Assembly: GCF_013408685.1 (NCBI RefSeq)
Contig: NZ_JACBZY010000001.1
Location: forward strand, 2,108,001 to 2,172,000
Direction of reading: 5' to 3'
Length of the DNA: 64,000 nucleotides
Source: Schumannella luteola
Lineage (GTDB): Bacteria > Actinomycetota > Actinomycetes > Actinomycetales > Microbacteriaceae
The translations under genes and the position numbers were made by a program. The notes under the pieces were generated by a model, which worked only from the letters and a program-made list of their open reading frames with translations, ran no database searches and was not told the origin of the DNA. This document shows positions 1-64,000 of this stretch, piece by piece; the stretch's first letter is position 1, and each line of letters starts with the position of its first letter.

Positions 1-476
1 GGGCCGACCGGGCGGTGCGACACGACGGTCGTGCCGGTGCCCTCGGGGTTGAGCCCGTAGCGGCCGGTGATGCGCACGGCCTCCTCGCTGAACCAGCGCA
101 GGAACTCGCCGCCGTAGGTGACCTCGCCGTCGGCCTCGGCCAGCGGCTTGCCCATCTCGAGCGTCATCAGCAGGGCGAAGTCGGCGCGGCGCTCCTGCAG
201 CAGCTCCCACGCCTTCCGCAGGATCTCGCCGCGCTTGCGCGGGGCGGTCGCGGCCCAGGCGTCCTGCGCGGCGACGGCGGCGTCGAGGGCGCGGATGCCG
301 TCTTCCGGGCTCGCCGCCTGCAGCGTCGCGAGCACCTGGTTGGTCGCGGGGTCGCGCACGTCGAAAGTGCGTCCCTCGCTGCTGTCGACCCACTCGCCGC
401 CGATGAGGAGGCCGGTGGGCACGCTGTCGATGAGCTCGCGCTCGCGGGCGGTGAGGGTCGTGGTCGTGTCGGTCAC
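1..476 (-). CDS. gabD: Succinate-semialdehyde dehydrogenase, N-terminal part (cut by window edge)
   Basis: The first ~158 residues of an NAD(P)-dependent aldehyde dehydrogenase; the catalytic half lies beyond position 1. The N-terminus has the GGEWVDSSEGRTFDV segment and the RKAWELLQERR and LMTLEMGKPLAEADGEV stretches typical of GabD. The family oxidises succinate semialdehyde to succinate, the second step of the GABA shunt. The start is the GTG at 474-476, preceded by a GGAGA ribosome site at 485-489. It lies directly downstream of gabT on the same strand, which supports GabD over other aldehyde dehydrogenases. Cofactor preference cannot be judged from this fragment. Confidence 0.85.
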   Translation of the reverse strand, partial: MTDTTTTLTARERELIDSVPTGLLIGGEWVDSSEGRTFDVRDPATNQVLATLQAASPEDGIRALDAAVAAQDAWAATAPRKRGEILRKAWELLQERRADFALLMTLEMGKPLAEADGEVTYGGEFLRWFSEEAVRITGRYGLNPEGTGTTVVSHRPVG

Positions 477-524
477 GTGCGATGTCTCCTTCGCGGGGTG
501 GGCGTCGAGGCCCGGCGGGGATGA

Positions 525-551
525 CGGGAGCCCGCCGTCGGCGGGCTCCCG
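525..551 (-). terminator. Hairpin between gabT and gabD
   Basis: Inverted repeat CGGGAGCCCG / CGGGCTCCCG with a short GC loop, nine bases after the gabT stop and about 50 bases before the gabD start. There is no following T-run, so it may act as a partial terminator or mRNA stabiliser that lowers gabD relative to gabT. Confidence 0.5.
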
Positions 552-559
552 GGTGGTGT

Positions 560-1909
560 CTAGTTGGCGCGCAGGGCCTCGACGACGACGTCGAGCGCCT
601 CGTCGAGCAGCTCGTCGCTGATGGCGAGCGGGGGCAGGAAGCGCACGACGTTGCCGTAGGTGCCGCAGGTCAGCAGCACGACGCCGGCCGCGTGGGCGGC
701 CGCGGCGACCTTGCCGGTGAGCGCCGCATCCGGCTCGCCCGTGCCTGCGTCGACCAGCTCGATCGCCATCATGGCGCCGCGGCCGCGCACCTCGGCGATG
801 CGCGGGTCGGCGCCGATGAGCTTGGCGCGGATGGCCTGCTCGATCTCGCGGGCGCGACGCAGCAGGTCGCCCTGCTCGTAGAGCTCGATCGCGGCGAGGG
901 CCGCGGCGCAGGCGAGCGGGTTGCCGGTGTAGGTGCCGCCGAGTCCGCCCGCGTGCGGCGCGTCCATGATCTCGGCGCGGCCGGTGACCGCCGAGAGCGG
1001 CAGACCGCCGGCGATGCCCTTCGCGGTGACGACGAGGTCGGGCACGATGCCCTCGTGCTCGCTGGCGAACATGTCGCCGGTGCGACCGAAGCCCGACTGC
1101 ACCTCGTCGGCGATGAAGACGACGTCGTTGGCCTTGGCCCAGTCGACGAGCGCGGGCAGGAAGCCCTCGGCCGGGACGATGAAGCCGCCCTCGCCCTGGA
1201 TGGGCTCGATGATGATCGCGGCCAGGTTGGCGGCGCCGATCTGCTTCTCGATCTGGGTGATCGCGATCTTCGCGGCCTCGGCTCCCGACAGGCCGCCGTC
1301 GCGCAGCGGGTAGCTGAGCGGGGCGCGGTAGACCTCGGGGGCGAAGGGGCCGAATCCGCTCTTGTAGGGCATCGACTTGGCGGTGAGCGCCATCGTGAGG
1401 TTCGTGCGGCCGTGGTAGGCGTGATCGAAGGCGACGACGGCCTGCTTGCCGGTGTACGAGCGGGCGACCTTGATCGCGTTCTCGACGGCTTCGGCGCCCG
1501 AGTTGAAGAGCGCGCTGCGCTTGGCGTGGTCGCCGGGGGTGAGGCGGTTGAGCGCCTCGGCGACCTCGACGTAGCCCTCGTAGCCGGTGATGGTGAAGCA
1601 GGTGTGCGTGAAGGCGTTGACCTGCGCGGTGACGGCGGCGGCGACCTCGGGGGCGGCGTTGCCGACCGTGGTGACGGCGATGCCCGAGCCGAGGTCGATG
1701 AGCGAGTTGCCGTCGACGTCGACGACGACGCCGCCGCCGGCCGCGGTGATGTAGACGGGCAGGGTGATGCCGACGCCGTTCGCGACGGCGCTCTGCTTGC
1801 GGGCGTGGATCTCGCGCGAGCGCGGGCCGGGGATCTCGGTGACGAGGCGGCGCTCCTGGGGGAGCCCGGGGCCTCCGACGGTGGATGCGGTGCTGTCGAC
1901 GAGCGTCAT
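560..1909 (-). CDS. gabT: 4-aminobutyrate aminotransferase
   Basis: A 449-residue class III PLP aminotransferase of normal length. It moves the amino group of GABA to 2-oxoglutarate, giving succinate semialdehyde and glutamate in the cytoplasm. Visible features are the SGAEAVENAIK segment (about 137-147), IIEPIQGEGG (about 233-242), the ADEVQSGFGRTG segment holding the cofactor Asp (D268), and the PLP lysine K297 in VVTAKGIAGGLP. The ATG start has an AAGG-type site a few bases upstream. gabD follows on the same strand and a PucR regulator is divergent, so this is a GABA catabolic operon. Confidence 0.93.
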   Translation of the reverse strand: MTLVDSTASTVGGPGLPQERRLVTEIPGPRSREIHARKQSAVANGVGITLPVYITAAGGGVVVDVDGNSLIDLGSGIAVTTVGNAAPEVAAAVTAQVNAFTHTCFTITGYEGYVEVAEALNRLTPGDHAKRSALFNSGAEAVENAIKVARSYTGKQAVVAFDHAYHGRTNLTMALTAKSMPYKSGFGPFAPEVYRAPLSYPLRDGGLSGAEAAKIAITQIEKQIGAANLAAIIIEPIQGEGGFIVPAEGFLPALVDWAKANDVVFIADEVQSGFGRTGDMFASEHEGIVPDLVVTAKGIAGGLPLSAVTGRAEIMDAPHAGGLGGTYTGNPLACAAALAAIELYEQGDLLRRAREIEQAIRAKLIGADPRIAEVRGRGAMMAIELVDAGTGEPDAALTGKVAAAAHAAGVVLLTCGTYGNVVRFLPPLAISDELLDEALDVVVEALRAN

Positions 1910-2024
1910 GCGCTGGCCTTCCTCGTGGTGATGGCGGTGGTGGTCGCGGAGCGGCGGTCGCTGTTCACGCTAGGCCCGGCGCACGAGGGATGCGATGGAC
2001 GACTCGGCAGATTCACCAGCACCT

Positions 2025-2039
2025 CTGCCGAAACGGCAG
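2025..2039. promoter_or_regulatory. Palindrome in the gabT-pucR gap, likely operator
   Basis: CTGCCG-AAA-CGGCAG is a perfect 6-bp inverted repeat, with a further CGGCAG half-site at 2005-2010. It sits just upstream of the -10-like element of the PucR gene and between two divergent promoters. That position fits a binding site for the PucR-family protein itself; this is inference. Confidence 0.45.
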
Positions 2040-2047
2040 GGTGTGGC

Positions 2048-2053
2048 TAGGGT
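2048..2053 (+). promoter_or_regulatory. -10-like TAGGGT, leaderless start of PucR gene
   Basis: TAGGGT ends six bases before the ATG at 2060, leaving no room for a leader. The same geometry recurs at many genes in this window. Confidence 0.5.
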
Positions 2054-2059
2054 GTGCCC

Positions 2060-3577
2060 ATGCCGGTCACCGTCGACGATCTCCTGCGCGAACGCGAGTT
2101 CGCCCTCACCGCCCTGGTGCGCGGCGCCGAGCCGGACGCCGGGCTGGTGTGGGCATCCAGCTCGGACCTCGCCGACCCGACGCCCTTCCTCGCCGAGCGG
2201 CAGCTGGTGCTCACGACCGGCAGTCAGTTCGCCGCGGCCGAGCCGGGCTCCGAGCTCGGCGCGGTGATCGACGCCTACGTCGCGCGGCTGGCCGCGATCG
2301 GCGTCGTCGGCGTCGGCTTCGGCACCGAGGTGGTGCGCGCCGGCACCCCGGACGAGCTGGTCGAGGCCTGCCGTCGTCACGGGCTGACGCTGCTCGAGGT
2401 GCCGTACCGCACGCCGTTCCTGGCGATCAGTCGCTGGCTCGCCGCGCGGCTCGAGCGCGAGGCGCGCGCCCGCGACGAGTGGGCGCTCGCGGCGCAGCGC
2501 GCGATCTCGGCCGCCGCGCTCGGCGCCGGGGGAGTCGCTGCCGTGCTCGACGAGCTCGCTCGGCGCCTCGACGCCCGCGTGCTGCTCTTCGGCGAGAGCG
2601 GGGCCGTGCGGTCGGCGCATCCGCGCTCGGCGATCCGCCGCGACGGCGACGTCGATGCGCGCATCGCCGCCGAGGCCGCCCGCCTGCTGTCGGCGGGTCG
2701 GCGCGCCGGCAGCGAGCTCGAGGTGGATGGCGCGCACGTCTGGTTCCAGACTCTCGGCTCGGGCGGGCGGCTCGACGGCGTGATCGCGGGGGTCGCGGCG
2801 ACCGGCTCGACCGCACCCGACCGGCCGGCGCGCGCCGTGGTCGCCGGGGCCGTCGCCCTGACCGAGGTCGCCGCCGGAGCGGCCCGCGAGGCCGTGCGCC
2901 TGGCGCGGGCGCTGCGTCGTCGCGCCCTCGTCGCTCTGCTGGCCGGGCGCCGCGACGACGCGGTCGGCCTGCTCGCCGAGCTCGGCGCGTCCGTGCCCAA
3001 CGGAGCCGTGACGGTCGTGGTCGCGAGGCTCGACGAGGTCGCCGCCGACCGGGCCCTCGCCGTGCTCGGCGACGCGCTCGCGGCCGAGCTCGACGGTCGC
3101 CTCGTGCTCGTCGCCGAGACCCCGCGGGCCGCGGCGCTGGCACCGCGGCTCACGGCGCTCGGGGCGGCGGTCGGCACGGCCGCGCAGCTCGGCGTCGACG
3201 CGCTCGAGGCGGGCGTCGCCCGCGCCGGCACCGCGGCACGCCGTGCCGCGCCGGGGGAGATCGCCGACTGGGCGGCGCTGCCCGACGAGCCGCTGGGACT
3301 CGCCCTCGGCGCCGGCGGACTGCGCGAACTCGCGGCGGCGCGGCTCGGTCCGCTCGAGGACGACCCGGCCTCGGCCGAGCTGCTGCGCTGCGCGCGCGTC
3401 TGGCTGCAGAACAACGGGGCGTGGGATGCCGCGGCGCGCGAGCTCGGCATCCACCGGCACAGCCTGCGCGACCGCATGACGAAGCTCGAGCATCGGCTCG
3501 GCGTCGACCTCGCCCGCTTCGACGCACGCGCGGAGCTGTGGATGCTGCTGCGCGCCCGCGACGCCGCGACGCCGTGA
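2060..3577 (+). CDS. PucR-family transcriptional regulator, probable GABA regulator
   Basis: About 505 residues. The N-terminal third matches the PucR sensory domain (VTVDDLL start, FLAERQLVLTTG). The C-terminus carries the PucR helix-turn-helix, with ARVWLQNNGAWDAAARELGI followed by HRHSLRDRMTKLEHRLG. The middle is Ala/Arg rich. It is divergent from gabT with a 150-base gap holding a palindrome. PucR-type GabR of Corynebacterium glutamicum activates a gabTDP operon, so the same role is likely here. A GTG at 2054 is an alternative start; the ATG at 2060 fits the leaderless promoter better. Confidence 0.85.
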   Translation: MPVTVDDLLREREFALTALVRGAEPDAGLVWASSSDLADPTPFLAERQLVLTTGSQFAAAEPGSELGAVIDAYVARLAAIGVVGVGFGTEVVRAGTPDELVEACRRHGLTLLEVPYRTPFLAISRWLAARLEREARARDEWALAAQRAISAAALGAGGVAAVLDELARRLDARVLLFGESGAVRSAHPRSAIRRDGDVDARIAAEAARLLSAGRRAGSELEVDGAHVWFQTLGSGGRLDGVIAGVAATGSTAPDRPARAVVAGAVALTEVAAGAAREAVRLARALRRRALVALLAGRRDDAVGLLAELGASVPNGAVTVVVARLDEVAADRALAVLGDALAAELDGRLVLVAETPRAAALAPRLTALGAAVGTAAQLGVDALEAGVARAGTAARRAAPGEIADWAALPDEPLGLALGAGGLRELAAARLGPLEDDPASAELLRCARVWLQNNGAWDAAARELGIHRHSLRDRMTKLEHRLGVDLARFDARAELWMLLRARDAATP

Positions 3578-3608
3578 TCGTGTAGCGAGGGAGGCGTCTC
3601 CACATTGA

Positions 3609-3622
3609 ATGCGAATTCGTAT
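3609..3622. promoter_or_regulatory. AT-rich near-palindrome upstream of MHS transporter
   Basis: ATGCGAATTCGTAT is a 14-bp inverted repeat with one mismatched pair, in an AT-rich island (about 3602-3630) that stands out from the GC-rich surroundings. TATGAT at 3622-3627 could be a -10. It ends about 35 bases before the transporter start, so promoter plus operator is the simplest reading. Confidence 0.45.
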
Positions 3623-3657
3623 ATGATTTCGTGCACGATGCGACGAAGGAGTCGACC

Positions 3658-5043
3658 ATGACAGCGACGTCACCCCCGACCACCGCCCCCGGCGGCGACG
3701 GACGATCCGCCCGCGAACGGCGCAGGGTCGCCGTCGCGACCGTGATCGGCACCACCGTCGAGTGGTACGACTTCTTCATCTACGCGAACGTCGCGGGGCT
3801 CGTGTTCAACACCCTGTTCTTCGCGCCGGCCGGCCCCCAGCTCGGCACCCTCATCTCCTTCGGCACCGTCGGCGTGAGCTTCCTGTTCCGCCCGCTCGGC
3901 GCCTTCCTCGCCGGCCACTTCGGCGACCGCGTCGGCCGCAAGCGCATCCTCGTGCTCACGCTGTTCGGCATGGGCGCGGCGACGACGCTGATCGGCCTGC
4001 TGCCGACCTACGCGACCGCCGGCATCGTCGCGCCGATCCTGCTCGTGCTGCTGCGCATCCTGCAGGGTCTCTCGGCCGGCGGCGAGTGGGGCGGCGCCGT
4101 GCTCATGGCCGTCGAGAACGCGCCCGCCGGGCGTCGCGGCCGTTTCGGCGCGTTCCCGCAGATCGGCGTGCCGCTCGGCCTGCTGATCGCCTCGGGCATG
4201 ATCGCGCTCGTCAGCGGCGTCATCGCCCCCGGCGACGCGTGGACCGAGTGGGGCTGGCGCATCCCCTTCCTGGTGAGCTTCGTGCTGATCATCGTCGGCT
4301 ACCTCGTGCGCCGCGGCGTGGATGAGAGCCCCGTGTTCAAGCAGATCGCCGAGCGCGGCGCGCGCACCCGGGTGCCGATCCTGCAGCTGCTGCGCCACCA
4401 CACTCCGCTCGTGCTGCTCGCCGCGCTGACCTTCGCCGGCAACAACGCGGCCGGGTACATGACCACGGGCGGCTACATCCAGAACCTCGCCACGAACCCC
4501 GAAGGGCCGATCCGCCTCGCCCTGCCGCCCGTGCAGATCGCCGTCGCGATCTCGGCCGTCGCCTGGCTCGTCTTCACCTGGTTCGGCGGCAGCATCAGCG
4601 ATCGGATCGGCCGGCGCACCACTTACATCATCGGCTGGATCCTGCAGCTCGCGACCGTGTTCCCCATGTTCGCGCTCGTCATGACGGGCGACATCGCGCT
4701 GCTCGCCGTCGGTCTCGCGCTGTTCACGATCGGCAACGGGCTCACCTACGGTCCGCAGGCCGCGTTCTTCTCCGAGATGTTCCCGGCCTCGATCCGCTTC
4801 TCGGGGGTCTCGATCAGCTACGCGATCGGCGCGATCCTCGGCGGCGCCTTCGCCCCGACGATCGCGACGGCTCTCGTCGGCGCGACGGGCACCGTCTACT
4901 CGGTGGGCGTCTACCTGGCGGGGCTGACGGTCATCGCGCTCGTGGCGACCCTGCTCATCCGCGATCGTCGCGGCATCGACCTCGGCCCCGACAACGAGGC
5001 CGAGCAGGCGAAGAACCCGTTCATCTGGAGCTCGCGCGCCTGA
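3658..5043 (+). CDS. MFS transporter, metabolite:H+ symporter (MHS) type
   Basis: A 461-residue integral membrane protein with about 12 hydrophobic segments. MHS-type marks are the TTVEWYDFFIYA opening, the GDRVGRKRILV loop between helices 2 and 3, LQGLSAGGEWGGAVLMAVE, and a second-half SDRIGRRTTYI loop. Relatives take up small organic acids or compatible solutes by proton symport; the substrate cannot be read here. The ATG has a clear GAAGGAG site. It is convergent with the thiamine-diphosphate enzyme and follows the PucR regulator, so it may import the substrate of either pathway. Confidence 0.85.
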   Translation: MTATSPPTTAPGGDGRSARERRRVAVATVIGTTVEWYDFFIYANVAGLVFNTLFFAPAGPQLGTLISFGTVGVSFLFRPLGAFLAGHFGDRVGRKRILVLTLFGMGAATTLIGLLPTYATAGIVAPILLVLLRILQGLSAGGEWGGAVLMAVENAPAGRRGRFGAFPQIGVPLGLLIASGMIALVSGVIAPGDAWTEWGWRIPFLVSFVLIIVGYLVRRGVDESPVFKQIAERGARTRVPILQLLRHHTPLVLLAALTFAGNNAAGYMTTGGYIQNLATNPEGPIRLALPPVQIAVAISAVAWLVFTWFGGSISDRIGRRTTYIIGWILQLATVFPMFALVMTGDIALLAVGLALFTIGNGLTYGPQAAFFSEMFPASIRFSGVSISYAIGAILGGAFAPTIATALVGATGTVYSVGVYLAGLTVIALVATLLIRDRRGIDLGPDNEAEQAKNPFIWSSRA

Positions 5044-5055
5044 GCGCGTGAGATC

Positions 5056-5089
5056 GAAGGCCCCGATCCGGTGGTGGATCGGCGCCTTC
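5056..5089. terminator. Bidirectional terminator between convergent genes
   Basis: A 14-bp stem with one mismatch (5056-5069 with 5076-5089) and a 6-base loop. It sits in the 50-base gap between two convergent stop codons, so one hairpin can end both transcripts. Confidence 0.75.
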
Positions 5090-5093
5090 GGCG

Positions 5094-6845
5094 TCAGCGG
5101 GTGAGCGCGAGCTGCTCGCGCATATACGGGTGCACGACCGTCGGCGAGACGCGGCAGTCGAGCAGATGCACGCCGTCGACACCCCGCGCGAGCCAGCCCT
5201 CGAACTCGACGAGGTCGTCGAGGGTGCGGATCGTGGATGCGGTCGCGCCGACCGCGCGCCCGAGCCCGGCGAAGTCGACCTCGCCGATGCGCATCGGCTC
5301 CTCGGCGAGGCCGAGGCTCGCGGCGCCGTACTGATGCACCTCGGCGCCGTAGACCTCGTCGTGCACGACCACGATCGCCCCGCGGCGGATGCTCGCGACG
5401 GCGCTCTGCAGGTCGGCGAGCGCCATGAGCCCGCCGCCGTCGCCCGTCACGAGCACCGTGAATGCGTCGGGTGCGGCCGCGGCGGCGCCGATCGCGCTCG
5501 GGAATCCGAGGCCGATCGACTGGTACGCCGTGCCGACGAGAGTAAGCCGCCGGGCCGAGGGCACACGCAGATACGACGGCGCCCAGCCGATGAAGTGGCC
5601 GCCGTCCTGGGCGATCAGGCGGTCGGCGGGCAGCAGCGCATCCAGCCGGCGGAAGAGGCTACGCGGGTCGAGGCGGCCGTCGGCCGCGAGGGGGTCGCCG
5701 TCGGGGCGGGCGGCCCAGGCGCCGTCGGCGGTTCCGGCGGGCCAGCTCGCGGCCGGCGTCGCGCCGGCGGTGCGGCGCTCGCGCACCGCCTCGGCCACGG
5801 CGGCGCTGACCGCCCGCGCGTCACCGACGATCAGCCGGTCGACCCGCGGATGCGTCGCCACCGGCTCGACGTCGAGCTGCACCACGGTCGCGCCCTCGCC
5901 GAAGGCGGTGCCGAATCGCATCGTGAACTGGTTGAGTCCGGCGCCGATCACGACGACGAGGTCGGCCGCGGCGATCGCGGCGGCGCTGCGCTCGGAGGCG
6001 AAGCCGCCCGCCACGCCGAGGTCTGCGGCGACGCCGTCGAGCAGGCCGCGCGCGGGTGCGGTGGTCGCGGTGAGCGCGCCGACGCTCGCGGCGAGGTCGG
6101 CGATCACGGGGCCGGCCTGCGCATCCACCGCGCCGAGTCCGGCGAGGAGGAGCGGGCGGCGGGCGGCGAGCAGCTCGTCGGCGAGATGCTGGATCGCGTC
6201 GGCGTCGAGCTGCTGCGCGGGGGCGTCGGGCTGGAACTCGAGACCGACGGCCGTGTCGTCATCCGTTGCGGTGCCGCCGCCGGCGGGCTCCGCCGCGGCG
6301 GCTCGCCCCGCGAGGTCGTAGGGGATCGCGAGCACGACCGGCGTGCGCCCGTGCACGGCCAGCGCGACCGCCTCGGCGGCACGGCGGGTCGCATTGCCGA
6401 GACCGACCACGACGGTCGGCACGTCGATGGCCGTGGCCACGCCGATCTGGTCGATGTCCCACGGGCGGGCGCCGCCGGTCGGCTGGTCGCCGGTGACGAG
6501 CACGAGCGGCACCCGGGCGCGACGGGCCTCGGCCAGCGGTGTGACCGCGTTGCTGAAGCCGGCGCCGTAGGTCGTCGTCGCGATCGCGAGGCGTCCGCTG
6601 GCGCGGTGGAAGGCATCCGCCGCGGCGACGCCTCCCGCTTCGTGCCGCACGGCCGTGAAGCGCAGCAGGCCGCCGCGCTCGACCGCATCGAGGAAGTGGG
6701 CGTTGCCGTTGCCCATGACGCCGAAGACGTCGCTCGCGTGGCGTGCCAGCTCGGCGGCGACGAGACCCGAGACGGTCACGGCGGGGGAGTCGCCGGGTTC
6801 GGCGACGACGGCACGCGGGGAGGCGGACAGGGATGACGATGACAC
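5094..6845 (-). CDS. Thiamine-diphosphate-dependent enzyme, acetolactate synthase-like
   Basis: A 583-residue protein with the three-part layout of the acetolactate synthase / decarboxylase superfamily. The cofactor-activating Glu is E69 in AVRHEAGGVAAADAF. The middle domain runs to about residue 350. The C-terminal ThDP motif begins GDGGGLMALADLQSA. The end of that motif, where Asn is usual, reads VVHDEVYGAE, so the metal-site residues are atypical. The GTG start has GGAGG six bases upstream. The exact reaction is unknown. Its position between an MHS and an APC transporter suggests catabolism of an imported keto acid or amino acid. Biosynthetic acetolactate synthase is unlikely because no small subunit is adjacent. 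Confidence 0.75.
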   Translation of the reverse strand: MSSSSLSASPRAVVAEPGDSPAVTVSGLVAAELARHASDVFGVMGNGNAHFLDAVERGGLLRFTAVRHEAGGVAAADAFHRASGRLAIATTTYGAGFSNAVTPLAEARRARVPLVLVTGDQPTGGARPWDIDQIGVATAIDVPTVVVGLGNATRRAAEAVALAVHGRTPVVLAIPYDLAGRAAAAEPAGGGTATDDDTAVGLEFQPDAPAQQLDADAIQHLADELLAARRPLLLAGLGAVDAQAGPVIADLAASVGALTATTAPARGLLDGVAADLGVAGGFASERSAAAIAAADLVVVIGAGLNQFTMRFGTAFGEGATVVQLDVEPVATHPRVDRLIVGDARAVSAAVAEAVRERRTAGATPAASWPAGTADGAWAARPDGDPLAADGRLDPRSLFRRLDALLPADRLIAQDGGHFIGWAPSYLRVPSARRLTLVGTAYQSIGLGFPSAIGAAAAAPDAFTVLVTGDGGGLMALADLQSAVASIRRGAIVVVHDEVYGAEVHQYGAASLGLAEEPMRIGEVDFAGLGRAVGATASTIRTLDDLVEFEGWLARGVDGVHLLDCRVSPTVVHPYMREQLALTR

Positions 6846-7010
6846 GGAGGACCTCCGGGAGACGAGAACGCTGAAATGGCCTTCTGTGTCTCGCGCGACC
6901 CGCGGGTCGGCTCATCGCCCATTTTCCGAGCGCCGGCACCGCCGCGAGGGGGTGCCTGACGCGCCCATGCTACGCCCGGGGCGTCGTTGAGCGGGCGCTC
7001 GATGTGCCGC

Positions 7011-7028
7011 GAACGACAACTCCCGTTC
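7011..7028. promoter_or_regulatory. Possible operator upstream of APC permease
   Basis: GAACG and CGTTC separated by eight bases, about 50 bases before the permease start and in the gap shared with the divergent thiamine-diphosphate enzyme. The arms are short, so this could be chance. Confidence 0.25.
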
Positions 7029-7074
7029 ACTGTGCCCACATCGCCGGCGGACGCCGCGCGGGAGAGTGTCCGAT

Positions 7075-8598
7075 ATGACCACCGCAACGGAGCAGGGCGG
7101 CCCGACCTCGCCCGGCAAGCGGCGCCTCGGCGTCCCCGCCGTCACCTTCCTCATCGTCGCGGCCTCCGCGCCGCTCACCGTCATCGCCGGCGGCGCCACC
7201 ACGACCTACAGCGTCACGCACGTCGCGGGCGTGCCGCTCGGCTACATCGTGCTCGCGGTCGCGCTCGGCGTCTTCGCGATCGGCTACGCCGCCATGTCGC
7301 GCTTCATCACGAACGCGGGCGCCTTCTACAGCTACATCGCCCAGGGGCTCGGCCGCCCGGTCGGCCTCGGGTCCTCGTTCGTGGCGCTCGTCTCGTACAA
7401 CGCCATGCAGATCGGCATCTACGGCATCTTCGGCTTCCAGGTCTCGTCGTTCATCGCGGAGAAGACCGGCGCGCATGTGCCCTGGTGGGCGAGCGTGCTG
7501 GTCGGCATCGTGCTGATCGGCATCATGGGCGTCAACCGGGTCGACTTCTCGGCGAAGGTGCTCGGCGTGCTGGTCGCGCTCGAGTTCGTCGTGGTCATCG
7601 TCTTCGACGTCGTGTCGTTCGCGCAGCCGACCGGCGGCGCCGTCACGGCCGCGCCGCTCAGCCCGACCGAGCTCTTCGTGCCCGCCGTCGGCGCCGCGTT
7701 CTCCTTCGGCATCGCGGCGTTCATGGGCTTCGAGTCGGCCGCTCTCTACAGCGAGGAGTCGAAGGACCCGAAGCGCACCATCCCGCGCGCCACCTTCATC
7801 GCCCTGATCGTGATCGGCGGCTTCTACGCCCTCTCGTCGTGGGCGCTCGCACTCGCGATCGGGGTGCCGAAGATCGTCGACCCGAACGGCATCGCGGCCG
7901 ACGAGGCCGGGCCGCCGCTGTTCTTCGGCTACGTGGCCCAGCACCTCGGCACGATCTGGGTCGACATCATGAGCGTGCTGTTCATCACGAGCGTGTTCGC
8001 CGCGCTCGTCAGCTTCCACAACGCGGTCGCGCGCTACACCTTCGCGCTGGCCCGCGAGGGCGTGCTGCCCGCCGGCCTCGCGCAGACCCGCCGCTCGGGT
8101 GCTCCGTGGGCGGGCTCGCTGACGCAGACGGTCACCGCGGTCGTCGTGATCATGATCTTCGCGGTCGCCGGCATCGGCTCGGCCTACGGCGAGGCCTTCC
8201 CGGTGCTCACGCTCTTCTCCTGGTTCCCGAACGCCGGGGCCATGGGGCTCGTGCTGCTCATGACGCTCGTGTCGGCGGCGGTCGTCGGCTACTTCCGGCG
8301 GGATGCGCGGGGCGTCGGCGTGCTCACTCGGCTCGTCGCGCCGGTGGCCGCGGTGCTGCTGCTCGGCGCCGTGTTCGTGCTGATCCTCGCGAACTTCACG
8401 GTGCTGCTCGGCCAGAGCGAGCCCGACGCGACGACGTTCCTGCTGCCGGCGCTCATCCTCGTGCCGGGCATCGCCGGCGTGATCGCCGGGCTCATCATCC
8501 GCCGCGTGAACCCGGCGCTGTACGCGCGGATCGGCCGCGGCGTGGCGTCGGAGTCGGCGCCGGTGCCCGACGCGACGGCGGCCAACCTGCTCAGCTGA
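7075..8598 (+). CDS. APC-superfamily amino acid permease
   Basis: A 507-residue membrane protein with about 12 hydrophobic segments. The first helix region (FLIVAASAPLTVIAGG) and the GFESAALYSEESKDPKRTIP loop (about 230-250) are characteristic of APC amino acid/polyamine permeases. The ATG at 7075 is chosen because GGGAGAG lies eight bases upstream; a GTG at 7066 is in frame. It is divergent from the thiamine-diphosphate enzyme and convergent with an AraC-family gene. With gabT/gabD nearby it may carry GABA or a related amine, but that is inference. Confidence 0.85.
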   Translation: MTTATEQGGPTSPGKRRLGVPAVTFLIVAASAPLTVIAGGATTTYSVTHVAGVPLGYIVLAVALGVFAIGYAAMSRFITNAGAFYSYIAQGLGRPVGLGSSFVALVSYNAMQIGIYGIFGFQVSSFIAEKTGAHVPWWASVLVGIVLIGIMGVNRVDFSAKVLGVLVALEFVVVIVFDVVSFAQPTGGAVTAAPLSPTELFVPAVGAAFSFGIAAFMGFESAALYSEESKDPKRTIPRATFIALIVIGGFYALSSWALALAIGVPKIVDPNGIAADEAGPPLFFGYVAQHLGTIWVDIMSVLFITSVFAALVSFHNAVARYTFALAREGVLPAGLAQTRRSGAPWAGSLTQTVTAVVVIMIFAVAGIGSAYGEAFPVLTLFSWFPNAGAMGLVLLMTLVSAAVVGYFRRDARGVGVLTRLVAPVAAVLLLGAVFVLILANFTVLLGQSEPDATTFLLPALILVPGIAGVIAGLIIRRVNPALYARIGRGVASESAPVPDATAANLLS

Positions 8599-8645
8599 GG
8601 GCGCGCGCGTCGCGCGAGGCCGCGACGTTCACACGTGACACGATC

Positions 8646-8684
8646 GGAGGCGGTCGTCGGGAGCGCATCCCGGCGACCGCCTCC
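8646..8684. terminator. Hairpin between APC permease and AraC-family gene
   Basis: GGAGGCGGTCG pairs with CGACCGCCTCC (8646-8656 with 8674-8684), with a further CGGGA/TCCCG inner stem. It lies in the 111-base gap between two convergent genes. Confidence 0.7.
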
Positions 8685-8709
8685 GCGTGTCGTGCGGCGT
8701 TCGTCCGCG

Positions 8710-9663
8710 TCAGCGGCGCGCGCTCTGGCGGTGCTCGCTCGGCGCGACGCCGAAGGTCGCCTTGAAGATGCGCGAGAAGTGCGCTGCATCGTGCAGACCC
8801 CAGCGCGCCGCGACGGCGCCGACCGGGCGATCCGCGAACACGGGGTCGAGCAGATCGCGGCGGCAGCGTTCGAGCCGCTGGCTGCGGATCCACGCCGCGA
8901 CCGTCGTGCCCTGGCCCTGGAAGAGGCCGTGCAGGTGCCGCGTCGAGATGAAGTGCGCCGAGGCGATCTGTCCGGGGTCGAGATCCGCGTCGCCGAGGTG
9001 GTCGTCGATGTAGGCGCGGATGCGGCGCACGAGGGCCGCGTGCGGGTCGCGCGGGTCGCTGCGCTGGTCGAGCTCGTCGCTGAGCAGGGTCGTGACGAAG
9101 TCGAGGGCCCCGTAGGTGAGCCGACTCGCCGTCGCGCGGCTGCGCTGCTGCGTCGGGTCGGCGGTGCGCCGCAGCAGCGGCCCGACGATCGCGCCGACGC
9201 CGCGGTCTCCGGGGAAGCGCACCGAGGTCAGCTCGCCCACGCTGTCGACGGGCAGGTCGACCAGCCGGCGCGGGAACATGAAGACGAGGATGCGCGTGGC
9301 CTCGTCGAAGATCAGCGAGTAGGGCCGGCCGGTGTCGTAGATGGCGAGGTCGCCCGGCTCGAGCACCGCCTCGCGTCCGTCCTGCACGAGCAGACCGCGG
9401 CCCGCGAGCTGCATCGTCACCTTGTAGCGGTCGGCTCCGCCGCGGGCGATCAGGTCGGGGGTGCGCTCGACGGTGTGCGCGGTCGCGCCGATGTCGACGA
9501 CGTGCACGTCGTCGAGCACCGAGCCGAGCATCCGGCCGTGGAAGGCGCCGGGGCGATCGGAGGTGACCTGCAGCGGCACGAACTGGTCGACCGCCGTCGA
9601 GCGGAAGGATTCGTAGTCGAGCTCGCGCGGCGCCGTGGGCGCCACCGGGGATGTCGGGTTCAT
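8710..9663 (-). CDS. AraC-family transcriptional regulator
   Basis: 317 residues from the ATG at 9661-9663, which has GGAGA upstream. The N-terminal two thirds resembles the AraC-binding-like domain (RYKVTMQLAGRGLLVQDGR, LEPGDLAIYDTGRPY). The C-terminal third is a double helix-turn-helix of AraC type (FISTRHLHGLFQGQGTTV; VAARWGLHDAAHFSRIFK). A longer frame runs to 9924 but is low-complexity and lacks a better ribosome site. Relatives regulate aromatic or amine catabolism. It probably controls the adjacent permease or thiamine-diphosphate enzyme. Confidence 0.85.
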   Translation of the reverse strand: MNPTSPVAPTAPRELDYESFRSTAVDQFVPLQVTSDRPGAFHGRMLGSVLDDVHVVDIGATAHTVERTPDLIARGGADRYKVTMQLAGRGLLVQDGREAVLEPGDLAIYDTGRPYSLIFDEATRILVFMFPRRLVDLPVDSVGELTSVRFPGDRGVGAIVGPLLRRTADPTQQRSRATASRLTYGALDFVTTLLSDELDQRSDPRDPHAALVRRIRAYIDDHLGDADLDPGQIASAHFISTRHLHGLFQGQGTTVAAWIRSQRLERCRRDLLDPVFADRPVGAVAARWGLHDAAHFSRIFKATFGVAPSEHRQSARR

Positions 9664-9862
9664 CGCTGTCGTCTCCGTCCGCGAAGAGGAGGGCGACCGC
9701 GGCGTCGCGCTCCGTTCAGAGGATGATAACGCCGTGCCGCGCGTCGGCCGCGGCCCCCGATCCGGGTGACGGAGTCGGCGGCGCGGGCGTGCGCGCAGCG
9801 ACAAGGCAGGTGCGCTCGAGGCCAAGCGGGGTCGGCTCGCTCCGGCGCCCCGAGGCCGAGGG

Positions 9863-10624
9863 CTAGAGCTCGGCGGCGACCGCGTCGGCGGCGCGACGCA
9901 GGCGCTCGCCGAGCGCCACGACATCCTGCTCGCCGACGTAGACCACGGCGACGGCGGCCGGCGCGGAGCCGGGCACGAGCAGGGGCGCGGCGACCGAGCT
10001 GAGCCCGGCGATGACCTCGCCCGAGCTGGTGGCGAAGCCCCGCTCGCGCGCCGCGGCGAGCTCCGGGCGGTCGGGCAGCACGACGCCCGCGGCCGCGAGC
10101 TGCGCGGCGCCGAGCCGCGACCCGATCGCGAGGCCGGGTGCGCCCGCGGTCAGCGAATGGCGGGTTCCCGGGCGCTGCGCGACGGCCGCGACCGAGTGCG
10201 GCGGTTCGACGCTGACGAGCGTCACGCACTCGCGGTGGTCGAGCACCACGAGGAAGGCGGTCATGCCGAGCTCGCGAGCGAGCGTCGTCAGCTCGGGGAG
10301 TGCGGCGGCCTGCAGGTCGTGCTCGACGCCGCGGGCGAGCGCCGCGAGGCGGGCGCCGAGGGCGACGCGACCCGCCGCATCCCGCACGACCAGCCCGTGC
10401 TCTTCGAGGGTGCGCAGGATGCGATAGGCGATCGAGCGGTGCACGCCGAGCCGGGCGGCCAGCTCGGCGATCGTCAGGCCGGGCTCGTCGGCCAGCACCT
10501 CGAGGGCGCGGATGCCGCGCGACAGCGTCTGCGATCCCACGCCGGCTGCGGCGCTCGCCGCGCCGTCAGCGGAGCCGCCGGGCGGTGTCGCGGCCGGCTC
10601 GGCGGAGGACGACGCGGAGCTCAT
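9863..10624 (-). CDS. IclR-family transcriptional regulator
   Basis: 253 residues. A winged helix lies at about 34-85 (SRGIRALEVLADEPGLTIAELAARLGVHRS begins it), followed by an IclR effector domain. The first 30 residues are a Ser/Ala/Gly-rich tail that may be disordered, and a later start is possible. IclR proteins bind small catabolic effectors. The 199-base gap towards the AraC gene (9664-9862) holds no recognisable feature. Its targets are not evident; the neighbouring catabolic genes are candidates. Confidence 0.83.
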   Translation of the reverse strand: MSSASSSAEPAATPPGGSADGAASAAAGVGSQTLSRGIRALEVLADEPGLTIAELAARLGVHRSIAYRILRTLEEHGLVVRDAAGRVALGARLAALARGVEHDLQAAALPELTTLARELGMTAFLVVLDHRECVTLVSVEPPHSVAAVAQRPGTRHSLTAGAPGLAIGSRLGAAQLAAAGVVLPDRPELAAARERGFATSSGEVIAGLSSVAAPLLVPGSAPAAVAVVYVGEQDVVALGERLRRAADAVAAEL

Positions 10625-10662
10625 CCCGTCGTCCTCGTGTCGTCGGTCGGCAGGGTCGCGGC

Positions 10663-10761
10663 TCAGTAGCCGTTGCGGGCGAGGGCGATCATCGCGCGGA
10701 TGCCGCCGATGGCGGTGAGGAGCGTGGCGACGCCGATGATGATGATCAGGACGTGGACCAT
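10663..10761 (-). CDS. 32-residue single-helix membrane peptide
   Basis: A very short frame with an ATG preceded by a perfect GGAGGT site (10769-10774) at 7-base spacing. The product has a hydrophobic stretch, VHVLIIIIGVATLLTAIGG, from residue 2 to 20, followed by RAMIALARNGY, so it should be a bitopic membrane peptide with a basic C-terminal side. No family is recognised. It lies alone between the IclR gene and a conserved hypothetical gene. The strong ribosome site and hydrophobic composition are the only evidence that it is translated. Confidence 0.6.
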   Translation of the reverse strand: MVHVLIIIIGVATLLTAIGGIRAMIALARNGY

Positions 10762-10906
10762 GCGGGAGACCTCCGGGAAGCGCGGGGCCGCGACCGGGTG
10801 CGCGGCGTCGGGTTCAGGTTACCGGGCGACGGCGGGGCCGCGGCCACCGGCAGGGCATCGGCGACGCGCCGCGCCTCGGGACGCGCGGAGGCCCGACGGC
10901 CCGCGA

Positions 10907-11560
10907 TCAGGCGGTCGCCTCGGGGTCTTCGCTCCACTCGGCCATCACGCGCGCCTCGGCCGCCTGGATGTCGAGCTCGCTGAGGTCGACCTCGACGAGG
11001 GCGCGGATGCGGGCCTCGCGGTCGCGCAAGTACTCGGCGTCCGACGAGGTCGGCACCTCGGCGAGTCGCCGATCGAGCGCCTGCGACACCTCCGTCCAGG
11101 CCTCGGAGCGCGCCTCCTCGATCACCGCGTCGATCGCCTCGGCGTCATCGGCGACGATCGCGAGCGCGTTCGCCAGCAGACGCAGCTGCTGCGGGCCGCG
11201 ACGGTGCAGCTCGTCCTCCTCGACGAGCTTGCCGCCGGGGAAGCGGCGCCGCGCCGGCGCCTCGGCTCCCGGTGCTCTCCGCGGCGCGCGATCGGCTTCG
11301 ATGCGCTTCGCCTGGTCGACGTTGTGGCGGGCGAGCAGCAGGTACTCCTCGCGGGCGCCGAGCCGCAGCACGTCGAGGTCGTAGTCGCGACGGTCGCGCA
11401 GCGCGGCGACGATCAGCAGGTTCTTGACGGCCATGCGCACGGCCGAGCGCGCGAGCAGCAGGCCGTCGGCGAGCACCTGGTCGATCGGCGTCGGCGGCAG
11501 CGGAGCCGGCGGCTCGAAGGTGCCGAGGTCGGCGCGACGGCGGCGGCGGAACCAGGCCAT
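10907..11560 (-). CDS. Conserved protein of unknown function
   Basis: 217 residues from an ATG with AGGAG six bases upstream; the frame extends to 11587 without a better site. The N-terminus is short and basic (AWFRRRRRADLG). The rest is charged and largely helical, with AREEYLLLARHNVDQAKRI (about 72-90) and a Glu/Ala-rich C-terminus. No signal peptide, membrane segment or catalytic motif is visible. I do not recognise the family. Codon use matches the neighbours. Confidence 0.7.
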   Translation of the reverse strand: MAWFRRRRRADLGTFEPPAPLPPTPIDQVLADGLLLARSAVRMAVKNLLIVAALRDRRDYDLDVLRLGAREEYLLLARHNVDQAKRIEADRAPRRAPGAEAPARRRFPGGKLVEEDELHRRGPQQLRLLANALAIVADDAEAIDAVIEEARSEAWTEVSQALDRRLAEVPTSSDAEYLRDREARIRALVEVDLSELDIQAAEARVMAEWSEDPEATA

Positions 11561-11695
11561 CGTCACTCCTCTCGACCCTGCGGCCATGCAGGAGACCAGG
11601 CTAGTCGCCGCGACCGACGCGGATGCGCTCGTCGGCCCGCCGCATCCACCCGTCTTCGCGGGTCGCGACCCGGCGGGTTCAGGCGCGCGACGGCC

Positions 11696-12394
11696 TCAGG
11701 CGCGCGGCCGGGCGCCCTCGAACTCGAGCAGGGCGAGCTTCGCGTCGGTTCCGCCGAGGTACTGGCCGATCGTGCCGTCGGTGCGCACCACGCGATGGCA
11801 GGGCACCACGATCGGCAGCGGGTTCGTCGCGCAGGCGGTTCCCACCGCGCGCACCGCCTTCGGGCTGCCGGTCGCCGTCGCGACCTCGGCGTAGCTCTCG
11901 GTGCGGCCGAAGGGGATGTGCGGCAGGTGCTCGACGACCGAGCGCCGGAATCCCGCCGTCAGCCGCAGATCGAGCGGCAGCTCGAAGCGCTGCCGGCGAC
12001 CGGCGAAGTACTCGTCGAGCTGGCGCGCCACGGCATCCGTGCGGGCGGGGCTGCGCAGGATGCGCGGTCCGATCTTCTCGGCCAGCGTCGCCAGCACCCG
12101 GTCGTGGTCTTCGAGGGCGAACGCGACCCGCACGAGCCCCGCGGCGGTCGCCGCGAGCAGCAGCGAGCCGTAGGGCGAGTCGATCTCGCGGTAGGCGATC
12201 TCGTCGAGCCCCTCGTCGGCGGCGGCGCGCTCGAGCCGGGCGTGCAGCGCGGCGAGGCGTTCCGCGTCGCCGGGGGAGGCGGATGCGGGCGAGCGCAGTG
12301 CCGTCGTCACCGCCGCGTCCGTGCCGCTGTCGGGCTCGGTGCCGGTCTCGGTCGTGCCGGCCGTCTGGTCCCGGTTCGTGTCGTTCTCGGTCAT
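11696..12394 (-). CDS. ogt: Methylated-DNA--protein-cysteine methyltransferase
   Basis: 232 residues. The suicide cysteine is C199 in the VVPCHRVV motif. Upstream is the DNA-binding helix region IPFGRTESYAEVATATGSP. It takes alkyl groups from O6-alkylguanine onto its own cysteine. The first ~60 residues are a Thr/Ala/Glu-rich extension. Its ATG overlaps the TGA of the sigma factor gene (ATGA at 12391-12394), with GGAGAG as ribosome site, so the two are translationally coupled. That pairing suggests the sigma factor helps express a DNA repair response. Confidence 0.92.
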   Translation of the reverse strand: MTENDTNRDQTAGTTETGTEPDSGTDAAVTTALRSPASASPGDAERLAALHARLERAAADEGLDEIAYREIDSPYGSLLLAATAAGLVRVAFALEDHDRVLATLAEKIGPRILRSPARTDAVARQLDEYFAGRRQRFELPLDLRLTAGFRRSVVEHLPHIPFGRTESYAEVATATGSPKAVRAVGTACATNPLPIVVPCHRVVRTDGTIGQYLGGTDAKLALLEFEGARPRA

Positions 12395-12909
12395 CGTGTC
12401 TCTCCGTTCGTTCCCGTGAGCGGAGTCGACTCGTCCGCGGCGCCGCCGAGGCGCTCGCGCAGAGCCTTCACTCCGTCGGAGGCCGCCTTGCGCGCGGCGG
12501 CGGACGTTCCGCCGATCGCGCGCGCGACCTCCTCGTGGGGGAGTCCGACCAGGTGGTGATAGGCCACCGCCTGGCGCTGACGGTCGGGCAGCGCCGCGAC
12601 GGCGCGCAGCAGATCGAGGTCGCCGAGCGGGCCGCGCTGCGGCGGCGCCGGACGCTCGGCGATCTCCTCCGCCGGCACGGCCCGCCGGGCGCGGGCCCGG
12701 ATCAGGTCGACCGAGCGGCGGTGCGAGATCGTCACGAGCCACGCCTCGACGTTCGCGTCGGCGGGCAGGTCGTCGTAGCCGCGCAGCGCCGAGAGGAAGG
12801 TCTCGCTCCACGCGTCGTCGGCGTCGTCCGCGCCGACGAGGGCGCGGCACAGCCGCAGCACGGTCGCTCCGTGCCGCTGCACGATCGCCTCGAAGGGCTC
12901 TGTCGTCAT
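12391..12909 (-). CDS. ECF-type RNA polymerase sigma factor
   Basis: 172 residues from the ATG at 12907-12909. Region 2 includes ADDAWSETFLSALRGYDDLP and NVEAWLVTISHRRSVDLIRA. Region 4 is ALPDRQRQAVAYHHLVGLPH followed by the helix-turn-helix EEVARAIGGTSAAARKAASDG. A longer frame to 13095 adds a low-complexity extension and is not preferred. No anti-sigma gene is adjacent. It is directly followed by and coupled to ogt. The gap to the LuxR gene (12910-13108) shows no recognisable feature. Confidence 0.88.
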   Translation of the reverse strand: MTTEPFEAIVQRHGATVLRLCRALVGADDADDAWSETFLSALRGYDDLPADANVEAWLVTISHRRSVDLIRARARRAVPAEEIAERPAPPQRGPLGDLDLLRAVAALPDRQRQAVAYHHLVGLPHEEVARAIGGTSAAARKAASDGVKALRERLGGAADESTPLTGTNGETR

Positions 12910-13108
12910 TCCCACACCCGGTAGTCGTCGGCGGCGACGCGGATGTGAGGTCGTCGACGCGGATTCCTCTCGCGCCGGCGCGAGAGACCGGCCGGCGATG
13001 GACGGGTCGCGAGCCGTCGCCGCCGTCGTGCCGAGCTCGGCGTCGCTCGGAGCCGACGATCGCGGAGCGTCATCCCGCCCGCCCTCCGCGGTCACCGGCG
13101 ACGCCCGA

Positions 13109-16100
13109 TCAGCGCCGGGCCGGATCGAGCGGCCGGACGCGCGAGGCGATCCGGCCGACGTCGTCGGCCGCGCCGACGTGCCGCGCCGCCTCGGTGCGGT
13201 TGGCGGCGCCGAGCTTGCGCAGGATCGCCGAGACGTGCACGCTCACGGTCTTGCGGCTGATGAAGAGCCGCTCGGCGATCTGGCCGTTGCTCAGCCCCTC
13301 GGCGACGAGGCCGAGCACCTCGGTCTCGCGCTCGGTCAGGTGCTCGCCGGTGCCGATGCCGGTGCCGGCCGTGCCGACGTGACCCGTCGAGCGGGGCGGC
13401 GTTCCGTGCTCCGCCTCGGCGCCGCGGGCGGTGGCCGACGCCGTCGTCGCGCCCGCGGATCGCGCACCGCGCGCGCGGCTCGTCGCCGACGCCTGCTCCC
13501 GTCGGTCGCCGTCGCCGTCGCCGTCGCCTTCGTCGCCCGGCGCGGCACGACGCGGGAACGCCTCGACCGTCACGCCCGCGGCCCGCAGCAGTTCGACGGC
13601 CGCACCGCCGATCGCCCCCGCGTCGAGTGCCCGCGCCTCGGCGAGCAGCCCGAGCAGCGCGGCCACCGCACGGTCGCGCTCGTCGGCGGAGCCGGTGCGC
13701 AGTCGCGCTTCGGCCGCTCCGAGTCGGATGCGCAGCACGACCGCGATCGGCGCGCCGCAGTCCGGGTCCGCGGTCGCCGCGAGGGCCGTCGTCCAGAGGG
13801 CGAGGTCGTCGCCGGCTCCCGAGTCGCCGCCCAGCCATGCCTCGGCGGCGGCGATCCAGACCGCGGCGTTCGCCCCGTAGGCGTCGAGGCGCAGGCGACG
13901 GTGCAGCGCGGCTTCCTGCTCCACAGCGCCGTGGGCGGAGTCGGGGTCGCTTGCGCCGATGAGTCCGCCGTCGCGACGCCGCAGCGCCGAGATCGCCCGG
14001 GCCGCCGCCAGATCGGCGGGCAGTGCCCAGCCGGCGATGCGCTCTCGCTCGGTCGCGAACAGCGGGGCGAGCGCGGTCAGCGCCGCCTCCGGGGCCTCGA
14101 GCGCGAGGTGCAGCTCGGCGAGGTCGGCGGCGAGTGCGAGCCGCTCCTGCAGATTCGAGTTGTCGGTCGGCGGGATGTCGTCGGCCAGCCGCGCGGCCTC
14201 GACCAGGTCGCCGCGGTTGACGGCGGAGCGCAGCAGCTCGCGCCGCAGGTACGCCGCGAACTGGCTCGGCGGATCCTGGTCGAGCGCGGCCGAGGCGAGC
14301 GCATCGGCGCGGTCCCACTCGCCGAGCGCGTAGAGCGGCTCGGCCGCGTTGACGGCGAGGATCGCCCCGGTCGAGCGCTCGACGCCGAGGTCGCGGGCCA
14401 CCCGATGCCCCTCCTCGGCGACGGCGAGCGCCTCGGCGAATCGGCCGTGCACATAGAGCGCATCCGACCAGTTCGTGTAGTAGCGCAGGCGTGCCGAGGG
14501 GTCGGTCGCCGCGATCGACCGGGCGAGCTCGAAGTCGCGCTCGGCCTGCGCGAACTCGCCGTGCAGCGCCCGGGTGCCGCCGAGGATCGTCGCCGCGATC
14601 GAGCGCACCCGCGTCGCGTCCTCGGGCGCGACCTCGAGCGCCGACCCGGCCAGGTCGATCGCCGCGTGCGCGTCGCCGGTGATCATCGTCTCGGCGGCGA
14701 GCTCGACGCGGATCGAGGCCTCGAGCCGCGCATCCGTGCCGGCGGGCAGGCGCTCGATCTCGGCCAGCGCCGCGCGGTAGACCTCGAGCGAGCCGGCACG
14801 ATGATCGTGGGTCAGCACGGTGCCGCGGATGCGCAGCAGCCGAGCGCGCAGCAACGGATCGTCGCCGGGCACGGCGAGCGCGCGGTCGATCGCGTCGAGG
14901 GCCGGGGCGGTCGCGCCCGAGCTGCGCCAGGCGGAGGCGACCCAGCTGAGCAGCGTCGCGAGGTCGGCTCCGGCGGTCGCGGCCGGGTCGGTGACACGCG
15001 GCCAGAGGTCGACGGCACGCTCGCCGATGCGGGCGGCGGTCGCGTAGGCGCCCGTCTCGCGACTGCAGGTCATGGCTTCGATCGCGTCGGCGAAGGCGCG
15101 CTCGTCGTCGCCGGCGGCGATGCGGTGCTCGGCGATGCTGACCACGCGCGCGGCCGTCGCTCCGCCGACCTCCTTGAGGCGCTCGAGCGCATCCGCGTAG
15201 GCCGCGTGCGCGCGCAGCAGCGCTCCCGGCAGCACCTCCTCGAGCACGGCGTCGCGCACGAGCGCGTGGCGGAAGACGTAGGTGGCGCCGTCGACACGCA
15301 GCACGCCGACGTCGCGGGCGCGGCGGATCGCCTCGTCGAAGGCGTCGCCCTCGAGCGGCGACACGGCCTCGGCCAGCGCGTGATCGACGCGCGTGCCGCC
15401 GACGGCGAGCAGCCGCACGAGCGAGCGGGAGGTCTCGTCGAGCGTGCCGTAGCGCGCGAGCAGCACGGCGCGCAGCGGATCGGGCACCTCGGCGGCGGCG
15501 ACCTCGGTCGTCGCGAGCTCCTCCACATAGAAGGGGATGCCCTCGCTGCGGCGGTGCAGCTCGGCGAGCGCCGACGGGGTGGGCACCCGACCGAGCACCT
15601 GGGCGGCCTGCTCGCGCACCTCGGCGCGGCTCAGCCGGCCGATCGTGAGGCGCTCGACCCGGCGGCTGCGCTCGAACTCGGCCACGAGCGAGCGCAGCGC
15701 ATCCCGCGACCAGAGCTCGTCGTCGCGGAAGCTGAGCACGAGCAGCAGCGGCACGTCGTCGAGCACCCGTGCGATCAGCCGCAGCAGGTCGAGGGTGCCG
15801 GGGTCGGCCCAGTGCACGTCTTCGATCACGAGCAGCAGCGGCCGATGCTCGGCGAGGGTCGCGAACAGCCGGATGATGACGTCGCCGAGAACGTTGACGC
15901 CACGCACCGCCCCGGTCGCCGCGCGCCCCTCCTCGTCGAGCCGGTCGCCCTCGAGGAAGGCGCGGATGAAGGGAGCCCCCGGTCCCGCCGCCTCGAGCAC
16001 GGCCTCCGCGCCGAATTCGAGCGCGAGGCAGCGCAGCAGCTCGGGCAGGGGCGCGTAGGGCGCCGACTCGGCAGCCAGATCGACGCAGTGCCCGGTCGCG

Positions 16101-16303
16101 ATCACCGGCGCAGGAGCGCCGACGGCGCGGGCGGCCGCCGCCGAGCGGTGCCGCGTCTCGGCGATCAGCCGCGACTTGCCGATGCCGGCCTCGCCCGCGA
16201 CGAGCGCGATGCGCGTCGATCCCGCCCGCGACTCGGCGACCAGCGCATCCAGGCGCGCCAGCTCGGCCTCCCGGCCGATCATGCGGGGCGCGGCGCGATT
16301 CAC
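13109..16303 (-). CDS. Large LuxR-family regulator with ATPase domain
   Basis: About 1064 residues: an N-terminal STAND-type NTPase with Walker A GEAGIGKS (about 37-44) and Walker [14 protein letters not shown], a long helical repeat-like middle, and a C-terminal LuxR helix-turn-helix ([20 protein letters not shown], then [20 protein letters not shown]). A Gly/Asp/Gly/Asp run and a Ser/Ala-rich linker precede the DNA-binding domain. The GTG at 16303 is preferred; an ATG at 16282 is possible. Relatives integrate an unknown ligand with ATP binding. Its targets cannot be told from context; the sigma factor gene lies downstream on the same strand. Confidence 0.88.
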
Positions 16304-16437
16304 CTGCTCATGGTGCCACGCGCCGCCGACATCGCCGGGGCCCCTCGGCACAGCGGTGCGGGGCGGAGATGCACGCTGCCGCGCATCCCCGCCCCGCTGG
16401 TCGTCGCCGGCGCCCCGGGCGCCGCGATGCCCGGCGC

Positions 16438-16680
16438 TCAGCCGTGCACCACGTGTCGGCTGCACTCCGACGCCGCCCGCGGGGCGGGCGTCCGGTGCGT
16501 CGGCGCGAGCAGCGAGCGCAGCGTCGCCACGCCGCCGGACAGGAGGTGCCGGCGGTCACGGTGGCGCCGAGTCGGAACGGCTCGCTCGCGGGCGATGCGG
16601 GCGCGCTCCGCCGCGAGCTCCAGCTCGTGCTCGTGGTGCTCACGGAGGTGGGAGAAGGAGAACTCGGTCACGATGCTCAT
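16438..16680 (-). CDS. Small conserved-looking protein of unknown function
   Basis: 80 residues from the ATG at 16678-16680. The first part, [21 protein letters not shown], is followed by a basic, Arg/His-rich helix and a C-terminal His-containing tail. There is no signal peptide. It lies upstream of the LuxR gene and divergent from the permease operon. The ribosome site is weak and a GTG three codons upstream is possible. I do not assign a function; the ordered, charged N-terminus suggests it is real. Confidence 0.55.
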
Positions 16681-16774
16681 GACGACCACGATCCGCTCTG
16701 AGGCAGGGGTCCGGCATCGGGACGATGCCCTATTCCAGCGGCCTGTCTACCTCAGATCCGTCAGGTCGAGCACG

Positions 16775-16780
16775 TACCCT
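16775..16780 (+). promoter_or_regulatory. -10-like TACCCT, leaderless start of permease operon
   Basis: TACCCT ends six bases before the GTG at 16787, and no ribosome site precedes that codon. This supports GTG 16787 over the very long upstream open frame. Confidence 0.5.
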
Positions 16781-16786
16781 TCACGG

Positions 16787-17812
16787 GTGGTCCTGACGCG
16801 CGAGCCGACGATCGCGCCCTCGCGTCGGCGCACCCCGTGGCGTGCGCTCGGCATCCTCGCCGGCATCCTGGTCGTAATGCTCGGCGTGCGCATCGCGACG
16901 CCCGGCAGCGGCATCAGCCTGGCCGACATCGCGCAGGACTTCGTCACGCTCTCGCTCAGCGTCGTGATCGAGTCGCTGCCCTTCGTGATCCTCGGCGTGC
17001 TCATCTCGACCGTCGTGCAGCTCTGGGTACCCGACCGCTGGTTCTTCGCGGTGCTGCCGCGCAACGGCCTGCTGCGCCGCGGCGTGCTCTCGCTGCTCGG
17101 CGTGCTGCTGCCGGTGTGCGAATGCGGCAACGTGCCGCTCGCCCGCGGCCTCGTCGTGCGCGGACTCAGCGTGCCCGAGGCGATGACATTCCTGCTCGCG
17201 GCGCCCATCCTCAACCCGATCACGATCATCACGACCATCCAGGCCTTCGGCTGGAGCGACGGGATCGTCGTCTGGCGCGTGCTCGGCGGCTTCCTCATCG
17301 CGAACTTCGTCGGCTGGCTGCTCACCCGCCACCCCGACCCCGACTCGCTGCTCACGCCCGACTTCCGCGCGGCCTGCGCGGCGCACGCCCACGACGTCGA
17401 CGACCGCGCCCGCCGCTTCAGCCGCGGAGCCCGCATGGTCACCGCGGAGATGAGCGCGGTGCTGCCGGCGCTGTTCGTCGGCTCGGCGCTCGCCGGTCTC
17501 ATCCAGGTCGCGATCTCGCGCGAGGCGCTCGTCGCGCTCGGCGGCGATCCGGTGCTCAGCGTGCTCGCGCTCATGACGCTCGCCTTCGTGGTGGCGATGT
17601 GCTCGAACGTCGACGCCTTCTTCGTGCTGTCGCTCGGCTCGACGTTCTCGCCGGGCGCGATCGTCGCCTTCCTCGTCTTCGGCCCGATGATCGACGTCAA
17701 GATGCTCGCGCTCATGCGCACGACCTTCACGGCCCGCACGCTCGTCATCGTCACGGTCGTCGTCGCCCTCGCCGTCGCCGCCCTCGGATTGGGGTTGAAC
17801 CTTGCGCGCTGA
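16787..17812 (+). CDS. Permease, YcgR/YraQ (DUF318) family
   Basis: About 341 residues with roughly eight membrane segments. The family signature LLPVCECGNVPLARGL (Cys at about 111 and 113) is followed by LLAAPILNPI, and the second half has MCSNVDAFFVLSLGSTF. The open frame extends far upstream, antisense to the LuxR gene, but that part is non-coding in character. Members are grouped with ArsP-type permeases. Together with the next gene it forms the widespread YcgR-YcgQ pair, believed to move or protect against metals or to serve the envelope. The next gene starts inside its last codons. Confidence 0.85.
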   Translation: MVLTREPTIAPSRRRTPWRALGILAGILVVMLGVRIATPGSGISLADIAQDFVTLSLSVVIESLPFVILGVLISTVVQLWVPDRWFFAVLPRNGLLRRGVLSLLGVLLPVCECGNVPLARGLVVRGLSVPEAMTFLLAAPILNPITIITTIQAFGWSDGIVVWRVLGGFLIANFVGWLLTRHPDPDSLLTPDFRAACAAHAHDVDDRARRFSRGARMVTAEMSAVLPALFVGSALAGLIQVAISREALVALGGDPVLSVLALMTLAFVVAMCSNVDAFFVLSLGSTFSPGAIVAFLVFGPMIDVKMLALMRTTFTARTLVIVTVVVALAVAALGLGLNLAR

Positions 17813-18650
17813 CCGTCTCGTGGCCCGCTGGATCGGACCGCTGCTCGCCCTCGTCGCCATCGTCGCCACGCTGTGGCTCGCCGCGACCGGCAAGCTCGCG
17901 CTCTACATCCACCCGCGCTACACCGTGTTCGCGATCGTCATGGCGGCGATCGGCGGTGTCGCCGTGCTGGTCGGATCGTTCTTCCTGCTGCGCAAGGACG
18001 CGAAGGATGCGCGCGCGGCGGCGCACGAGCACGCCGACGACGATCACGCCGACGACGATCACGATCACGATCACGCCGACCACGATCACGATCACGACCA
18101 CGACGAGATCGGCCCCGGCCTCCTCGCCCGCCCCCGCCTGCTGCGCTCGCTCACCGTCGGGCGCGTGCTGATCATCGCGGGCGCCCTCGTCGCGCTGCTG
18201 ATCCTGCCGCCGGCCGCCCTGACCTCGGCCACGGCCCAGAACCGCGCCCTCGCGACCTCCGCCGACGCGCTGCAGGCCCCGGCCGCGAACCTCGTCGGCA
18301 CCGACACGTCGAAGTTCACGGTCAAGGACTGGGCATCGCTGCTGCGCTCCGGCGGCGAGAGCGCCGTCGCCGGTCAGACCGTGCAGATCAGCGGCTACCT
18401 GCTCGACAACGGCGATGCGGATGTGGTCTACGTCGCCCGTCTCATGGTCACCTGCTGCGCCGTCGACGCGCAGCCGGTGGGCGTGCCGGTGTACCTGCCC
18501 GACTGGAAGAAGGATCACAAGGCGAACAGCTGGGTGAAGCTGACCGGCAGATTCCAGCAGAACCCGAGCGGGTCCGGAGCCGTGCCGGTCGTGATCGTGC
18601 CGAGCGAGTTCGCGGGCATCGCCGAGCCCGACCAGCCCTACGTCTACTGA
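17802..18650 (+). CDS. TIGR03943/DUF1980 (YcgQ-like) membrane protein with His-rich loop
   Basis: 282 residues from a TTG overlapping the permease stop, with GGGG upstream; a GTG at 17820 is an alternative. Two membrane helices lie near 11-29 and 41-63. A His/Asp-rich run follows at about 75-101, alternating His and Asp, and is likely to bind divalent metal. A third helix is at about 121-141. The extracytoplasmic C-terminal domain contains LMVTCCAVDAQP with adjacent cysteines (C218, C219) typical of the family. The partner is the upstream permease. The His run points to zinc or another transition metal. Confidence 0.83.
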   Translation: MRADRLVARWIGPLLALVAIVATLWLAATGKLALYIHPRYTVFAIVMAAIGGVAVLVGSFFLLRKDAKDARAAAHEHADDDHADDDHDHDHADHDHDHDHDEIGPGLLARPRLLRSLTVGRVLIIAGALVALLILPPAALTSATAQNRALATSADALQAPAANLVGTDTSKFTVKDWASLLRSGGESAVAGQTVQISGYLLDNGDADVVYVARLMVTCCAVDAQPVGVPVYLPDWKKDHKANSWVKLTGRFQQNPSGSGAVPVVIVPSEFAGIAEPDQPYVY

Positions 18651-20122
18651 TGAGCGCCGAGCATCCCGCGTCGGGTCATCCGCCCGACGGCGCCATCCCG
18701 GCGCCCGCCGCCCGCGACGCCGAGGAGTACCACCTCGACCTCGGGCCCGAGCGGCGTCCGCTCGGCTGGCGGGGCACGCTCGCGATCGCCCTCGCCGCGC
18801 TGCTCGTGCTCGTCGCCGGCCTCGCGCTCGGCAATGCGATCCGCCCGCCCGGCATCGTGCGCGCCGACTACGACGGCGCCGCGCTCATCGAGCAGCAGGG
18901 CGCCCGCGTCGTGCTGCACCTCGACCGTGCGGTCGATCGTCTGGCGAAGAAGGATGTGACCGTCAGCCCGGCGGCGCGCTTCAGCATCCAGCGCTCCGGC
19001 GCCGCCGTCACGCTCACCTTCCCCGACCGACTGCGCTACGGCACCGAATACCGCGTGAGCCTGCGGGTGCCCGACGGGAACGGCGGAGCCGCGGCGACGG
19101 TCGAGCAGCGCCTCCGCACCGCCTGGCCGAACATCTCCACCCTGCTGCGCGACGCGCCCGACCCGGATGTCGATCAGATCCTGTCGCGCTCGGTCGACGG
19201 GGGAGCGACGAAGGTCGCGTTCTCGGCCCCGCGCATCGCGCAGTATGCGGTTCTGCCCTCGCAGCTGGCGGTGACCACCCTCGACGAGTCGGGCGACACG
19301 ACGCTGCAGCTCGTGACCCTGCCCGAGGGATCGAGCGACACGATCACGACCGCGCAGCACGCGTCGGTCGATCTGCTGAAGAGCTCCGGACCGAGCGGGC
19401 TGCTCGGCTACACGCTGACGACGCCGCCCGGCGTCGAGCCGGCGCTCGACCACGTGCTCGAGTTCTACGACCCGACCAGCTCATCCGGCATCGGCACCGC
19501 CGTCGTCGGGCTCGACGGCGAGCCCCTCTCGGTGCTCGACTACGTCTGGGTGCCGGGCACGACCTCGCTCGTCGCGCAGGCCACCGATCAGTCGCTGCTG
19601 CTGATCGACCCGACGACGACCGCGAAGCCGGTTCCGCTCGGCGCGCACGGCGAGCTGCGCGGCTTCCTGCCGAACACGGCGACCCTCGTGGTCGCCGACC
19701 CCGACGGGGGCTCGACGATCGACCTGACGACCGGCGAGACCACGCCGCTCGCGGTGCCCGCCGACGGCCAGCCCGCCGGGGACTACCGCGGCGAGGTCAC
19801 GGTGCTCGACCGCGCCGGCCGCTACGTCGAGGTCGTCTCCTCGCCCGACTTCACGCGGGGCGCGACCGACTACCGGGTGGTGCTCGCCGGGCCGGACGGC
19901 GGCAAGGTGCTGTACCGGCCCGCCGATGACGGCTCGCGCATCCGGCAGGCCTGCCTCTCGCCGAACGCGCAGTACCTCGCCGTCGAGATCGTCTCGCCCG
20001 AGGGGCGCAGCGACGACTACCCGCAGAGGCCCGCGTTCACGGCGATCTCGACGAACATCGTCGATGTGTCGTCGGGCGCCGTCGCGCGCGGCCTGCCCGG
20101 TTTCGACCCGTCGTGGTGCTGA
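18650..20122 (+). CDS. Anchored extracytoplasmic protein of unknown function
   Basis: 490 residues. The ATG overlaps the previous stop by one base (TGATG). A cytoplasmic tail of about 40 residues precedes one membrane helix (about 43-62). Outside lies an Ig-like segment (LTFPDRLRYGTEYRVSLRVP), then a beta-rich region whose repeats of 40-60 residues (LVAQATDQSLLLID; FLPNTATLVVADPDGG) suggest a beta-propeller. No catalytic motif is seen. It is third in the permease operon, so it may be an accessory or ligand-binding subunit. Confidence 0.7.
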   Translation: MSAEHPASGHPPDGAIPAPAARDAEEYHLDLGPERRPLGWRGTLAIALAALLVLVAGLALGNAIRPPGIVRADYDGAALIEQQGARVVLHLDRAVDRLAKKDVTVSPAARFSIQRSGAAVTLTFPDRLRYGTEYRVSLRVPDGNGGAAATVEQRLRTAWPNISTLLRDAPDPDVDQILSRSVDGGATKVAFSAPRIAQYAVLPSQLAVTTLDESGDTTLQLVTLPEGSSDTITTAQHASVDLLKSSGPSGLLGYTLTTPPGVEPALDHVLEFYDPTSSSGIGTAVVGLDGEPLSVLDYVWVPGTTSLVAQATDQSLLLIDPTTTAKPVPLGAHGELRGFLPNTATLVVADPDGGSTIDLTTGETTPLAVPADGQPAGDYRGEVTVLDRAGRYVEVVSSPDFTRGATDYRVVLAGPDGGKVLYRPADDGSRIRQACLSPNAQYLAVEIVSPEGRSDDYPQRPAFTAISTNIVDVSSGAVARGLPGFDPSWC

Positions 20123-20150
20123 GCGCGCACTGATCCTGGCGCGGCGCTCA
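20120..20150. terminator. Hairpin spanning two convergent stops
   Basis: TGAGCGC pairs with GCGCTCA (20120-20126 with 20144-20150). The arms contain the stop codons of the two convergent genes, so it may end both transcripts. The stem is short. Confidence 0.4.
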
Positions 20151-21014
20151 GGCGCCTGCTCGCGACACCATCGTCACGCCGACGGCGCCCTCGAGTTCGC
20201 GCCGCGTGAGCGTCACCGTCACGGCGCCGAGTTCGGCGACCGAGCGCACGTGCGTGCCGCCGCAGGGGATGCGCGCCTCGCCGTCGGGCAGCTCGGCCAC
20301 CCACCAGCGGCGGTCGGTGAGCCCGTCGCCGTCGCGGTCGATGCGGATGTGCGCTCCGCTCGTCGTCCAGCCGGCGAGGATTCGGTCGACCTCGTCCCCG
20401 AGCGCCGCCAGATCGTCGAGCGACTCCGGATCGAAGCCGGCCTTGCGCACGCTCTTGCCGACGCGGTACTCGTCGACCGAGCCGCCCTCGGTGATCGTCG
20501 AGGTCTCGATCGCGGTGCCGTCGAAGTCGGGCGAGCCGAGCGCATCCGTGCGCACCTCCTTGCGCCAGGCGCCGGCGAGCGCGCGGTTCAGAGCGAGCGA
20601 GGCCAGGTGGCAGGCGGTGTGGCCCACGCTGAGCGCCTGCCGGTGATCGCTCTCGACCGCGATCAGGGCGGTGTCGCCCTCGGCGACCGCCGCATCCGCC
20701 GCCAGCAGATGCACCGCGACGAAGGCCCAGCCCTCGGTGCCCTTGCGCACGGGGATGTCGGAGCCGACGAACAGCTCGGCGCCGTCGCTCGCGCCGACCA
20801 CGCAGTCGAGCACCTCGAGCGCCTCGCCGCCGACGACGAAGGCCGCGCGGTCGGGGCCCTGGTCGGGCCAGCCCGCGTCGACCGGGTGCACGGGCGTGCG
20901 GTCGACGAGCACCGCGAGCCGATCGCCGTGCGGCTGGGTGTGCAGCACGGCCGCCGTCTCCTCGATGGATCCGGCCGGATAGGTGACGAGGGTGTCGCGC
21001 GAGGGAAGGGTCAC
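20148..21014 (-). CDS. Alanyl-tRNA editing protein (AlaX-like)
   Basis: 288 residues. The two zinc-binding motifs of the AlaRS editing domain are present: HTACH (H132, H136) and CGGTH (C251, H255). Proteins of this type hydrolyse Ser- or Gly-tRNA(Ala). The GTG at 21014 is chosen because a TAGCGT hexamer ends seven bases upstream; a GTG at 21023 would overlap that element. No ribosome site is visible. Length and motif order fit a stand-alone editing factor and not AlaRS itself, since no aminoacylation domain is present. Confidence 0.85.
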   Translation of the reverse strand: MTLPSRDTLVTYPAGSIEETAAVLHTQPHGDRLAVLVDRTPVHPVDAGWPDQGPDRAAFVVGGEALEVLDCVVGASDGAELFVGSDIPVRKGTEGWAFVAVHLLAADAAVAEGDTALIAVESDHRQALSVGHTACHLASLALNRALAGAWRKEVRTDALGSPDFDGTAIETSTITEGGSVDEYRVGKSVRKAGFDPESLDDLAALGDEVDRILAGWTTSGAHIRIDRDGDGLTDRRWWVAELPDGEARIPCGGTHVRSVAELGAVTVTLTRRELEGAVGVTMVSRAGA

Positions 21015-21021
21015 CCGGCTC

Positions 21022-21027
21022 ACGCTA
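21022..21027 (-). promoter_or_regulatory. -10-like TAGCGT, leaderless start of AlaX gene
   Basis: TAGCGT on the minus strand ends seven bases before the GTG at 21014. Confidence 0.45.
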
Positions 21028-21113
21028 CCCGCGCCGGTCTCGATGGTCGGGATCCGGGAGGATCGGTCGAGTCGGGCGGATGATCGGCGGTGCGGCAGAT
21101 GCCGGGGCGCGAC

Positions 21114-21119
21114 GATACT
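21114..21119 (+). promoter_or_regulatory. -10-like GATACT before the 149-residue gene
   Basis: GATACT ends six bases before the ATG at 21126; the first base departs from T. Confidence 0.35.
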
Positions 21120-21125
21120 GGGGCG

Positions 21126-21575
21126 ATGATCTCGACGCGGCTGGCCGGAGAGCTGCGCGACGCCGGGCTGCGCTGGGATCCGATCTCGGGCGACGCCTTC
21201 CAGATCGCGGGCGGCGAGTTCGAGGGCGATGTCTTCACCGTCAGCGACATGACGATCGAACCGCACCGCTACGACACCGGCACGGTGCTCGGCTTCAACG
21301 GCACGACCGAGTGGGCGCTCGACTCGGTCGCCCTCGAGGATGCACTCTGGCTGCCCCGCGAGGACCAGCTGCGCGAGCTGCTGCGCGGCGCCTTCCTCGC
21401 GCTGGAGCGCCGTGTCGCGCCGATGAACGTCGCCGACGGCGTCGCGGATGGCGTCGCGGCCACCGAGTACCGCGTCACGATCGAGCTCGCGGGCGCCCGC
21501 CGTGACTTCGTCGCACAGGATGCGGCCGAGGCCTACGGTCGAGCGCTGCTCGCGCTCATCCGCGCCGCCGGCTAG
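21126..21575 (+). CDS. Conserved 149-residue protein of unknown function
   Basis: A small acidic protein. Conserved-looking blocks are FTVSDMTIEPHRYDTGTVLG (about 39-58), NGTTEWALDS and LWLPREDQLRELL. No membrane helix or signal peptide. Homologues in Microbacteriaceae have, as I recall, sometimes been labelled pilus assembly protein CpaE, but this one has no ATPase motif and that name is not supported. It is convergent with a TetR gene only 13 bases away. Confidence 0.7.
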   Translation: MISTRLAGELRDAGLRWDPISGDAFQIAGGEFEGDVFTVSDMTIEPHRYDTGTVLGFNGTTEWALDSVALEDALWLPREDQLRELLRGAFLALERRVAPMNVADGVADGVAATEYRVTIELAGARRDFVAQDAAEAYGRALLALIRAAG

Positions 21576-21588
21576 ATGCACTGAGTCG

Positions 21589-22266
21589 TCAGGTTGTTGA
21601 CGCTCGTGGTGCGGGGGTTTGGCCGTGGGCGGTGTGGATGCGGTCGGAGCGGTCGGCGGCGAGTCCGTCCGCGGCACCCGTCACGATCCACGGCAGCAGC
21701 GCGGTCGCGGCCGCGGCGCGATGCTGCGCGGCGTCGACCGGTGCGCTCGAGATCACCTCGACGATCTGCCGGCCCCAGAACACGGCCTCGAGCAGCGTCG
21801 TCAGCTGCTCCGGGTCGGCGTCGGGCCGCAGCTCGCCGAGCTGCTTCGCCTCGTCGAGATGGCGCCGCAACGCCGCGAGCCAGTCGTCGTCGCCCGACCA
21901 GTCGGGCGCGGTGGCGCCCCGAGCCGAGAGCCGGCCCCAGAATCCGACGACGACGTGCGCCTCGTCGCGCGTCTCCTTGGTCAAGGGCAGCATCTCGGTC
22001 ACGATCGCGTCGACCGCCGCCAGGCCGCGCAGTCCCTCGGCGGTCGCGGTGATGCGCTGGTTCGTGCGCGCGACGACGGCATCCATCGCCGCGTCGATGA
22101 CCGCATCGAAGCCCGAGAAGTAGTGCCAGAGCGCCCCGATCGCGACGCCGAGCTCCTGCGCGACCGCGCGACTCGTCGCCGCCTCGTAGCCCTCACGCGC
22201 GGTCACCCGCAGGAACGCGTCGGCGATCTCGCCGCGTCGCGCATCATGGTCGACCTTCTTCGGCAC
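21589..22266 (-). CDS. TetR-family transcriptional regulator
   Basis: 225 residues from a GTG. The N-terminal helix-turn-helix is clear: REGYEAATSRAVAQELGVAI followed by GALWHYFSGFDAVIDAAMD (about 26-62). The ligand-binding domain follows, with a Trp-containing FWGRLSARG stretch, and the C-terminal tail is polar. An in-cluster target is not evident; it could be autoregulated. The gap to the DUF4349 gene (22267-22384) shows no recognised site. Confidence 0.88.
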   Translation of the reverse strand: MPKKVDHDARRGEIADAFLRVTAREGYEAATSRAVAQELGVAIGALWHYFSGFDAVIDAAMDAVVARTNQRITATAEGLRGLAAVDAIVTEMLPLTKETRDEAHVVVGFWGRLSARGATAPDWSGDDDWLAALRRHLDEAKQLGELRPDADPEQLTTLLEAVFWGRQIVEVISSAPVDAAQHRAAAATALLPWIVTGAADGLAADRSDRIHTAHGQTPAPRASTT

Positions 22267-22384
22267 GCGCCCATCCTGCCCGACGCCGCCTCACGGCAGC
22301 GCACCGACGCCGGGCCTGCGCGCGCACATCCACGACCTCGGCGCGCGCGGTCAGCCGAGCAGCGCCCCGGTCGTCAGCTCGGCG

Positions 22385-23506
22385 TCAGCTCGGCGGCACC
22401 GAGCCGGCGTCGGACCCATCGCCGGAACGCTCGTGCGAGCCCTCGCTCGACGCGGTGTCCCGTCCGGAGCCCGGGCCGTGATCGGCGGCCGTCCCGCCCG
22501 GATACCCGCCCGCGCCGCCCGCGCCGCGGTCGTCCCCGAGCGGAGCCGGGGCGCCCGGGTGGGCTCCGGCGCCCGCGAAGGCCGGTCCGCCGAATCGGCC
22601 CGTGCCGGGGCGGCCGACCGGCCGCGACCGGCGTCGACGCCGCACGATCAGCAGCACCACCCCGCCGATGATCGCGAGGGCGATGAGCCACGGGGTCAGG
22701 GCGCCGAGCACGACGAGGAATCCCGCCCAGAAGGCGAGGAACGCGCCCCAGCCGGCCGCGAGCCCGTCGAGGAAGCTCTGCGGCTTCGGCGTGGGGGCCG
22801 CTGCGGGGGAGAGCAGGTCGAGCGTGATCGTCGACAGCTCAACCTGGTCGTCGAGCCCCCGCTTCTGCGCCTGCAGCGACTCGAGCTCCGCCTGCCGCTG
22901 GCTCAGGGCGCTCTCGAGGGCGACGAGGTCGGCGGTCGTGCCCGACTTCGCGAGCAGCGCGGTCAGCCGGTCGACCGAGGTCTGCAGCGCGGTGATGCGC
23001 GCATCCGTGTCGCGCACGGTCGCGGTCACGTCGTCGCTCGTCAGCTGCACCGACTCGAGGTGGCCGAGCTTCTTGAGCTTCGGCAGCGTGGCGTCGAGCG
23101 CGTCGGCGGGGATGCGCAGGGTCAGCTGAGCCGTGGCGGGGGAGTCGCCGCTCGCGGCCTGCTCCTGGCGGCCGTCGATGCGTCCGCCGGCGTCGGTCGT
23201 CAGCGTGACCGCCGCGTCGGCGGACTTCCCGGGGTCGTCGACCGTGAGGGTGATGCTGCCGGTCGTCACGACCGATCGGCTCGGATCGACGGTGGCGGGC
23301 AGCGCGGCGGGATCGGACGTCGCGGAGTCCGCGTCACCGCGGCTCTGAGCCGAGCCGTCGACGGCCGAATCCTGGGTCGAGGAGTCGGATCCGCGCCCGC
23401 CGGAGGTGCCCGACTGGTCCGCGCGGGAGCCTCCGGATGCGGAGGTGCAGCCGGCCAGGGCGACGATGAGCGCCGCGGTGCCGAGAAGAAGGGGAATACG
23501 CCTCAT
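22385..23506 (-). CDS. DUF4349 lipoprotein
   Basis: 373 residues. A lipoprotein signal ends at LAGC (C20). A Ser/Asp/Gly-rich spacer follows, then the DUF4349 domain (SVVTTGSITLTVDDPGKSAD, and LTLRIPADALDATLPKLKKLG), a coiled coil (about 165-215) and one membrane helix (about 262-290). The C-terminal tail is Gly/Pro-rich and basic after the helix. DUF4349 proteins are envelope lipoproteins of unknown function. Two membrane attachments, lipid and helix, imply a hairpin across the outer face of the membrane. Confidence 0.85.
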   Translation of the reverse strand: MRRIPLLLGTAALIVALAGCTSASGGSRADQSGTSGGRGSDSSTQDSAVDGSAQSRGDADSATSDPAALPATVDPSRSVVTTGSITLTVDDPGKSADAAVTLTTDAGGRIDGRQEQAASGDSPATAQLTLRIPADALDATLPKLKKLGHLESVQLTSDDVTATVRDTDARITALQTSVDRLTALLAKSGTTADLVALESALSQRQAELESLQAQKRGLDDQVELSTITLDLLSPAAAPTPKPQSFLDGLAAGWGAFLAFWAGFLVVLGALTPWLIALAIIGGVVLLIVRRRRRSRPVGRPGTGRFGGPAFAGAGAHPGAPAPLGDDRGAGGAGGYPGGTAADHGPGSGRDTASSEGSHERSGDGSDAGSVPPS

Positions 23507-23833
23507 GTCGTGATGATGGAGCCGGATCCGCCCCGCCGCCAGCCAACGTTTTCGGCTTGTTATGCGTCGTGGCCGAGTCGTGATCGCGCCGTGTCCGCGT
23601 CGTTATCGCAGCCGCATCCGCCGGGGAGCTCCGACCGCTCGACCGGACCGCGGATGGCGAGCGCCCCGCCGCCAGCGGGCGGTATCTCGACGCCGGCCCC
23701 GAGCGCCCTGGACGGACGCTGGGCAGGCTCTGGCAGGCGCGTGCGGATCGGAGCGCTGACGACATCCGCTTCCTACCGTGGAGGCACGACGGTCGCCCCG
23801 TGCCGTCGCACCGCTCGAGCGAGGAGGACGCCC
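23507..23833. other. Intergenic region, no gene seen
   Basis: 327 bases between the divergent DUF4349 gene and a small gene. It is more AT-rich near 23547-23612 (for example ACGTTTTCGGCTTGTTATG). This probably holds both promoters, but no clean -35/-10 pair or palindrome is convincing, and no credible frame was found. Confidence 0.5.
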
Positions 23834-24028
23834 ATGGGACTTCTGGATGACGCGAAAGACGCCGCGCAGGCCGCCGGCGAGAAGGTCAGCCGCACCGTCG
23901 AGGACACCAAGGAGCGCATCTCGGATGCCGCCGAGGAGCGCCAGGCCGACGCGAAGGTGAAGCAGGCCGAAGCCGAGCGCGACCGCGTCAAGGCGAAGAA
24001 CGACTTCAAGGAGGGGTTGCGCGACTGA
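23834..24028 (+). CDS. Small amphipathic-helix protein
   Basis: 64 residues, with a strong AGGAGG site before the ATG. After GLLDDAKDAAQAAGEKVSRT the protein is an uninterrupted charged helix rich in Ala, Lys, Glu and Asp. It resembles the CsbD-like or LEA-like small stress proteins common in actinobacteria, but I do not assign a family. No membrane segment. It probably forms an amphipathic helix that contacts membranes or macromolecules under stress. Confidence 0.7.
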   Translation: MGLLDDAKDAAQAAGEKVSRTVEDTKERISDAAEERQADAKVKQAEAERDRVKAKNDFKEGLRD

Positions 24029-24060
24029 GGCGCACCCTGTCGCCGATCACTCCGGCGCCG

Positions 24061-24097
24061 CGATGCCCGCCCGACCCTGAGGTCGCGGCGGGCATCG
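24061..24097. terminator. Strong hairpin terminator
   Basis: A stem of about 16 bp with a single bulged C and a CTGA loop (24061-24076 with 24081-24097), in the 92-base gap between two convergent genes. Confidence 0.75.
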
Positions 24098-24120
24098 TCG
24101 TCTCCGGGGGCAGGCCCCCT

Positions 24121-24948
24121 CTACTTCGGCTCGTGCAGATCGGGGTCCATGCCCGTGCGCTCGCCCGTCTCGAGAGTGGCGATCGCGGCGAGGTCGTGCG
24201 CGTCGAGCTCGAAGTCGGAGACCTCGAGGTTCTGGCGGATGCGGTCGATCGAGTTCGACTTCGGGATCACGACGAGGCCCTGCTGCAGGTGCCAGCGGAT
24301 GACGACCTGCGCGGGCGAGCGGCCGTAGCGCGCCGCGATCTCGGCGAGCACCGGCTCGTCGAGCACTGTGCCGCGACCGAGCGGCGCCCACGACTCGGTG
24401 AGGATGCCGTGCTCGCTGTCGAAGGCGCGGGTCGTGTGCTGCGGAAGCCGCGGGTGCAGCTCGACCTGGTTGATGACGGGCTTCTCGCCGGTCTCGGCGA
24501 TCAGGCGCTCGATGTGGTGCGGGTGGAAGTTGCTGACCCCGATCGACTTCACGACGCCCTCGTCGCGTAGCCGCTGCAGGGCGCGCCAGGTGTCGACGTA
24601 GAGGTCCTGCGCGGGGCAGGGCCAGTGGATCAGGTAGAGGTCGATGTAGCCGAGGTCCAGCTCGGCGAGGCTGCGCTCGGCGGCGCGCAGGGTCGCGTCG
24701 AAGCCCTGGTCGTCATCCCACACCTTCGTGGTGACGAAGACGTCGTCGCGCGGCACGCCCGAGGAGCGGACTCCGCGGCCGACCTCGGCCTCGTTGGCGT
24801 AGAGCTTGGCGGTGTCGACGTGGCGGTAGCCGAGGCGCAGGGCGCCGTCGACGAGCTGCTCGGCGATGCCGGTGTCGACCTTGTACACCCCCAGACCGAG
24901 CTGCGGGATGCGGTGGCCGTCGGCGAAATCGAGGTACGGGGTGGTCAC
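24121..24948 (-). CDS. Aldo/keto reductase (2,5-diketo-gluconate reductase type)
   Basis: 275 residues, normal for an NADPH-dependent AKR5-like enzyme. The catalytic tetrad is visible: Asp and Tyr in RHVDTAKLYANE, Lys in FVTTKVWDD, and His in LYLIHWPC. The cofactor-binding IPKSNSIDRIRQN motif is near the C-terminus. It reduces aldehydes or ketones; the substrate is unknown. The GTG start has a TAGCGT hexamer six bases upstream. A second AKR lies at 36927-37760. The enzyme is monocistronic here. Confidence 0.88.
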   Translation of the reverse strand: MTTPYLDFADGHRIPQLGLGVYKVDTGIAEQLVDGALRLGYRHVDTAKLYANEAEVGRGVRSSGVPRDDVFVTTKVWDDDQGFDATLRAAERSLAELDLGYIDLYLIHWPCPAQDLYVDTWRALQRLRDEGVVKSIGVSNFHPHHIERLIAETGEKPVINQVELHPRLPQHTTRAFDSEHGILTESWAPLGRGTVLDEPVLAEIAARYGRSPAQVVIRWHLQQGLVVIPKSNSIDRIRQNLEVSDFELDAHDLAAIATLETGERTGMDPDLHEPK

Positions 24949-24954
24949 GCTCCC

Positions 24955-24960
24955 ACGCTA
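24955..24960 (-). promoter_or_regulatory. -10-like TAGCGT, leaderless start of aldo/keto reductase
   Basis: TAGCGT ends six bases before the GTG at 24948. Confidence 0.45.
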
Positions 24961-25034
24961 GCGGCGGGCCGCGAGATCCCGGCCGAGAGGATGTGCAGAG
25001 TGGCGCTCGTCGGAGCGCCGCGGCGCGGCGCGGC

Positions 25035-26249
25035 TCAGGGCCGCAGCGTCTGCACGGGCTCGGTGTCGGGGATCGGCGAGGCGTCGCGGCCGCGCAGATC
25101 GGGCAGGGCCCGCGCGAAGATCAGCGGTACGAGCAGGGCGAACACGGCGAAGCCCGCCGCGGCGGCGAGGCCGCCCCGGGCGTCGAAGTGGTCGATCATC
25201 ACCCCGGCGATCGCCGAGCCGGCTGCGGCGCCGATCAGCTGACCGGTGCCGACCCAGCCGTAGGCCTCGGCGGTGTCGCTGAACTTCACGCTCGACGACA
25301 CGGCGGCGAACATGACCGCGAGGGCCGGGGCGACCGCGAGTCCGGCGATGAGCACCGCGGCGGTGAGCGACCAGAACTCCCAGGCGATGACCGACGCGAC
25401 GGCGCCGACGACGAACACGATCATGCGCCGGGCGAGGCTCCAGCGGCCCACGGGGGCGTGGCCGAAGGCGAGACCGCCGACGAGCGAGCCGAGCGCGAAG
25501 ACGGCCAGCACGGCGCCCGACTCGACGCTGCCCTCGCCGAACGACGCGACCACGCTGGCCTCGATCGCGGCGCAGGCGCCGATCAGCACGAAGCCGACGA
25601 CGGTGACCACGAGCACGGTCGGCCGGGTGAGCACCTTCCCGAAGGCGCGCTTGGAGCGGGGGATGCGCACGCGCCCGACCTCGGGCGAGAAGATGAACCA
25701 CGCTCCGCCGCCGAGGCAGAAGCCGGCGGCGATGAGGATCGCCAGCACGGTCGAGATCTGCGTCGCGATGAAGGTGGTGACGACGGGTCCGGCGACCCAG
25801 ATGATCTCCTGCGCCGACGCGTCCAGCGAGAACAGCGGGGTGAGCTGGCGGGCGGTGACCATCTTCGGGTAGATCGTGCGCACGGCCGGCTGCACGGGCG
25901 GGAAGGCGAGGCCGCCGAGCAGTCCGACGGCCATGTAGACCGGCAGTGGGACCCCCGGGGGCAGCAGCGCGACGACGATCATCGTCGTGCTGCAGACGAG
26001 CGTCGTGAGGATCAGCACCGGGCGCATCGCCCAGCGGCCCATCCACCGACTGGTGAGCGGACCGGAGACCGCCTGCCCGATGCTGGTGGTCGCGAGCACG
26101 AGGCCGGCTGCGCCGTAGCTGTGGAAGAGGTGCTCGATGTGCAGCAGGTAGGCCAGCGAGAGCATGCCGGAGGGGAATCGGGCGGTCAGCTGGGCGGCGA
26201 TGATGCGCCCCACGCCCGAGGTTCGCAGCAGGTCGAGATAGCTCTTCAC
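25035..26249 (-). CDS. MFS transporter
   Basis: 404 residues and about 12 hydrophobic segments, starting at the GTG at 26249, which has GGGAG five bases upstream. The helix 2-3 loop reads SRWMGRWAMRPVLI. GLLGGLAFPPVQPAVRTIYP is an internal landmark. It looks like an efflux-type MFS protein, but substrate and direction cannot be read. The frame extends upstream to 26309 without a better start. Confidence 0.8.
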   Translation of the reverse strand: MKSYLDLLRTSGVGRIIAAQLTARFPSGMLSLAYLLHIEHLFHSYGAAGLVLATTSIGQAVSGPLTSRWMGRWAMRPVLILTTLVCSTTMIVVALLPPGVPLPVYMAVGLLGGLAFPPVQPAVRTIYPKMVTARQLTPLFSLDASAQEIIWVAGPVVTTFIATQISTVLAILIAAGFCLGGGAWFIFSPEVGRVRIPRSKRAFGKVLTRPTVLVVTVVGFVLIGACAAIEASVVASFGEGSVESGAVLAVFALGSLVGGLAFGHAPVGRWSLARRMIVFVVGAVASVIAWEFWSLTAAVLIAGLAVAPALAVMFAAVSSSVKFSDTAEAYGWVGTGQLIGAAAGSAIAGVMIDHFDARGGLAAAAGFAVFALLVPLIFARALPDLRGRDASPIPDTEPVQTLRP

Positions 26250-26382
26250 GGTGCTCCCGACTCTAGTGATCGGCAGGGCTGACCTGCTTCCCCGGAGATG
26301 TGCGGGCATGCCGCGGCACGCCGCCGCTCGGGTTGTGTCCCCGCGGAGTCACGAAGCGGGGGAGCCGCGCATCGCGTGCTCG

Positions 26383-27858
26383 TCAGAAGGGTGCGGGGTC
26401 GAGTGCACGGTCGAGTTGGATCTCGAGCAGCTCGAAGAATCGGTCGATCGCGTCGGGGTCGGGGTCGATCGGGATGTGCAGGTCACCCGCGACGTCGGGT
26501 GGGATCGGCGGGTCGGGTGGGACCCGCGGGTTGGCTGGGATCGGCTGGTCGGGTGGTGTCCGTGTGGTGGCCATCGTCGCGGGGGTGAATGCGACCGCGG
26601 GGGTCGGTGCGTTCTCGCGGTAGCTCCGTCCGGTCTCGGAGGTCCACTCGAGCACGCCGCCGGGCAGTTGCCGAACCGCCCATCCGGTGAACTGCTTCAT
26701 GGAGTGGTGCCGCTGGCAGAGGTGAGCGAGGTTGCTCAGCGCGGTGGCACCGCCGAGGGCGTGGTCGAGGGTGTGATCCAGTTCGCAGCGGATGGCGGCC
26801 TGCCGGCATCCGGGGAAGCGGCAGTGCTGGTCGCGGGCGCGCAGGTGTCGGCGCTGCGCCCAGCTGGGCCGGTAGTTGTCGACGGCGGTGACGGTTCCGG
26901 TGACGGGGTCGGTGAGCATCCGGGTGAGCGAGGGTGCGTTGCGGGCGAGCCGTCGGGCGGTGTCCGCGTCGATCGGCGATCGTCCGACCAGATCCGCGGA
27001 CGATTCGTCATGGCCGACCAGCGCGAGGGCGGGGATCACGACCTGCACCTGGGCGCGGATCGCCCCGAGCGCGCCCTCGCGGTCGCCGTGGCGGGTGGGA
27101 TCGAGCGCGGGCGTCCCGGCGAGGAGCAGATCGGCGAACACGTCAGCACGGACCTGATCGATCCCCCGCTCATCGTCACCGGGGGAGACGTCGTTCACGG
27201 TCTGTCCCATGCGGGTGAGGCGGTCGAGGATCGCGTCGCCGATCACCATCGGCACGGTCGCGACGACGTCGCACATCCCGTCCCGCCCCGGGAACACGCG
27301 CACGCACCGCTCCCGCGCGGCCTCCTCGTGGCGTTCGGTGAGAGTGCGCTCCGCGAGTTGCTCGGCGTAGATCTCGAGCCCAGCCCGCACCCGGTTCGGG
27401 GTGTCGGTGAGGCTGCGTTCGAGGGCTTCGGTCTCGAACTCGGCCCGCCGCTCGACCGGCACGGCGCGTCCGGCGGTGACGATGACGTTCATGTGGGTGC
27501 GGGTGATGAGTCCGGCTTCCCACGCATCCACTGCGGTCGGGTAGTGCTCGACCATCTCGCGGGCGTCGCCGATCCTCGCCTGCACGGTGCGGTCGGAGAG
27601 CCGCAGCACTCCGCCGAGCTCGGCCGCGACCGCACGCAGCGCCATGTCGTGGGCCTTCACGCTCGCCCGCGCCCCGGTCGCCTCGCGTTCGGCGAAGAAG
27701 CCGGCGTCGGCGAGCATCCGCACCTCCGCGACCTGCGCCGCGCACACCCGCGCTGACACGGTCTCGGCGCGCACGACGAGACCCTCGAGCGTGACCGCGG
27801 GCCCGACGTCATCGCCGGCGCAGTCACCGCCTCGGGCTGTCGTCGCGGGCTTCTTCAT
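26383..27858 (-). CDS. HNH endonuclease-signature protein with DUF222
   Basis: 491 residues. A DUF222 (13E12 repeat-type) region occupies most of the protein. A C-terminal HNH nuclease motif is present: HCRFPGCRQAAIRCELDHT, with the His and Cys pairs, followed by LAHLCQRHHSMK. Near the C-terminus is a Pro/Asp-rich repeat of IPP and DPP units. Such genes are common and multicopy in actinobacteria and often sit apart from mobile elements. The role is unknown. Nothing nearby indicates an intron or insertion sequence. Confidence 0.85.
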   Translation of the reverse strand: MKKPATTARGGDCAGDDVGPAVTLEGLVVRAETVSARVCAAQVAEVRMLADAGFFAEREATGARASVKAHDMALRAVAAELGGVLRLSDRTVQARIGDAREMVEHYPTAVDAWEAGLITRTHMNVIVTAGRAVPVERRAEFETEALERSLTDTPNRVRAGLEIYAEQLAERTLTERHEEAARERCVRVFPGRDGMCDVVATVPMVIGDAILDRLTRMGQTVNDVSPGDDERGIDQVRADVFADLLLAGTPALDPTRHGDREGALGAIRAQVQVVIPALALVGHDESSADLVGRSPIDADTARRLARNAPSLTRMLTDPVTGTVTAVDNYRPSWAQRRHLRARDQHCRFPGCRQAAIRCELDHTLDHALGGATALSNLAHLCQRHHSMKQFTGWAVRQLPGGVLEWTSETGRSYRENAPTPAVAFTPATMATTRTPPDQPIPANPRVPPDPPIPPDVAGDLHIPIDPDPDAIDRFFELLEIQLDRALDPAPF

Positions 27859-27995
27859 ACCCACACGATGACAGCCACCACCGACATCCACCCGTACTGC
27901 CCGTGGAGTGCGAAGCGACCGCTCGGCCGGCTTCGCCCGCGGTGTCGGAGGCGGTGCGTAGCGTGCGCAGCACTAGCGCTTAACCACTCACAGGG

Positions 27996-28024
27996 TGTGG
28001 AGAAACGCCGACAACTTATTCACA
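27996..28024. promoter_or_regulatory. Two near-consensus DnaA boxes upstream of nrdA
   Basis: TGTGGAGAA (27996-28004) and TTATTCACA (28016-28024) each differ from the DnaA box (TTATCCACA and its complement) by one base and face each other. They lie just upstream of the NrdR sites. DnaA control of nrdAB is known in Escherichia coli; here it is inference. The rest of 27859-27995 shows nothing I can name. Confidence 0.5.
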
Positions 28025-28040
28025 TCTGTGGACGACACGC

Positions 28041-28087
28041 CCACAAGATATTGGGGTCGAACTGGAATGGACCCCGATATATAGTGG
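28041..28087. promoter_or_regulatory. Pair of NrdR boxes
   Basis: CCACAAGATATTGGGG (28041-28056) and CCCCGATATATAGTGG (28072-28087) match the NrdR box pattern ACAC-W-ATATAT-W-GTGT with a few changes, and start 31 bases apart, the usual spacing. NrdR represses ribonucleotide reductase genes. The second box overlaps a TATAGT -10 element. Confidence 0.8.
28057..28085 (+). promoter_or_regulatory. Likely nrdA promoter
   Basis: A TCGAAC -35-like element (28057-28062) and TATAGT (28080-28085) with a 17-base spacer. The -10 lies inside the second NrdR box, so repressor binding would block it. Transcription from here gives a leader of about 195 bases before the nrdA ATG, in which I recognise no riboswitch. 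Confidence 0.5.
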
Positions 28088-28287
28088 TCGAGCCGCCGGG
28101 CCGCAGGCAGGGGATCCAGGCTCGCGAGCGGCTTTCGAACCACCGAAGAACGGGTCAGCGCGGCAGCATCCGCACAGCAGGATCAGCGCCACCCGATCAG
28201 CACTTTTCGCATCACAGCTCAACTGCAGAGCACCGCCACGAGCACCAGCCACTGGGGACGCGTCTCACGACGCAGAAGGAGAACGAG

Positions 28288-30765
28288 ATGGCCATCACCG
28301 TCGTCAAGCGCAACGGAGAGCGCGAGCCCTACGACGCGAACAAGATCAACCTGGCCATCGAGCACGCGAGCCGCGGTCTCGACGACAGCATCACCTGGGT
28401 CACCCAGATCGCCAGCGAACTCGAGCTCACGCTCTTCGACGGCATCACGACCCAGCAGCTCGACGAGGCCGTGATCCAGGTCGCCCTGCAGAACGTCAAG
28501 GACGACCCGCAGTTCGACACCGTGGCCGCCCGCCTGCTGCTCAAGACCATCTACAAGCGCGTGCTCGGCGACTACGACACCGACGCCGAGCTCAAGGCGC
28601 TGCACGCCGAGCACTTCGTCGCCTACGTCAACCAGGGCGTCGACGAGCTGCTGCTCGACTCGCGCTTCACGACCGGCATCTTCGACCTCGACCGCCTCGC
28701 GGCCGCCCTCGAGCCCGAGCGCGACAAGCTGCTCAAGTACATCGGCGCCGTCACGCTCAACAACCGCTACGGCATCAAGGCCCGCGACAACGAGCCGCTC
28801 GAGGTTCCCCAGTACTTCTGGATGCGCATCGCGATGGGCCTCTCGCTCAACGAGCCCGACGCCACCAGCCACGCGATCGCCTTCTACGACAAGATGTCGA
28901 AGCTCGAGTACCTCGCGGCCGGCTCGACCCTCGTCAACGCGGGAACCTCCTACCCGCAGCTCTCCAACTGCTTCGTCATGGAGATGCAGGACGACATCGA
29001 GCACATCGCCAAGAGCGTGCGCGACGTCATGTGGCTCACCAAGGGCACCGGCGGCATCGGCCTCTCCGTGTCGAAGCTGCGCGCCCAGGGCTCGCCCATC
29101 CGCTCGAACAACACGACGAGCACCGGCCCGATCCCGTTCATGCACACGATCGACTCGGTGCTGCGTGCGGTCAGCCGCGGAGGCAAGAAGTTCGGCGCCC
29201 TCTGCTTCTACATGGAGAACTGGCACCTCGACTTCCCCGAGTTCCTCGACCTGCGTCAGAACTCCGGCGACCCCTACCGCCGCACCCGCACCGCCAACAC
29301 GGCCGTCTGGATCTCGGACGAGTTCATGAAGCGCGTGCAGAACGACGAGGACTGGTACCTCTTCGACCCGCTCGAGGTCAGCGACCTGGGCGAGCTCTAT
29401 GGCAAGGCCTTCTCGGAGCGCTACGCCGAGTACGCCGCCAAGGCCGAGGCCGGCGAGCTCAACATGTTCAAGAAGATCCGCGCCCGCGAGCAGTTCAAGG
29501 CGATCCTGATCTCGCTCCAGACCACCAGCCACCCGTGGCTGACCTGGAAGGACACGATCAACAACCGCGCCCTCAACAACAACACGGGCACGATCCACCT
29601 CTCGAACCTCTGCACCGAGGTCTGCCTGCCGCAGGACGTCGACAACGTCTCGGTCTGCAACCTGGCGTCGATCAACCTGCCGCGCCACCTCGTGCGCGGC
29701 GAGGACGGTCAGCTCGGCTTCGACTGGGACCTGATCGCCGAGTCGGCCCGCCTGGCCGTGCGCCAGCTCGACAACCTGCTCGACATCACCCTGTCGAGCG
29801 TGGCCGAGGCCGACTTCTCGAACCAGCAGAACCGCGCCATCGGCCTGGGCGTCATGGGCTTCACCGACATCGTCGAGCGCCTCGGCATCTCGTACGAGTC
29901 GGAGGAGGCCTACGACCTCATCGACGAGATCATGGAGCACGTCTCCTACGCGGCCATCGAGGAGAGCGTCAAGCTCGCCGAAGAGCGCGGCTCGTACCCG
30001 AACTTCGCCGGCTCGCGCTGGTCGGAGGGTCTCGTGCCCTTCGACTCGATCGCCCTCACCGAGGCCGACCGCGGCATGGAGATCAAGGTCGACCGCACCA
30101 CGCGCCTCGACTGGGACGCGCTGCGCGCCAAGGTCAAGGGCGGCATGCGCAACGCGACGCTCATGGCGATCGCGCCGACCGCATCCATCGGCCTCGTCGC
30201 CGGCACCACGCCCGGCCTCGACCCGCAGTTCTCGCAGATCTTCAGCCGCGCGACCAGCAACGGCAAGTTCCTCGAGATCAACCACAACCTGGTCAACGCG
30301 CTGCGCGAGGCGGGCATCTGGGAGCAGGTGCGCGAGCGCATCCTGCGCAGCCAGGGCGACATCCAGAGCATCGAGGCGATCCCCGACGAGATCAAGAACG
30401 TCTTCAAGACGAGCTTCCAGCTCTCGCCGTACGCCTTCCTCGACGTCGCCGCGCGCGCCCAGAAGTGGGTCGACCAGGCGATCAGCCGCAACATGTACCT
30501 CGAGACGCGCGACCTCGGCGACATGATGGACATCTACTACGGAGCCTGGGAGCGCGGCGTCAAGACCACGTACTACCTGCACGTGAAGCCGCGTCACACC
30601 GCCGAGCAGTCGACGGTCAAGGTCAACAAGACCGAGGACCTGGATGCGCAGAAGACCGCCAAGCGCGGCTTCGGCGCCGCCGCGCCGGCGACCGCGGGCG
30701 CCTCCTCCGAGGCTGCTCCGAGTGCGGCCCCGGCCCGCCGCGGATTCGGTGGACTGGGCAAGTGA
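28288..30765 (+). CDS. nrdA: Ribonucleoside-diphosphate reductase, class I large subunit, lacking the C-terminal Cys pair
   Basis: 825 residues with a strong AGAAGGAG ribosome site. An ATP-cone lies at 3-95. The catalytic core has C228 (LSNCFVM), N440/C442/E444 (SNLCTEVCLP), C457 (SVCNLASINL) and the Tyr pair in KTTYYLHVKP. It reduces ribonucleotides to deoxyribonucleotides with the NrdB radical partner. The protein ends in an Ala/Pro-rich flexible tail with two RGFG units and stops at GLGK, without the redox-active Cys pair that normally regenerates the active site. That pair appears in the next small frame. A sequencing error is possible but is not required by anything seen. nrdB follows. 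Confidence 0.93.
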   Translation: MAITVVKRNGEREPYDANKINLAIEHASRGLDDSITWVTQIASELELTLFDGITTQQLDEAVIQVALQNVKDDPQFDTVAARLLLKTIYKRVLGDYDTDAELKALHAEHFVAYVNQGVDELLLDSRFTTGIFDLDRLAAALEPERDKLLKYIGAVTLNNRYGIKARDNEPLEVPQYFWMRIAMGLSLNEPDATSHAIAFYDKMSKLEYLAAGSTLVNAGTSYPQLSNCFVMEMQDDIEHIAKSVRDVMWLTKGTGGIGLSVSKLRAQGSPIRSNNTTSTGPIPFMHTIDSVLRAVSRGGKKFGALCFYMENWHLDFPEFLDLRQNSGDPYRRTRTANTAVWISDEFMKRVQNDEDWYLFDPLEVSDLGELYGKAFSERYAEYAAKAEAGELNMFKKIRAREQFKAILISLQTTSHPWLTWKDTINNRALNNNTGTIHLSNLCTEVCLPQDVDNVSVCNLASINLPRHLVRGEDGQLGFDWDLIAESARLAVRQLDNLLDITLSSVAEADFSNQQNRAIGLGVMGFTDIVERLGISYESEEAYDLIDEIMEHVSYAAIEESVKLAEERGSYPNFAGSRWSEGLVPFDSIALTEADRGMEIKVDRTTRLDWDALRAKVKGGMRNATLMAIAPTASIGLVAGTTPGLDPQFSQIFSRATSNGKFLEINHNLVNALREAGIWEQVRERILRSQGDIQSIEAIPDEIKNVFKTSFQLSPYAFLDVAARAQKWVDQAISRNMYLETRDLGDMMDIYYGAWERGVKTTYYLHVKPRHTAEQSTVKVNKTEDLDAQKTAKRGFGAAAPATAGASSEAAPSAAPARRGFGGLGK

Positions 30766-30878
30766 GCGCGATGAACGACACCGCGACGTTCGACGCCGTC
30801 GGCGGATCGACCGGCACCTGGGACTACGAGGTGCCCGTCGACCCCATGGACGAGCTGCAGTGCGAGAGCTGCCAGTAG
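30762..30878 (+). CDS. Tiny frame with the NrdA-like Cys-x-x-Cys tail
   Basis: 38 codons from a GTG that overlaps the nrdA stop (GTGA), or 35 from the ATG at 30771. The product is a short linker (TFDAVGGSTGTWDYEVPVDP) ending MDELQCESCQ. That is the type of tail that, at the end of class I large subunits, passes electrons from thioredoxin to the active site. It is in the -1 frame relative to nrdA; no canonical slippery heptamer is visible. So it is either a separately translated redox tail, a product of frameshifting, or the result of a base error. nrdB begins 52 bases later. Confidence 0.65.
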   Translation: MSAMNDTATFDAVGGSTGTWDYEVPVDPMDELQCESCQ

Positions 30879-30929
30879 GCGCGTCCGCTCCGACCCGAAT
30901 CACCACACGCGAGAAAGAAGACTCCTGAC

Positions 30930-31928
30930 ATGGCCATCCTCGGCACCGGAATCAAGGAAGGGCTGCTGCTCAAGCCCGTCACCTACAAGTGGGCGATGGA
31001 CCTCTACGACCAGGCGGTCGCGAACACCTGGTTCCCGAACGAGATCCAGCTCGGCGAGGACATCGCCGACTTCAAGAAGATGACCGACGAAGAGCGTCAC
31101 GCGATCACGTTCCTCATGTCGTACTTCAACCCGAACGAGCTGCTGGTCAACAAGGCCCTGGCCTTCGGCGTCTACCCCTACGTCAACGCTCCCGAGGCGC
31201 ACCTCTACCTCGCGAAGCAGATGTGGGAGGAGGCGAACCACTGCATGTCGTTCGAGTACGTGCTCGAGACCTTCCCGATCGACCGCAACGAGGCCTACAA
31301 CTCGCACGTCGACGTGCCGTCGATGGCGAAGAAGGAGGAGTTCGAGGTCAACTTCATCCGCCGCATGACGGAGGAGACCCTCGACATCACCACCACCGAG
31401 GGCAAGCAGGACTTCATCCGCAACCTCGTGGCGTACAACATCATCCTCGAGGGCATCTGGTTCTACTCGGGCTTCATGGTGGCGCTGTCGTTCCGTCAGC
31501 GGAACCTGCTGCGCAACTTCGGCTCGCTCATGGACTGGATCGTGCGCGACGAGAGCCTGCACCTGAAGTTCGGCATCAACCTGATCCTCACGGTGCTGGA
31601 GGAGAACCCCGACCTGCAGACGGAGGAGTTCGCCGCCGAGATCAAGCAGATGATCGTCGACGCCGTGTCGATGGAGGAGGAGTACAACCGCGACCTCCTG
31701 CCGAACGGCATCCTCGGCCTCAACGCGAACTACATCAACCAGTACGTGAAGTACCTGGCTGACCGTCGCCTCGAGGAGCTCGGCTTCGAGCCCGAGTACA
31801 ACGTGTCGAACCCGGCGAAGTGGATGGCGGCGGCGAACGACACGCTGCAGCTCGTCAACTTCTTCGAGTCGACGAACACCTCGTACGAGTCGAACGCCTC
31901 GGCGACCGTCGCGTCGAAGAGCGAGTGA
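30930..31928 (+). CDS. nrdB: Ribonucleoside-diphosphate reductase small subunit, Phe-type (class Ic-like)
   Basis: 332 residues with a GAGAAAGAAG ribosome site. All six metal ligands can be placed: E70, E101, H104, E174, E208 and H211. Spacing is 31, 3, 70, 34 and 3 residues, as in class I R2 proteins. The residue four after H104, the position of the radical Tyr, is F108, and the first ligand is Glu rather than Asp. Both features characterise class Ic proteins such as the Chlamydia enzyme, which uses a Mn/Fe cofactor. So this subunit probably carries a Mn(IV)/Fe(III) cluster and no tyrosyl radical. It is co-transcribed with nrdA. Confidence 0.9.
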   Translation: MAILGTGIKEGLLLKPVTYKWAMDLYDQAVANTWFPNEIQLGEDIADFKKMTDEERHAITFLMSYFNPNELLVNKALAFGVYPYVNAPEAHLYLAKQMWEEANHCMSFEYVLETFPIDRNEAYNSHVDVPSMAKKEEFEVNFIRRMTEETLDITTTEGKQDFIRNLVAYNIILEGIWFYSGFMVALSFRQRNLLRNFGSLMDWIVRDESLHLKFGINLILTVLEENPDLQTEEFAAEIKQMIVDAVSMEEEYNRDLLPNGILGLNANYINQYVKYLADRRLEELGFEPEYNVSNPAKWMAAANDTLQLVNFFESTNTSYESNASATVASKSE

Positions 31929-31965
31929 TCGCGCCCGGCTGAGCGTCGCGACGCGCAGCCGGAAC

Positions 31966-32001
31966 GACGAAGGCCCCGACCGGGAGGTCGGGGCATTCGT
32001 C
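31966..32001. terminator. Terminator after nrdB
   Basis: A 16-bp stem with one mismatch and a GGGA loop (31966-31981 with 31986-32001), in the 98-base gap between convergent nrdB and the AhpD-like gene. Confidence 0.8.
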
Positions 32002-32026
32002 GTCGTCGGCGCGCAGGGGCCGTGTC

Positions 32027-32389
32027 TCAGGCCTGCTGCACGTCGCCGTCGTGGTCGTGGATGCCCGAGAGCTTGAACGCGAGGCGGGCGTGCGCGAAGC
32101 CGCCGCCGGCGCGGATCGCGGTCGCGACCCATCCGGCCTCGGCCAGCTCGTCCTGCGTGGCGCCCGCGGCGACGGCCTTCTGCGAGTGCGCGTCGATGCA
32201 GTAGACGCACTGCGTCGTGATGCCGACGGCGAGGGCGATGAGCTCGCGGTACTTCAGCGGGATCGCGCGGCCCTCCTTCGCGAAGACGGCGTTGTCGAAG
32301 TCGCTGAAGGCCTTGAGGATGTCGGGCGTCGACGTCTTGTAGTCGGCGGTGTAGGCGCGGTCGCCTTCGCGGTCGTAGAACTCGGTCAT
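32027..32389 (-). CDS. AhpD-like / carboxymuconolactone decarboxylase family protein
   Basis: 120 residues from the ATG at 32387-32389 with GAGGAGA upstream. The redox motif CVYCIDAHSQKAV holds the CxxC pair and the His characteristic of AhpD-type alkylhydroperoxidases, followed by the helix AGATQDELAEAGWVATAIRAG. Members reduce peroxides or act as thiol-redox partners. The physiological role here is unknown. It is convergent with nrdB. Confidence 0.85.
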   Translation of the reverse strand: MTEFYDREGDRAYTADYKTSTPDILKAFSDFDNAVFAKEGRAIPLKYRELIALAVGITTQCVYCIDAHSQKAVAAGATQDELAEAGWVATAIRAGGGFAHARLAFKLSGIHDHDGDVQQA

Positions 32390-32522
32390 CGGCAGGGTCT
32401 CCTCAGGTGTTCGGGGCGCGGGCGGATTCGCCACTTCATCCCACCGCACCTGCCGCCGACGCGCGTGCGGTGTGACCCCACGTGACGCGACCCGGGCTGC
32501 CCGAGTGGTGTGAGATGGAGTC

Positions 32523-32720
32523 GTGTTCATCGAAGGCAAGTACGGCATCCTCTGGAACCTCGCAGTCGTCGCCGGGGTCAAACGCAAGCGCAACGGCGCG
32601 ATCGATCTCTATTTTCCGGTGGCGGGCGGCAACCTCACGATCGGAACCGATCACCCGCAGTACCGGCAGATCGACCAGTTCCTGGCGCAGCACACCCTCG
32701 GACCCGATCAGCCGAGCTGA
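32523..32720 (+). CDS. Small hypothetical protein
   Basis: 65 codons from a GTG preceded closely by GGAG. The product has a mixed polar/hydrophobic pattern (FIEGKYGILWNLAVVAGVKR, then YFPVAGGNLTIG) and no signal peptide. It overlaps no other gene and ends eight bases before the hrpA stop, which is convergent. Codon use looks coding. No family is recognised, and the short length keeps confidence low. Confidence 0.45.
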   Translation: MFIEGKYGILWNLAVVAGVKRKRNGAIDLYFPVAGGNLTIGTDHPQYRQIDQFLAQHTLGPDQPS

Positions 32721-32727
32721 CCCGGCG

Positions 32728-37760
<5,033 letters not shown>

Positions 37761-37776
37761 CGTCACCCCGACAGCG

Positions 37777-37813
37777 AAGGGGTGCGCTGCCCGGTCGGGC
37801 GGCGCACCCCTTT
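37777..37813. terminator. Terminator with T-run
   Basis: AAGGGGTGCGC pairs with GCGCACCCCTT (37777-37787 with 37802-37812), enclosing a smaller GC stem, and is followed by a T. It lies between convergent genes. Confidence 0.8.
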
Positions 37814-37834
37814 GGGTGTGACGGGCGGGGCGGG

Positions 37835-38596
37835 TTAGAGCGCCAGCTCGACGCGCTCGCCGCGGGGCGTGGTCGCGAGCAGCTCGGCCCGACCCGCCGA
37901 GGCGAAGGCCGCCTCGAGATCGGCGCGGCTCTCGCTGAAGTGCTGCCAGTCCTCGCAGTGCACGCCCACGACCGCGTCGGCGCCGAGCACGCCGGCCGCC
38001 TCGGCCGCATCCGTCGACGTCAGGGTGAGGTTGCCGTCGATCGCGGGGACGCGCGCGGCGCCTGCGTTGAGCACGGCGAGGCGGATGTCGGGGAAGTTCT
38101 CGCTGATCTGCTTCACGAGTCCGAGCGACAGGTTGTCGCCGCTGACGTAGACGGTCGGCTCGCCGCTCTTTTGCAGCACGAAGCCGACGACGGGTACCTG
38201 CTCAGCCGCGCCCGGCCGGTGCTGGGCCGGCACGATCGTGATGGTCACGTCGCCGAGCTGGTGCTTCTCCCAGTCGTCGTAGCCGACGACCGAGCCGCCC
38301 CAGAGGTCGCTCGCCGCCGCGCGGGTGCTGATCGTGAGCGGCCCGGAGGCGATGAGCTCGAGGCCCTCCCAGTCGAGGTTGTCCTTGTGCGCGTGATGCG
38401 AGAGCAGCACCAGGTCGACGGGGCCGACCTGAGCGCGGGTGAGCCCCGGTCCGTGGGTCTTCACGAGCGTCGCCGTCCCCGCGTCGCCGGTGTAGGTCTG
38501 CGGGGGATCGAAGGTCGGATCGGTCACGATGCGCAGACCGGCCCACTCCAGGAGCACCGTCGGTCCGCCGATGTAGGTCACAGCCGTCGTCGACAT
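37835..38596 (-). CDS. MBL-fold metal-dependent hydrolase
   Basis: 253 residues with the metallo-beta-lactamase fold. The metal motif reads LLSHHAHKDNLDWEG, HxHxxNxD in place of the usual HxHxDH. A second His is in PAQHRPG, and VSGDNLSL and GVHCEDWQHFSES complete the site. It is related to the UPF0173-type hydrolases. Whether the changed motif alters the metal or the activity cannot be told. TAGGCT six bases upstream of the ATG gives a leaderless start. Confidence 0.8.
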   Translation of the reverse strand: MSTTAVTYIGGPTVLLEWAGLRIVTDPTFDPPQTYTGDAGTATLVKTHGPGLTRAQVGPVDLVLLSHHAHKDNLDWEGLELIASGPLTISTRAAASDLWGGSVVGYDDWEKHQLGDVTITIVPAQHRPGAAEQVPVVGFVLQKSGEPTVYVSGDNLSLGLVKQISENFPDIRLAVLNAGAARVPAIDGNLTLTSTDAAEAAGVLGADAVVGVHCEDWQHFSESRADLEAAFASAGRAELLATTPRGERVELAL

Positions 38597-38602
38597 GGCC
38601 CG

Positions 38603-38608
38603 AGCCTA
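38603..38608 (-). promoter_or_regulatory. -10-like TAGGCT, leaderless start of MBL-fold gene
   Basis: TAGGCT ends six bases before the ATG at 38596. Confidence 0.45.
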
Positions 38609-38670
38609 GGGCGCTCCGCGGTCGCCCCGCCGGGAACCGGCTGGATGTGCGCTCGGCGTGGTCGGAGTCA

Positions 38671-38991
38671 TCACCGCAGCGACAGCGCCTGGCGCGGGCA
38701 CAGGCTCACGGCGACCCGGGCGTCGGCGAGCTCGATCGGCTCGACCGGGATGTCGGAGCCGTAGCCGAGCGCGCGCGGGTAGCCCCATTCGTCGAGTTCG
38801 AGCAGACCCGGCAGCAGCTCGGCGCAGAGCCCGCGGGCCGCGCAGGCGGTCCAGTCGACGTGCAGGGTGGCGGCCGGTGGGGTGGCGGCCGGTGGGGTGG
38901 CGGCGCGCGCGCCGGCGGTGCGCGGACGCCGGGCGGATGCGACCGGTGCGGCGGGCGAGGCCGGCACGCCGAGCGGGACGCGCGTGCTCAT
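38671..38991 (-). CDS. [3Fe-4S]-type ferredoxin
   Basis: 106 residues. Cys ligands appear as C50 and C56 (TACAARGLCAEL) and C98 (VSLCPRQAL), three in all, so a [3Fe-4S] cluster is more likely than [4Fe-4S]. An N-terminal extension of about 45 residues is Pro/Ala-rich and contains a TPPAA duplication from a 15-bp tandem repeat. Its ATG overlaps the NuoF-like stop (ATGA). It probably accepts electrons from that flavoprotein. Confidence 0.82.
   Translation of the reverse strand: MSTRVPLGVPASPAAPVASARRPRTAGARAATPPAATPPAATLHVDWTACAARGLCAELLPGLLELDEWGYPRALGYGSDIPVEPIELADARVAVSLCPRQALSLR
38866..38905. repeat. 15-bp tandem repeat inside ferredoxin gene
   Basis: About 2.7 copies of GGTGGCGGCCGGTGG in frame, encoding the TPPAA repeat in the linker. 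Confidence 0.7.
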
Positions 38992-40322
38992 CGCTCCGCC
39001 TCGCAGGCTCCGGCGAGGTGCGCATCCACGTCGCTCGCGAACTCGCGCAGCGTCGAGGCGACGAGACGCACGGTGCCGTCGGGGTGGTGGCAGGCGCCGC
39101 GACCGTCGACGAGGGCGCCCACCCGCGCGATCTCGGCGGGCAGGCCCGGGTGCCGCTCGCGGCGGGCGAGACGGTCGAGCAGTCCGGCGATGCGCGGCAG
39201 GCCGTTGACGCAGGGCCCGCACTGCCCGGAGGACTCGGCGGCGAGCATCCCGGCGATGCCGGCGGCCGTTCGCAGGCCGCAGCGGCCGTGCGGCAGCACG
39301 TGCAGGATGCCGGCCCCGGGTGCCGCGCCCCAGGGGGCGAGTCCGGCGCGATCAAGCGGAGCGTCGAGCGCCGACCCGGGAACCCAGCTGCCGTGGTAGC
39401 CGCCGACGAGCACGGCGCGCACCCCGGCTCCGAGCCCGGCGGGCTGAAGCCCCGCGTCGCCGAACCCGGCCGCCGTCAGGATCGTGCCGAGCCGCGTTCC
39501 GCCGGCGATCTCGAGCACCGTGAGCGGCGTTCCCGGCGCGCTGACCGTCACGAGCCGCGTGCCCGGGTCGTCCGCGGTGCCGCGCGAGCGGAACCAGGCG
39601 CCGCCGAAGCGTGCCACGAGCGCGAGGTGCGCGAGGGTCTCGACGTTCTGCACGAGCGTCGGGCGGCGACGGTAGCCCGCGATCGTGAGCCGGACGGGGT
39701 GGTCGCGCGGAACCGGACGCTTGCCCTCGAGGTTCGCGACGACGGCCGAGGCCTCGCCGCCGACGAACTCGCCGCGGGCCGCGACGAGCTGAATGCGGGC
39801 GCCGCCGGTGTCGGCATCGGCACGGCGCGCGAGCACGGTCTGCAGAGCGGGGTGCAGCTCGACGTCGGCGACAAGACGAACTTCGGCGGCATCCACCGCG
39901 CGAGCCGCGAGCAGCAGCCCGTCGATCACGAGATCCGGCGCGGATCGCAGCAGCAGGCGGTCCTTCGCGCTGAGCGGCTCGCCTTCGCTGCCGTTGCCGA
40001 CGACGACCGGACGCCCGGAGCGGCCGGCGTGCGCGGCATCCCGCGCCGAGCGGAGCTTGCGGTGCACGGGGAAGCCGGCGCCGCCGCGGCCGGTGAGACC
40101 GGCGAGCTCGAGCTCGGCGAGCAGGCGATCGGGGGCGATGTCGGGCAGCGGCCCGAAGGTCGCCACATGCTCGCCGGCGTCGGCGAGGCCCGCGGCCAGC
40201 AGCCGGCGCACGCCGTGCGGAGCCGGCACGGGGGAGCCCGGATGCCGCGTGTCGACACGGGGCGTGCCGCTCTCGGTCGGGGCGACGAAGGGCGAGGTGG
40301 GAGCCCGGTCGAGCAGGGTCAT
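38988..40322 (-). CDS. NuoF-like NADH:flavin/iron-sulfur oxidoreductase
   Basis: 444 residues, homologous to the 51-kDa subunit of complex I but not in a nuo operon. The FMN/NADH site includes GRGGAGFPVHRK (78-89) and VVGNGSEGEPLSAKDR. Near the C-terminus the cluster motif reads SSGQCGPCVNG, with C368, C371 and later C411; the first Cys of the usual four is replaced by Ser (S365). It should take hydride from NADH and pass electrons to the ferredoxin downstream. ATGA overlaps link it to both neighbours. Confidence 0.82.
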   Translation of the reverse strand: MTLLDRAPTSPFVAPTESGTPRVDTRHPGSPVPAPHGVRRLLAAGLADAGEHVATFGPLPDIAPDRLLAELELAGLTGRGGAGFPVHRKLRSARDAAHAGRSGRPVVVGNGSEGEPLSAKDRLLLRSAPDLVIDGLLLAARAVDAAEVRLVADVELHPALQTVLARRADADTGGARIQLVAARGEFVGGEASAVVANLEGKRPVPRDHPVRLTIAGYRRRPTLVQNVETLAHLALVARFGGAWFRSRGTADDPGTRLVTVSAPGTPLTVLEIAGGTRLGTILTAAGFGDAGLQPAGLGAGVRAVLVGGYHGSWVPGSALDAPLDRAGLAPWGAAPGAGILHVLPHGRCGLRTAAGIAGMLAAESSGQCGPCVNGLPRIAGLLDRLARRERHPGLPAEIARVGALVDGRGACHHPDGTVRLVASTLREFASDVDAHLAGACEAER

Positions 40323-40990
40323 CGGGGGCCTCCGATCGGAGCGGCGGGGATGCGGGGAGCGGATGCGGGAGATGCCGACCCGAGCGCGCCGGGTGCGAGC
40401 GCAGCGGGTGCGGACGACGCGGGGGCCGCGCTCGGCGGAGTGCTCATCGCGATCGCGCCCGCCGGCCGCCGGAACCGCGCGCTGAGGCGCCAGACCAGCG
40501 CCGCGACGACGGCGCCGACGCAGACGACGGTGAGCGCGATCATCCACGGAGTGAGCGCATCCGTCCCCGTGCCGAGGCCGTGCGCGAGCGCGATCGGCCA
40601 GAGCGCGTAGGTCGACAGGTGCACGGCCCGGAAGGCGCGGGCGCCGATGCGCCGCCGCAGCAGAGCCGTGATCGTGACCGCGAGCATCAGGTCGATCGCG
40701 ACCGTGCCGAGCCCGAGCCAGAACGGCCGGTACTCGCCGAGGAAGGGCACCACCAGATCGACGAGCTTCAGCTGCGCGTAGGGGTCGAAGAGCAGCGACA
40801 CGACGTGGATGGCGATGAACGCCGTCGCCAGGATGCCCACGTTGCGGTGCAGCGTCGCGACGCCGAAGCGGGGCAGCCCGATCGCGGGGCGCCCGGAGCG
40901 GGTGAGGATGCCGAGCACGACCGACCCGGTCATGAGCAGCAGTCCGATTGCACCGGTCGCGCGGCCGAGGGCCCAGAGCGCCTCATCCAT
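40319..40990 (-). CDS. Ferric reductase-like heme membrane protein
   Basis: 223 residues with about five membrane helices. Histidines H48, H62, H124 and H137 lie in two pairs on helices, as expected for two b-type hemes in the ferric reductase transmembrane family. The C-terminus is an Ala/Pro/Ser-rich cytoplasmic tail. The ATG is one base beyond the ApbE stop, with GGGAGAC upstream. It probably carries electrons across the membrane from the cytoplasmic NuoF-like/ferredoxin pair. Confidence 0.82.
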   Translation of the reverse strand: MDEALWALGRATGAIGLLLMTGSVVLGILTRSGRPAIGLPRFGVATLHRNVGILATAFIAIHVVSLLFDPYAQLKLVDLVVPFLGEYRPFWLGLGTVAIDLMLAVTITALLRRRIGARAFRAVHLSTYALWPIALAHGLGTGTDALTPWMIALTVVCVGAVVAALVWRLSARFRRPAGAIAMSTPPSAAPASSAPAALAPGALGSASPASAPRIPAAPIGGPR

Positions 40991-40991
40991 G

Positions 40992-41942
40992 TCAGTCTCC
41001 CGTCGGGTCGTCGGCAACCTCGAGCGGCCAGCCGCCGAGCACGAGCACGCGGCCCTCCGCATCCACCAGGCGGGCCGGAAGTCCGATCGCCGCGAGCCAG
41101 GGCAGCGCGGCCATGCCGCGCACGATCGCCGCGGTGCTCAGCATGTTCGCCTCGACGCAGCTGCGCGCCGCCACCGAGACGCTGCGCCAGACCGCCTCGG
41201 CCGGCAGCCCGGTGCGCGGGTCGAGGATGTGGTGCATCCGCTCTCCGCTCCGCGTCCAGGAGCGGTGCTGGGTGCTCGACGTCGCCACGGCCCAGCCGCC
41301 GCGCAGGCTCACGGTCGTCGCCGGGTCGCCGGGGCGATCCTGCGCTCGAACCTGCCAGCCCCCGACCGGGCCGCGCCCGGCCGTCGCGATGTCGCCGCCG
41401 AGCGCGACGAGCACCGAGCATCCCAGCGTGCGATGGACCTCGCCCGCGACGTCGTCGGCGGTCAGCGCCTTGGCGGTCGCCCCCAGATCGAGAGCGAGGT
41501 GACCGGGCAGCCGCAGCCGGTCGCCCTCGAGCACGAGGCTGCGCCAGCCCGGGCGCACGGTCGCGACGGCGCGCACCAGGCGGCCGTCGTCGTCGGCGAC
41601 GAGGCGGATGTCGCGGTCGTAGCCGACGGCGGCCAGCGCCTGGCCGAGCGTCGGATCGACGTCGCCGTCGCTGCGTTCGGCCGCGGCGATCGCGGCGCGC
41701 ACCAGGCGGGAGAGGAGGGGGCTGATGCGGGCCCCCGTCGCCAGCTCGGCGGCCACGCGATTGACCTCGGAGTCGTGGCGGAACCGGCTCGCGGCGTGAT
41801 CCACGGCGACGGTCAGCCGGTCGGCGATCGCGATCGCGGCCGGCAGCTTCGCGGGGTCGTCGACGACGATGCGCGCGGTGGTCGACCAGAGCGGCCAGTC
41901 GCGGGAGGCGAAGACGGGGGTGGGGAGCGTGGTCGTCGACAT
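40992..41942 (-). CDS. apbE: FAD:protein FMN transferase (ApbE family)
   Basis: 316 residues. Family blocks are RFRHDSEVNRVAAEL, LGATAKALTADDVA and HHILDPRTGLPAEA. It attaches FMN to a Thr of an extracytoplasmic target. No lipoprotein signal is present, so the cell location is unclear. The operon partner upstream is a Ser/Thr-rich anchored protein; no classical FMN-binding domain is in the window. The next gene is the heme membrane protein. Confidence 0.85.
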   Translation of the reverse strand: MSTTTLPTPVFASRDWPLWSTTARIVVDDPAKLPAAIAIADRLTVAVDHAASRFRHDSEVNRVAAELATGARISPLLSRLVRAAIAAAERSDGDVDPTLGQALAAVGYDRDIRLVADDDGRLVRAVATVRPGWRSLVLEGDRLRLPGHLALDLGATAKALTADDVAGEVHRTLGCSVLVALGGDIATAGRGPVGGWQVRAQDRPGDPATTVSLRGGWAVATSSTQHRSWTRSGERMHHILDPRTGLPAEAVWRSVSVAARSCVEANMLSTAAIVRGMAALPWLAAIGLPARLVDAEGRVLVLGGWPLEVADDPTGD

Positions 41943-41943
41943 C

Positions 41944-42387
41944 TCAGGACCCGCTCGTGGTGGCCTGCGAGTCCTGGCCGGAGCCGGACGAGACGGGGGA
42001 GTCGGAGGAGGATGAGGAGGAGGAATCGGCCGACGAGTCGGTGCTGCTCGAGCTCGAGCTCGAGCTGTCGGAGTCGGTCGACGACCCGTCGTCGGTGCTC
42101 GTGGCGGAATCCGTGGTGCCGGCGTCGTCCGACGAGGTGCCGCTTGAGGAGTCGCCGCTCGAGTCGGTGGACGTGTCGGTCGTGCTGGAGCCGCTCGAGT
42201 CGGTGGACGTGTCGGTCGTGCTGGAGCCGCTCGAGCTGTTCGCGTCCGATGCCGCGGCGCCGATCGCCGTCGTGCCGACCACGAGGCCCAGCGCGCTCGC
42301 GACCACCACGATCGCCGTCGCGATCCGGGTGCGCAGCCATCCGCCCCGCCGGGCGTCTCGGCCGTCTCGAGGGTCTCGCGCGTCCAT
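41944..42387 (-). CDS. Ser/Thr/Asp-rich membrane-anchored protein, possible flavin carrier
   Basis: 147 residues from an ATG with a GGAAGGAG site; the frame extends upstream to 42471. A basic start precedes one hydrophobic helix (about 20-44, ATAIVVVASALGLVVGTTAI), which is a signal-anchor. The rest is a Ser/Thr/Asp low-complexity tail with a 12-residue tandem repeat. It ends SGQDSQATTSGS, where an Ala-Thr-Thr in a small-residue context is reminiscent of ApbE flavinylation sites. It is first in the electron-transfer operon. The carrier role is inference. Confidence 0.7.
   Translation of the reverse strand: MDARDPRDGRDARRGGWLRTRIATAIVVVASALGLVVGTTAIGAAASDANSSSGSSTTDTSTDSSGSSTTDTSTDSSGDSSSGTSSDDAGTTDSATSTDDGSSTDSDSSSSSSSSTDSSADSSSSSSSDSPVSSGSGQDSQATTSGS
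42158..42229. repeat. 36-bp perfect tandem duplication
   Basis: Two identical 36-bp units encoding a Ser/Thr/Asp 12-residue repeat in the anchored protein. In-frame units allow length change without loss of frame. Confidence 0.85.
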
Positions 42388-42521
42388 GGGGTCTCCTTCC
42401 ATCGGGACCCTCATCGCATCCCACCGCGCTATGCCGTTCCGAGGTCGTTCCTGTGCCGCTCCTGAAGGCACCTCGAGAACGGGATCAGAGCGGATGCCGA
42501 CGCGTCGCCGCGCCCAGCGCC

Positions 42522-42527
42522 TAGCCT
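42522..42527 (+). promoter_or_regulatory. -10-like TAGCCT, leaderless start of DUF255 gene
   Basis: TAGCCT ends six bases before the ATG at 42534. Confidence 0.45.
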
Positions 42528-42533
42528 GGGCAG

Positions 42534-44495
<1,962 letters not shown>

Positions 44496-44510
44496 GGTCC
44501 TGGTCGCCGA

Positions 44511-44554
44511 CGCGGGTCTGAGAACCCGTGTCGCAGAGCTGCGACAGACCCGCG
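44511..44554. terminator. Nested inverted repeat after DUF255 gene
   Basis: CGCGGGTCTG (44511-44520) pairs perfectly with CAGACCCGCG (44545-44554), enclosing TGTCGCAG/CTGCGACA (44529-44536 with 44539-44546, sharing two bases of the outer right arm). It begins 16 bases after the DUF255 stop and ends 24 bases before the next -10, so it may be a terminator, an operator, or both. Confidence 0.5.
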
Positions 44555-44577
44555 ATGATGAGGGGACATCCGATCTC

Positions 44578-44583
44578 TAGCGT
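44578..44583 (+). promoter_or_regulatory. -10-like TAGCGT before DUF3060 lipoprotein
   Basis: TAGCGT ends seven bases before the ATG at 44591, and overlaps an in-frame GTG at 44582, which argues for the ATG. Confidence 0.45.
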
Positions 44584-44590
44584 GAAGAAC

Positions 44591-45190
44591 ATGATCCGAA
44601 CCAAGCTCGCCACCCTCGCCCTCCTCGCCGCCGCGACCGTCGCCCTCACCGGCTGCAGCATCGGCATCTCCGGACCCGACGACGACGCCACCGGCTCGAC
44701 CTCGAAGTCGACCCCGAGCCCGTCGAAGGCCTCAGACGACGACGCGGACCGCGCCGACGACACGAAGTCCGGCGGCGCATCCGGCACTCTCGGCTCGGCC
44801 GGCATCTCGAACGGGCCGTGCGCCGGCAAGTCGTTCGAGGTCACCGAAGACGACGCGGTGCTCGTGCTGGACGGAGCCTGCGGCGATGTCGTGATCAGCG
44901 GCGACGGCGTCTCGCTGAACTTCGACGGGGCGACGTCGCTGACGCTCACCGGCGACAACACCACGGTGATCACGAACGGGCCGATCGGCGCCGCGCAGAT
45001 CGGCGGCAGCGGCAACAGCGTCAACGGCTCGGAGTACGAGAGCGTCGCCATCTCCGGCGACACCGCGACCGTGCTCGGCACCCGCATCGGGGCCCTCACC
45101 GTGAGCGGCAGCTACAACACGGTCAACTGGGACTCCGGAGCCACGGGCGCGAGCAGCGACACCGGCGTGGGCAACACCTTCATCCGCTGA
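44591..45190 (+). CDS. DUF3060 lipoprotein
   Basis: 199 residues. The lipoprotein signal reads ALLAAATVALTGC. A Ser/Asp/Lys spacer follows, then the DUF3060 domain: repeats of short beta strands such as DGACGDVVISGDGVSLNFDG and GSYNTVNWDSGA, which resemble a beta-helix with Gly/Asn turns. Function is unknown; the family is widespread in actinobacterial envelopes. Confidence 0.82.
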   Translation: MIRTKLATLALLAAATVALTGCSIGISGPDDDATGSTSKSTPSPSKASDDDADRADDTKSGGASGTLGSAGISNGPCAGKSFEVTEDDAVLVLDGACGDVVISGDGVSLNFDGATSLTLTGDNTTVITNGPIGAAQIGGSGNSVNGSEYESVAISGDTATVLGTRIGALTVSGSYNTVNWDSGATGASSDTGVGNTFIR

Positions 45191-45240
45191 CGATCACATC
45201 GGTGATCCCGCCCCGCCCGGCGATGCTCTGACGGGTCGCG

Positions 45241-45285
45241 AAAGCCCCTTCCTGCGGTCGATTCCGCCGCAGGAAGGGGCTTTTT
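45241..45285 (+). terminator. Rho-independent terminator
   Basis: A perfect 17-bp stem (45241-45257 with 45267-45283) followed by a run of T. The clearest classical terminator in the window. Confidence 0.9.
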
Positions 45286-45374
45286 CGACCCCTCACGGAT
45301 CTCTGCGCGGGCTCGGGGCGCGGAGCGGAGCGGCGTGACGCGTGTGGGGGAGCGGGGCGCAGGTGCGGTCGAGG

Positions 45375-46253
45375 TCAGAGCGGCAGGCGCAGCCGCACCG
45401 AGGTGCCCTCGCCGAGGCGCGAGCGCAGCGCGACGCTGCCGCCGTGGCGCTCGACGATCGTGCGCACGAAGGGCAGTCCGAGTCCGCTGCCGGCGACGTC
45501 GCGGGTGTGGCTGCCGCGGGCCAGCTCCTCCCAGACGAGTCCCTGCTCCTCAGCGGGGATGCCGCGGCCGGTGTCGGCGACCTCGAGCGTCACGCCGCCC
45601 TCGTCCTCGGCGCCGCGCAGCTCGATCCGGTCGCCCGGCTGCGAGAACTTCAGCGCGTTGGCGACGAGGTTGTAGACGGCGAGGAACAGCAGGTCGACGT
45701 CGCCGCGCACGGGCGGCAGCGGGCGCGGCGCGCGCGGGAAGCTGACCGCGAGCGAGCGGTCGGACGACTGGGGGAGCTCGCCCACCGCATCCACCACCTC
45801 GCGTCCCAGTGCTTCGAGGTCGACGGGAGCGATCTCGAGCTGCGCGTTCTCGAGCTCGCCGAGCTTGCGCAGGTCGGCGAGCAGTCGGGTCAGGCGCTGC
45901 GCCTGCGCGTCGAGCCCCGCGGCGACCTCCGTCTCGGGCAGGTTCGAGAGCCCGAGACGGATCGCGGTGACCGGGTTCTTGAGCTCGTGGTCAAGCCGGT
46001 CGACGAAGCGGCGGCGCTCGGCGCGCTCGCGCGTGACCGCATCCTCGCGGCTGCGCAGCTCACGACGGCGCAGCGCCGCCCGCACCGCGATCACGAGCAG
46101 CAGCACGACGGTGGCGAGCAGCCCGAGCTGCACCCAGATCCACTCGAGCTGCCAGGTCACGACGATGCGGCGCCGGTCGCCCGCGGCGACGCCGATGACC
46201 GTGCCGATCAGGCCGAGGGCGAGGGGGATGAGCGCGATCCACCAGCGCCTCAT
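45375..46253 (-). CDS. Sensor histidine kinase
   Basis: 292 residues. Two membrane helices (about 5-24 and 38-60) bracket a very short external loop. The phospho-acceptor is H89 in RLDHELKNPVTAI. The ATPase domain shows NLVANALKFS, DTGRGIP and GSGLGLPFVRTIVERHGG. With little external domain it probably senses a membrane or internal cue. Its ATG overlaps the response-regulator stop (ATGA), so the two are coupled. Confidence 0.9.
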   Translation of the reverse strand: MRRWWIALIPLALGLIGTVIGVAAGDRRRIVVTWQLEWIWVQLGLLATVVLLLVIAVRAALRRRELRSREDAVTRERAERRRFVDRLDHELKNPVTAIRLGLSNLPETEVAAGLDAQAQRLTRLLADLRKLGELENAQLEIAPVDLEALGREVVDAVGELPQSSDRSLAVSFPRAPRPLPPVRGDVDLLFLAVYNLVANALKFSQPGDRIELRGAEDEGGVTLEVADTGRGIPAEEQGLVWEELARGSHTRDVAGSGLGLPFVRTIVERHGGSVALRSRLGEGTSVRLRLPL

Positions 46254-47023
46254 GCGCCGGCTCCGCCCGGACCGCCGCCGGCTCCGCCCGGACCGCCCGC
46301 GCTGCGCGCGACCGGGTGCAGGAAGCGGTAGCCGACGCCCTGCACCGTGTCGACATAGAGCGGGGTTCCGCTGTCGTCGGCGAGCACTTTGCGCAGCTCG
46401 GCGATGCGGTGGTCGACGGCGCGGCTCGCGACGGGCTGGTCGAAGCCCCAGACGGCGGCGAGCAGACGTTCGCGGGTGAGCACCTCATCCGGATGGGTCA
46501 TGAGGTAGTCGAGCAGGCTGAAGGCGCGCGGCGTCAGCGTGACCTCGCGGCCGTCGAGCCAGACGCGGCGGGCGACGCGATCGATGCGCACCGCGCCCGC
46601 GGTGAGCCCCGCCGAGCCGCCGAGCGCGGGCTGCCCGGCGTTCACGCGGCGCAGGATCGCGCGGATGCGGGCCACCAGCTCCTGCGGGTCGAAGGGCTTG
46701 TTGAGGTAGTCGTCGGCGCCCTCCTCGAGCGCCGCCGCGCGCTCGAACGACTCGCCCACCTGGGTCAGCAGGATGACCGGCAGCTGGCTGCCCTCGCGGC
46801 GCAGCCGGCGCAGCACCTCGCGGCCGTCGAGCACCGGCATCATCACGTCGAGCACGACGAGCGCGGGGGAGTTCCGCTCGATCGCCGCCAGCCCCTCGCC
46901 GCCGTCCTCGGCGGTGTAGACCTCGAATCCCGAGCGGGAGAGGAAAGGGGCGAGCGCATCGCGGATGCCGCTCTCGTCGTCGACCAGCAGCACGCGCGGG
47001 CGCGTCGGCGGAGGGATGCTCAC
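46250..47023 (-). CDS. OmpR-type response regulator
   Basis: 257 residues from a GTG. The receiver domain has DDE residues near 15-17, the phosphorylated D59 in VVLDVMMP, and K of YLNKPFDPQELV. The C-terminal winged helix contains LTPRAFSLLDYLMTHPDEV and DTVQGVGYRFLHP. The last ~20 residues are Gly/Pro-rich. TACGCT ends six bases upstream. The four-copy repeat lies beyond its start and may be its promoter region. Confidence 0.9.
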   Translation of the reverse strand: MSIPPPTRPRVLLVDDESGIRDALAPFLSRSGFEVYTAEDGGEGLAAIERNSPALVVLDVMMPVLDGREVLRRLRREGSQLPVILLTQVGESFERAAALEEGADDYLNKPFDPQELVARIRAILRRVNAGQPALGGSAGLTAGAVRIDRVARRVWLDGREVTLTPRAFSLLDYLMTHPDEVLTRERLLAAVWGFDQPVASRAVDHRIAELRKVLADDSGTPLYVDTVQGVGYRFLHPVARSAGGPGGAGGGPGGAGA

Positions 47024-47029
47024 GGCACG

Positions 47030-47035
47030 AGCGTA
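47030..47035 (-). promoter_or_regulatory. -10-like TACGCT, leaderless start of response regulator
   Basis: TACGCT ends six bases before the GTG at 47023, and no ribosome site precedes that codon. Confidence 0.45.
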
Positions 47036-47078
47036 GCGGCGCGCCCGTCCCGAACCGGAGGCGCACGATCGACCGTGA

Positions 47079-47191
47079 CGCAATTCAGGATCGGGGACGA
47101 CGCAATTCAGGATCGCGCGCCGATTCGGGCCTCCGATCGTGCCGATCGGAGCTTCGATCCTGAATTGCGAAGCCGTGGATCCTGAATTGCG
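47079..47191. repeat. Four copies of CGCAATTCAGGATC in mirrored pairs
   Basis: Direct copies at 47079-47092 and 47101-47114 and inverted copies at 47156-47169 and 47178-47191. The members of each pair start exactly 22 bases apart, about two helical turns. Between the pairs is another palindrome, CTCCGATCG-TGC-CGATCGGAG (47131-47151). The region separates the divergent response regulator and MFS gene. It may be an operator array or a dispersed intergenic repeat. Confidence 0.85.
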
Positions 47192-47232
47192 TGTGGTCGG
47201 CGCCGCGCTCGCGCATCCACGAGGATCGGAGG

Positions 47233-48411
47233 GTGAGCGAGCTCGGGTATCTGACGGCGTCGGTTCCGCTGCGTCTCGCGAACGCCGCCTCGACCGTCGT
47301 GCTGCCGCTGCTCGCGGTGCAGCACACGGGTGACATCGTGACCGGGGGCGCGCTCGGCGGTGCCCTCGTCGCCGCCTCGCTCGCCCCGAGCGTCGTCGCG
47401 GCGCCGCTGGTGGGCGCGCTGCTCGACCGCACCCGGCATCCGCGTCGGTGGATGATGACGGCCGCGATCGTGCAGGCCGTCGCCCTGGTCAGTGTGGCGG
47501 GCCTCGGCCTCGTGCCGCTGCCGTTCATCGTCGCGCTGCTCGTGCTCGGCGGGATCGCCAGCCCCTTCTACCTCGGCGGCATGTCGAGCTTCGTGACCGA
47601 CGTCATCGCCGACGAGCGCCGGGCCTACGCCGATGACGGCGTCTCGTACAACATCGCCTCGGTCGGCGGACCGGCGCTCGCCGCGCTCGTCGTGGCCCTC
47701 GCCGATGCCCGCCTCGCCGCCCTGGTGACGGCCGGCGTCGCCGTGGTCGGCGCCGTGGGGATGCTCGCGCTGCACTTCACCCCGCGTCCGCTGCACGACG
47801 ACCTGCACCTGGGGCGCGACCTGCTCGCGGCCGCGCGAGCGCTCACCCGGCACCGTCCGCTCGCCGCCGTCACCGCATCCGGAACCCTCAGCCAGGTGGG
47901 CCAGGGCGCCCTTCCGATCGCCGCGATCGCCCTCGCGCACGAGCGCGCCGGCAGCGCCGACCTCGGCGGCTGGATCGTGACGGCCTTCGCGCTCGGCGCG
48001 CTCGCCGGCGGCATCGCCTACGCGCTGCTGCCGGTGCGGATGCGCCCCGAGGCGATCATGGGCGGCGGCTTCGCGGTCGTGGGGCTGCTCACGCTCGTGG
48101 CCGTCGTCGATCTCGGCATGCCGTTCACCCTCGTCGTGGTCGGCCTGTCGGGTGTCGTGGTCGCGCCGAGCGCCTCGGCGATGCTGCTGCTGCGCAAGCA
48201 GCAGAGCCGCCCGCGGGTGCGCTCGCAAGTGTTCACGATCGGCTCGGGGCTGCGCACGGCGGCGGCCGCGCTCGGCGCCGCCCTCGTCGGTCAGCTCGGC
48301 GGCGCTCCGGCCGGCGTGCTGCTCGCGCTGATCGGCGGCACCTGGCTCGTCTCGGCGGCGATCATGCTCGCCTTCCCGCGCGGCGCGCGCCCGATCGACG
48401 CCGTCGCCTGA
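47233..48411 (+). CDS. MFS transporter
   Basis: 392 residues from a GTG with GGATCGGAGG upstream. About 12 hydrophobic segments; the helix 2-3 loop reads GALLDRTRHPRRWMM. It resembles drug or macrolide exporters of the MFS. A link with the adjacent two-component system, separated by the repeat array, is possible. Substrate unknown. Confidence 0.8.
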   Translation: MSELGYLTASVPLRLANAASTVVLPLLAVQHTGDIVTGGALGGALVAASLAPSVVAAPLVGALLDRTRHPRRWMMTAAIVQAVALVSVAGLGLVPLPFIVALLVLGGIASPFYLGGMSSFVTDVIADERRAYADDGVSYNIASVGGPALAALVVALADARLAALVTAGVAVVGAVGMLALHFTPRPLHDDLHLGRDLLAAARALTRHRPLAAVTASGTLSQVGQGALPIAAIALAHERAGSADLGGWIVTAFALGALAGGIAYALLPVRMRPEAIMGGGFAVVGLLTLVAVVDLGMPFTLVVVGLSGVVVAPSASAMLLLRKQQSRPRVRSQVFTIGSGLRTAAAALGAALVGQLGGAPAGVLLALIGGTWLVSAAIMLAFPRGARPIDAVA

Positions 48412-48489
48412 GTCGTCCCTCCCGGGCGGGAGCGATGGTCACCCCACCCGCCGAGGGACGCGGCAGCGATCCGGTCGAGGTCGTTCGGC

Positions 48490-48993
48490 TCAGCCCAGCT
48501 GCGCCGAGTGGACGACCACCGGCGTTCCCGAGCGCGAGACCGTCGCCCGGTCGAATGGGAGCCTGATCCGCTCCGCGACGCGCTGCGAGGGGATGTTGTC
48601 GGGCGCGATGATCGCGACCAGCCGTTCGGCCAGGTGCTCGCGCTCGGCGAGGGCGCGGCAGGCGAGTGCCGCCTCGGTCGCATAGCCGTGCCCCTGGTGA
48701 CGCGGCAGCAGGTGGTAGCCGACCTCGAGTTCGCGCGCGTCGTCGACGACCTGCCAGGTCAGGCCGCAGTCGCCGAGGAAGACGCCGTCGGGAGTCTCGA
48801 CGACCCAGAGTCCGAAGCCGTGCTCGGCGTAGTTGCGCTCGTTCCAGGCGATCCAGTCGTCGGCCTCGGCGCGGGTCTTCGCCGCCGGGTAGTGCCGCAT
48901 CACGTCCGGATCGCCGAGCAGGCCGGCCATCGCATCCAGATCGTCGGCGTGCATCTCGCGAAAGCGCAGGCGTGCGGTCGGCTCGGGCAGCAT
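48490..48993 (-). CDS. GNAT family N-acetyltransferase (RimJ-like)
   Basis: 167 residues with the GNAT acetyl-CoA fold. Visible are FGLWVVETPDGVFLGDCGL and the pyrophosphate loop LLPRHQGHGYATEAALACRA. The LRFREMHADDLDAMAGLL start fits the RimJ/RimL-type subfamily. The acceptor is unknown. TAGCGT six bases upstream of the ATG. It is convergent with the MFS gene. Confidence 0.85.
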   Translation of the reverse strand: MLPEPTARLRFREMHADDLDAMAGLLGDPDVMRHYPAAKTRAEADDWIAWNERNYAEHGFGLWVVETPDGVFLGDCGLTWQVVDDARELEVGYHLLPRHQGHGYATEAALACRALAEREHLAERLVAIIAPDNIPSQRVAERIRLPFDRATVSRSGTPVVVHSAQLG

Positions 48994-48999
48994 CCGGTC

Positions 49000-49005
49000 A
49001 CGCTA
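49000..49005 (-). promoter_or_regulatory. -10-like TAGCGT, leaderless start of GNAT gene
   Basis: TAGCGT ends six bases before the ATG at 48993. Confidence 0.45.
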
Positions 49006-49063
49006 CCCGCCGACCGCACACCGCCGGCGGGTGGATGCGGTCGTGCGGAGCCGGATCAGAGCA

Positions 49064-49306
49064 TCAGCGCGGGTCGCCGTCGGTCGTGCGCTGGCGCACG
49101 CTCGCGTTGCCGGCCGGGTCGACCGAGCGGTGCTCGGTGGTCACGCGGCCGCGCAGGGTGACGACGAGTCCGATGATGAACAGCACGGCTCCGGCGACCA
49201 TGAGGATGCCGCCGATGATGGGCAGGCTCACTCCGGGCACGGCGAACGAGACAGCGAACGCGAGGATCGCGCCGATCACGAACAGGACGACTCCGCCGAC
49301 GATCAT
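49064..49306 (-). CDS. Small two-helix membrane protein, DUF6458-like
   Basis: 80 residues with a GGGAG site. Two membrane helices (about 3-23 and 29-50) are joined by a short loop, and a basic/polar tail follows. The GAILAFAVSF and GGILMVAGAVLFIIGL pattern matches small actinobacterial DUF6458-type proteins. Function unknown. Confidence 0.7.
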   Translation of the reverse strand: MIVGGVVLFVIGAILAFAVSFAVPGVSLPIIGGILMVAGAVLFIIGLVVTLRGRVTTEHRSVDPAGNASVRQRTTDGDPR

Positions 49307-49444
49307 GGGGTGCTCCCTTCACAGCCGCACGCGACTGCGCACGGGGTCGGCCTGTGACGGTACGCGTGCCCCGGCAGGCGGGTCCGACGCTCGGAGGCGG
49401 CGCTCAGGTCGCGCTCGGGCGACGTGGATGCGAGGTGAGCGCGC

Positions 49445-49972
49445 TCAGGTACGCGGGGTCGGGAGCGGGCGGTGCCACGCGACCTCCCGGGCGAGCTGGC
49501 CGCTCTCGCGGAACAGCCGCACCTGGTGGGCGTCGGGGAGCGCAGCGGCGAGCGCACCCCGCTCGGCCGGCTGGAATCCGAGCGACTGCCAGAACGGCCC
49601 CGAACGACGGCTGAACAGCCAGGCGTCGGTCGCGCCCTCGACCGCGGCGGCGTCGAGGGCCGCGAGCGCGAGCTGCCGGCCGAGCCCGCCGCGCCGAGCT
49701 GCCGGATGCACGGCGACGCTGCGCACCAGAGCGTGGCGTCGATCCGCGCTCAGCTCGTAGCCGGTGCTGCCGACGATCGCCGAGCCCGAGCCCGAGTCCG
49801 AGTCCGAGCCCGAGCCCGTGCCCGTGCCCGTGCCCGTGCCCGCGGAGCCGACCACGTCATCCACTCCGCCCCGCACGACCCAGAGCCGCACCGTCGGGTC
49901 GTCGAGCGCGCTGAGCGTCAGGTCGGCCTCGCGCAGGAATGCGGTCAGCTCGACGACGGACGACGGCGACAC
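49445..49972 (-). CDS. GNAT-family acetyltransferase with a low-complexity insert
   Basis: 175 residues from a GTG with no clear ribosome site. The acetyl-CoA-binding segment is VRSVAVHPAARRGGLGRQLA, and DAWLFSRRSGPFWQSLGFQ ends the fold. FLREADLTLSALDDP resembles the ArsN2-type start. A Gly/Thr/Ser/Asp run (about 44-64) is encoded by hexanucleotide repeats. The substrate is unknown; no arsenic genes are adjacent. Confidence 0.75.
   Translation of the reverse strand: MSPSSVVELTAFLREADLTLSALDDPTVRLWVVRGGVDDVVGSAGTGTGTGTGSGSDSDSGSGSAIVGSTGYELSADRRHALVRSVAVHPAARRGGLGRQLALAALDAAAVEGATDAWLFSRRSGPFWQSLGFQPAERGALAAALPDAHQVRLFRESGQLAREVAWHRPLPTPRT
49782..49844. repeat. Hexanucleotide repeat tract in acetyltransferase gene
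   Basis: Ten or so imperfect six-base units of the GAGCCC/GAGTCC/GTGCCC type, all in frame. The tract is a candidate for length variation. Confidence 0.8.
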
Positions 49973-50053
49973 CCGCTCGAGCGCGAGCCCGGGCGCGGTG
50001 CCGCCGTCGTGGTCGTCCAGAATGCGTCGATCAGGGTCGGTCGCTGATGCGGG

Positions 50054-50635
50054 TCAGCGCAGCTGCTTGCGCGAGCTGATCTGGCCGGTGTCGAAGCCGA
50101 GCAGGTGCAGTCCGCCGTGGAAGCGGGCGTGCTCGACCTTGATGCAGCGGTCCATGACGACCGTGAGGCCCTTCGACTCGCCGTAGTAGGCGGCCTCCTC
50201 GTTCCAGATGCCGAGCTGCACCCAGATGGTCTTCGCGCCGATCGCGACGACGTCGTCGATGACGGCGGGGATGTCGCTGCCCTTGCGGAACACGTCCACG
50301 ATGTCGGGCACGACGGGCAGATCGGCGAGTGACTTGTAGACCGGCTGGCCGAGGATCTCGTCGGCGTTCGGGTTGACGAAGTAGAGGTCGTAGTCGCTCG
50401 ACTGCTGCAGGTAGGTCGACACGAAGTAGCTTGAGCGCGCCGGGTTCGGCGAGGCGCCGACGATCGCGACGCTCTTCGCGCGACGCAGGATGCCGAGGCG
50501 CTCCTTCGCGGTCGGGCCCACCCAGGTGCGCTGCGACTTGAGCAGCTTCGCGAGCGGCGAGGAGGCGGGCAGCTCGCAGGTGAGACCGTTCGAGAGCTGC
50601 GTGGTCTGGAGCTCGGAGGAGGCGGTGTCGGTCAT
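50054..50635 (-). CDS. CoA-binding domain protein
   Basis: 193 residues of the YccU-type CoA-binding family. A Rossmann-like start reads VAIVGASPNPARSSYFVSTY, then DLYFVNPNADEILGQPVYKS, and the C-terminal part has KTIWVQLGIWNEEA and HGGLHLLGFDTG. Seven bases separate it from the metY stop, and AAGGGA in the metY end serves as ribosome site, so it is in the same operon. It may regulate or assist methionine synthesis, but that is inference. Confidence 0.85.
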   Translation of the reverse strand: MTDTASSELQTTQLSNGLTCELPASSPLAKLLKSQRTWVGPTAKERLGILRRAKSVAIVGASPNPARSSYFVSTYLQQSSDYDLYFVNPNADEILGQPVYKSLADLPVVPDIVDVFRKGSDIPAVIDDVVAIGAKTIWVQLGIWNEEAAYYGESKGLTVVMDRCIKVEHARFHGGLHLLGFDTGQISSRKQLR

Positions 50636-50642
50636 GCGCCCA

Positions 50643-51962
50643 TCATCCCTTCACGGCGGCGCTCAGCGCCTGGTCGAGGTCGAAGATGATGTCGTCGGGG
50701 TCTTCGATGCCGACGCTGAGTCGGATCAGGCCGCCGTCGACGCCGGCCTCGGCCAGCTGCTGCTCGGTGAGCTGCGCGTGCGTGGTCGAGCCGGGGTGGA
50801 TGATCAGCGTCTTCGCGTCGCCGATGTTCGCCAGGTGCGAGGCGAGTTCGACGCTCTCGATCGTCTTCTGCCCGATCGCGCGGCTCGACTGCGTCGCGGT
50901 GCCCTTGACGCCGAAGCTGAACACCGATCCCGGCCCCTTCGGCAGGTACTTCGCGGCGCGGTCGTGGTGCGGGTGCGAGGCGAGGCCCGCCCAGTTGACG
51001 TACTCGACGCGGTCGTCGGCCTCGAGCCACTCGGCGACGGCGCGCGCGTTGTCGACGTGCGCCTGCAGGCGGAACGGCAGCGTCTCGACGCCCTGCGCGA
51101 GCAGGAAGGCCGAGTGCGGCGCGAGCGAGGGGCCGATGTCGCGCAGCTGCTCGGCGCGCAGGCGGGTGAGGAAGGCGTACTCGCCGAAGTTGCCGTGCCA
51201 GTTGAGCCCGCCGTAGCTCGGCACCGGCTGGTCGAAGAGCGGGAAGCGCTCGTTCGCCCAGTGGAAGCGACCCGACTCGACGACGACGCCGCCGAGAGTC
51301 GTGCCGTGCCCGCCGAGGAACTTGGTGGCCGAGTGGATGACGACGTCGGCGCCCCACTCGATCGGCCGGTTCAGGTAGGGGGTCGCGATCGTCGAGTCGA
51401 CGATCAGCGGCAGGTGGTGCGCGTGCGCGACCTCCGCGAGGCCCTCGAGGTCGGCGATCTCGCCGGAGGGGTTCGCGATCGTCTCGACGAAGATCAGCTT
51501 CGTCTTCTCGGTGATCGCGGCCGCGTAGTCGGCCGGGTCGGAGGAGCTCACGAAGGTGGTCTCGACACCGAAGCGGCGCAGGGTCACGTCGAGCTGCGTG
51601 ACGGTTCCGCCGTAGAGCGACGCGGAGGCGACGATGTGGTCGCCGGCCCCGGCCAGCGAGGCGAAGGTGATGAACTCGGCGCTGAGGCCGGAGGCGGTGG
51701 CGACGGCGCCGAGGCCGCCCTCGAGCGAGGCGATGCGCTCCTCGAAGCTCGCGACCGTCGGGTTCGCGAGGCGGCTGTAGATGTTGCCGTACTTCTGAAG
51801 AGCGAAGCGGGCCGCCGCATCCGCCGTGTCGTCGAACACGAAGGCGCTCGACTGGTAGATCGGCAGGGCGCGCGCCCCGGTCACGGGGTCGGGGATGTTG
51901 CCGGCGTGGATGGCGCGGGTGCGGAAGCCCCAGTCGCGGTCGGTCTCGTGGCTCTCGGGCAT
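50643..51962 (-). CDS. metY: O-acetylhomoserine sulfhydrylase
   Basis: 439 residues, a Cys/Met-metabolism PLP enzyme. The PLP lysine is K214 in IHSATKFLGGHG. The length and the SSAFVFDDTADAAARFALQK and YSRLANPTVASFEERIASLE blocks fit MetY more than MetB. It forms homocysteine from O-acetylhomoserine and sulfide. TAGCCT ends six bases before the ATG, giving a leaderless start. The CoA-binding protein follows, and metQNI lies in the same window. Confidence 0.9.
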   Translation of the reverse strand: MPESHETDRDWGFRTRAIHAGNIPDPVTGARALPIYQSSAFVFDDTADAAARFALQKYGNIYSRLANPTVASFEERIASLEGGLGAVATASGLSAEFITFASLAGAGDHIVASASLYGGTVTQLDVTLRRFGVETTFVSSSDPADYAAAITEKTKLIFVETIANPSGEIADLEGLAEVAHAHHLPLIVDSTIATPYLNRPIEWGADVVIHSATKFLGGHGTTLGGVVVESGRFHWANERFPLFDQPVPSYGGLNWHGNFGEYAFLTRLRAEQLRDIGPSLAPHSAFLLAQGVETLPFRLQAHVDNARAVAEWLEADDRVEYVNWAGLASHPHHDRAAKYLPKGPGSVFSFGVKGTATQSSRAIGQKTIESVELASHLANIGDAKTLIIHPGSTTHAQLTEQQLAEAGVDGGLIRLSVGIEDPDDIIFDLDQALSAAVKG

Positions 51963-51968
51963 GCGCCC

Positions 51969-51974
51969 AGGCTA
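51969..51974 (-). promoter_or_regulatory. -10-like TAGCCT, leaderless start of metY
   Basis: TAGCCT ends six bases before the ATG at 51962. Confidence 0.5.
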
Positions 51975-52063
51975 CCGAGCGGCGCCGACGCTCTTCCGCC
52001 GCGCGCGCATCCAGATGACGCTCGATGACGACGCGCGCGGCGGCAGGACGGATGGCGACGGCG

Positions 52064-53791
52064 CTACAGCCAGCTGCGCAGCCAGTAGTGCGAGTAGATG
52101 AAGTCGTGCGGCATCGGCAGGCCGATCCACATCGGGAACCAGTAGATGCTGAGCGCGATCGCGAGGATCAGGAAGCCGCCGACGGTCGCGAGGCCGGTCA
52201 GTCGTCGGCTCGGCGGGTCGTTCCAGCGCCCCAGCAGATGGGCGAGCGCGACGGCCAGCCCGATCACGAGGAAGGGCTCGAAGACGATCGTGTAGAACTG
52301 GAACACCGTGCGCTGCAGGTAGCCCATCCAGGGCAGATACCCGGCCGCGATGCCGACCAGCAGCACCCCGACGCCGTACTGGCGGGTGCGGATGAAGCGG
52401 TAGATCAGGAACACGAGCGCGGCCGTGCAGGCCCACCAGATCAGCGGATTCGCGATCTCGGTGATCGCCGCGGCGCTCGCCCCGCCATCCGACTCCTGGT
52501 AGTACATGCTCGTCGGCCGCACCAGGAAGAGCCAGGTCAGCGGGTTCGCCTGGTAGCTGTGCGGGGTGCTCTCGCCGACGTGGAAGCCGTACATCGACGC
52601 CTGGTAGTGGTACCAGTTCTGGAACGCGGTGGGCACCCAGGCGAGGCCGCCGGTCCAGGCCGTGCCGCCGCCCGACTCGATCCAGTGCCGGTCGTAGCCG
52701 TCGTCGCTGACGAACCAGCCGGTCCAGCTCGCCAGGTGCACGGCGGCCGCGAGCGGCACCAGCAGCAAGAAGCTGACCGGGCCCTGCACGAGCACGGCGC
52801 TCGTCGGCCAGAACGCGATGCCGGCGCGGCGGCGGTCGATCGCCTCCATGACGATCGACAGGATCGCGAAGATCGCGAGGAACCAGATGCCGCTCCATTT
52901 GACCGCGCTTGCCGCGCCGAACGCGACGGCCGCGGCGAGCATCCACGGGCGCCACCAGATCGGCCTGCCCCAGTCGGTGGGCTTGTGCCCGAGTTCGCGC
53001 TGCACGACCCAGGCCTCGATGCGCCGCTTCGCCCAGGCGCGGTCGAGCAGCATCGCGCCCACGCCGAGCAGGCAGAACAGGGCGAGGATGACGTCGAGCA
53101 GCGCGACGCGGCTCATCACGATCGCGTTGCCGTCGATCGCGAGCAGGCCGCCCGACAGCGCCGTGATGATGCGCGAGCGGAACAGGCCGTGCGCGATCGC
53201 CATCGTCAGCACGACGAGCAGGATGCCGACGATCGCGACGCTGATGCGCCAGCCGAGCGCGTCCTGCACGCCGAAGGCCATCATCCCGAGCGCGATCACC
53301 CACTTGCCGAGCGGTGGATGCGCGACGAAGCTCGCGGTCGGGCTGTAGACGTCGGTGTCGCCGGCGAGGAACTTCGCGTCGTCGCCGTCGGTCCAGCTGC
53401 CCTCGTAACCGAGGTGCAGCTGGCTCCACGCGTCTTTGGCGTAGTAGGTCTCGTCGAAGACGAGCGCGTGCGGCGAGCTGAGGTTCACGAGCCGCGTGAT
53501 GATCGCGACGAGCAGCACGATCGCGGGCGCGCCCCAGGTCGCGAGGCGGTGCCAGCGCGGGTCGAGGCGGCGCTGCTGCCACCAGGCGTCGAGGCGGGTG
53601 CCGGGCCCGGCGGGCTTCCGCGTCGGCGGCAGGCGCAGCGGCTCGTCGGGGTAACCGAGGGCGATGCGGGAGAACTCGGCGTCGGCGCTGTCGGCGCCGG
53701 GCGTGCTCGCGGAGCCCGGCGTGCTCGCGGGCGTCGGCACGTCTTCGGCGGATGCGGCGCGCGCGTCGGTCTCGTCGCGGGCGTCCGTCAC
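52064..53791 (-). CDS. pmt: Polyprenyl-phosphate-mannose--protein mannosyltransferase
   Basis: 575 residues, GT39 family. After an N-terminal polar tail (about 75 residues) come many membrane helices. The catalytic Asp-Glu is in HALVFDETYYAKDAWS (first extracytoplasmic loop), with HPPLGKWVIA later. It adds mannose to Ser/Thr of exported proteins using polyprenyl-phosphate mannose. The GTG has TACGCT six bases upstream. Ser/Thr-rich exported proteins in this window, such as that at 41944-42387, are possible substrates. Confidence 0.9.
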   Translation of the reverse strand: MTDARDETDARAASAEDVPTPASTPGSASTPGADSADAEFSRIALGYPDEPLRLPPTRKPAGPGTRLDAWWQQRRLDPRWHRLATWGAPAIVLLVAIITRLVNLSSPHALVFDETYYAKDAWSQLHLGYEGSWTDGDDAKFLAGDTDVYSPTASFVAHPPLGKWVIALGMMAFGVQDALGWRISVAIVGILLVVLTMAIAHGLFRSRIITALSGGLLAIDGNAIVMSRVALLDVILALFCLLGVGAMLLDRAWAKRRIEAWVVQRELGHKPTDWGRPIWWRPWMLAAAVAFGAASAVKWSGIWFLAIFAILSIVMEAIDRRRAGIAFWPTSAVLVQGPVSFLLLVPLAAAVHLASWTGWFVSDDGYDRHWIESGGGTAWTGGLAWVPTAFQNWYHYQASMYGFHVGESTPHSYQANPLTWLFLVRPTSMYYQESDGGASAAAITEIANPLIWWACTAALVFLIYRFIRTRQYGVGVLLVGIAAGYLPWMGYLQRTVFQFYTIVFEPFLVIGLAVALAHLLGRWNDPPSRRLTGLATVGGFLILAIALSIYWFPMWIGLPMPHDFIYSHYWLRSWL

Positions 53792-53797
53792 CCCGAC

Positions 53798-53803
53798 AGC
53801 GTA
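53798..53803 (-). promoter_or_regulatory. -10-like TACGCT, leaderless start of pmt
   Basis: TACGCT ends six bases before the GTG at 53791. It lies in the 50-base gap shared with divergent rsmI. Confidence 0.45.
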
Positions 53804-53843
53804 GCCGCGGCCCCCTGCCGCCGAGCCTGGGAGGATGGGCCGC

Positions 53844-54653
53844 GTGATCATCCTCGCGGCGACCCCGATCGGCAACCTCGGCGACGCGAGCCGTCGCCTG
53901 GTCGAGGCGCTCGAGAACGCCGAGACGATCGCCGCCGAGGACACGCGCACGGCCGTGCAGCTCATGCGCGCGCTCGGCGTCGACAACCGGCCGCGGCTCG
54001 TGGCGCTGCACGAGCACAACGAGGTCGAACGCTCGGCCGAGCTCGTCGAGCACGCCCGCGAGAGCGACCTGCTGGTGCTGACGGATGCGGGCATGCCGGC
54101 GATCAGCGACCCCGGCTTCGCGATCGTGACGGCCGCGATCGCCGCCGACGTGACCGTGACGGCGCTGCCGGGGCCTTCGGCGGTGCTGACGGCGCTCGCG
54201 CTGAGCGGGCTGCCGACCGATCGCTTCGCCTTCGAGGGCTTCCTGCCGCGCAAGGGCCGCGTGGCCGCACTGACGCCGCTCGCGGGCGAGCAGCGCACGC
54301 TCGTCTTCTTCGAGTCGCCGCACCGCCTCGGCGCCTCGCTCGCCGACCTCGCCACCGCCTTCGGCGCCGAGCGCCCGGCCGCGGTCTGCCGCGAGCTGAC
54401 GAAGCTGCACGAGGAGATCGCCCGCGGAACCCTCGCCGAGCTGGCCGAGCGCTTCGCCGAGGGGGCGCGCGGCGAGATCGTCGTCGTGGTCGGGGGAGCG
54501 GATCCCGTCGCCGTCGACCCGGAGAGCGCGGTGGATGAGGTGGTCGCCCTGGCCGCCGACGGCATCCGACTCAAGGACGCGGCCGCGCAGGTCGCCGCCG
54601 CGACGGGCCTCTCGCGCCGCGATCTCTACGAGGCGGCGCTGCGCCGGCGCTGA
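53844..54653 (+). CDS. rsmI: 16S rRNA (cytidine(1402)-2'-O)-methyltransferase
   Basis: 269 residues. Family marks are IILAATPIGNLGDASRR, AEDTRTAVQLM, LTDAGMPAISDPGF, ALPGPSAVLTALALSGL and FFESPHRLGASL. It methylates C1402 of 16S rRNA using SAM. The GTG at 53844 has GGGAGG nine bases upstream and gives the usual start; an ATG at 53835 is also possible, following a GAGCCT hexamer at six bases. It is divergent from pmt and first of the rsmI-metG-tatD-ksgA-ispE block. Confidence 0.92.
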   Translation: MIILAATPIGNLGDASRRLVEALENAETIAAEDTRTAVQLMRALGVDNRPRLVALHEHNEVERSAELVEHARESDLLVLTDAGMPAISDPGFAIVTAAIAADVTVTALPGPSAVLTALALSGLPTDRFAFEGFLPRKGRVAALTPLAGEQRTLVFFESPHRLGASLADLATAFGAERPAAVCRELTKLHEEIARGTLAELAERFAEGARGEIVVVVGGADPVAVDPESAVDEVVALAADGIRLKDAAAQVAAATGLSRRDLYEAALRRR

Positions 54654-54798
54654 GACGCCCGGGCCCCGACCGAACCTCGACCGTCCCCGTCGCTCCGAGT
54701 CGGCTGAGGGTGCGCCGGTCCGGCGAGCGCGGACGCGCCGGCCGGGGAAGAGTCGATCCCGACCGAGCGCGACACTCGCGCGGATGCGGAGGACGACG

Positions 54799-55734
54799 AT
54801 GAAGGCAGTCCGATTCGATCGCTACGGCGGCACCGAGGTGCTCGAGGTGCGTGAGGTCGCCGATCGCGCACCCGGGCCGGGCGAGGTGAGCGTCAGCGTC
54901 GTCAGCGCCGGCATCAACCCGGGCGAGATCAACATCCGCGAGGGGGTCTTCGCGAAGACCTGGCCGACCGAGTTCCCCTCGGGGCAGGGCAGCGACTTCG
55001 CCGGCGTCGTCGAGATCGTCGGCCCCGGTGTCACCGGAGTCGCCGTCGGCGACCACGTGATCGGCTTCAGCGACGAGCGCAGCTCGCACGCCGAGCAGGT
55101 CGTGATCGCGGCCGACCACGTCGTCGCGAAGCCGGCCGGACTCGACTGGGATGTGGCGGGCGCGCTCTACGTGATCGGCACCACAGCGGTCGCGACGCAG
55201 CGCTCCGTCGGGGTGCGGTCGGGCGACACGGTGGTCGTCGCCGGTGCGGCCGGCGGCGTGGGCCACCTGGCGGCGCAGCTCGCGCGGGCGACAGGCGCCC
55301 GGGTGATCGGAACCGCGAGCGAGGCCAACTTCGACCCGCTGCGCGAGATCGGCGTCGAGCCGGTGCAGTACGGCGAGCGGCAGGAGCAGGACATCCGTGC
55401 GCTCGCCCCCGACGGGGTCGACGCCTACATCGACTGCTACGGCTCGGGCAACATCGACATCGCGCTCGCCCTGGGGGTCGCGCCCGAGCGGATCGACACG
55501 ATCATCGACTTCGCGAACGTCGAGCGCACCGGGGTGCACGGCGACGGCATGTCGATCGTGAAAGACGTCGGTCCGGTGCTGCACGAGCTCGGCGAGCGCA
55601 TCGCCGCGGGCGAGCTGATCGTGCCGATCCGGCGCCGCTACCCCCTCGACCTGGTGCGCGAGGCCTATGCCGATGTGGCCACCCGGCACGGCCTCGGCAA
55701 GGTCGTGCTGCGCATCGCCCAGACCGACATCTGA
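54799..55734 (+). CDS. Zinc-free NADP-dependent oxidoreductase (quinone oxidoreductase type)
   Basis: 311 residues, medium-chain dehydrogenase family without structural zinc. Marks are KAVRFDRYGGTEVLEVREVA, the INPGEINIREG segment, and the nucleotide-binding VVVAGAAGGVGHLAAQLARA. The ATG at 54799 has GGAGGACG six bases upstream; an in-frame ATG at 54784 is less likely. It probably reduces quinones or enones with NADPH. It interrupts the usual rsmI-metG order. Confidence 0.88.
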   Translation: MKAVRFDRYGGTEVLEVREVADRAPGPGEVSVSVVSAGINPGEINIREGVFAKTWPTEFPSGQGSDFAGVVEIVGPGVTGVAVGDHVIGFSDERSSHAEQVVIAADHVVAKPAGLDWDVAGALYVIGTTAVATQRSVGVRSGDTVVVAGAAGGVGHLAAQLARATGARVIGTASEANFDPLREIGVEPVQYGERQEQDIRALAPDGVDAYIDCYGSGNIDIALALGVAPERIDTIIDFANVERTGVHGDGMSIVKDVGPVLHELGERIAAGELIVPIRRRYPLDLVREAYADVATRHGLGKVVLRIAQTDI

Positions 55735-55783
55735 GCCGCGGATGCCGCATCCACCGCCGTCGGTAACGCGACGACCCGCTCAC

Positions 55784-55789
55784 TAGACT
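55784..55789 (+). promoter_or_regulatory. -10-like TAGACT, leaderless start of metG
   Basis: TAGACT ends seven bases before the ATG at 55797. Confidence 0.5.
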
Positions 55790-55796
55790 GGCCCGC

Positions 55797-57422
55797 ATGC
55801 CTGCTCGCGACCCGTTCTACATCGCGACGCCGATCTTCTACGTCAACGACGTGCCGCACATCGGCCACGCGTACACCGAGGTCAGCGCCGACGCCCTCGC
55901 TCGATGGCACCGCCAGGGCGGCGACGACACCTGGCTGCTGACCGGCACCGACGAGCACGGCGAGAAGATCCTGCGCACCGCCCGCGCCAACGGCGTCACG
56001 CCGAAGGAGTGGACCGACAAGCTCGTCGAGTCGGCGTGGACGCCGCTGCTCGAGACGGTCGACATCGCCAACGACGACTTCATCCGCACCACCGACGAGC
56101 GTCACGAGGTCGCGGTGACCCGCTTCATCCAGAAGCTCTACGACGACGGCCACATCTACGCGGGCGAGTACGAGGGCTACTACTGCGTCGGCTGCGAGGA
56201 GTACAAGCAGAAGGACGAGCTGGTCGAGGCGACCGAGGGCGAGTTCGCCGGGCAACTGGTCTGCGCCATCCACTCGCGTCCGGTCGAGATCCTCAAGGAG
56301 AAGAACTACTTCTTCCGCATGAGCGCCTTCCAGGACCGCCTGCTGGCGCTCTACGAGCAGGCCGACTTCATCCAGCCCGAGAGCGTGCGCAACGAGATCG
56401 TGTCGTTCGTGCGCCAGGGCCTGAGCGACCTGAGCATCTCGCGGTCGAGCTTCGACTGGGGCATCCGGGTTCCGTGGGACGAGTCGCACGTCATCTACGT
56501 GTGGGTGGATGCGCTGCTCAACTACATCTCGGCGATCGGCTACGGCGCCGAGCCCGGCAGCGCCGAAGACGCGGAGTTCCAGCGTCGCTGGCCTGCCGTG
56601 CAGCTCGTCGGCAAGGACATCGCCCGCTTCCACGCGGTCATCTGGCCGGCCATGCTCATGGCCGCCGGGCTGCCCGTGCCGAAGCGCGTCTTCGGCCACG
56701 GCTGGCTGCTCGTGGGCGGCGAGAAGATGTCGAAGTCGAAGCTGACCGGCATCGCGCCGCACCAGATCACCGACACCTTCGGATCGGACGCGTTCCGCTA
56801 CTACTTCCTGCGCGCGATCACCTTCGGTCAGGACGGCTCCTTCAGCTGGGAGGACCTGTCGGCCCGCTACCAGGCCGAGCTCGCGAACGGCTTCGGCAAC
56901 CTGGCCTCCCGCGTCACCGCGATGATCACCCGCTACCGCGACGGCGCCATCCCGGCGATCCACGCGGTCGAGCTGACGGATGCCGACCGCGGCATCCTCG
57001 CGACGATCGAGCGCGCCAACGCGGGCGCCGACGCGGCGATCGACCGGCTCGCGCTCGGCGAGGCGCTGGCCGCGATCTGGGAGCTCGTCGACGAGCTCAA
57101 CGGCTACATCACCGAGCAGGAGCCGTGGGCTCTCGCGAAGGACGAGGCGAACGCCGGCCGGCTGGATGCGGTGCTCGCGACCTCGGCGCGCGGCGTCGGC
57201 GCGCTCGCGGTGCTGCTCTCGCCCTTCACGCCGAAGGCGAGCGCGAAGCTGTGGGCGACGCTCGGCGGCGAGGGCGCAGTGCAGGATGCGGATGTGCGCG
57301 ACGCGGTGAACTGGCGCGGCAGCGGGCAGGTGACTCCGCTGGAGTCGCCGCTGTTCCCGCGCATCGAGGTCGAGGCGGCCTCGGCGCCGGGCGGCCCCGC
57401 GCGAGGAGCGCCCGCGGCATGA
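55797..57422 (+). CDS. metG: Methionyl-tRNA synthetase
   Basis: 541 residues. Class I signatures are HIGHAYTEV (HIGH at 21-24) and KMSKSKLTG (K310-S314). The connective region has CVGCEEYKQKDELVE. No C-terminal EMAP/tRNA-binding extension is present. It charges initiator and elongator tRNA with Met. It is coupled to tatD by an ATGA overlap. The C-terminus is a short Pro/Ala tail. Confidence 0.95.
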   Translation: MPARDPFYIATPIFYVNDVPHIGHAYTEVSADALARWHRQGGDDTWLLTGTDEHGEKILRTARANGVTPKEWTDKLVESAWTPLLETVDIANDDFIRTTDERHEVAVTRFIQKLYDDGHIYAGEYEGYYCVGCEEYKQKDELVEATEGEFAGQLVCAIHSRPVEILKEKNYFFRMSAFQDRLLALYEQADFIQPESVRNEIVSFVRQGLSDLSISRSSFDWGIRVPWDESHVIYVWVDALLNYISAIGYGAEPGSAEDAEFQRRWPAVQLVGKDIARFHAVIWPAMLMAAGLPVPKRVFGHGWLLVGGEKMSKSKLTGIAPHQITDTFGSDAFRYYFLRAITFGQDGSFSWEDLSARYQAELANGFGNLASRVTAMITRYRDGAIPAIHAVELTDADRGILATIERANAGADAAIDRLALGEALAAIWELVDELNGYITEQEPWALAKDEANAGRLDAVLATSARGVGALAVLLSPFTPKASAKLWATLGGEGAVQDADVRDAVNWRGSGQVTPLESPLFPRIEVEAASAPGGPARGAPAA

Positions 57423-58333
57423 GCGACTACCCGCCGCTTCCCGAGGCGCTTGTGGTGCCGGTCTACGACAACCACACGCACCTCGAGCCGTCGTTCGACC
57501 CCGAGCGGGTCGGCGACGACGGCGGCCTGGGCTATCTCGAGCAGCTCGATCGCGCCTCGAGTGTGGGCGTGCGCGGCGTCGTGCAGGTCGGCACCGACCT
57601 GGCGAGCTCGCGCTGGAGCGCGGAGGTCGCCGCGCGCGAGCCGCGCGTGCTCGCGGCCGTCGCGCTGCACCCGAACGACGCCGCCGAGCTGGCCGAGGCA
57701 GGGCAGCTCGACGAGCACCTCGACGGCATCGCCGAGCTCGCGGGCCAGCCACGCGTGCGGGCGATCGGCGAGACCGGTCTCGACTTCTTCCGCACCCCGT
57801 CGTCGGTCGGGCAGGAGGCGCAGCGGCGCAGCTTCGAGGCGCACATCGCCCTCGCCAAGCAGCACGACCTGGCACTGCAGATCCACGACCGCGACGCCCA
57901 CGCCGAGGTCGTCGAGACGCTCGACCGGGTCGGCGCCCCCGAGCGCACGGTGTTCCACTGCTTCAGCGGCGACGCCGAGTTCGCGAAGCTCGTCGCCGAC
58001 CGCGGCTGGTATCTCTCCTTCGCCGGCACCGTCACGTTCAAGAACGCGCAGAACCTGCGCGACGCGCTCGCCGTGATCCCGCGCAGCCGCATCCTCATCG
58101 AGACGGATGCGCCGTACCTGACGCCGACGCCGTTCCGCGGCCGACCGAACAGCAGCTACCTGATCCCGCACACGCTGCGCTTCATGGCGGCCGAGCTCGG
58201 CACCGACGCCTCGATGCTGGCGGCGCAGATCTCGTCGAACACCGAGCTGGTCTACGGCCACTGGGACGACATGCCCGTCGTGACCCCGCCCGGACCGTTC
58301 GATGCCCACCCCGAGGGGACGGCCGGACCGTGA
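57419..58333 (+). CDS. tatD: TatD-family hydrolase
   Basis: 304 residues, TIM-barrel metal-dependent hydrolase. Metal ligands are visible in DNHTHLEPSF, the E of IGETGLDFFR, LALQIHDRDA, FHCFSGDAEF and IETDAPYLTPTPFRG. Family members are 3'-5' DNases or deoxyribonucleases. The ATG overlaps metG and the stop overlaps ksgA (GTGA), forming a coupled metG-tatD-ksgA unit. Confidence 0.92.
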   Translation: MSDYPPLPEALVVPVYDNHTHLEPSFDPERVGDDGGLGYLEQLDRASSVGVRGVVQVGTDLASSRWSAEVAAREPRVLAAVALHPNDAAELAEAGQLDEHLDGIAELAGQPRVRAIGETGLDFFRTPSSVGQEAQRRSFEAHIALAKQHDLALQIHDRDAHAEVVETLDRVGAPERTVFHCFSGDAEFAKLVADRGWYLSFAGTVTFKNAQNLRDALAVIPRSRILIETDAPYLTPTPFRGRPNSSYLIPHTLRFMAAELGTDASMLAAQISSNTELVYGHWDDMPVVTPPGPFDAHPEGTAGP

Positions 58334-59184
58334 CCGCCGCCGTGCAGCTGCTGGGCCCGGCCGAGATCCGCGACCTCGCCGAGCTGCTCGACATCCAGCC
58401 GACCAAGAAGCTCGGCCAGAACTTCGTGCACGACGCGAACACGGTGCGCCGCATCGTGCGCGCCGCCGGCATCGAGGCCGGCGAGCAGGTGCTCGAGGTC
58501 GGGCCGGGGCTCGGCTCGCTGACGCTCGGCATCCTCGAGACCGGCGCGCCGCTCACCGCCGTCGAGATCGACAAGCGCCTCGCCGCGCAGCTGCCGCTGA
58601 CCGTCCAGCAGCTCGCTCCCGACGCCGACCTGACCGTCGTCACCCAGGATGCGCTGCGCGTGACCACGCTGCCCGCCGACCCGGCGCGACTGGTCGCGAA
58701 TCTGCCCTACAACGTGTCGGTGCCAGTGCTGCTGCACCTGCTCGAGCACTTCCCGTCACTGCGTGGCGGACTCGTCATGGTGCAGTCGGAGGTGGGGGAG
58801 CGGCTCGCCGCGAAGCCCGGCTCGAAGGTCTACGGCTCGCCCTCGGTCAAGGCGGCCTGGTACGGACGCTGGTTCACGGCGGGGCAGGTGAGCCGGCAGG
58901 TGTTCTGGCCGGTGCCGAACGTCGACTCGATCCTCGTCGGCTTCGAGGTGGGTGAGGCGCCCGGCACCGAGGAGGAGCGCGTGCGCACCTTCGCGCTGGT
59001 GGATGCGGCCTTCGGCCAGCGCCGTAAGATGCTGCGCCAGTCGCTCTCCGAGGTGCTCGGCAGCTCGGCTGCGGCGACCGGCGTCCTCGAATCGGCCGGC
59101 GTCGACCCGACGGCCCGCGGCGAGGCGCTGACCGTCGCCGACTTCCTGAGCATCGCCCGCGCCGCCGCCTCGTCCGACGACTGA
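58330..59184 (+). CDS. rsmA: 16S rRNA dimethyladenosine transferase
   Basis: 284 residues (KsgA). SAM-binding motif VLEVGPGLGSLTLGILE, then LVANLPYNVSVPVLLHLLE (catalytic NLPY) and VFWPVPNVDSILVGF. It dimethylates A1518 and A1519 of 16S rRNA during small-subunit assembly. The GTG overlaps the tatD stop. Order with ispE downstream is as in other actinobacteria. Confidence 0.94.
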   Translation: MTAAVQLLGPAEIRDLAELLDIQPTKKLGQNFVHDANTVRRIVRAAGIEAGEQVLEVGPGLGSLTLGILETGAPLTAVEIDKRLAAQLPLTVQQLAPDADLTVVTQDALRVTTLPADPARLVANLPYNVSVPVLLHLLEHFPSLRGGLVMVQSEVGERLAAKPGSKVYGSPSVKAAWYGRWFTAGQVSRQVFWPVPNVDSILVGFEVGEAPGTEEERVRTFALVDAAFGQRRKMLRQSLSEVLGSSAAATGVLESAGVDPTARGEALTVADFLSIARAAASSDD

Positions 59185-59236
59185 TCCACCCCGCCGCAGG
59201 CTGAGCCGCCCGTCAGGTCGGTCTCCTGCCGCGGGT

Positions 59237-59242
59237 TACGAT
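59237..59242 (+). promoter_or_regulatory. -10-like TACGAT, leaderless start of cold-shock fusion gene
   Basis: TACGAT ends seven bases before the ATG at 59250. Confidence 0.45.
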
Positions 59243-59249
59243 CGACCCG

Positions 59250-59921
59250 ATGGCAACTCCGCAGGTCCGCGTCACCGGGCGCCTCTCGACCTGGGATGAC
59301 GCCCGCGGCTTCGGCTTCATCAGCCGCGCATCCGGTCGCGACATCTTCGTGCACATCTCGGCGTTCCCGGCCGACGAGCACCGCCCGGCGCTCGGTGACG
59401 AACTGAGCTTCGTCGTCGAGCCGATGCCCGACGGACGCAGCCGGGCCGCCTTCGTGCGCTTCGCCGACGGGGCGCGTCCGCTGGCGTCCGGCGGCCACAG
59501 CGGCGTCGTCGAGCACTCCGGTCCGCGCGAGCGCCTGCGGTTGCGCATCGACTTCGCGGGCGTGCTCGCCATCCTCTCCGTCGTCGCCTTCGTCGTGCTG
59601 GTGTTCGTGGTCAGCGTCGTGTTCGGGCTGCCGCCGTGGGTGCCGTCGCTCTACATCGCCGCGAGCATCGGCTGCTTCGTGATCTACGCGGTCGACAAGA
59701 TCAGCGCCGTGCGGGGCCGCTGGCGGGTGCGCGAGTCGACGCTCATCCTGCTCGGGCTCGTCGGCGGCTGGCCGGGCGCGGTGATCGCGCAGCAGCTGTT
59801 CCGCCACAAGACCCGCAAGGCGGCGTTCCGCACGATGTTCTGGGTCAGCGTCGTGATCAACGTCGTCGTCTTCGCGATCCTCACGGCGAGCCCGCTGTCG
59901 CACCTGCTGACGCCGGCCTGA
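59250..59921 (+). CDS. Cold-shock domain fused to DUF1294 membrane domain
   Basis: 223 residues. Residues 6-68 are a CSD nucleic-acid-binding domain (RGFGFISRASGRDIFVHISA). A linker with PRERLRLRIDF follows, then three to four membrane helices of DUF1294 (YIAASIGCFVIYAVDKISAV; LLGLVGGWPGAVIAQQLFRH). The function is unknown; an RNA-binding domain on a membrane anchor suggests membrane-linked RNA handling. The arrangement is known in several bacteria. It sits between ksgA and ispE. Confidence 0.87.
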   Translation: MATPQVRVTGRLSTWDDARGFGFISRASGRDIFVHISAFPADEHRPALGDELSFVVEPMPDGRSRAAFVRFADGARPLASGGHSGVVEHSGPRERLRLRIDFAGVLAILSVVAFVVLVFVVSVVFGLPPWVPSLYIAASIGCFVIYAVDKISAVRGRWRVRESTLILLGLVGGWPGAVIAQQLFRHKTRKAAFRTMFWVSVVINVVVFAILTASPLSHLLTPA

Positions 59922-60006
59922 GCCGCCGCATCCTTGCTCCCGCGCAGGTCTCCGACGGCGGATAACGCCCGTAGACCGCATGGTCTGAGTCGCCCTCGGG
60001 CTTAAG

Positions 60007-60012
60007 TAGTGT
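60007..60012 (+). promoter_or_regulatory. -10-like TAGTGT, leaderless start of ispE
   Basis: TAGTGT ends six bases before the ATG at 60019. Confidence 0.5.
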
Positions 60013-60018
60013 TGTCGC

Positions 60019-60951
60019 ATGAGCCCGACCTCGTCGCCCGTGGTACGGGCCAAGGCGCCGGGAAAGGTCAACGTCTTCCTGCGTGTCGGCGCGATCCAGG
60101 ACGACGGCTACCACGACGTCGCGATCGCCTATCAGGCCCTCTCGCTGAGCGACGAGGTGCGGGTGCGCCATGCTGACGACTTCCGCGTCAGCGTGAGCGG
60201 CACCGTCGAGCTGGGGCGGGTTCCCATCGACGAGAGCAACATCGCCGTGAAGGCCGCGAAGCTGCTGGCCGAGCACACCGGCTACACCGGCGGCGTCGCG
60301 ATCGACATCGACAAGCACGTGCCGGTGACGGGCGGGATGGGCGGCGGCTCCGCCGACGCCGCCGCGACGCTGATCGCCTGCGACGCCCTCTGGGGCACCG
60401 AGATCTCGCGCGACGACCTGTTCGCGCTGGCACGCCAGCTCGGCGCCGACGTCCCCTTCGCGCTCACCGGCGGCACCGCGATCGGCACCGGCCGCGGGGA
60501 TGAGCTCTCGCCCGCCCTCGCGAAGGGCGGCTACGAGTGGGTGCTCGCCCTCGCCGACTTCGGTCTCTCGACGCCGGCCGTCTACGCCGAGCTCGACCGC
60601 CACCGCGAGCAGCACGCCGGCGAGATCCGCCCCGCCGACCCGCGCCCCAGCGTCGACTCCGACGTGCTGCAGGCGCTGCGCGCCGGCGACCCGCACATGC
60701 TCGCCGAGGTGCTGCACAACGACCTGCAGGCCGCCGCGCTGCACCTCGAGCCCTCGCTCGGCCGCGTGCTCGAGCTGGGGGAGAGCAACGGCGCGCTCGC
60801 GGGCATCGTCTCCGGATCCGGTCCGACGGTGGCCTTCCTCGCCGCCGATCGCGACTCCGCGCTCGAGCTGCAGGTCGCGCTGAGCGCGGCCCGGCTCAAC
60901 GTCGTGCGCGCCTCGGGCCCGGTGCACGGCGCCCGCATCCTCTCCGAGTAG
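60019..60951 (+). CDS. ispE: 4-diphosphocytidyl-2-C-methyl-D-erythritol kinase
   Basis: 310 residues, GHMP kinase. The substrate/ATP motif [18 protein letters not shown] is clear, with the N-terminal [17 protein letters not shown] and the C-terminal [16 protein letters not shown]. It phosphorylates the MEP-pathway intermediate for isoprenoid synthesis. It stands at the end of the rsmA block, and its own leaderless promoter suggests separate expression. Confidence 0.93.
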
Positions 60952-60966
60952 GCCGCACGGACGGGG

Positions 60967-61956
60967 ATGAGGATGCGAGCGCTCGTGCTGGGTGGAACGG
61001 GATGGCTCGGCCGCGCGATCGTCGCGCGCCTGCTCGAGTCCGGTGCGGAGGTCACCTGCCTCGCGCGCGGCGAGTCGGGTGACGCGCCGTCGGGGGCGCG
61101 GCTCGTCGCCGCCGATCGTCGCGAGCCTGCTGTCTACGACGCCGTCGGGGCGGACGGGGATCTCGGGGCGGACTGGGATGAGGTCATCGAGCTCTCGTCG
61201 GCACCGGACCTGGTCGAGCCGGCCCTCGCGGCCCTGGCTGATCGGGCGGCCCACTGGACTCTCGTCTCCACCGTGTCGGTGTACGCCCGCGACGACGAGC
61301 CCGGAGCCGACGAGTCCGCGACGCTCGTGGAGCCTGTCGACCTGACCCGGTACGCCGACGCGAAGGTGATGGCCGAGCGCCGCAGCGCTGAGCGTCTCGG
61401 CGATCGACTCTCGATCGTGCGTCCCGGACTCATCGTCGGCGTCGGCGACCCGAGCGACCGCTTCGGCTACTGGCCGGCACGATTCAGCCGGCTAGAGAGC
61501 GGGCCCGCGCTCGCGCCGACGACCGATGGCCGCTTCGCGCAGGTCATCGATGTGGACGATCTCGCCCGATGGATCGGCAGGGCCGCGCCGTCAGAGCACA
61601 GCGGCATCGTGAACGCCGTCGGCGACCCGGTTCCATTGGGGGATCTCCTGCGGTGCGCCGCCGAGGCGGCGGGATCGGAAGCGGGGCTCGTCGAGGCCGA
61701 TGACGAGACGCTGCTGGCTGAGGACGTGAACTACTGGGCGGGGCCTCGCTCGCTCCCGCTGTGGCTGCCCGCCGCCGCGGTCGGCTTCGCGCAGCGCAGC
61801 TCCCGGGCGTTCCGGGCGGCGGGCGGCGTGACGCGGCCGATCGACGACACCGTGGCCGACGTCCTCGCCGACGAGCGCCTCCGCGGGGTCGATCGTCCGC
61901 GTCGCTCCGGTCTCACCCGCTCCGACGAGGAGGCGGTGCTGCGCCAGATCACCTGA
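60967..61956 (+). CDS. NAD-dependent epimerase/dehydratase-like protein
   Basis: 329 residues, extended SDR-type Rossmann fold. The dinucleotide motif is LGGTGWLGRAIVARLLE and a YADAKVMAERR segment holds the catalytic Tyr-xxx-Lys. A second ATG two codons in (60973) is possible. The C-terminal part has DVNYWAGPRSLPLWLPAAAV. It probably reduces or epimerises a nucleotide sugar or other metabolite; the substrate is unknown. It follows ispE by 15 bases. Confidence 0.8.
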   Translation: MRMRALVLGGTGWLGRAIVARLLESGAEVTCLARGESGDAPSGARLVAADRREPAVYDAVGADGDLGADWDEVIELSSAPDLVEPALAALADRAAHWTLVSTVSVYARDDEPGADESATLVEPVDLTRYADAKVMAERRSAERLGDRLSIVRPGLIVGVGDPSDRFGYWPARFSRLESGPALAPTTDGRFAQVIDVDDLARWIGRAAPSEHSGIVNAVGDPVPLGDLLRCAAEAAGSEAGLVEADDETLLAEDVNYWAGPRSLPLWLPAAAVGFAQRSSRAFRAAGGVTRPIDDTVADVLADERLRGVDRPRRSGLTRSDEEAVLRQIT

Positions 61957-62075
61957 CCCGCCCCGTCTCTCCCGCGCCCGCGCGCACCCGCACTCGCGCG
62001 ACGCCGCATTTACGCGACCCGACGGCGTGATCGACTCGCGCCCTGGGCGGCGCGGTAGGGCCGGGCCGCCACCTA

Positions 62076-62735
62076 TTAGCGCCGCAGCGCCTTGCGCGCC
62101 AGCGCGTTGCCGGCGAACTGGCCGACCTGCACGAGCACGATGATCACCGCGACGGTGATGTAGACGATCGGCCAGTTGTAGCGCTGCGAGCCGTACGTGA
62201 TCGCGAAGTCGCCGAGGCCGCCGCCGCCGATCAGGCCGGCCTGCGCCGACATGTCGACGAGGCCGACGAAGATGAACGAGAAGCCGAGGATGAGCGGCCC
62301 CAGGCCCTCGGGGATCAGCACGGTCACGATGATGCGCAGCGGGTGCGCGCCCATCGAGCGTGCCGCCTCGAGCACGCCGTGATCGACGGCGACGAGGTTC
62401 TGCTCCACGATGCGGGCGACGGCGAAGGCGGCGGCCAGCGACAGCGCGAAGGCGGCCGCCTGAGGCCCGATCGTCGTGCCGACCACGCCGATCGTCAGCG
62501 GGCCGATCGCCGCGATGAAGATCACGAACGGGATCGGGCGCACGATGTTGACGACGACGTTGATGATCGTGAAGACGACGCGGTTCGCCAGCAGGTGGCC
62601 GGGTCGGGTGACCGTCAGCGCGACCCCGAGCACGATGCCGAGGATGCCGCTCGCGACGAGCGAGACGAAGACGATGAAGAGGGTCTCGCCGATCGCCTTC
62701 CAGAAGACGTCGATGTTGGCGATGAAGGCATCCAT
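62076..62735 (-). CDS. metI: Methionine ABC transporter permease
   Basis: 219 residues, five or six membrane helices. The cytoplasmic coupling loop EAARSMGAHPLRIIVTVLIPE is typical of MetI. Its ATG overlaps the metN stop (TGATG). It is the membrane channel of the methionine importer. The gap 61957-62075 shows no feature. Confidence 0.92.
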   Translation of the reverse strand: MDAFIANIDVFWKAIGETLFIVFVSLVASGILGIVLGVALTVTRPGHLLANRVVFTIINVVVNIVRPIPFVIFIAAIGPLTIGVVGTTIGPQAAAFALSLAAAFAVARIVEQNLVAVDHGVLEAARSMGAHPLRIIVTVLIPEGLGPLILGFSFIFVGLVDMSAQAGLIGGGGLGDFAITYGSQRYNWPIVYITVAVIIVLVQVGQFAGNALARKALRR

Positions 62736-63766
62736 CAGGCGGCGTCCTCGGTGATCGTGACGACGCCGTCGGCGGCCAGGGCGGCGAGGGCGGCGTCGAT
62801 GTCGGACTCGGCTCCGGTGAGCTCGTAGGTGAGGGCGCCGATGGCGCGGTTCTGCAGCTCGCTGATGCCGCCGAACACGATCGTGTCGCCGACGCGGTGC
62901 TGCTCGAAGGTGCGGGCGACGAGCGTGGTGAAGGCGGGGCGGTCCTGCACGGGGATCGTGACCAGCCGGCCGGGATGCGCGGCGCGCAGCCGCTCGAGGG
63001 TCGAGGCCGAGGGGCGGTCGTGCAGCACGGTGCGCACGAAGCGCGACGCGGCGGCGGTCGACGGGTTCGCGAAGACGTCGTAGACGTCGCCGTGCTCGAC
63101 CACGCGGCCGGAGTCCATGACGGCGACGCGGTCGGCGATCGCGCGGATCGCCTCCATCTCGTGAGTGATGACGACGATGGTGAGGCCGAACTCCTGGTTG
63201 ACGCGCTTGAGCAGCGCCAGCACATCCGCCGTGGTCTCGGGATCGAGAGCGCTCGTGGCCTCGTCGGCGAGCAGCAGTCGCGGCTGCGTCGCGAGCGCGC
63301 GGGCGATGCCGACGCGCTGCTTCTGCCCGCCCGAGAGCTGCTCGGGGTGGGCGTGCGCCTTGTCGAGCAGGCCGACGAAGTCGAGCAGCTCGGCGACGCG
63401 GCGGTCGCGCTCGGCGGCGCCGACGCCCGCCACGCGCAGCGGATAGGCGACGTTGCCCGCCACGGTGCGCGAGTGGAACAGGTTGAACTGCTGGAAGATC
63501 ATGCCGATCTGGCCGCGCACCCGGCGCAGCTCCCGCTCCGGCAGAGCGGTCAGCTCGTCGTCGCCGACGATCACCCGGCCCGAGCTGGGCAGCTCGAGGG
63601 CGTTGATGAGCCGCACGAGCGTCGACTTGCCGGCGCCCGAGTAGCCGATCACGCCGAGGATCTCGCCCTCCTCGACCTCGAGGCTGACGTCGTCGACCGC
63701 AGTCACGCGGCCCGAGGGGGTGTCGTAGTGGCGGCTGACGTTCTCGAGTCGCACGAAGGCGCTCAT
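62735..63766 (-). CDS. metN: Methionine ABC transporter ATP-binding protein
   Basis: 343 residues. Walker A GYSGAGKSTLVRL, signature LSGGQKQRVGIARALA, Walker B LLLADEATSALDPE and the switch His of VVITHEMEA. A C-terminal NIL domain of about 80 residues (RAIGALTYELTGAE) is the methionine sensor of MetN. It powers methionine uptake with metI and metQ. Confidence 0.95.
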   Translation of the reverse strand: MSAFVRLENVSRHYDTPSGRVTAVDDVSLEVEEGEILGVIGYSGAGKSTLVRLINALELPSSGRVIVGDDELTALPERELRRVRGQIGMIFQQFNLFHSRTVAGNVAYPLRVAGVGAAERDRRVAELLDFVGLLDKAHAHPEQLSGGQKQRVGIARALATQPRLLLADEATSALDPETTADVLALLKRVNQEFGLTIVVITHEMEAIRAIADRVAVMDSGRVVEHGDVYDVFANPSTAAASRFVRTVLHDRPSASTLERLRAAHPGRLVTIPVQDRPAFTTLVARTFEQHRVGDTIVFGGISELQNRAIGALTYELTGAESDIDAALAALAADGVVTITEDAA

Positions 63767-63866
63767 CGGCTGCTCCGGGGGTGTTCGGGGTGTGCAGGGA
63801 GGGGGGACGTCGCCCGGGGCGACGTCGCGGTGGGCGTCGTCGCGGCGGGCGTCGTCACGAACACGG

Positions 63867-63905
63867 CGGATGCCGCCGTCCCGTTCACGGGGACGACGGC
63901 ATCCG
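63867..63905 (-). terminator. Hairpin between metQ and metN
   Basis: CGGATGCCGCCGTCCC (63867-63882) pairs with GGGACGACGGCATCCG (63890-63905) with one mismatch. It lies in the 173-base gap after metQ and before metN. There is no T-run, so it may limit read-through or protect the metQ message, giving more binding protein than transporter. Confidence 0.5.
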
Positions 63906-63939
63906 TCACGCGGTCGATGATCAGTCTCGCGTACCGGTC

Positions 63940-64000
63940 TTACTTGCTCGACGCGTCGCGCGCGTCCTGCTCGACCTTGGCGAGGCTCTTCTGCAGGTCG
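63940..64000 (-). CDS. metQ: Methionine-binding lipoprotein, C-terminal end (cut by window edge)
   Basis: Only the last 19 codons are present: LQKSLAKVEQDARDASSK followed by TAA. This helix-ended tail and the position upstream of metNI fit the MetQ substrate-binding protein. Function is inferred almost wholly from context. Confidence 0.65.
   Translation of the reverse strand, partial: DLQKSLAKVEQDARDASSK

What the first reader, a model, noticed from the sequence alone, without database searches (positions are those of the whole stretch)
30762..30878. NrdA appears split: the redox Cys tail is a separate tiny frame
Seen: nrdA ends in an Ala/Pro-rich tail at GLGK without a Cys pair. A frame that overlaps its stop (GTGA) encodes 38 or 35 residues ending MDELQCESCQ. 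Known: class I large subunits end in a Cys pair that reduces the active-site disulfide (C228 and C457 here) with thioredoxin or glutaredoxin, and in yeast Rnr1 the tail can act on the other subunit of the dimer. Inference: the tail works as a separate peptide in trans, or is joined by -1 frameshifting. Either would be an unusual arrangement for ribonucleotide reductase.
Basis: partly seen in the sequence, partly recalled or inferred. Interest (0 to 1): 0.82.

Follow-up and report, generated by a model that had tools for sequence, protein, structure and literature searches.

The report
DNA-building enzyme with detached redox tail
In this family of bacteria the small cysteine tail that recharges ribonucleotide reductase, the enzyme that makes DNA building blocks, is encoded as a separate tiny protein, usually by two genes per genome and also by phages and plasmids, which suggests that the tail works as a loose, shareable part.

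Summary
nrdA (28288-30765) ends without cysteines; an overlapping 35-38-codon frame ends in PMDELQCESCQ. It is neither an error nor a frameshift. All 55 family genomes in which I found this NrdA also have the tail as a separate frame. Of 51 NrdA 3' ends parsed, 50 lack Cys after the barrel; the tail lies in three relative frames (37/7/5) and in two genomes is not near nrdA. Sister families carry the same tail fused; one branch separates 35 split from 11 fused NrdAs. Of 77 copies away from nrdA, 54 (one each in 54 of 57 genomes) have tandem NrdR boxes, the operator of RNR genes. In the window's own genome the box-pair pattern occurs twice: before nrdA and before the second tail gene. At least 120 viral contigs, three isolated phages and Microbacteriaceae plasmids carry separate copies; 0 of 117 viral ones tested have the boxes. 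Best reading: the tail is a microprotein that reduces the NrdA active-site disulfide in trans and is itself re-reduced by a thioredoxin-type protein. The split is firm; action in trans is inferred, not assayed. Nine searches of an open-access library listed no account of it.

The parts
28041..28056 (+). NrdR box 1 upstream of nrdA (CCACAAGATATTGGGG)
   Evidence: tandem with box 2, starts 31 bp apart
28072..28087 (+). NrdR box 2 upstream of nrdA (CCCCGATATATAGTGG)
28288..30765 (+). nrdA, class I RNR catalytic subunit without the C-terminal Cys pair, 825 aa; ATP cone, all-alpha and barrel domains; ends RRGFGGLGK
28969..28971 (+). codon of active-site Cys228
29611..29613 (+). codon of Cys442 (thiyl-radical position by alignment; role recalled)
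29656..29658 (+). codon of active-site Cys457
30762..30878 (+). separate redox-tail microprotein gene; GTG start 30762 (38 aa) or ATG start 30771 (35 aa); overlaps the nrdA stop by GTGA
   Evidence: GTG and ATG both present at the same place in G003 and G004
30861..30872 (+). CESC: codons of the tail Cys pair (30861-30863 and 30870-30872)
   Evidence: 123 DPM[DE] frame ends in the fetched family loci, found without asking for Cys, all have C..C (overlapping loci counted twice)
30930..31928 (+). nrdB, radical-generating subunit, 332 aa

Best explanation
The redox tail of this class I ribonucleotide reductase is a separate microprotein of about 25-38 residues. After each turnover NrdA holds a C228-C457 disulfide. 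The CxSC pair of the free peptide enters the active site through its conserved YxVPVDPMDxLQCxSCQ end, exchanges the disulfide, leaves (or stays loosely docked), and is re-reduced by a thioredoxin- or NrdH-type protein. The tail was cut off NrdA once, in the Microbacteriaceae line. Two host genes usually supply it: one in the nrdA-tail-nrdB operon and one stand-alone gene behind the same kind of NrdR operator. Phages and plasmids carry further copies. Shown here: the split, its conservation, the second gene with NrdR-type boxes, the viral and plasmid copies, and the fused homologues. Inferred: expression, electron transfer in trans, the identity of the reductant, repression by NrdR, and the benefit to phages.
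For: Tail presence matches this NrdA: 55 of 55 family genomes with it have the tail; two more have the tail and no NrdA found, 85% and 77% complete. Of 35 family genomes without this NrdA, 34 have another PF02867 RNR. 50 of 51 parsed NrdA ends have no Cys after the barrel. The same end is fused to NrdA in sister families, 7 of 7 fetched; one branch, support 100/100, parts 35 split from 11 fused. Third codon positions of the tail vary most, pN/pS 0.24; none of 123 DPM[DE] ends lacks C..C. 54 of 77 copies away from nrdA have tandem NrdR boxes scoring above all 2600 shuffles; the box-pair pattern occurs twice in the own genome. G019 and G056 have a single tail match each, unlinked. Viral copies.
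Against: No assay: that the free peptide reduces NrdA is inferred. The copies were found by their conserved end, and the script that gathered 130 of them asked for both Cys, so pN/pS is biased low. 23 of 77 copies away from nrdA have no boxes, and of 10 neighbouring proteins tried at four such loci only 4 match phage families, so for several of these copies I do not know what they belong to. G027 (99% complete) has no boxed copy in what I fetched. In G013 the nrdA frame has no stop where the others do (86% complete, 5% contaminated). Expression is unknown.
Confidence: 0.88

Rival explanations
1. A -1 ribosomal frameshift near the nrdA stop joins NrdA and the tail into one chain.
For: In the window the tail frame is -1 and overlaps the stop; -1 is the commonest relation (37 of 51).
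Against: 7 of 51 lie in frame 0 after a stop and 5 in +1; tail ends lie 62-180 nt past the nrdA stop where measured; two genomes have no tail near nrdA; second copies are far from nrdA, 54 with their own NrdR boxes. That start-stop overlaps such as GTGA favour -1 is my inference.
Confidence: 0.03
2. The stop is a sequencing error or the tail is a decaying remnant.
For: None beyond the oddity of the layout; one draft relative, G013, has a run-on nrdA frame.
Against: A tail frame next to nrdA in 53 of 55 family genomes, complete single-contig source genome, constraint on the tail, only RNR of the cell.
Confidence: 0.01
3. The peptide is a fixed third subunit that binds NrdA tightly rather than a free shuttle, as NrdJb does with NrdJa in P. 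aeruginosa.
For: NrdJb binds NrdJa with apparent Kd 260 nM, about 1:1 (PMC4520616, passages). NrdA keeps one or two [RK]G[FI][GA] motifs after the barrel (two in 42, one in 9, of 51) that could be a dock.
Against: RGFG motifs are also in the linkers of fused NrdAs, so they need not be a dock for a free peptide; the peptides share a conserved end and have varied N-termini.
Confidence: 0.3
4. The extra copies (stand-alone and viral) regulate or inhibit NrdA, or serve another thioredoxin-dependent enzyme.
For: Function of the extra copies is inferred from sequence and operators only.
Against: The extra copies keep the end motif of the operon copy apart from a few changes (70 distinct extra copies; gathered by a pattern that asks for the Cys pair); G019 and G056 have no other tail match, so there the unlinked gene must do the job if NrdA works; family genomes without this NrdA have no strong tail match except two incomplete ones.
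Confidence: 0.08

Closest known systems
Split class II RNR NrdJa/NrdJb (Pseudomonas aeruginosa; PMC4520616, passages seen)
   Same: Redox cysteines that exchange the active-site disulfide lie on a separate polypeptide; the split is thought to come from a fused ancestor.
   Different: Class II, not class I; NrdJb is a 229-residue subunit of one operon; no second dispersed gene or phage copies in the passages seen. The paper calls it the only split RNR found in a non-viral organism.
Ordinary class I NrdA C-terminal CxxC tail (fused in Demequina, Cellulomonadaceae and other relatives)
   Same: Same end sequence (CPVDPMExLQCESCQ) and same expected chemistry.
   Different: Covalently attached there; here a separate gene product, usually from two genes, without the extra Cys before P(V/I)DP in the family copies seen.
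Yeast Rnr1 tail acting on the neighbouring subunit (recalled, no paper seen)
   Same: A tail can serve an active site that it is not joined to.
   Different: There the tail is still joined to a subunit of the same dimer.
NrdH / glutaredoxin / thioredoxin
   Same: Small dithiol carriers that feed RNR.
   Different: The tail peptide is too short for a redoxin fold; the window peptide matches no Pfam or NCBIfam family and the second copy none below E 0.24. It stands in for the tail between redoxin and active site.

Membership tests
Class I RNR catalytic subunit (NrdA) | ATP cone, all-alpha and barrel domains with the three active-site Cys | tested here: met
   Pfam PF03477, PF00317, PF02867 and NCBIfam NF005101 at 1603 bits; C228, C442, C457 face cysteines
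Class I RNR catalytic subunit (NrdA) | adjacent radical-generating subunit NrdB | tested here: met
   nrdB 30930-31928, PF00268
Class I RNR catalytic subunit (NrdA) | own C-terminal Cys pair | tested here: not met
   no Cys after residue 457; 50 of 51 relatives parsed have no Cys after the barrel
Split RNR of the NrdJa/NrdJb kind | redox cysteines encoded by a separate gene | tested here: met
Split RNR of the NrdJa/NrdJb kind | class II enzyme with a folded NrdJb subunit of about 229 residues | tested here: not met
   class I with NrdB; tail gene 25-38 codons, no family match
Split RNR of the NrdJa/NrdJb kind | separate chain needed for activity in vivo | not testable with these tools
   needs deletion and assay
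Programmed -1 frameshifting | conserved relative frame and position of the shift | tested here: not met
   frames -1/0/+1 in 37/7/5 of 51; two unlinked
NrdR regulon | two NrdR boxes with a spacer of about 14-17 bp | tested here: met
   box starts 31-33 bp apart in 28 of 31 nrdA promoters and 54 tail promoters; spacer rule from PMC12051234 (passages); nrdR present
NrdR regulon | binding and repression by NrdR | not testable with these tools
   needs a binding assay
NrdH / glutaredoxin | redoxin fold with CxxC near the N-terminus | tested here: not met
   no redoxin match for the peptides

The most novel reading that the evidence does not exclude
RNR redox tails exist as free, exchangeable microproteins that form a layer of dNTP control of their own: host cells carry an NrdR-operated spare tail gene, and many phages and plasmids carry tails of about 20-50 residues, in the viral contigs without NrdR boxes, that speed the re-reduction step of host RNR in trans. 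They would be the smallest metabolic genes of phages known to me. Some phage tails carry the extra Cys or the DPQ form seen in fused-type hosts, so the trick may reach hosts whose NrdA still has its own tail.
Probability: 0.6. Interest if true: 0.92.

Novelty: new variant of a known kind. Interest (0 to 1): 0.86.

Why it matters
Textbook class I RNR carries its electron-relay cysteines on a flexible tail of the catalytic chain. Here many genera of one bacterial family have cut that limb off and keep it as a separate, separately operated gene; in the window's genome this is the only RNR. That makes an open question directly testable: how the tail finds and leaves the active site, since a free peptide can be titrated, labelled and exchanged. 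It also points to a class of genes that annotation misses: a few dozen codons, unannotated in three isolated phages, yet present in at least 120 viral contigs in one motif form and 29 in another. If they act as inferred, phages tune host dNTP supply with a single tiny gene.

Tried and rejected
Frameshift fusion: rejected by unequal frames, distances and unlinked genes. Sequencing error: rejected by the same layout in 53 genomes and the complete source genome. A redoxin: the peptide has no family match. Chance motif in viruses: the reversed motif found 0 viral contigs against at least 120. A DPA-type motif modelled on Pseudanabaena phage Pan2 found 0 viral contigs, so the Pan2 peptide (E 0.1) stays an isolated, unproven lead. 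Searches of isolated phages with two other viral tail types gave no match, or matches that stop before the cysteines. The mobile nature of the box-less host copies was shown only in part: 4 of 10 neighbouring proteins at four loci match phage families. Structure prediction was not used: the tool folds one chain and gives no complex.

Rows dropped or not reached: five family genomes with weak tail hits (G006, G059, G082, G090, G096; E 0.19-0.96) and six genomes of the order with distant NrdA (38-43% identity: G126, G144, G160, G175, G180, G188) were not fetched. One search cut its match list, so copy counts are lower bounds. Of 55 NrdA genomes, G067, G072 and G094 were not parsed and G026 is cut by a contig end, leaving 51; their tail frames are. 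The 130 copies were gathered with a pattern that asks for both Cys; a check without that demand found none lacking C..C among 123 DPM[DE] ends. Of 31 nrdA promoters, 3 (all fused-type) had no box pair and were left out of the box model. The shuffles keep base content only. One genome locus and three viral loci had too little upstream DNA for the box test. One row of 47 was too short for the tree. Matches taken as chance: two plasmids (Halomarina, Vibrio; E 5 and 7), Mycobacterium and uncultured phages (E 7-9), an ssRNA phage (E 9). The exact number of family genomes searched is not printed in full; I used 118-120. In one search viral start codons were chosen by a rule that favours lengths near 26, so I quote stop-to-stop frames instead. 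Of the 120 named genome loci only 80 titles were printed. The literature searches were seen as listings with the start of abstracts; I opened six papers in part; two of them, PMC2795772 and PMC5819950, gave nothing on the point in the passages seen.

Full report
WHAT IS THERE. The window is part of a complete 3.75 Mb genome. The tree puts its NrdA next to that of Schumannella sp. (Microbacteriaceae), 97% identical. The nrdA gene (28288-30765, 825 aa) has an ATP cone, the all-alpha and the barrel domain. It ends RRGFGGLGK with no Cys beyond residue 457. An overlapping frame starts at GTG 30762 or ATG 30771, stops at 30878, and ends YEVPVDPMDELQCESCQ. nrdB follows at 30930. One PF02867 and one PF00268 match are in the genome. 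C228, C442 and C457 face cysteines of solved RNRs in the two alignments printed; which of these form the disulfide is recalled.

THE SPLIT IS CONSERVED. I searched 199 genomes with the tail peptide and with an NrdA fragment. 55 genomes of the same family have this NrdA and all 55 have a strong tail match. Two more have the tail but no NrdA found, and are 85% and 77% complete. Fisher's test gives p below 1e-30 for 118-120 family genomes. One search covered 71 family genomes; of the 35 among them without this NrdA, 34 have another PF02867 RNR and G068 (83% complete) has none. I parsed 51 of the 55 NrdA ends: 50 have no Cys after the barrel; the exception is G013, whose nrdA frame runs on without a stop. 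The tail next to nrdA is at -1 in 37, 0 in 7 and +1 in 5; in 2 it is absent. A shift site cannot explain that. In the last 17 codons the third positions vary about three times as much as the others; pN/pS is 0.24 in 51 distinct nrdA-adjacent copies and 0.23 in 70 others. The copies were gathered by their conserved end, Cys pair included, so these ratios are biased low. A search that did not ask for cysteines found 123 DPM[DE] frame ends in the family loci (overlapping loci counted twice), all with C..C.

ONE ORIGIN. In other families of the order the same tail is fused: the seven NrdAs fetched (G128, G141, G146, G162, G168, G177, G194) all end in CP(V/I)DPxExLxCxxCQ. In a maximum-likelihood tree of 46 NrdAs one branch with 100/100 support parts 35 split from 11 fused ones. 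Among the 80 titles printed, one split contig is labelled Cellulomonadaceae and two separate ones Acidobacteria; all three are metagenome bins.

A SECOND GENE BEHIND NrdR BOXES. The genome has exactly two exact matches to the end motif, 0 for the pattern read backwards. The second, at 1317835-1317912, encodes MDNDSIDGYDIPVDPMDLLQCDSCQ (25 aa). Upstream lie two NrdR-type boxes. I trained a box-pair model on nrdA promoters only (28 of 31 had the pair) and scanned 130 tail genes from 57 genomes. Of 77 copies away from nrdA, 54 score 15.7-42.1 bits, all above the best of 2600 base shuffles (8.2); 23 do not, nor do any of 53 nrdA-adjacent copies. 54 of 57 genomes have one boxed copy; G016 (82% complete), G107 (draft, 97%) and G027 (99%) have none in what I fetched. 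Box starts are 31-33 bp apart, a spacer of 15-17 bp; NrdRs of four bacteria bind spacers of 14-17 bp (PMC12051234, passages). A pattern drawn from the two own sites occurs exactly twice in the genome, before nrdA and before the second tail gene, with 0 for the control; since it was drawn from these sites, only its rarity elsewhere is informative. An nrdR gene is present. G019 (0.93 Mb genome) and G056 have one tail match each; it is not beside nrdA and lies behind NrdR boxes. If NrdA works there with a tail, that tail is made elsewhere.

PHAGES AND PLASMIDS. 4 of 120 have an nrdA or nrdB match on the stretch held. The reversed motif finds none. Ten large neighbouring proteins from seven of these contigs all match phage families: tail, head, endolysin, primase, methyltransferase, integrase, polymerase. 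A second form, DPQ[DE], occurs in 29 viral contigs, again all separate and without NrdA or NrdB on the stretch held. None of 117 viral copies tested has the box pair, so phage copies may be free of this host operator. Isolated phages CMP1, CN1A (Clavibacter) and phiPsal1 (Pontimonas) carry it between annotated genes. 19 of 21 matching plasmid records are from Microbacteriaceae. On a Leifsonia plasmid a 33-residue copy has been named a reductase beta subunit. The 23 box-less host copies are less clear: of ten neighbouring proteins at four loci, 4 match phage families (L045, L048) and 6 match none.

HOW IT MOST LIKELY WORKS. Class I RNR forms a disulfide in its active site at each turnover, and C-terminal cysteines re-reduce it; CxxC was found in 1737 of 2022 class I sequences (PMC9531940, passages). 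Here that pair is on a free peptide. The common end Y-x-V-P-x-D-P-M-D-x-L-Q-C-x-S-C-Q of operon, boxed and viral copies fits one docking mode, while the N-termini vary. I infer that the peptide reduces C228-C457 in trans and is reduced by thioredoxin or an NrdH-like protein. Two genes may let the cell set tail supply apart from NrdA supply. A phage or plasmid that brings its own tail could raise RNR output if re-reduction is limiting; this last step is a guess.

WHAT IS KNOWN. [quoted passage not shown] A 2022 survey describes class I C-termini as disordered with a double-cysteine motif (PMC9669993, section 2.4 read). Nine literature searches on this subject (listings seen) showed no account of a separate class I tail, and a search for the motif letters found only an unrelated psychology paper. 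The library lacks most subscription papers, so this does not prove absence in print.

LIMITS. All evidence is genomic. No transcript, peptide or activity was seen. Which start codon is used in the window is open: GTG and ATG are both present at the same place in G003 and G004.

Noticed in passing
L117:844-1137 (G116) and L163:544-771 minus strand (G072): Tail motif fused to an NrdH-like redoxin domain on draft contigs of 51 and 66 kb (NrdH model E 1.4e-9 and 1.7e-6, below the curated cut-off). By eye, against E. coli NrdH from memory, the redoxin CxxC is replaced by SxxS in L117.
   Followed up: partly
L118 and L164 (G116, G072), L179 (G004): Tail motif at the end of longer frames of unknown family (VTRFCGVFSD...AHGDEPGDQ in L118 and L164), on the same contigs as the NrdH-tail fusions in G116 and G072; parts of L118 and L179 tried gave no convincing Pfam or NCBIfam match.
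   Followed up: partly
L421:2493-2576 (Pseudanabaena phage Pan2, gene 27): A short annotated protein ending CPNDPADLVSCESCQ looks like a tail peptide in a phage assigned to a cyanobacterium; weak match, no similar viral contigs found.
   Followed up: partly
L059:3953-4054 (Leifsonia sp. ZF2019 plasmid, WP_223361114.1): A 33-residue tail peptide is annotated as ribonucleotide-diphosphate reductase subunit beta, probably a name transferred in error.
   Followed up: no
L424, L430, L431, L445 and similar viral loci: Longer viral tails (about 45-55 aa) with a charged, possibly helical N-terminal part before DPQDxLNCEGCQ; the one tried has no relative among isolated phages.
   Followed up: partly
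L353 (viral contig of 95 kb): A viral contig with nrdA and nrdB matches just downstream of a tail gene; possibly a phage with its own split RNR, perhaps with an inserted segment in nrdA (1120-residue frame).
   Followed up: no
L056 and L060 (Clavibacter plasmids): The tail gene sits beside single-stranded DNA-binding protein and ArdC-like genes on both plasmids, hinting at a replication or transfer module.
   Followed up: no
G013, L178:980-1116: In this genome the nrdA frame has no stop before the tail, which lies inside it in another frame; 86% complete, 5% contamination.
   Followed up: partly
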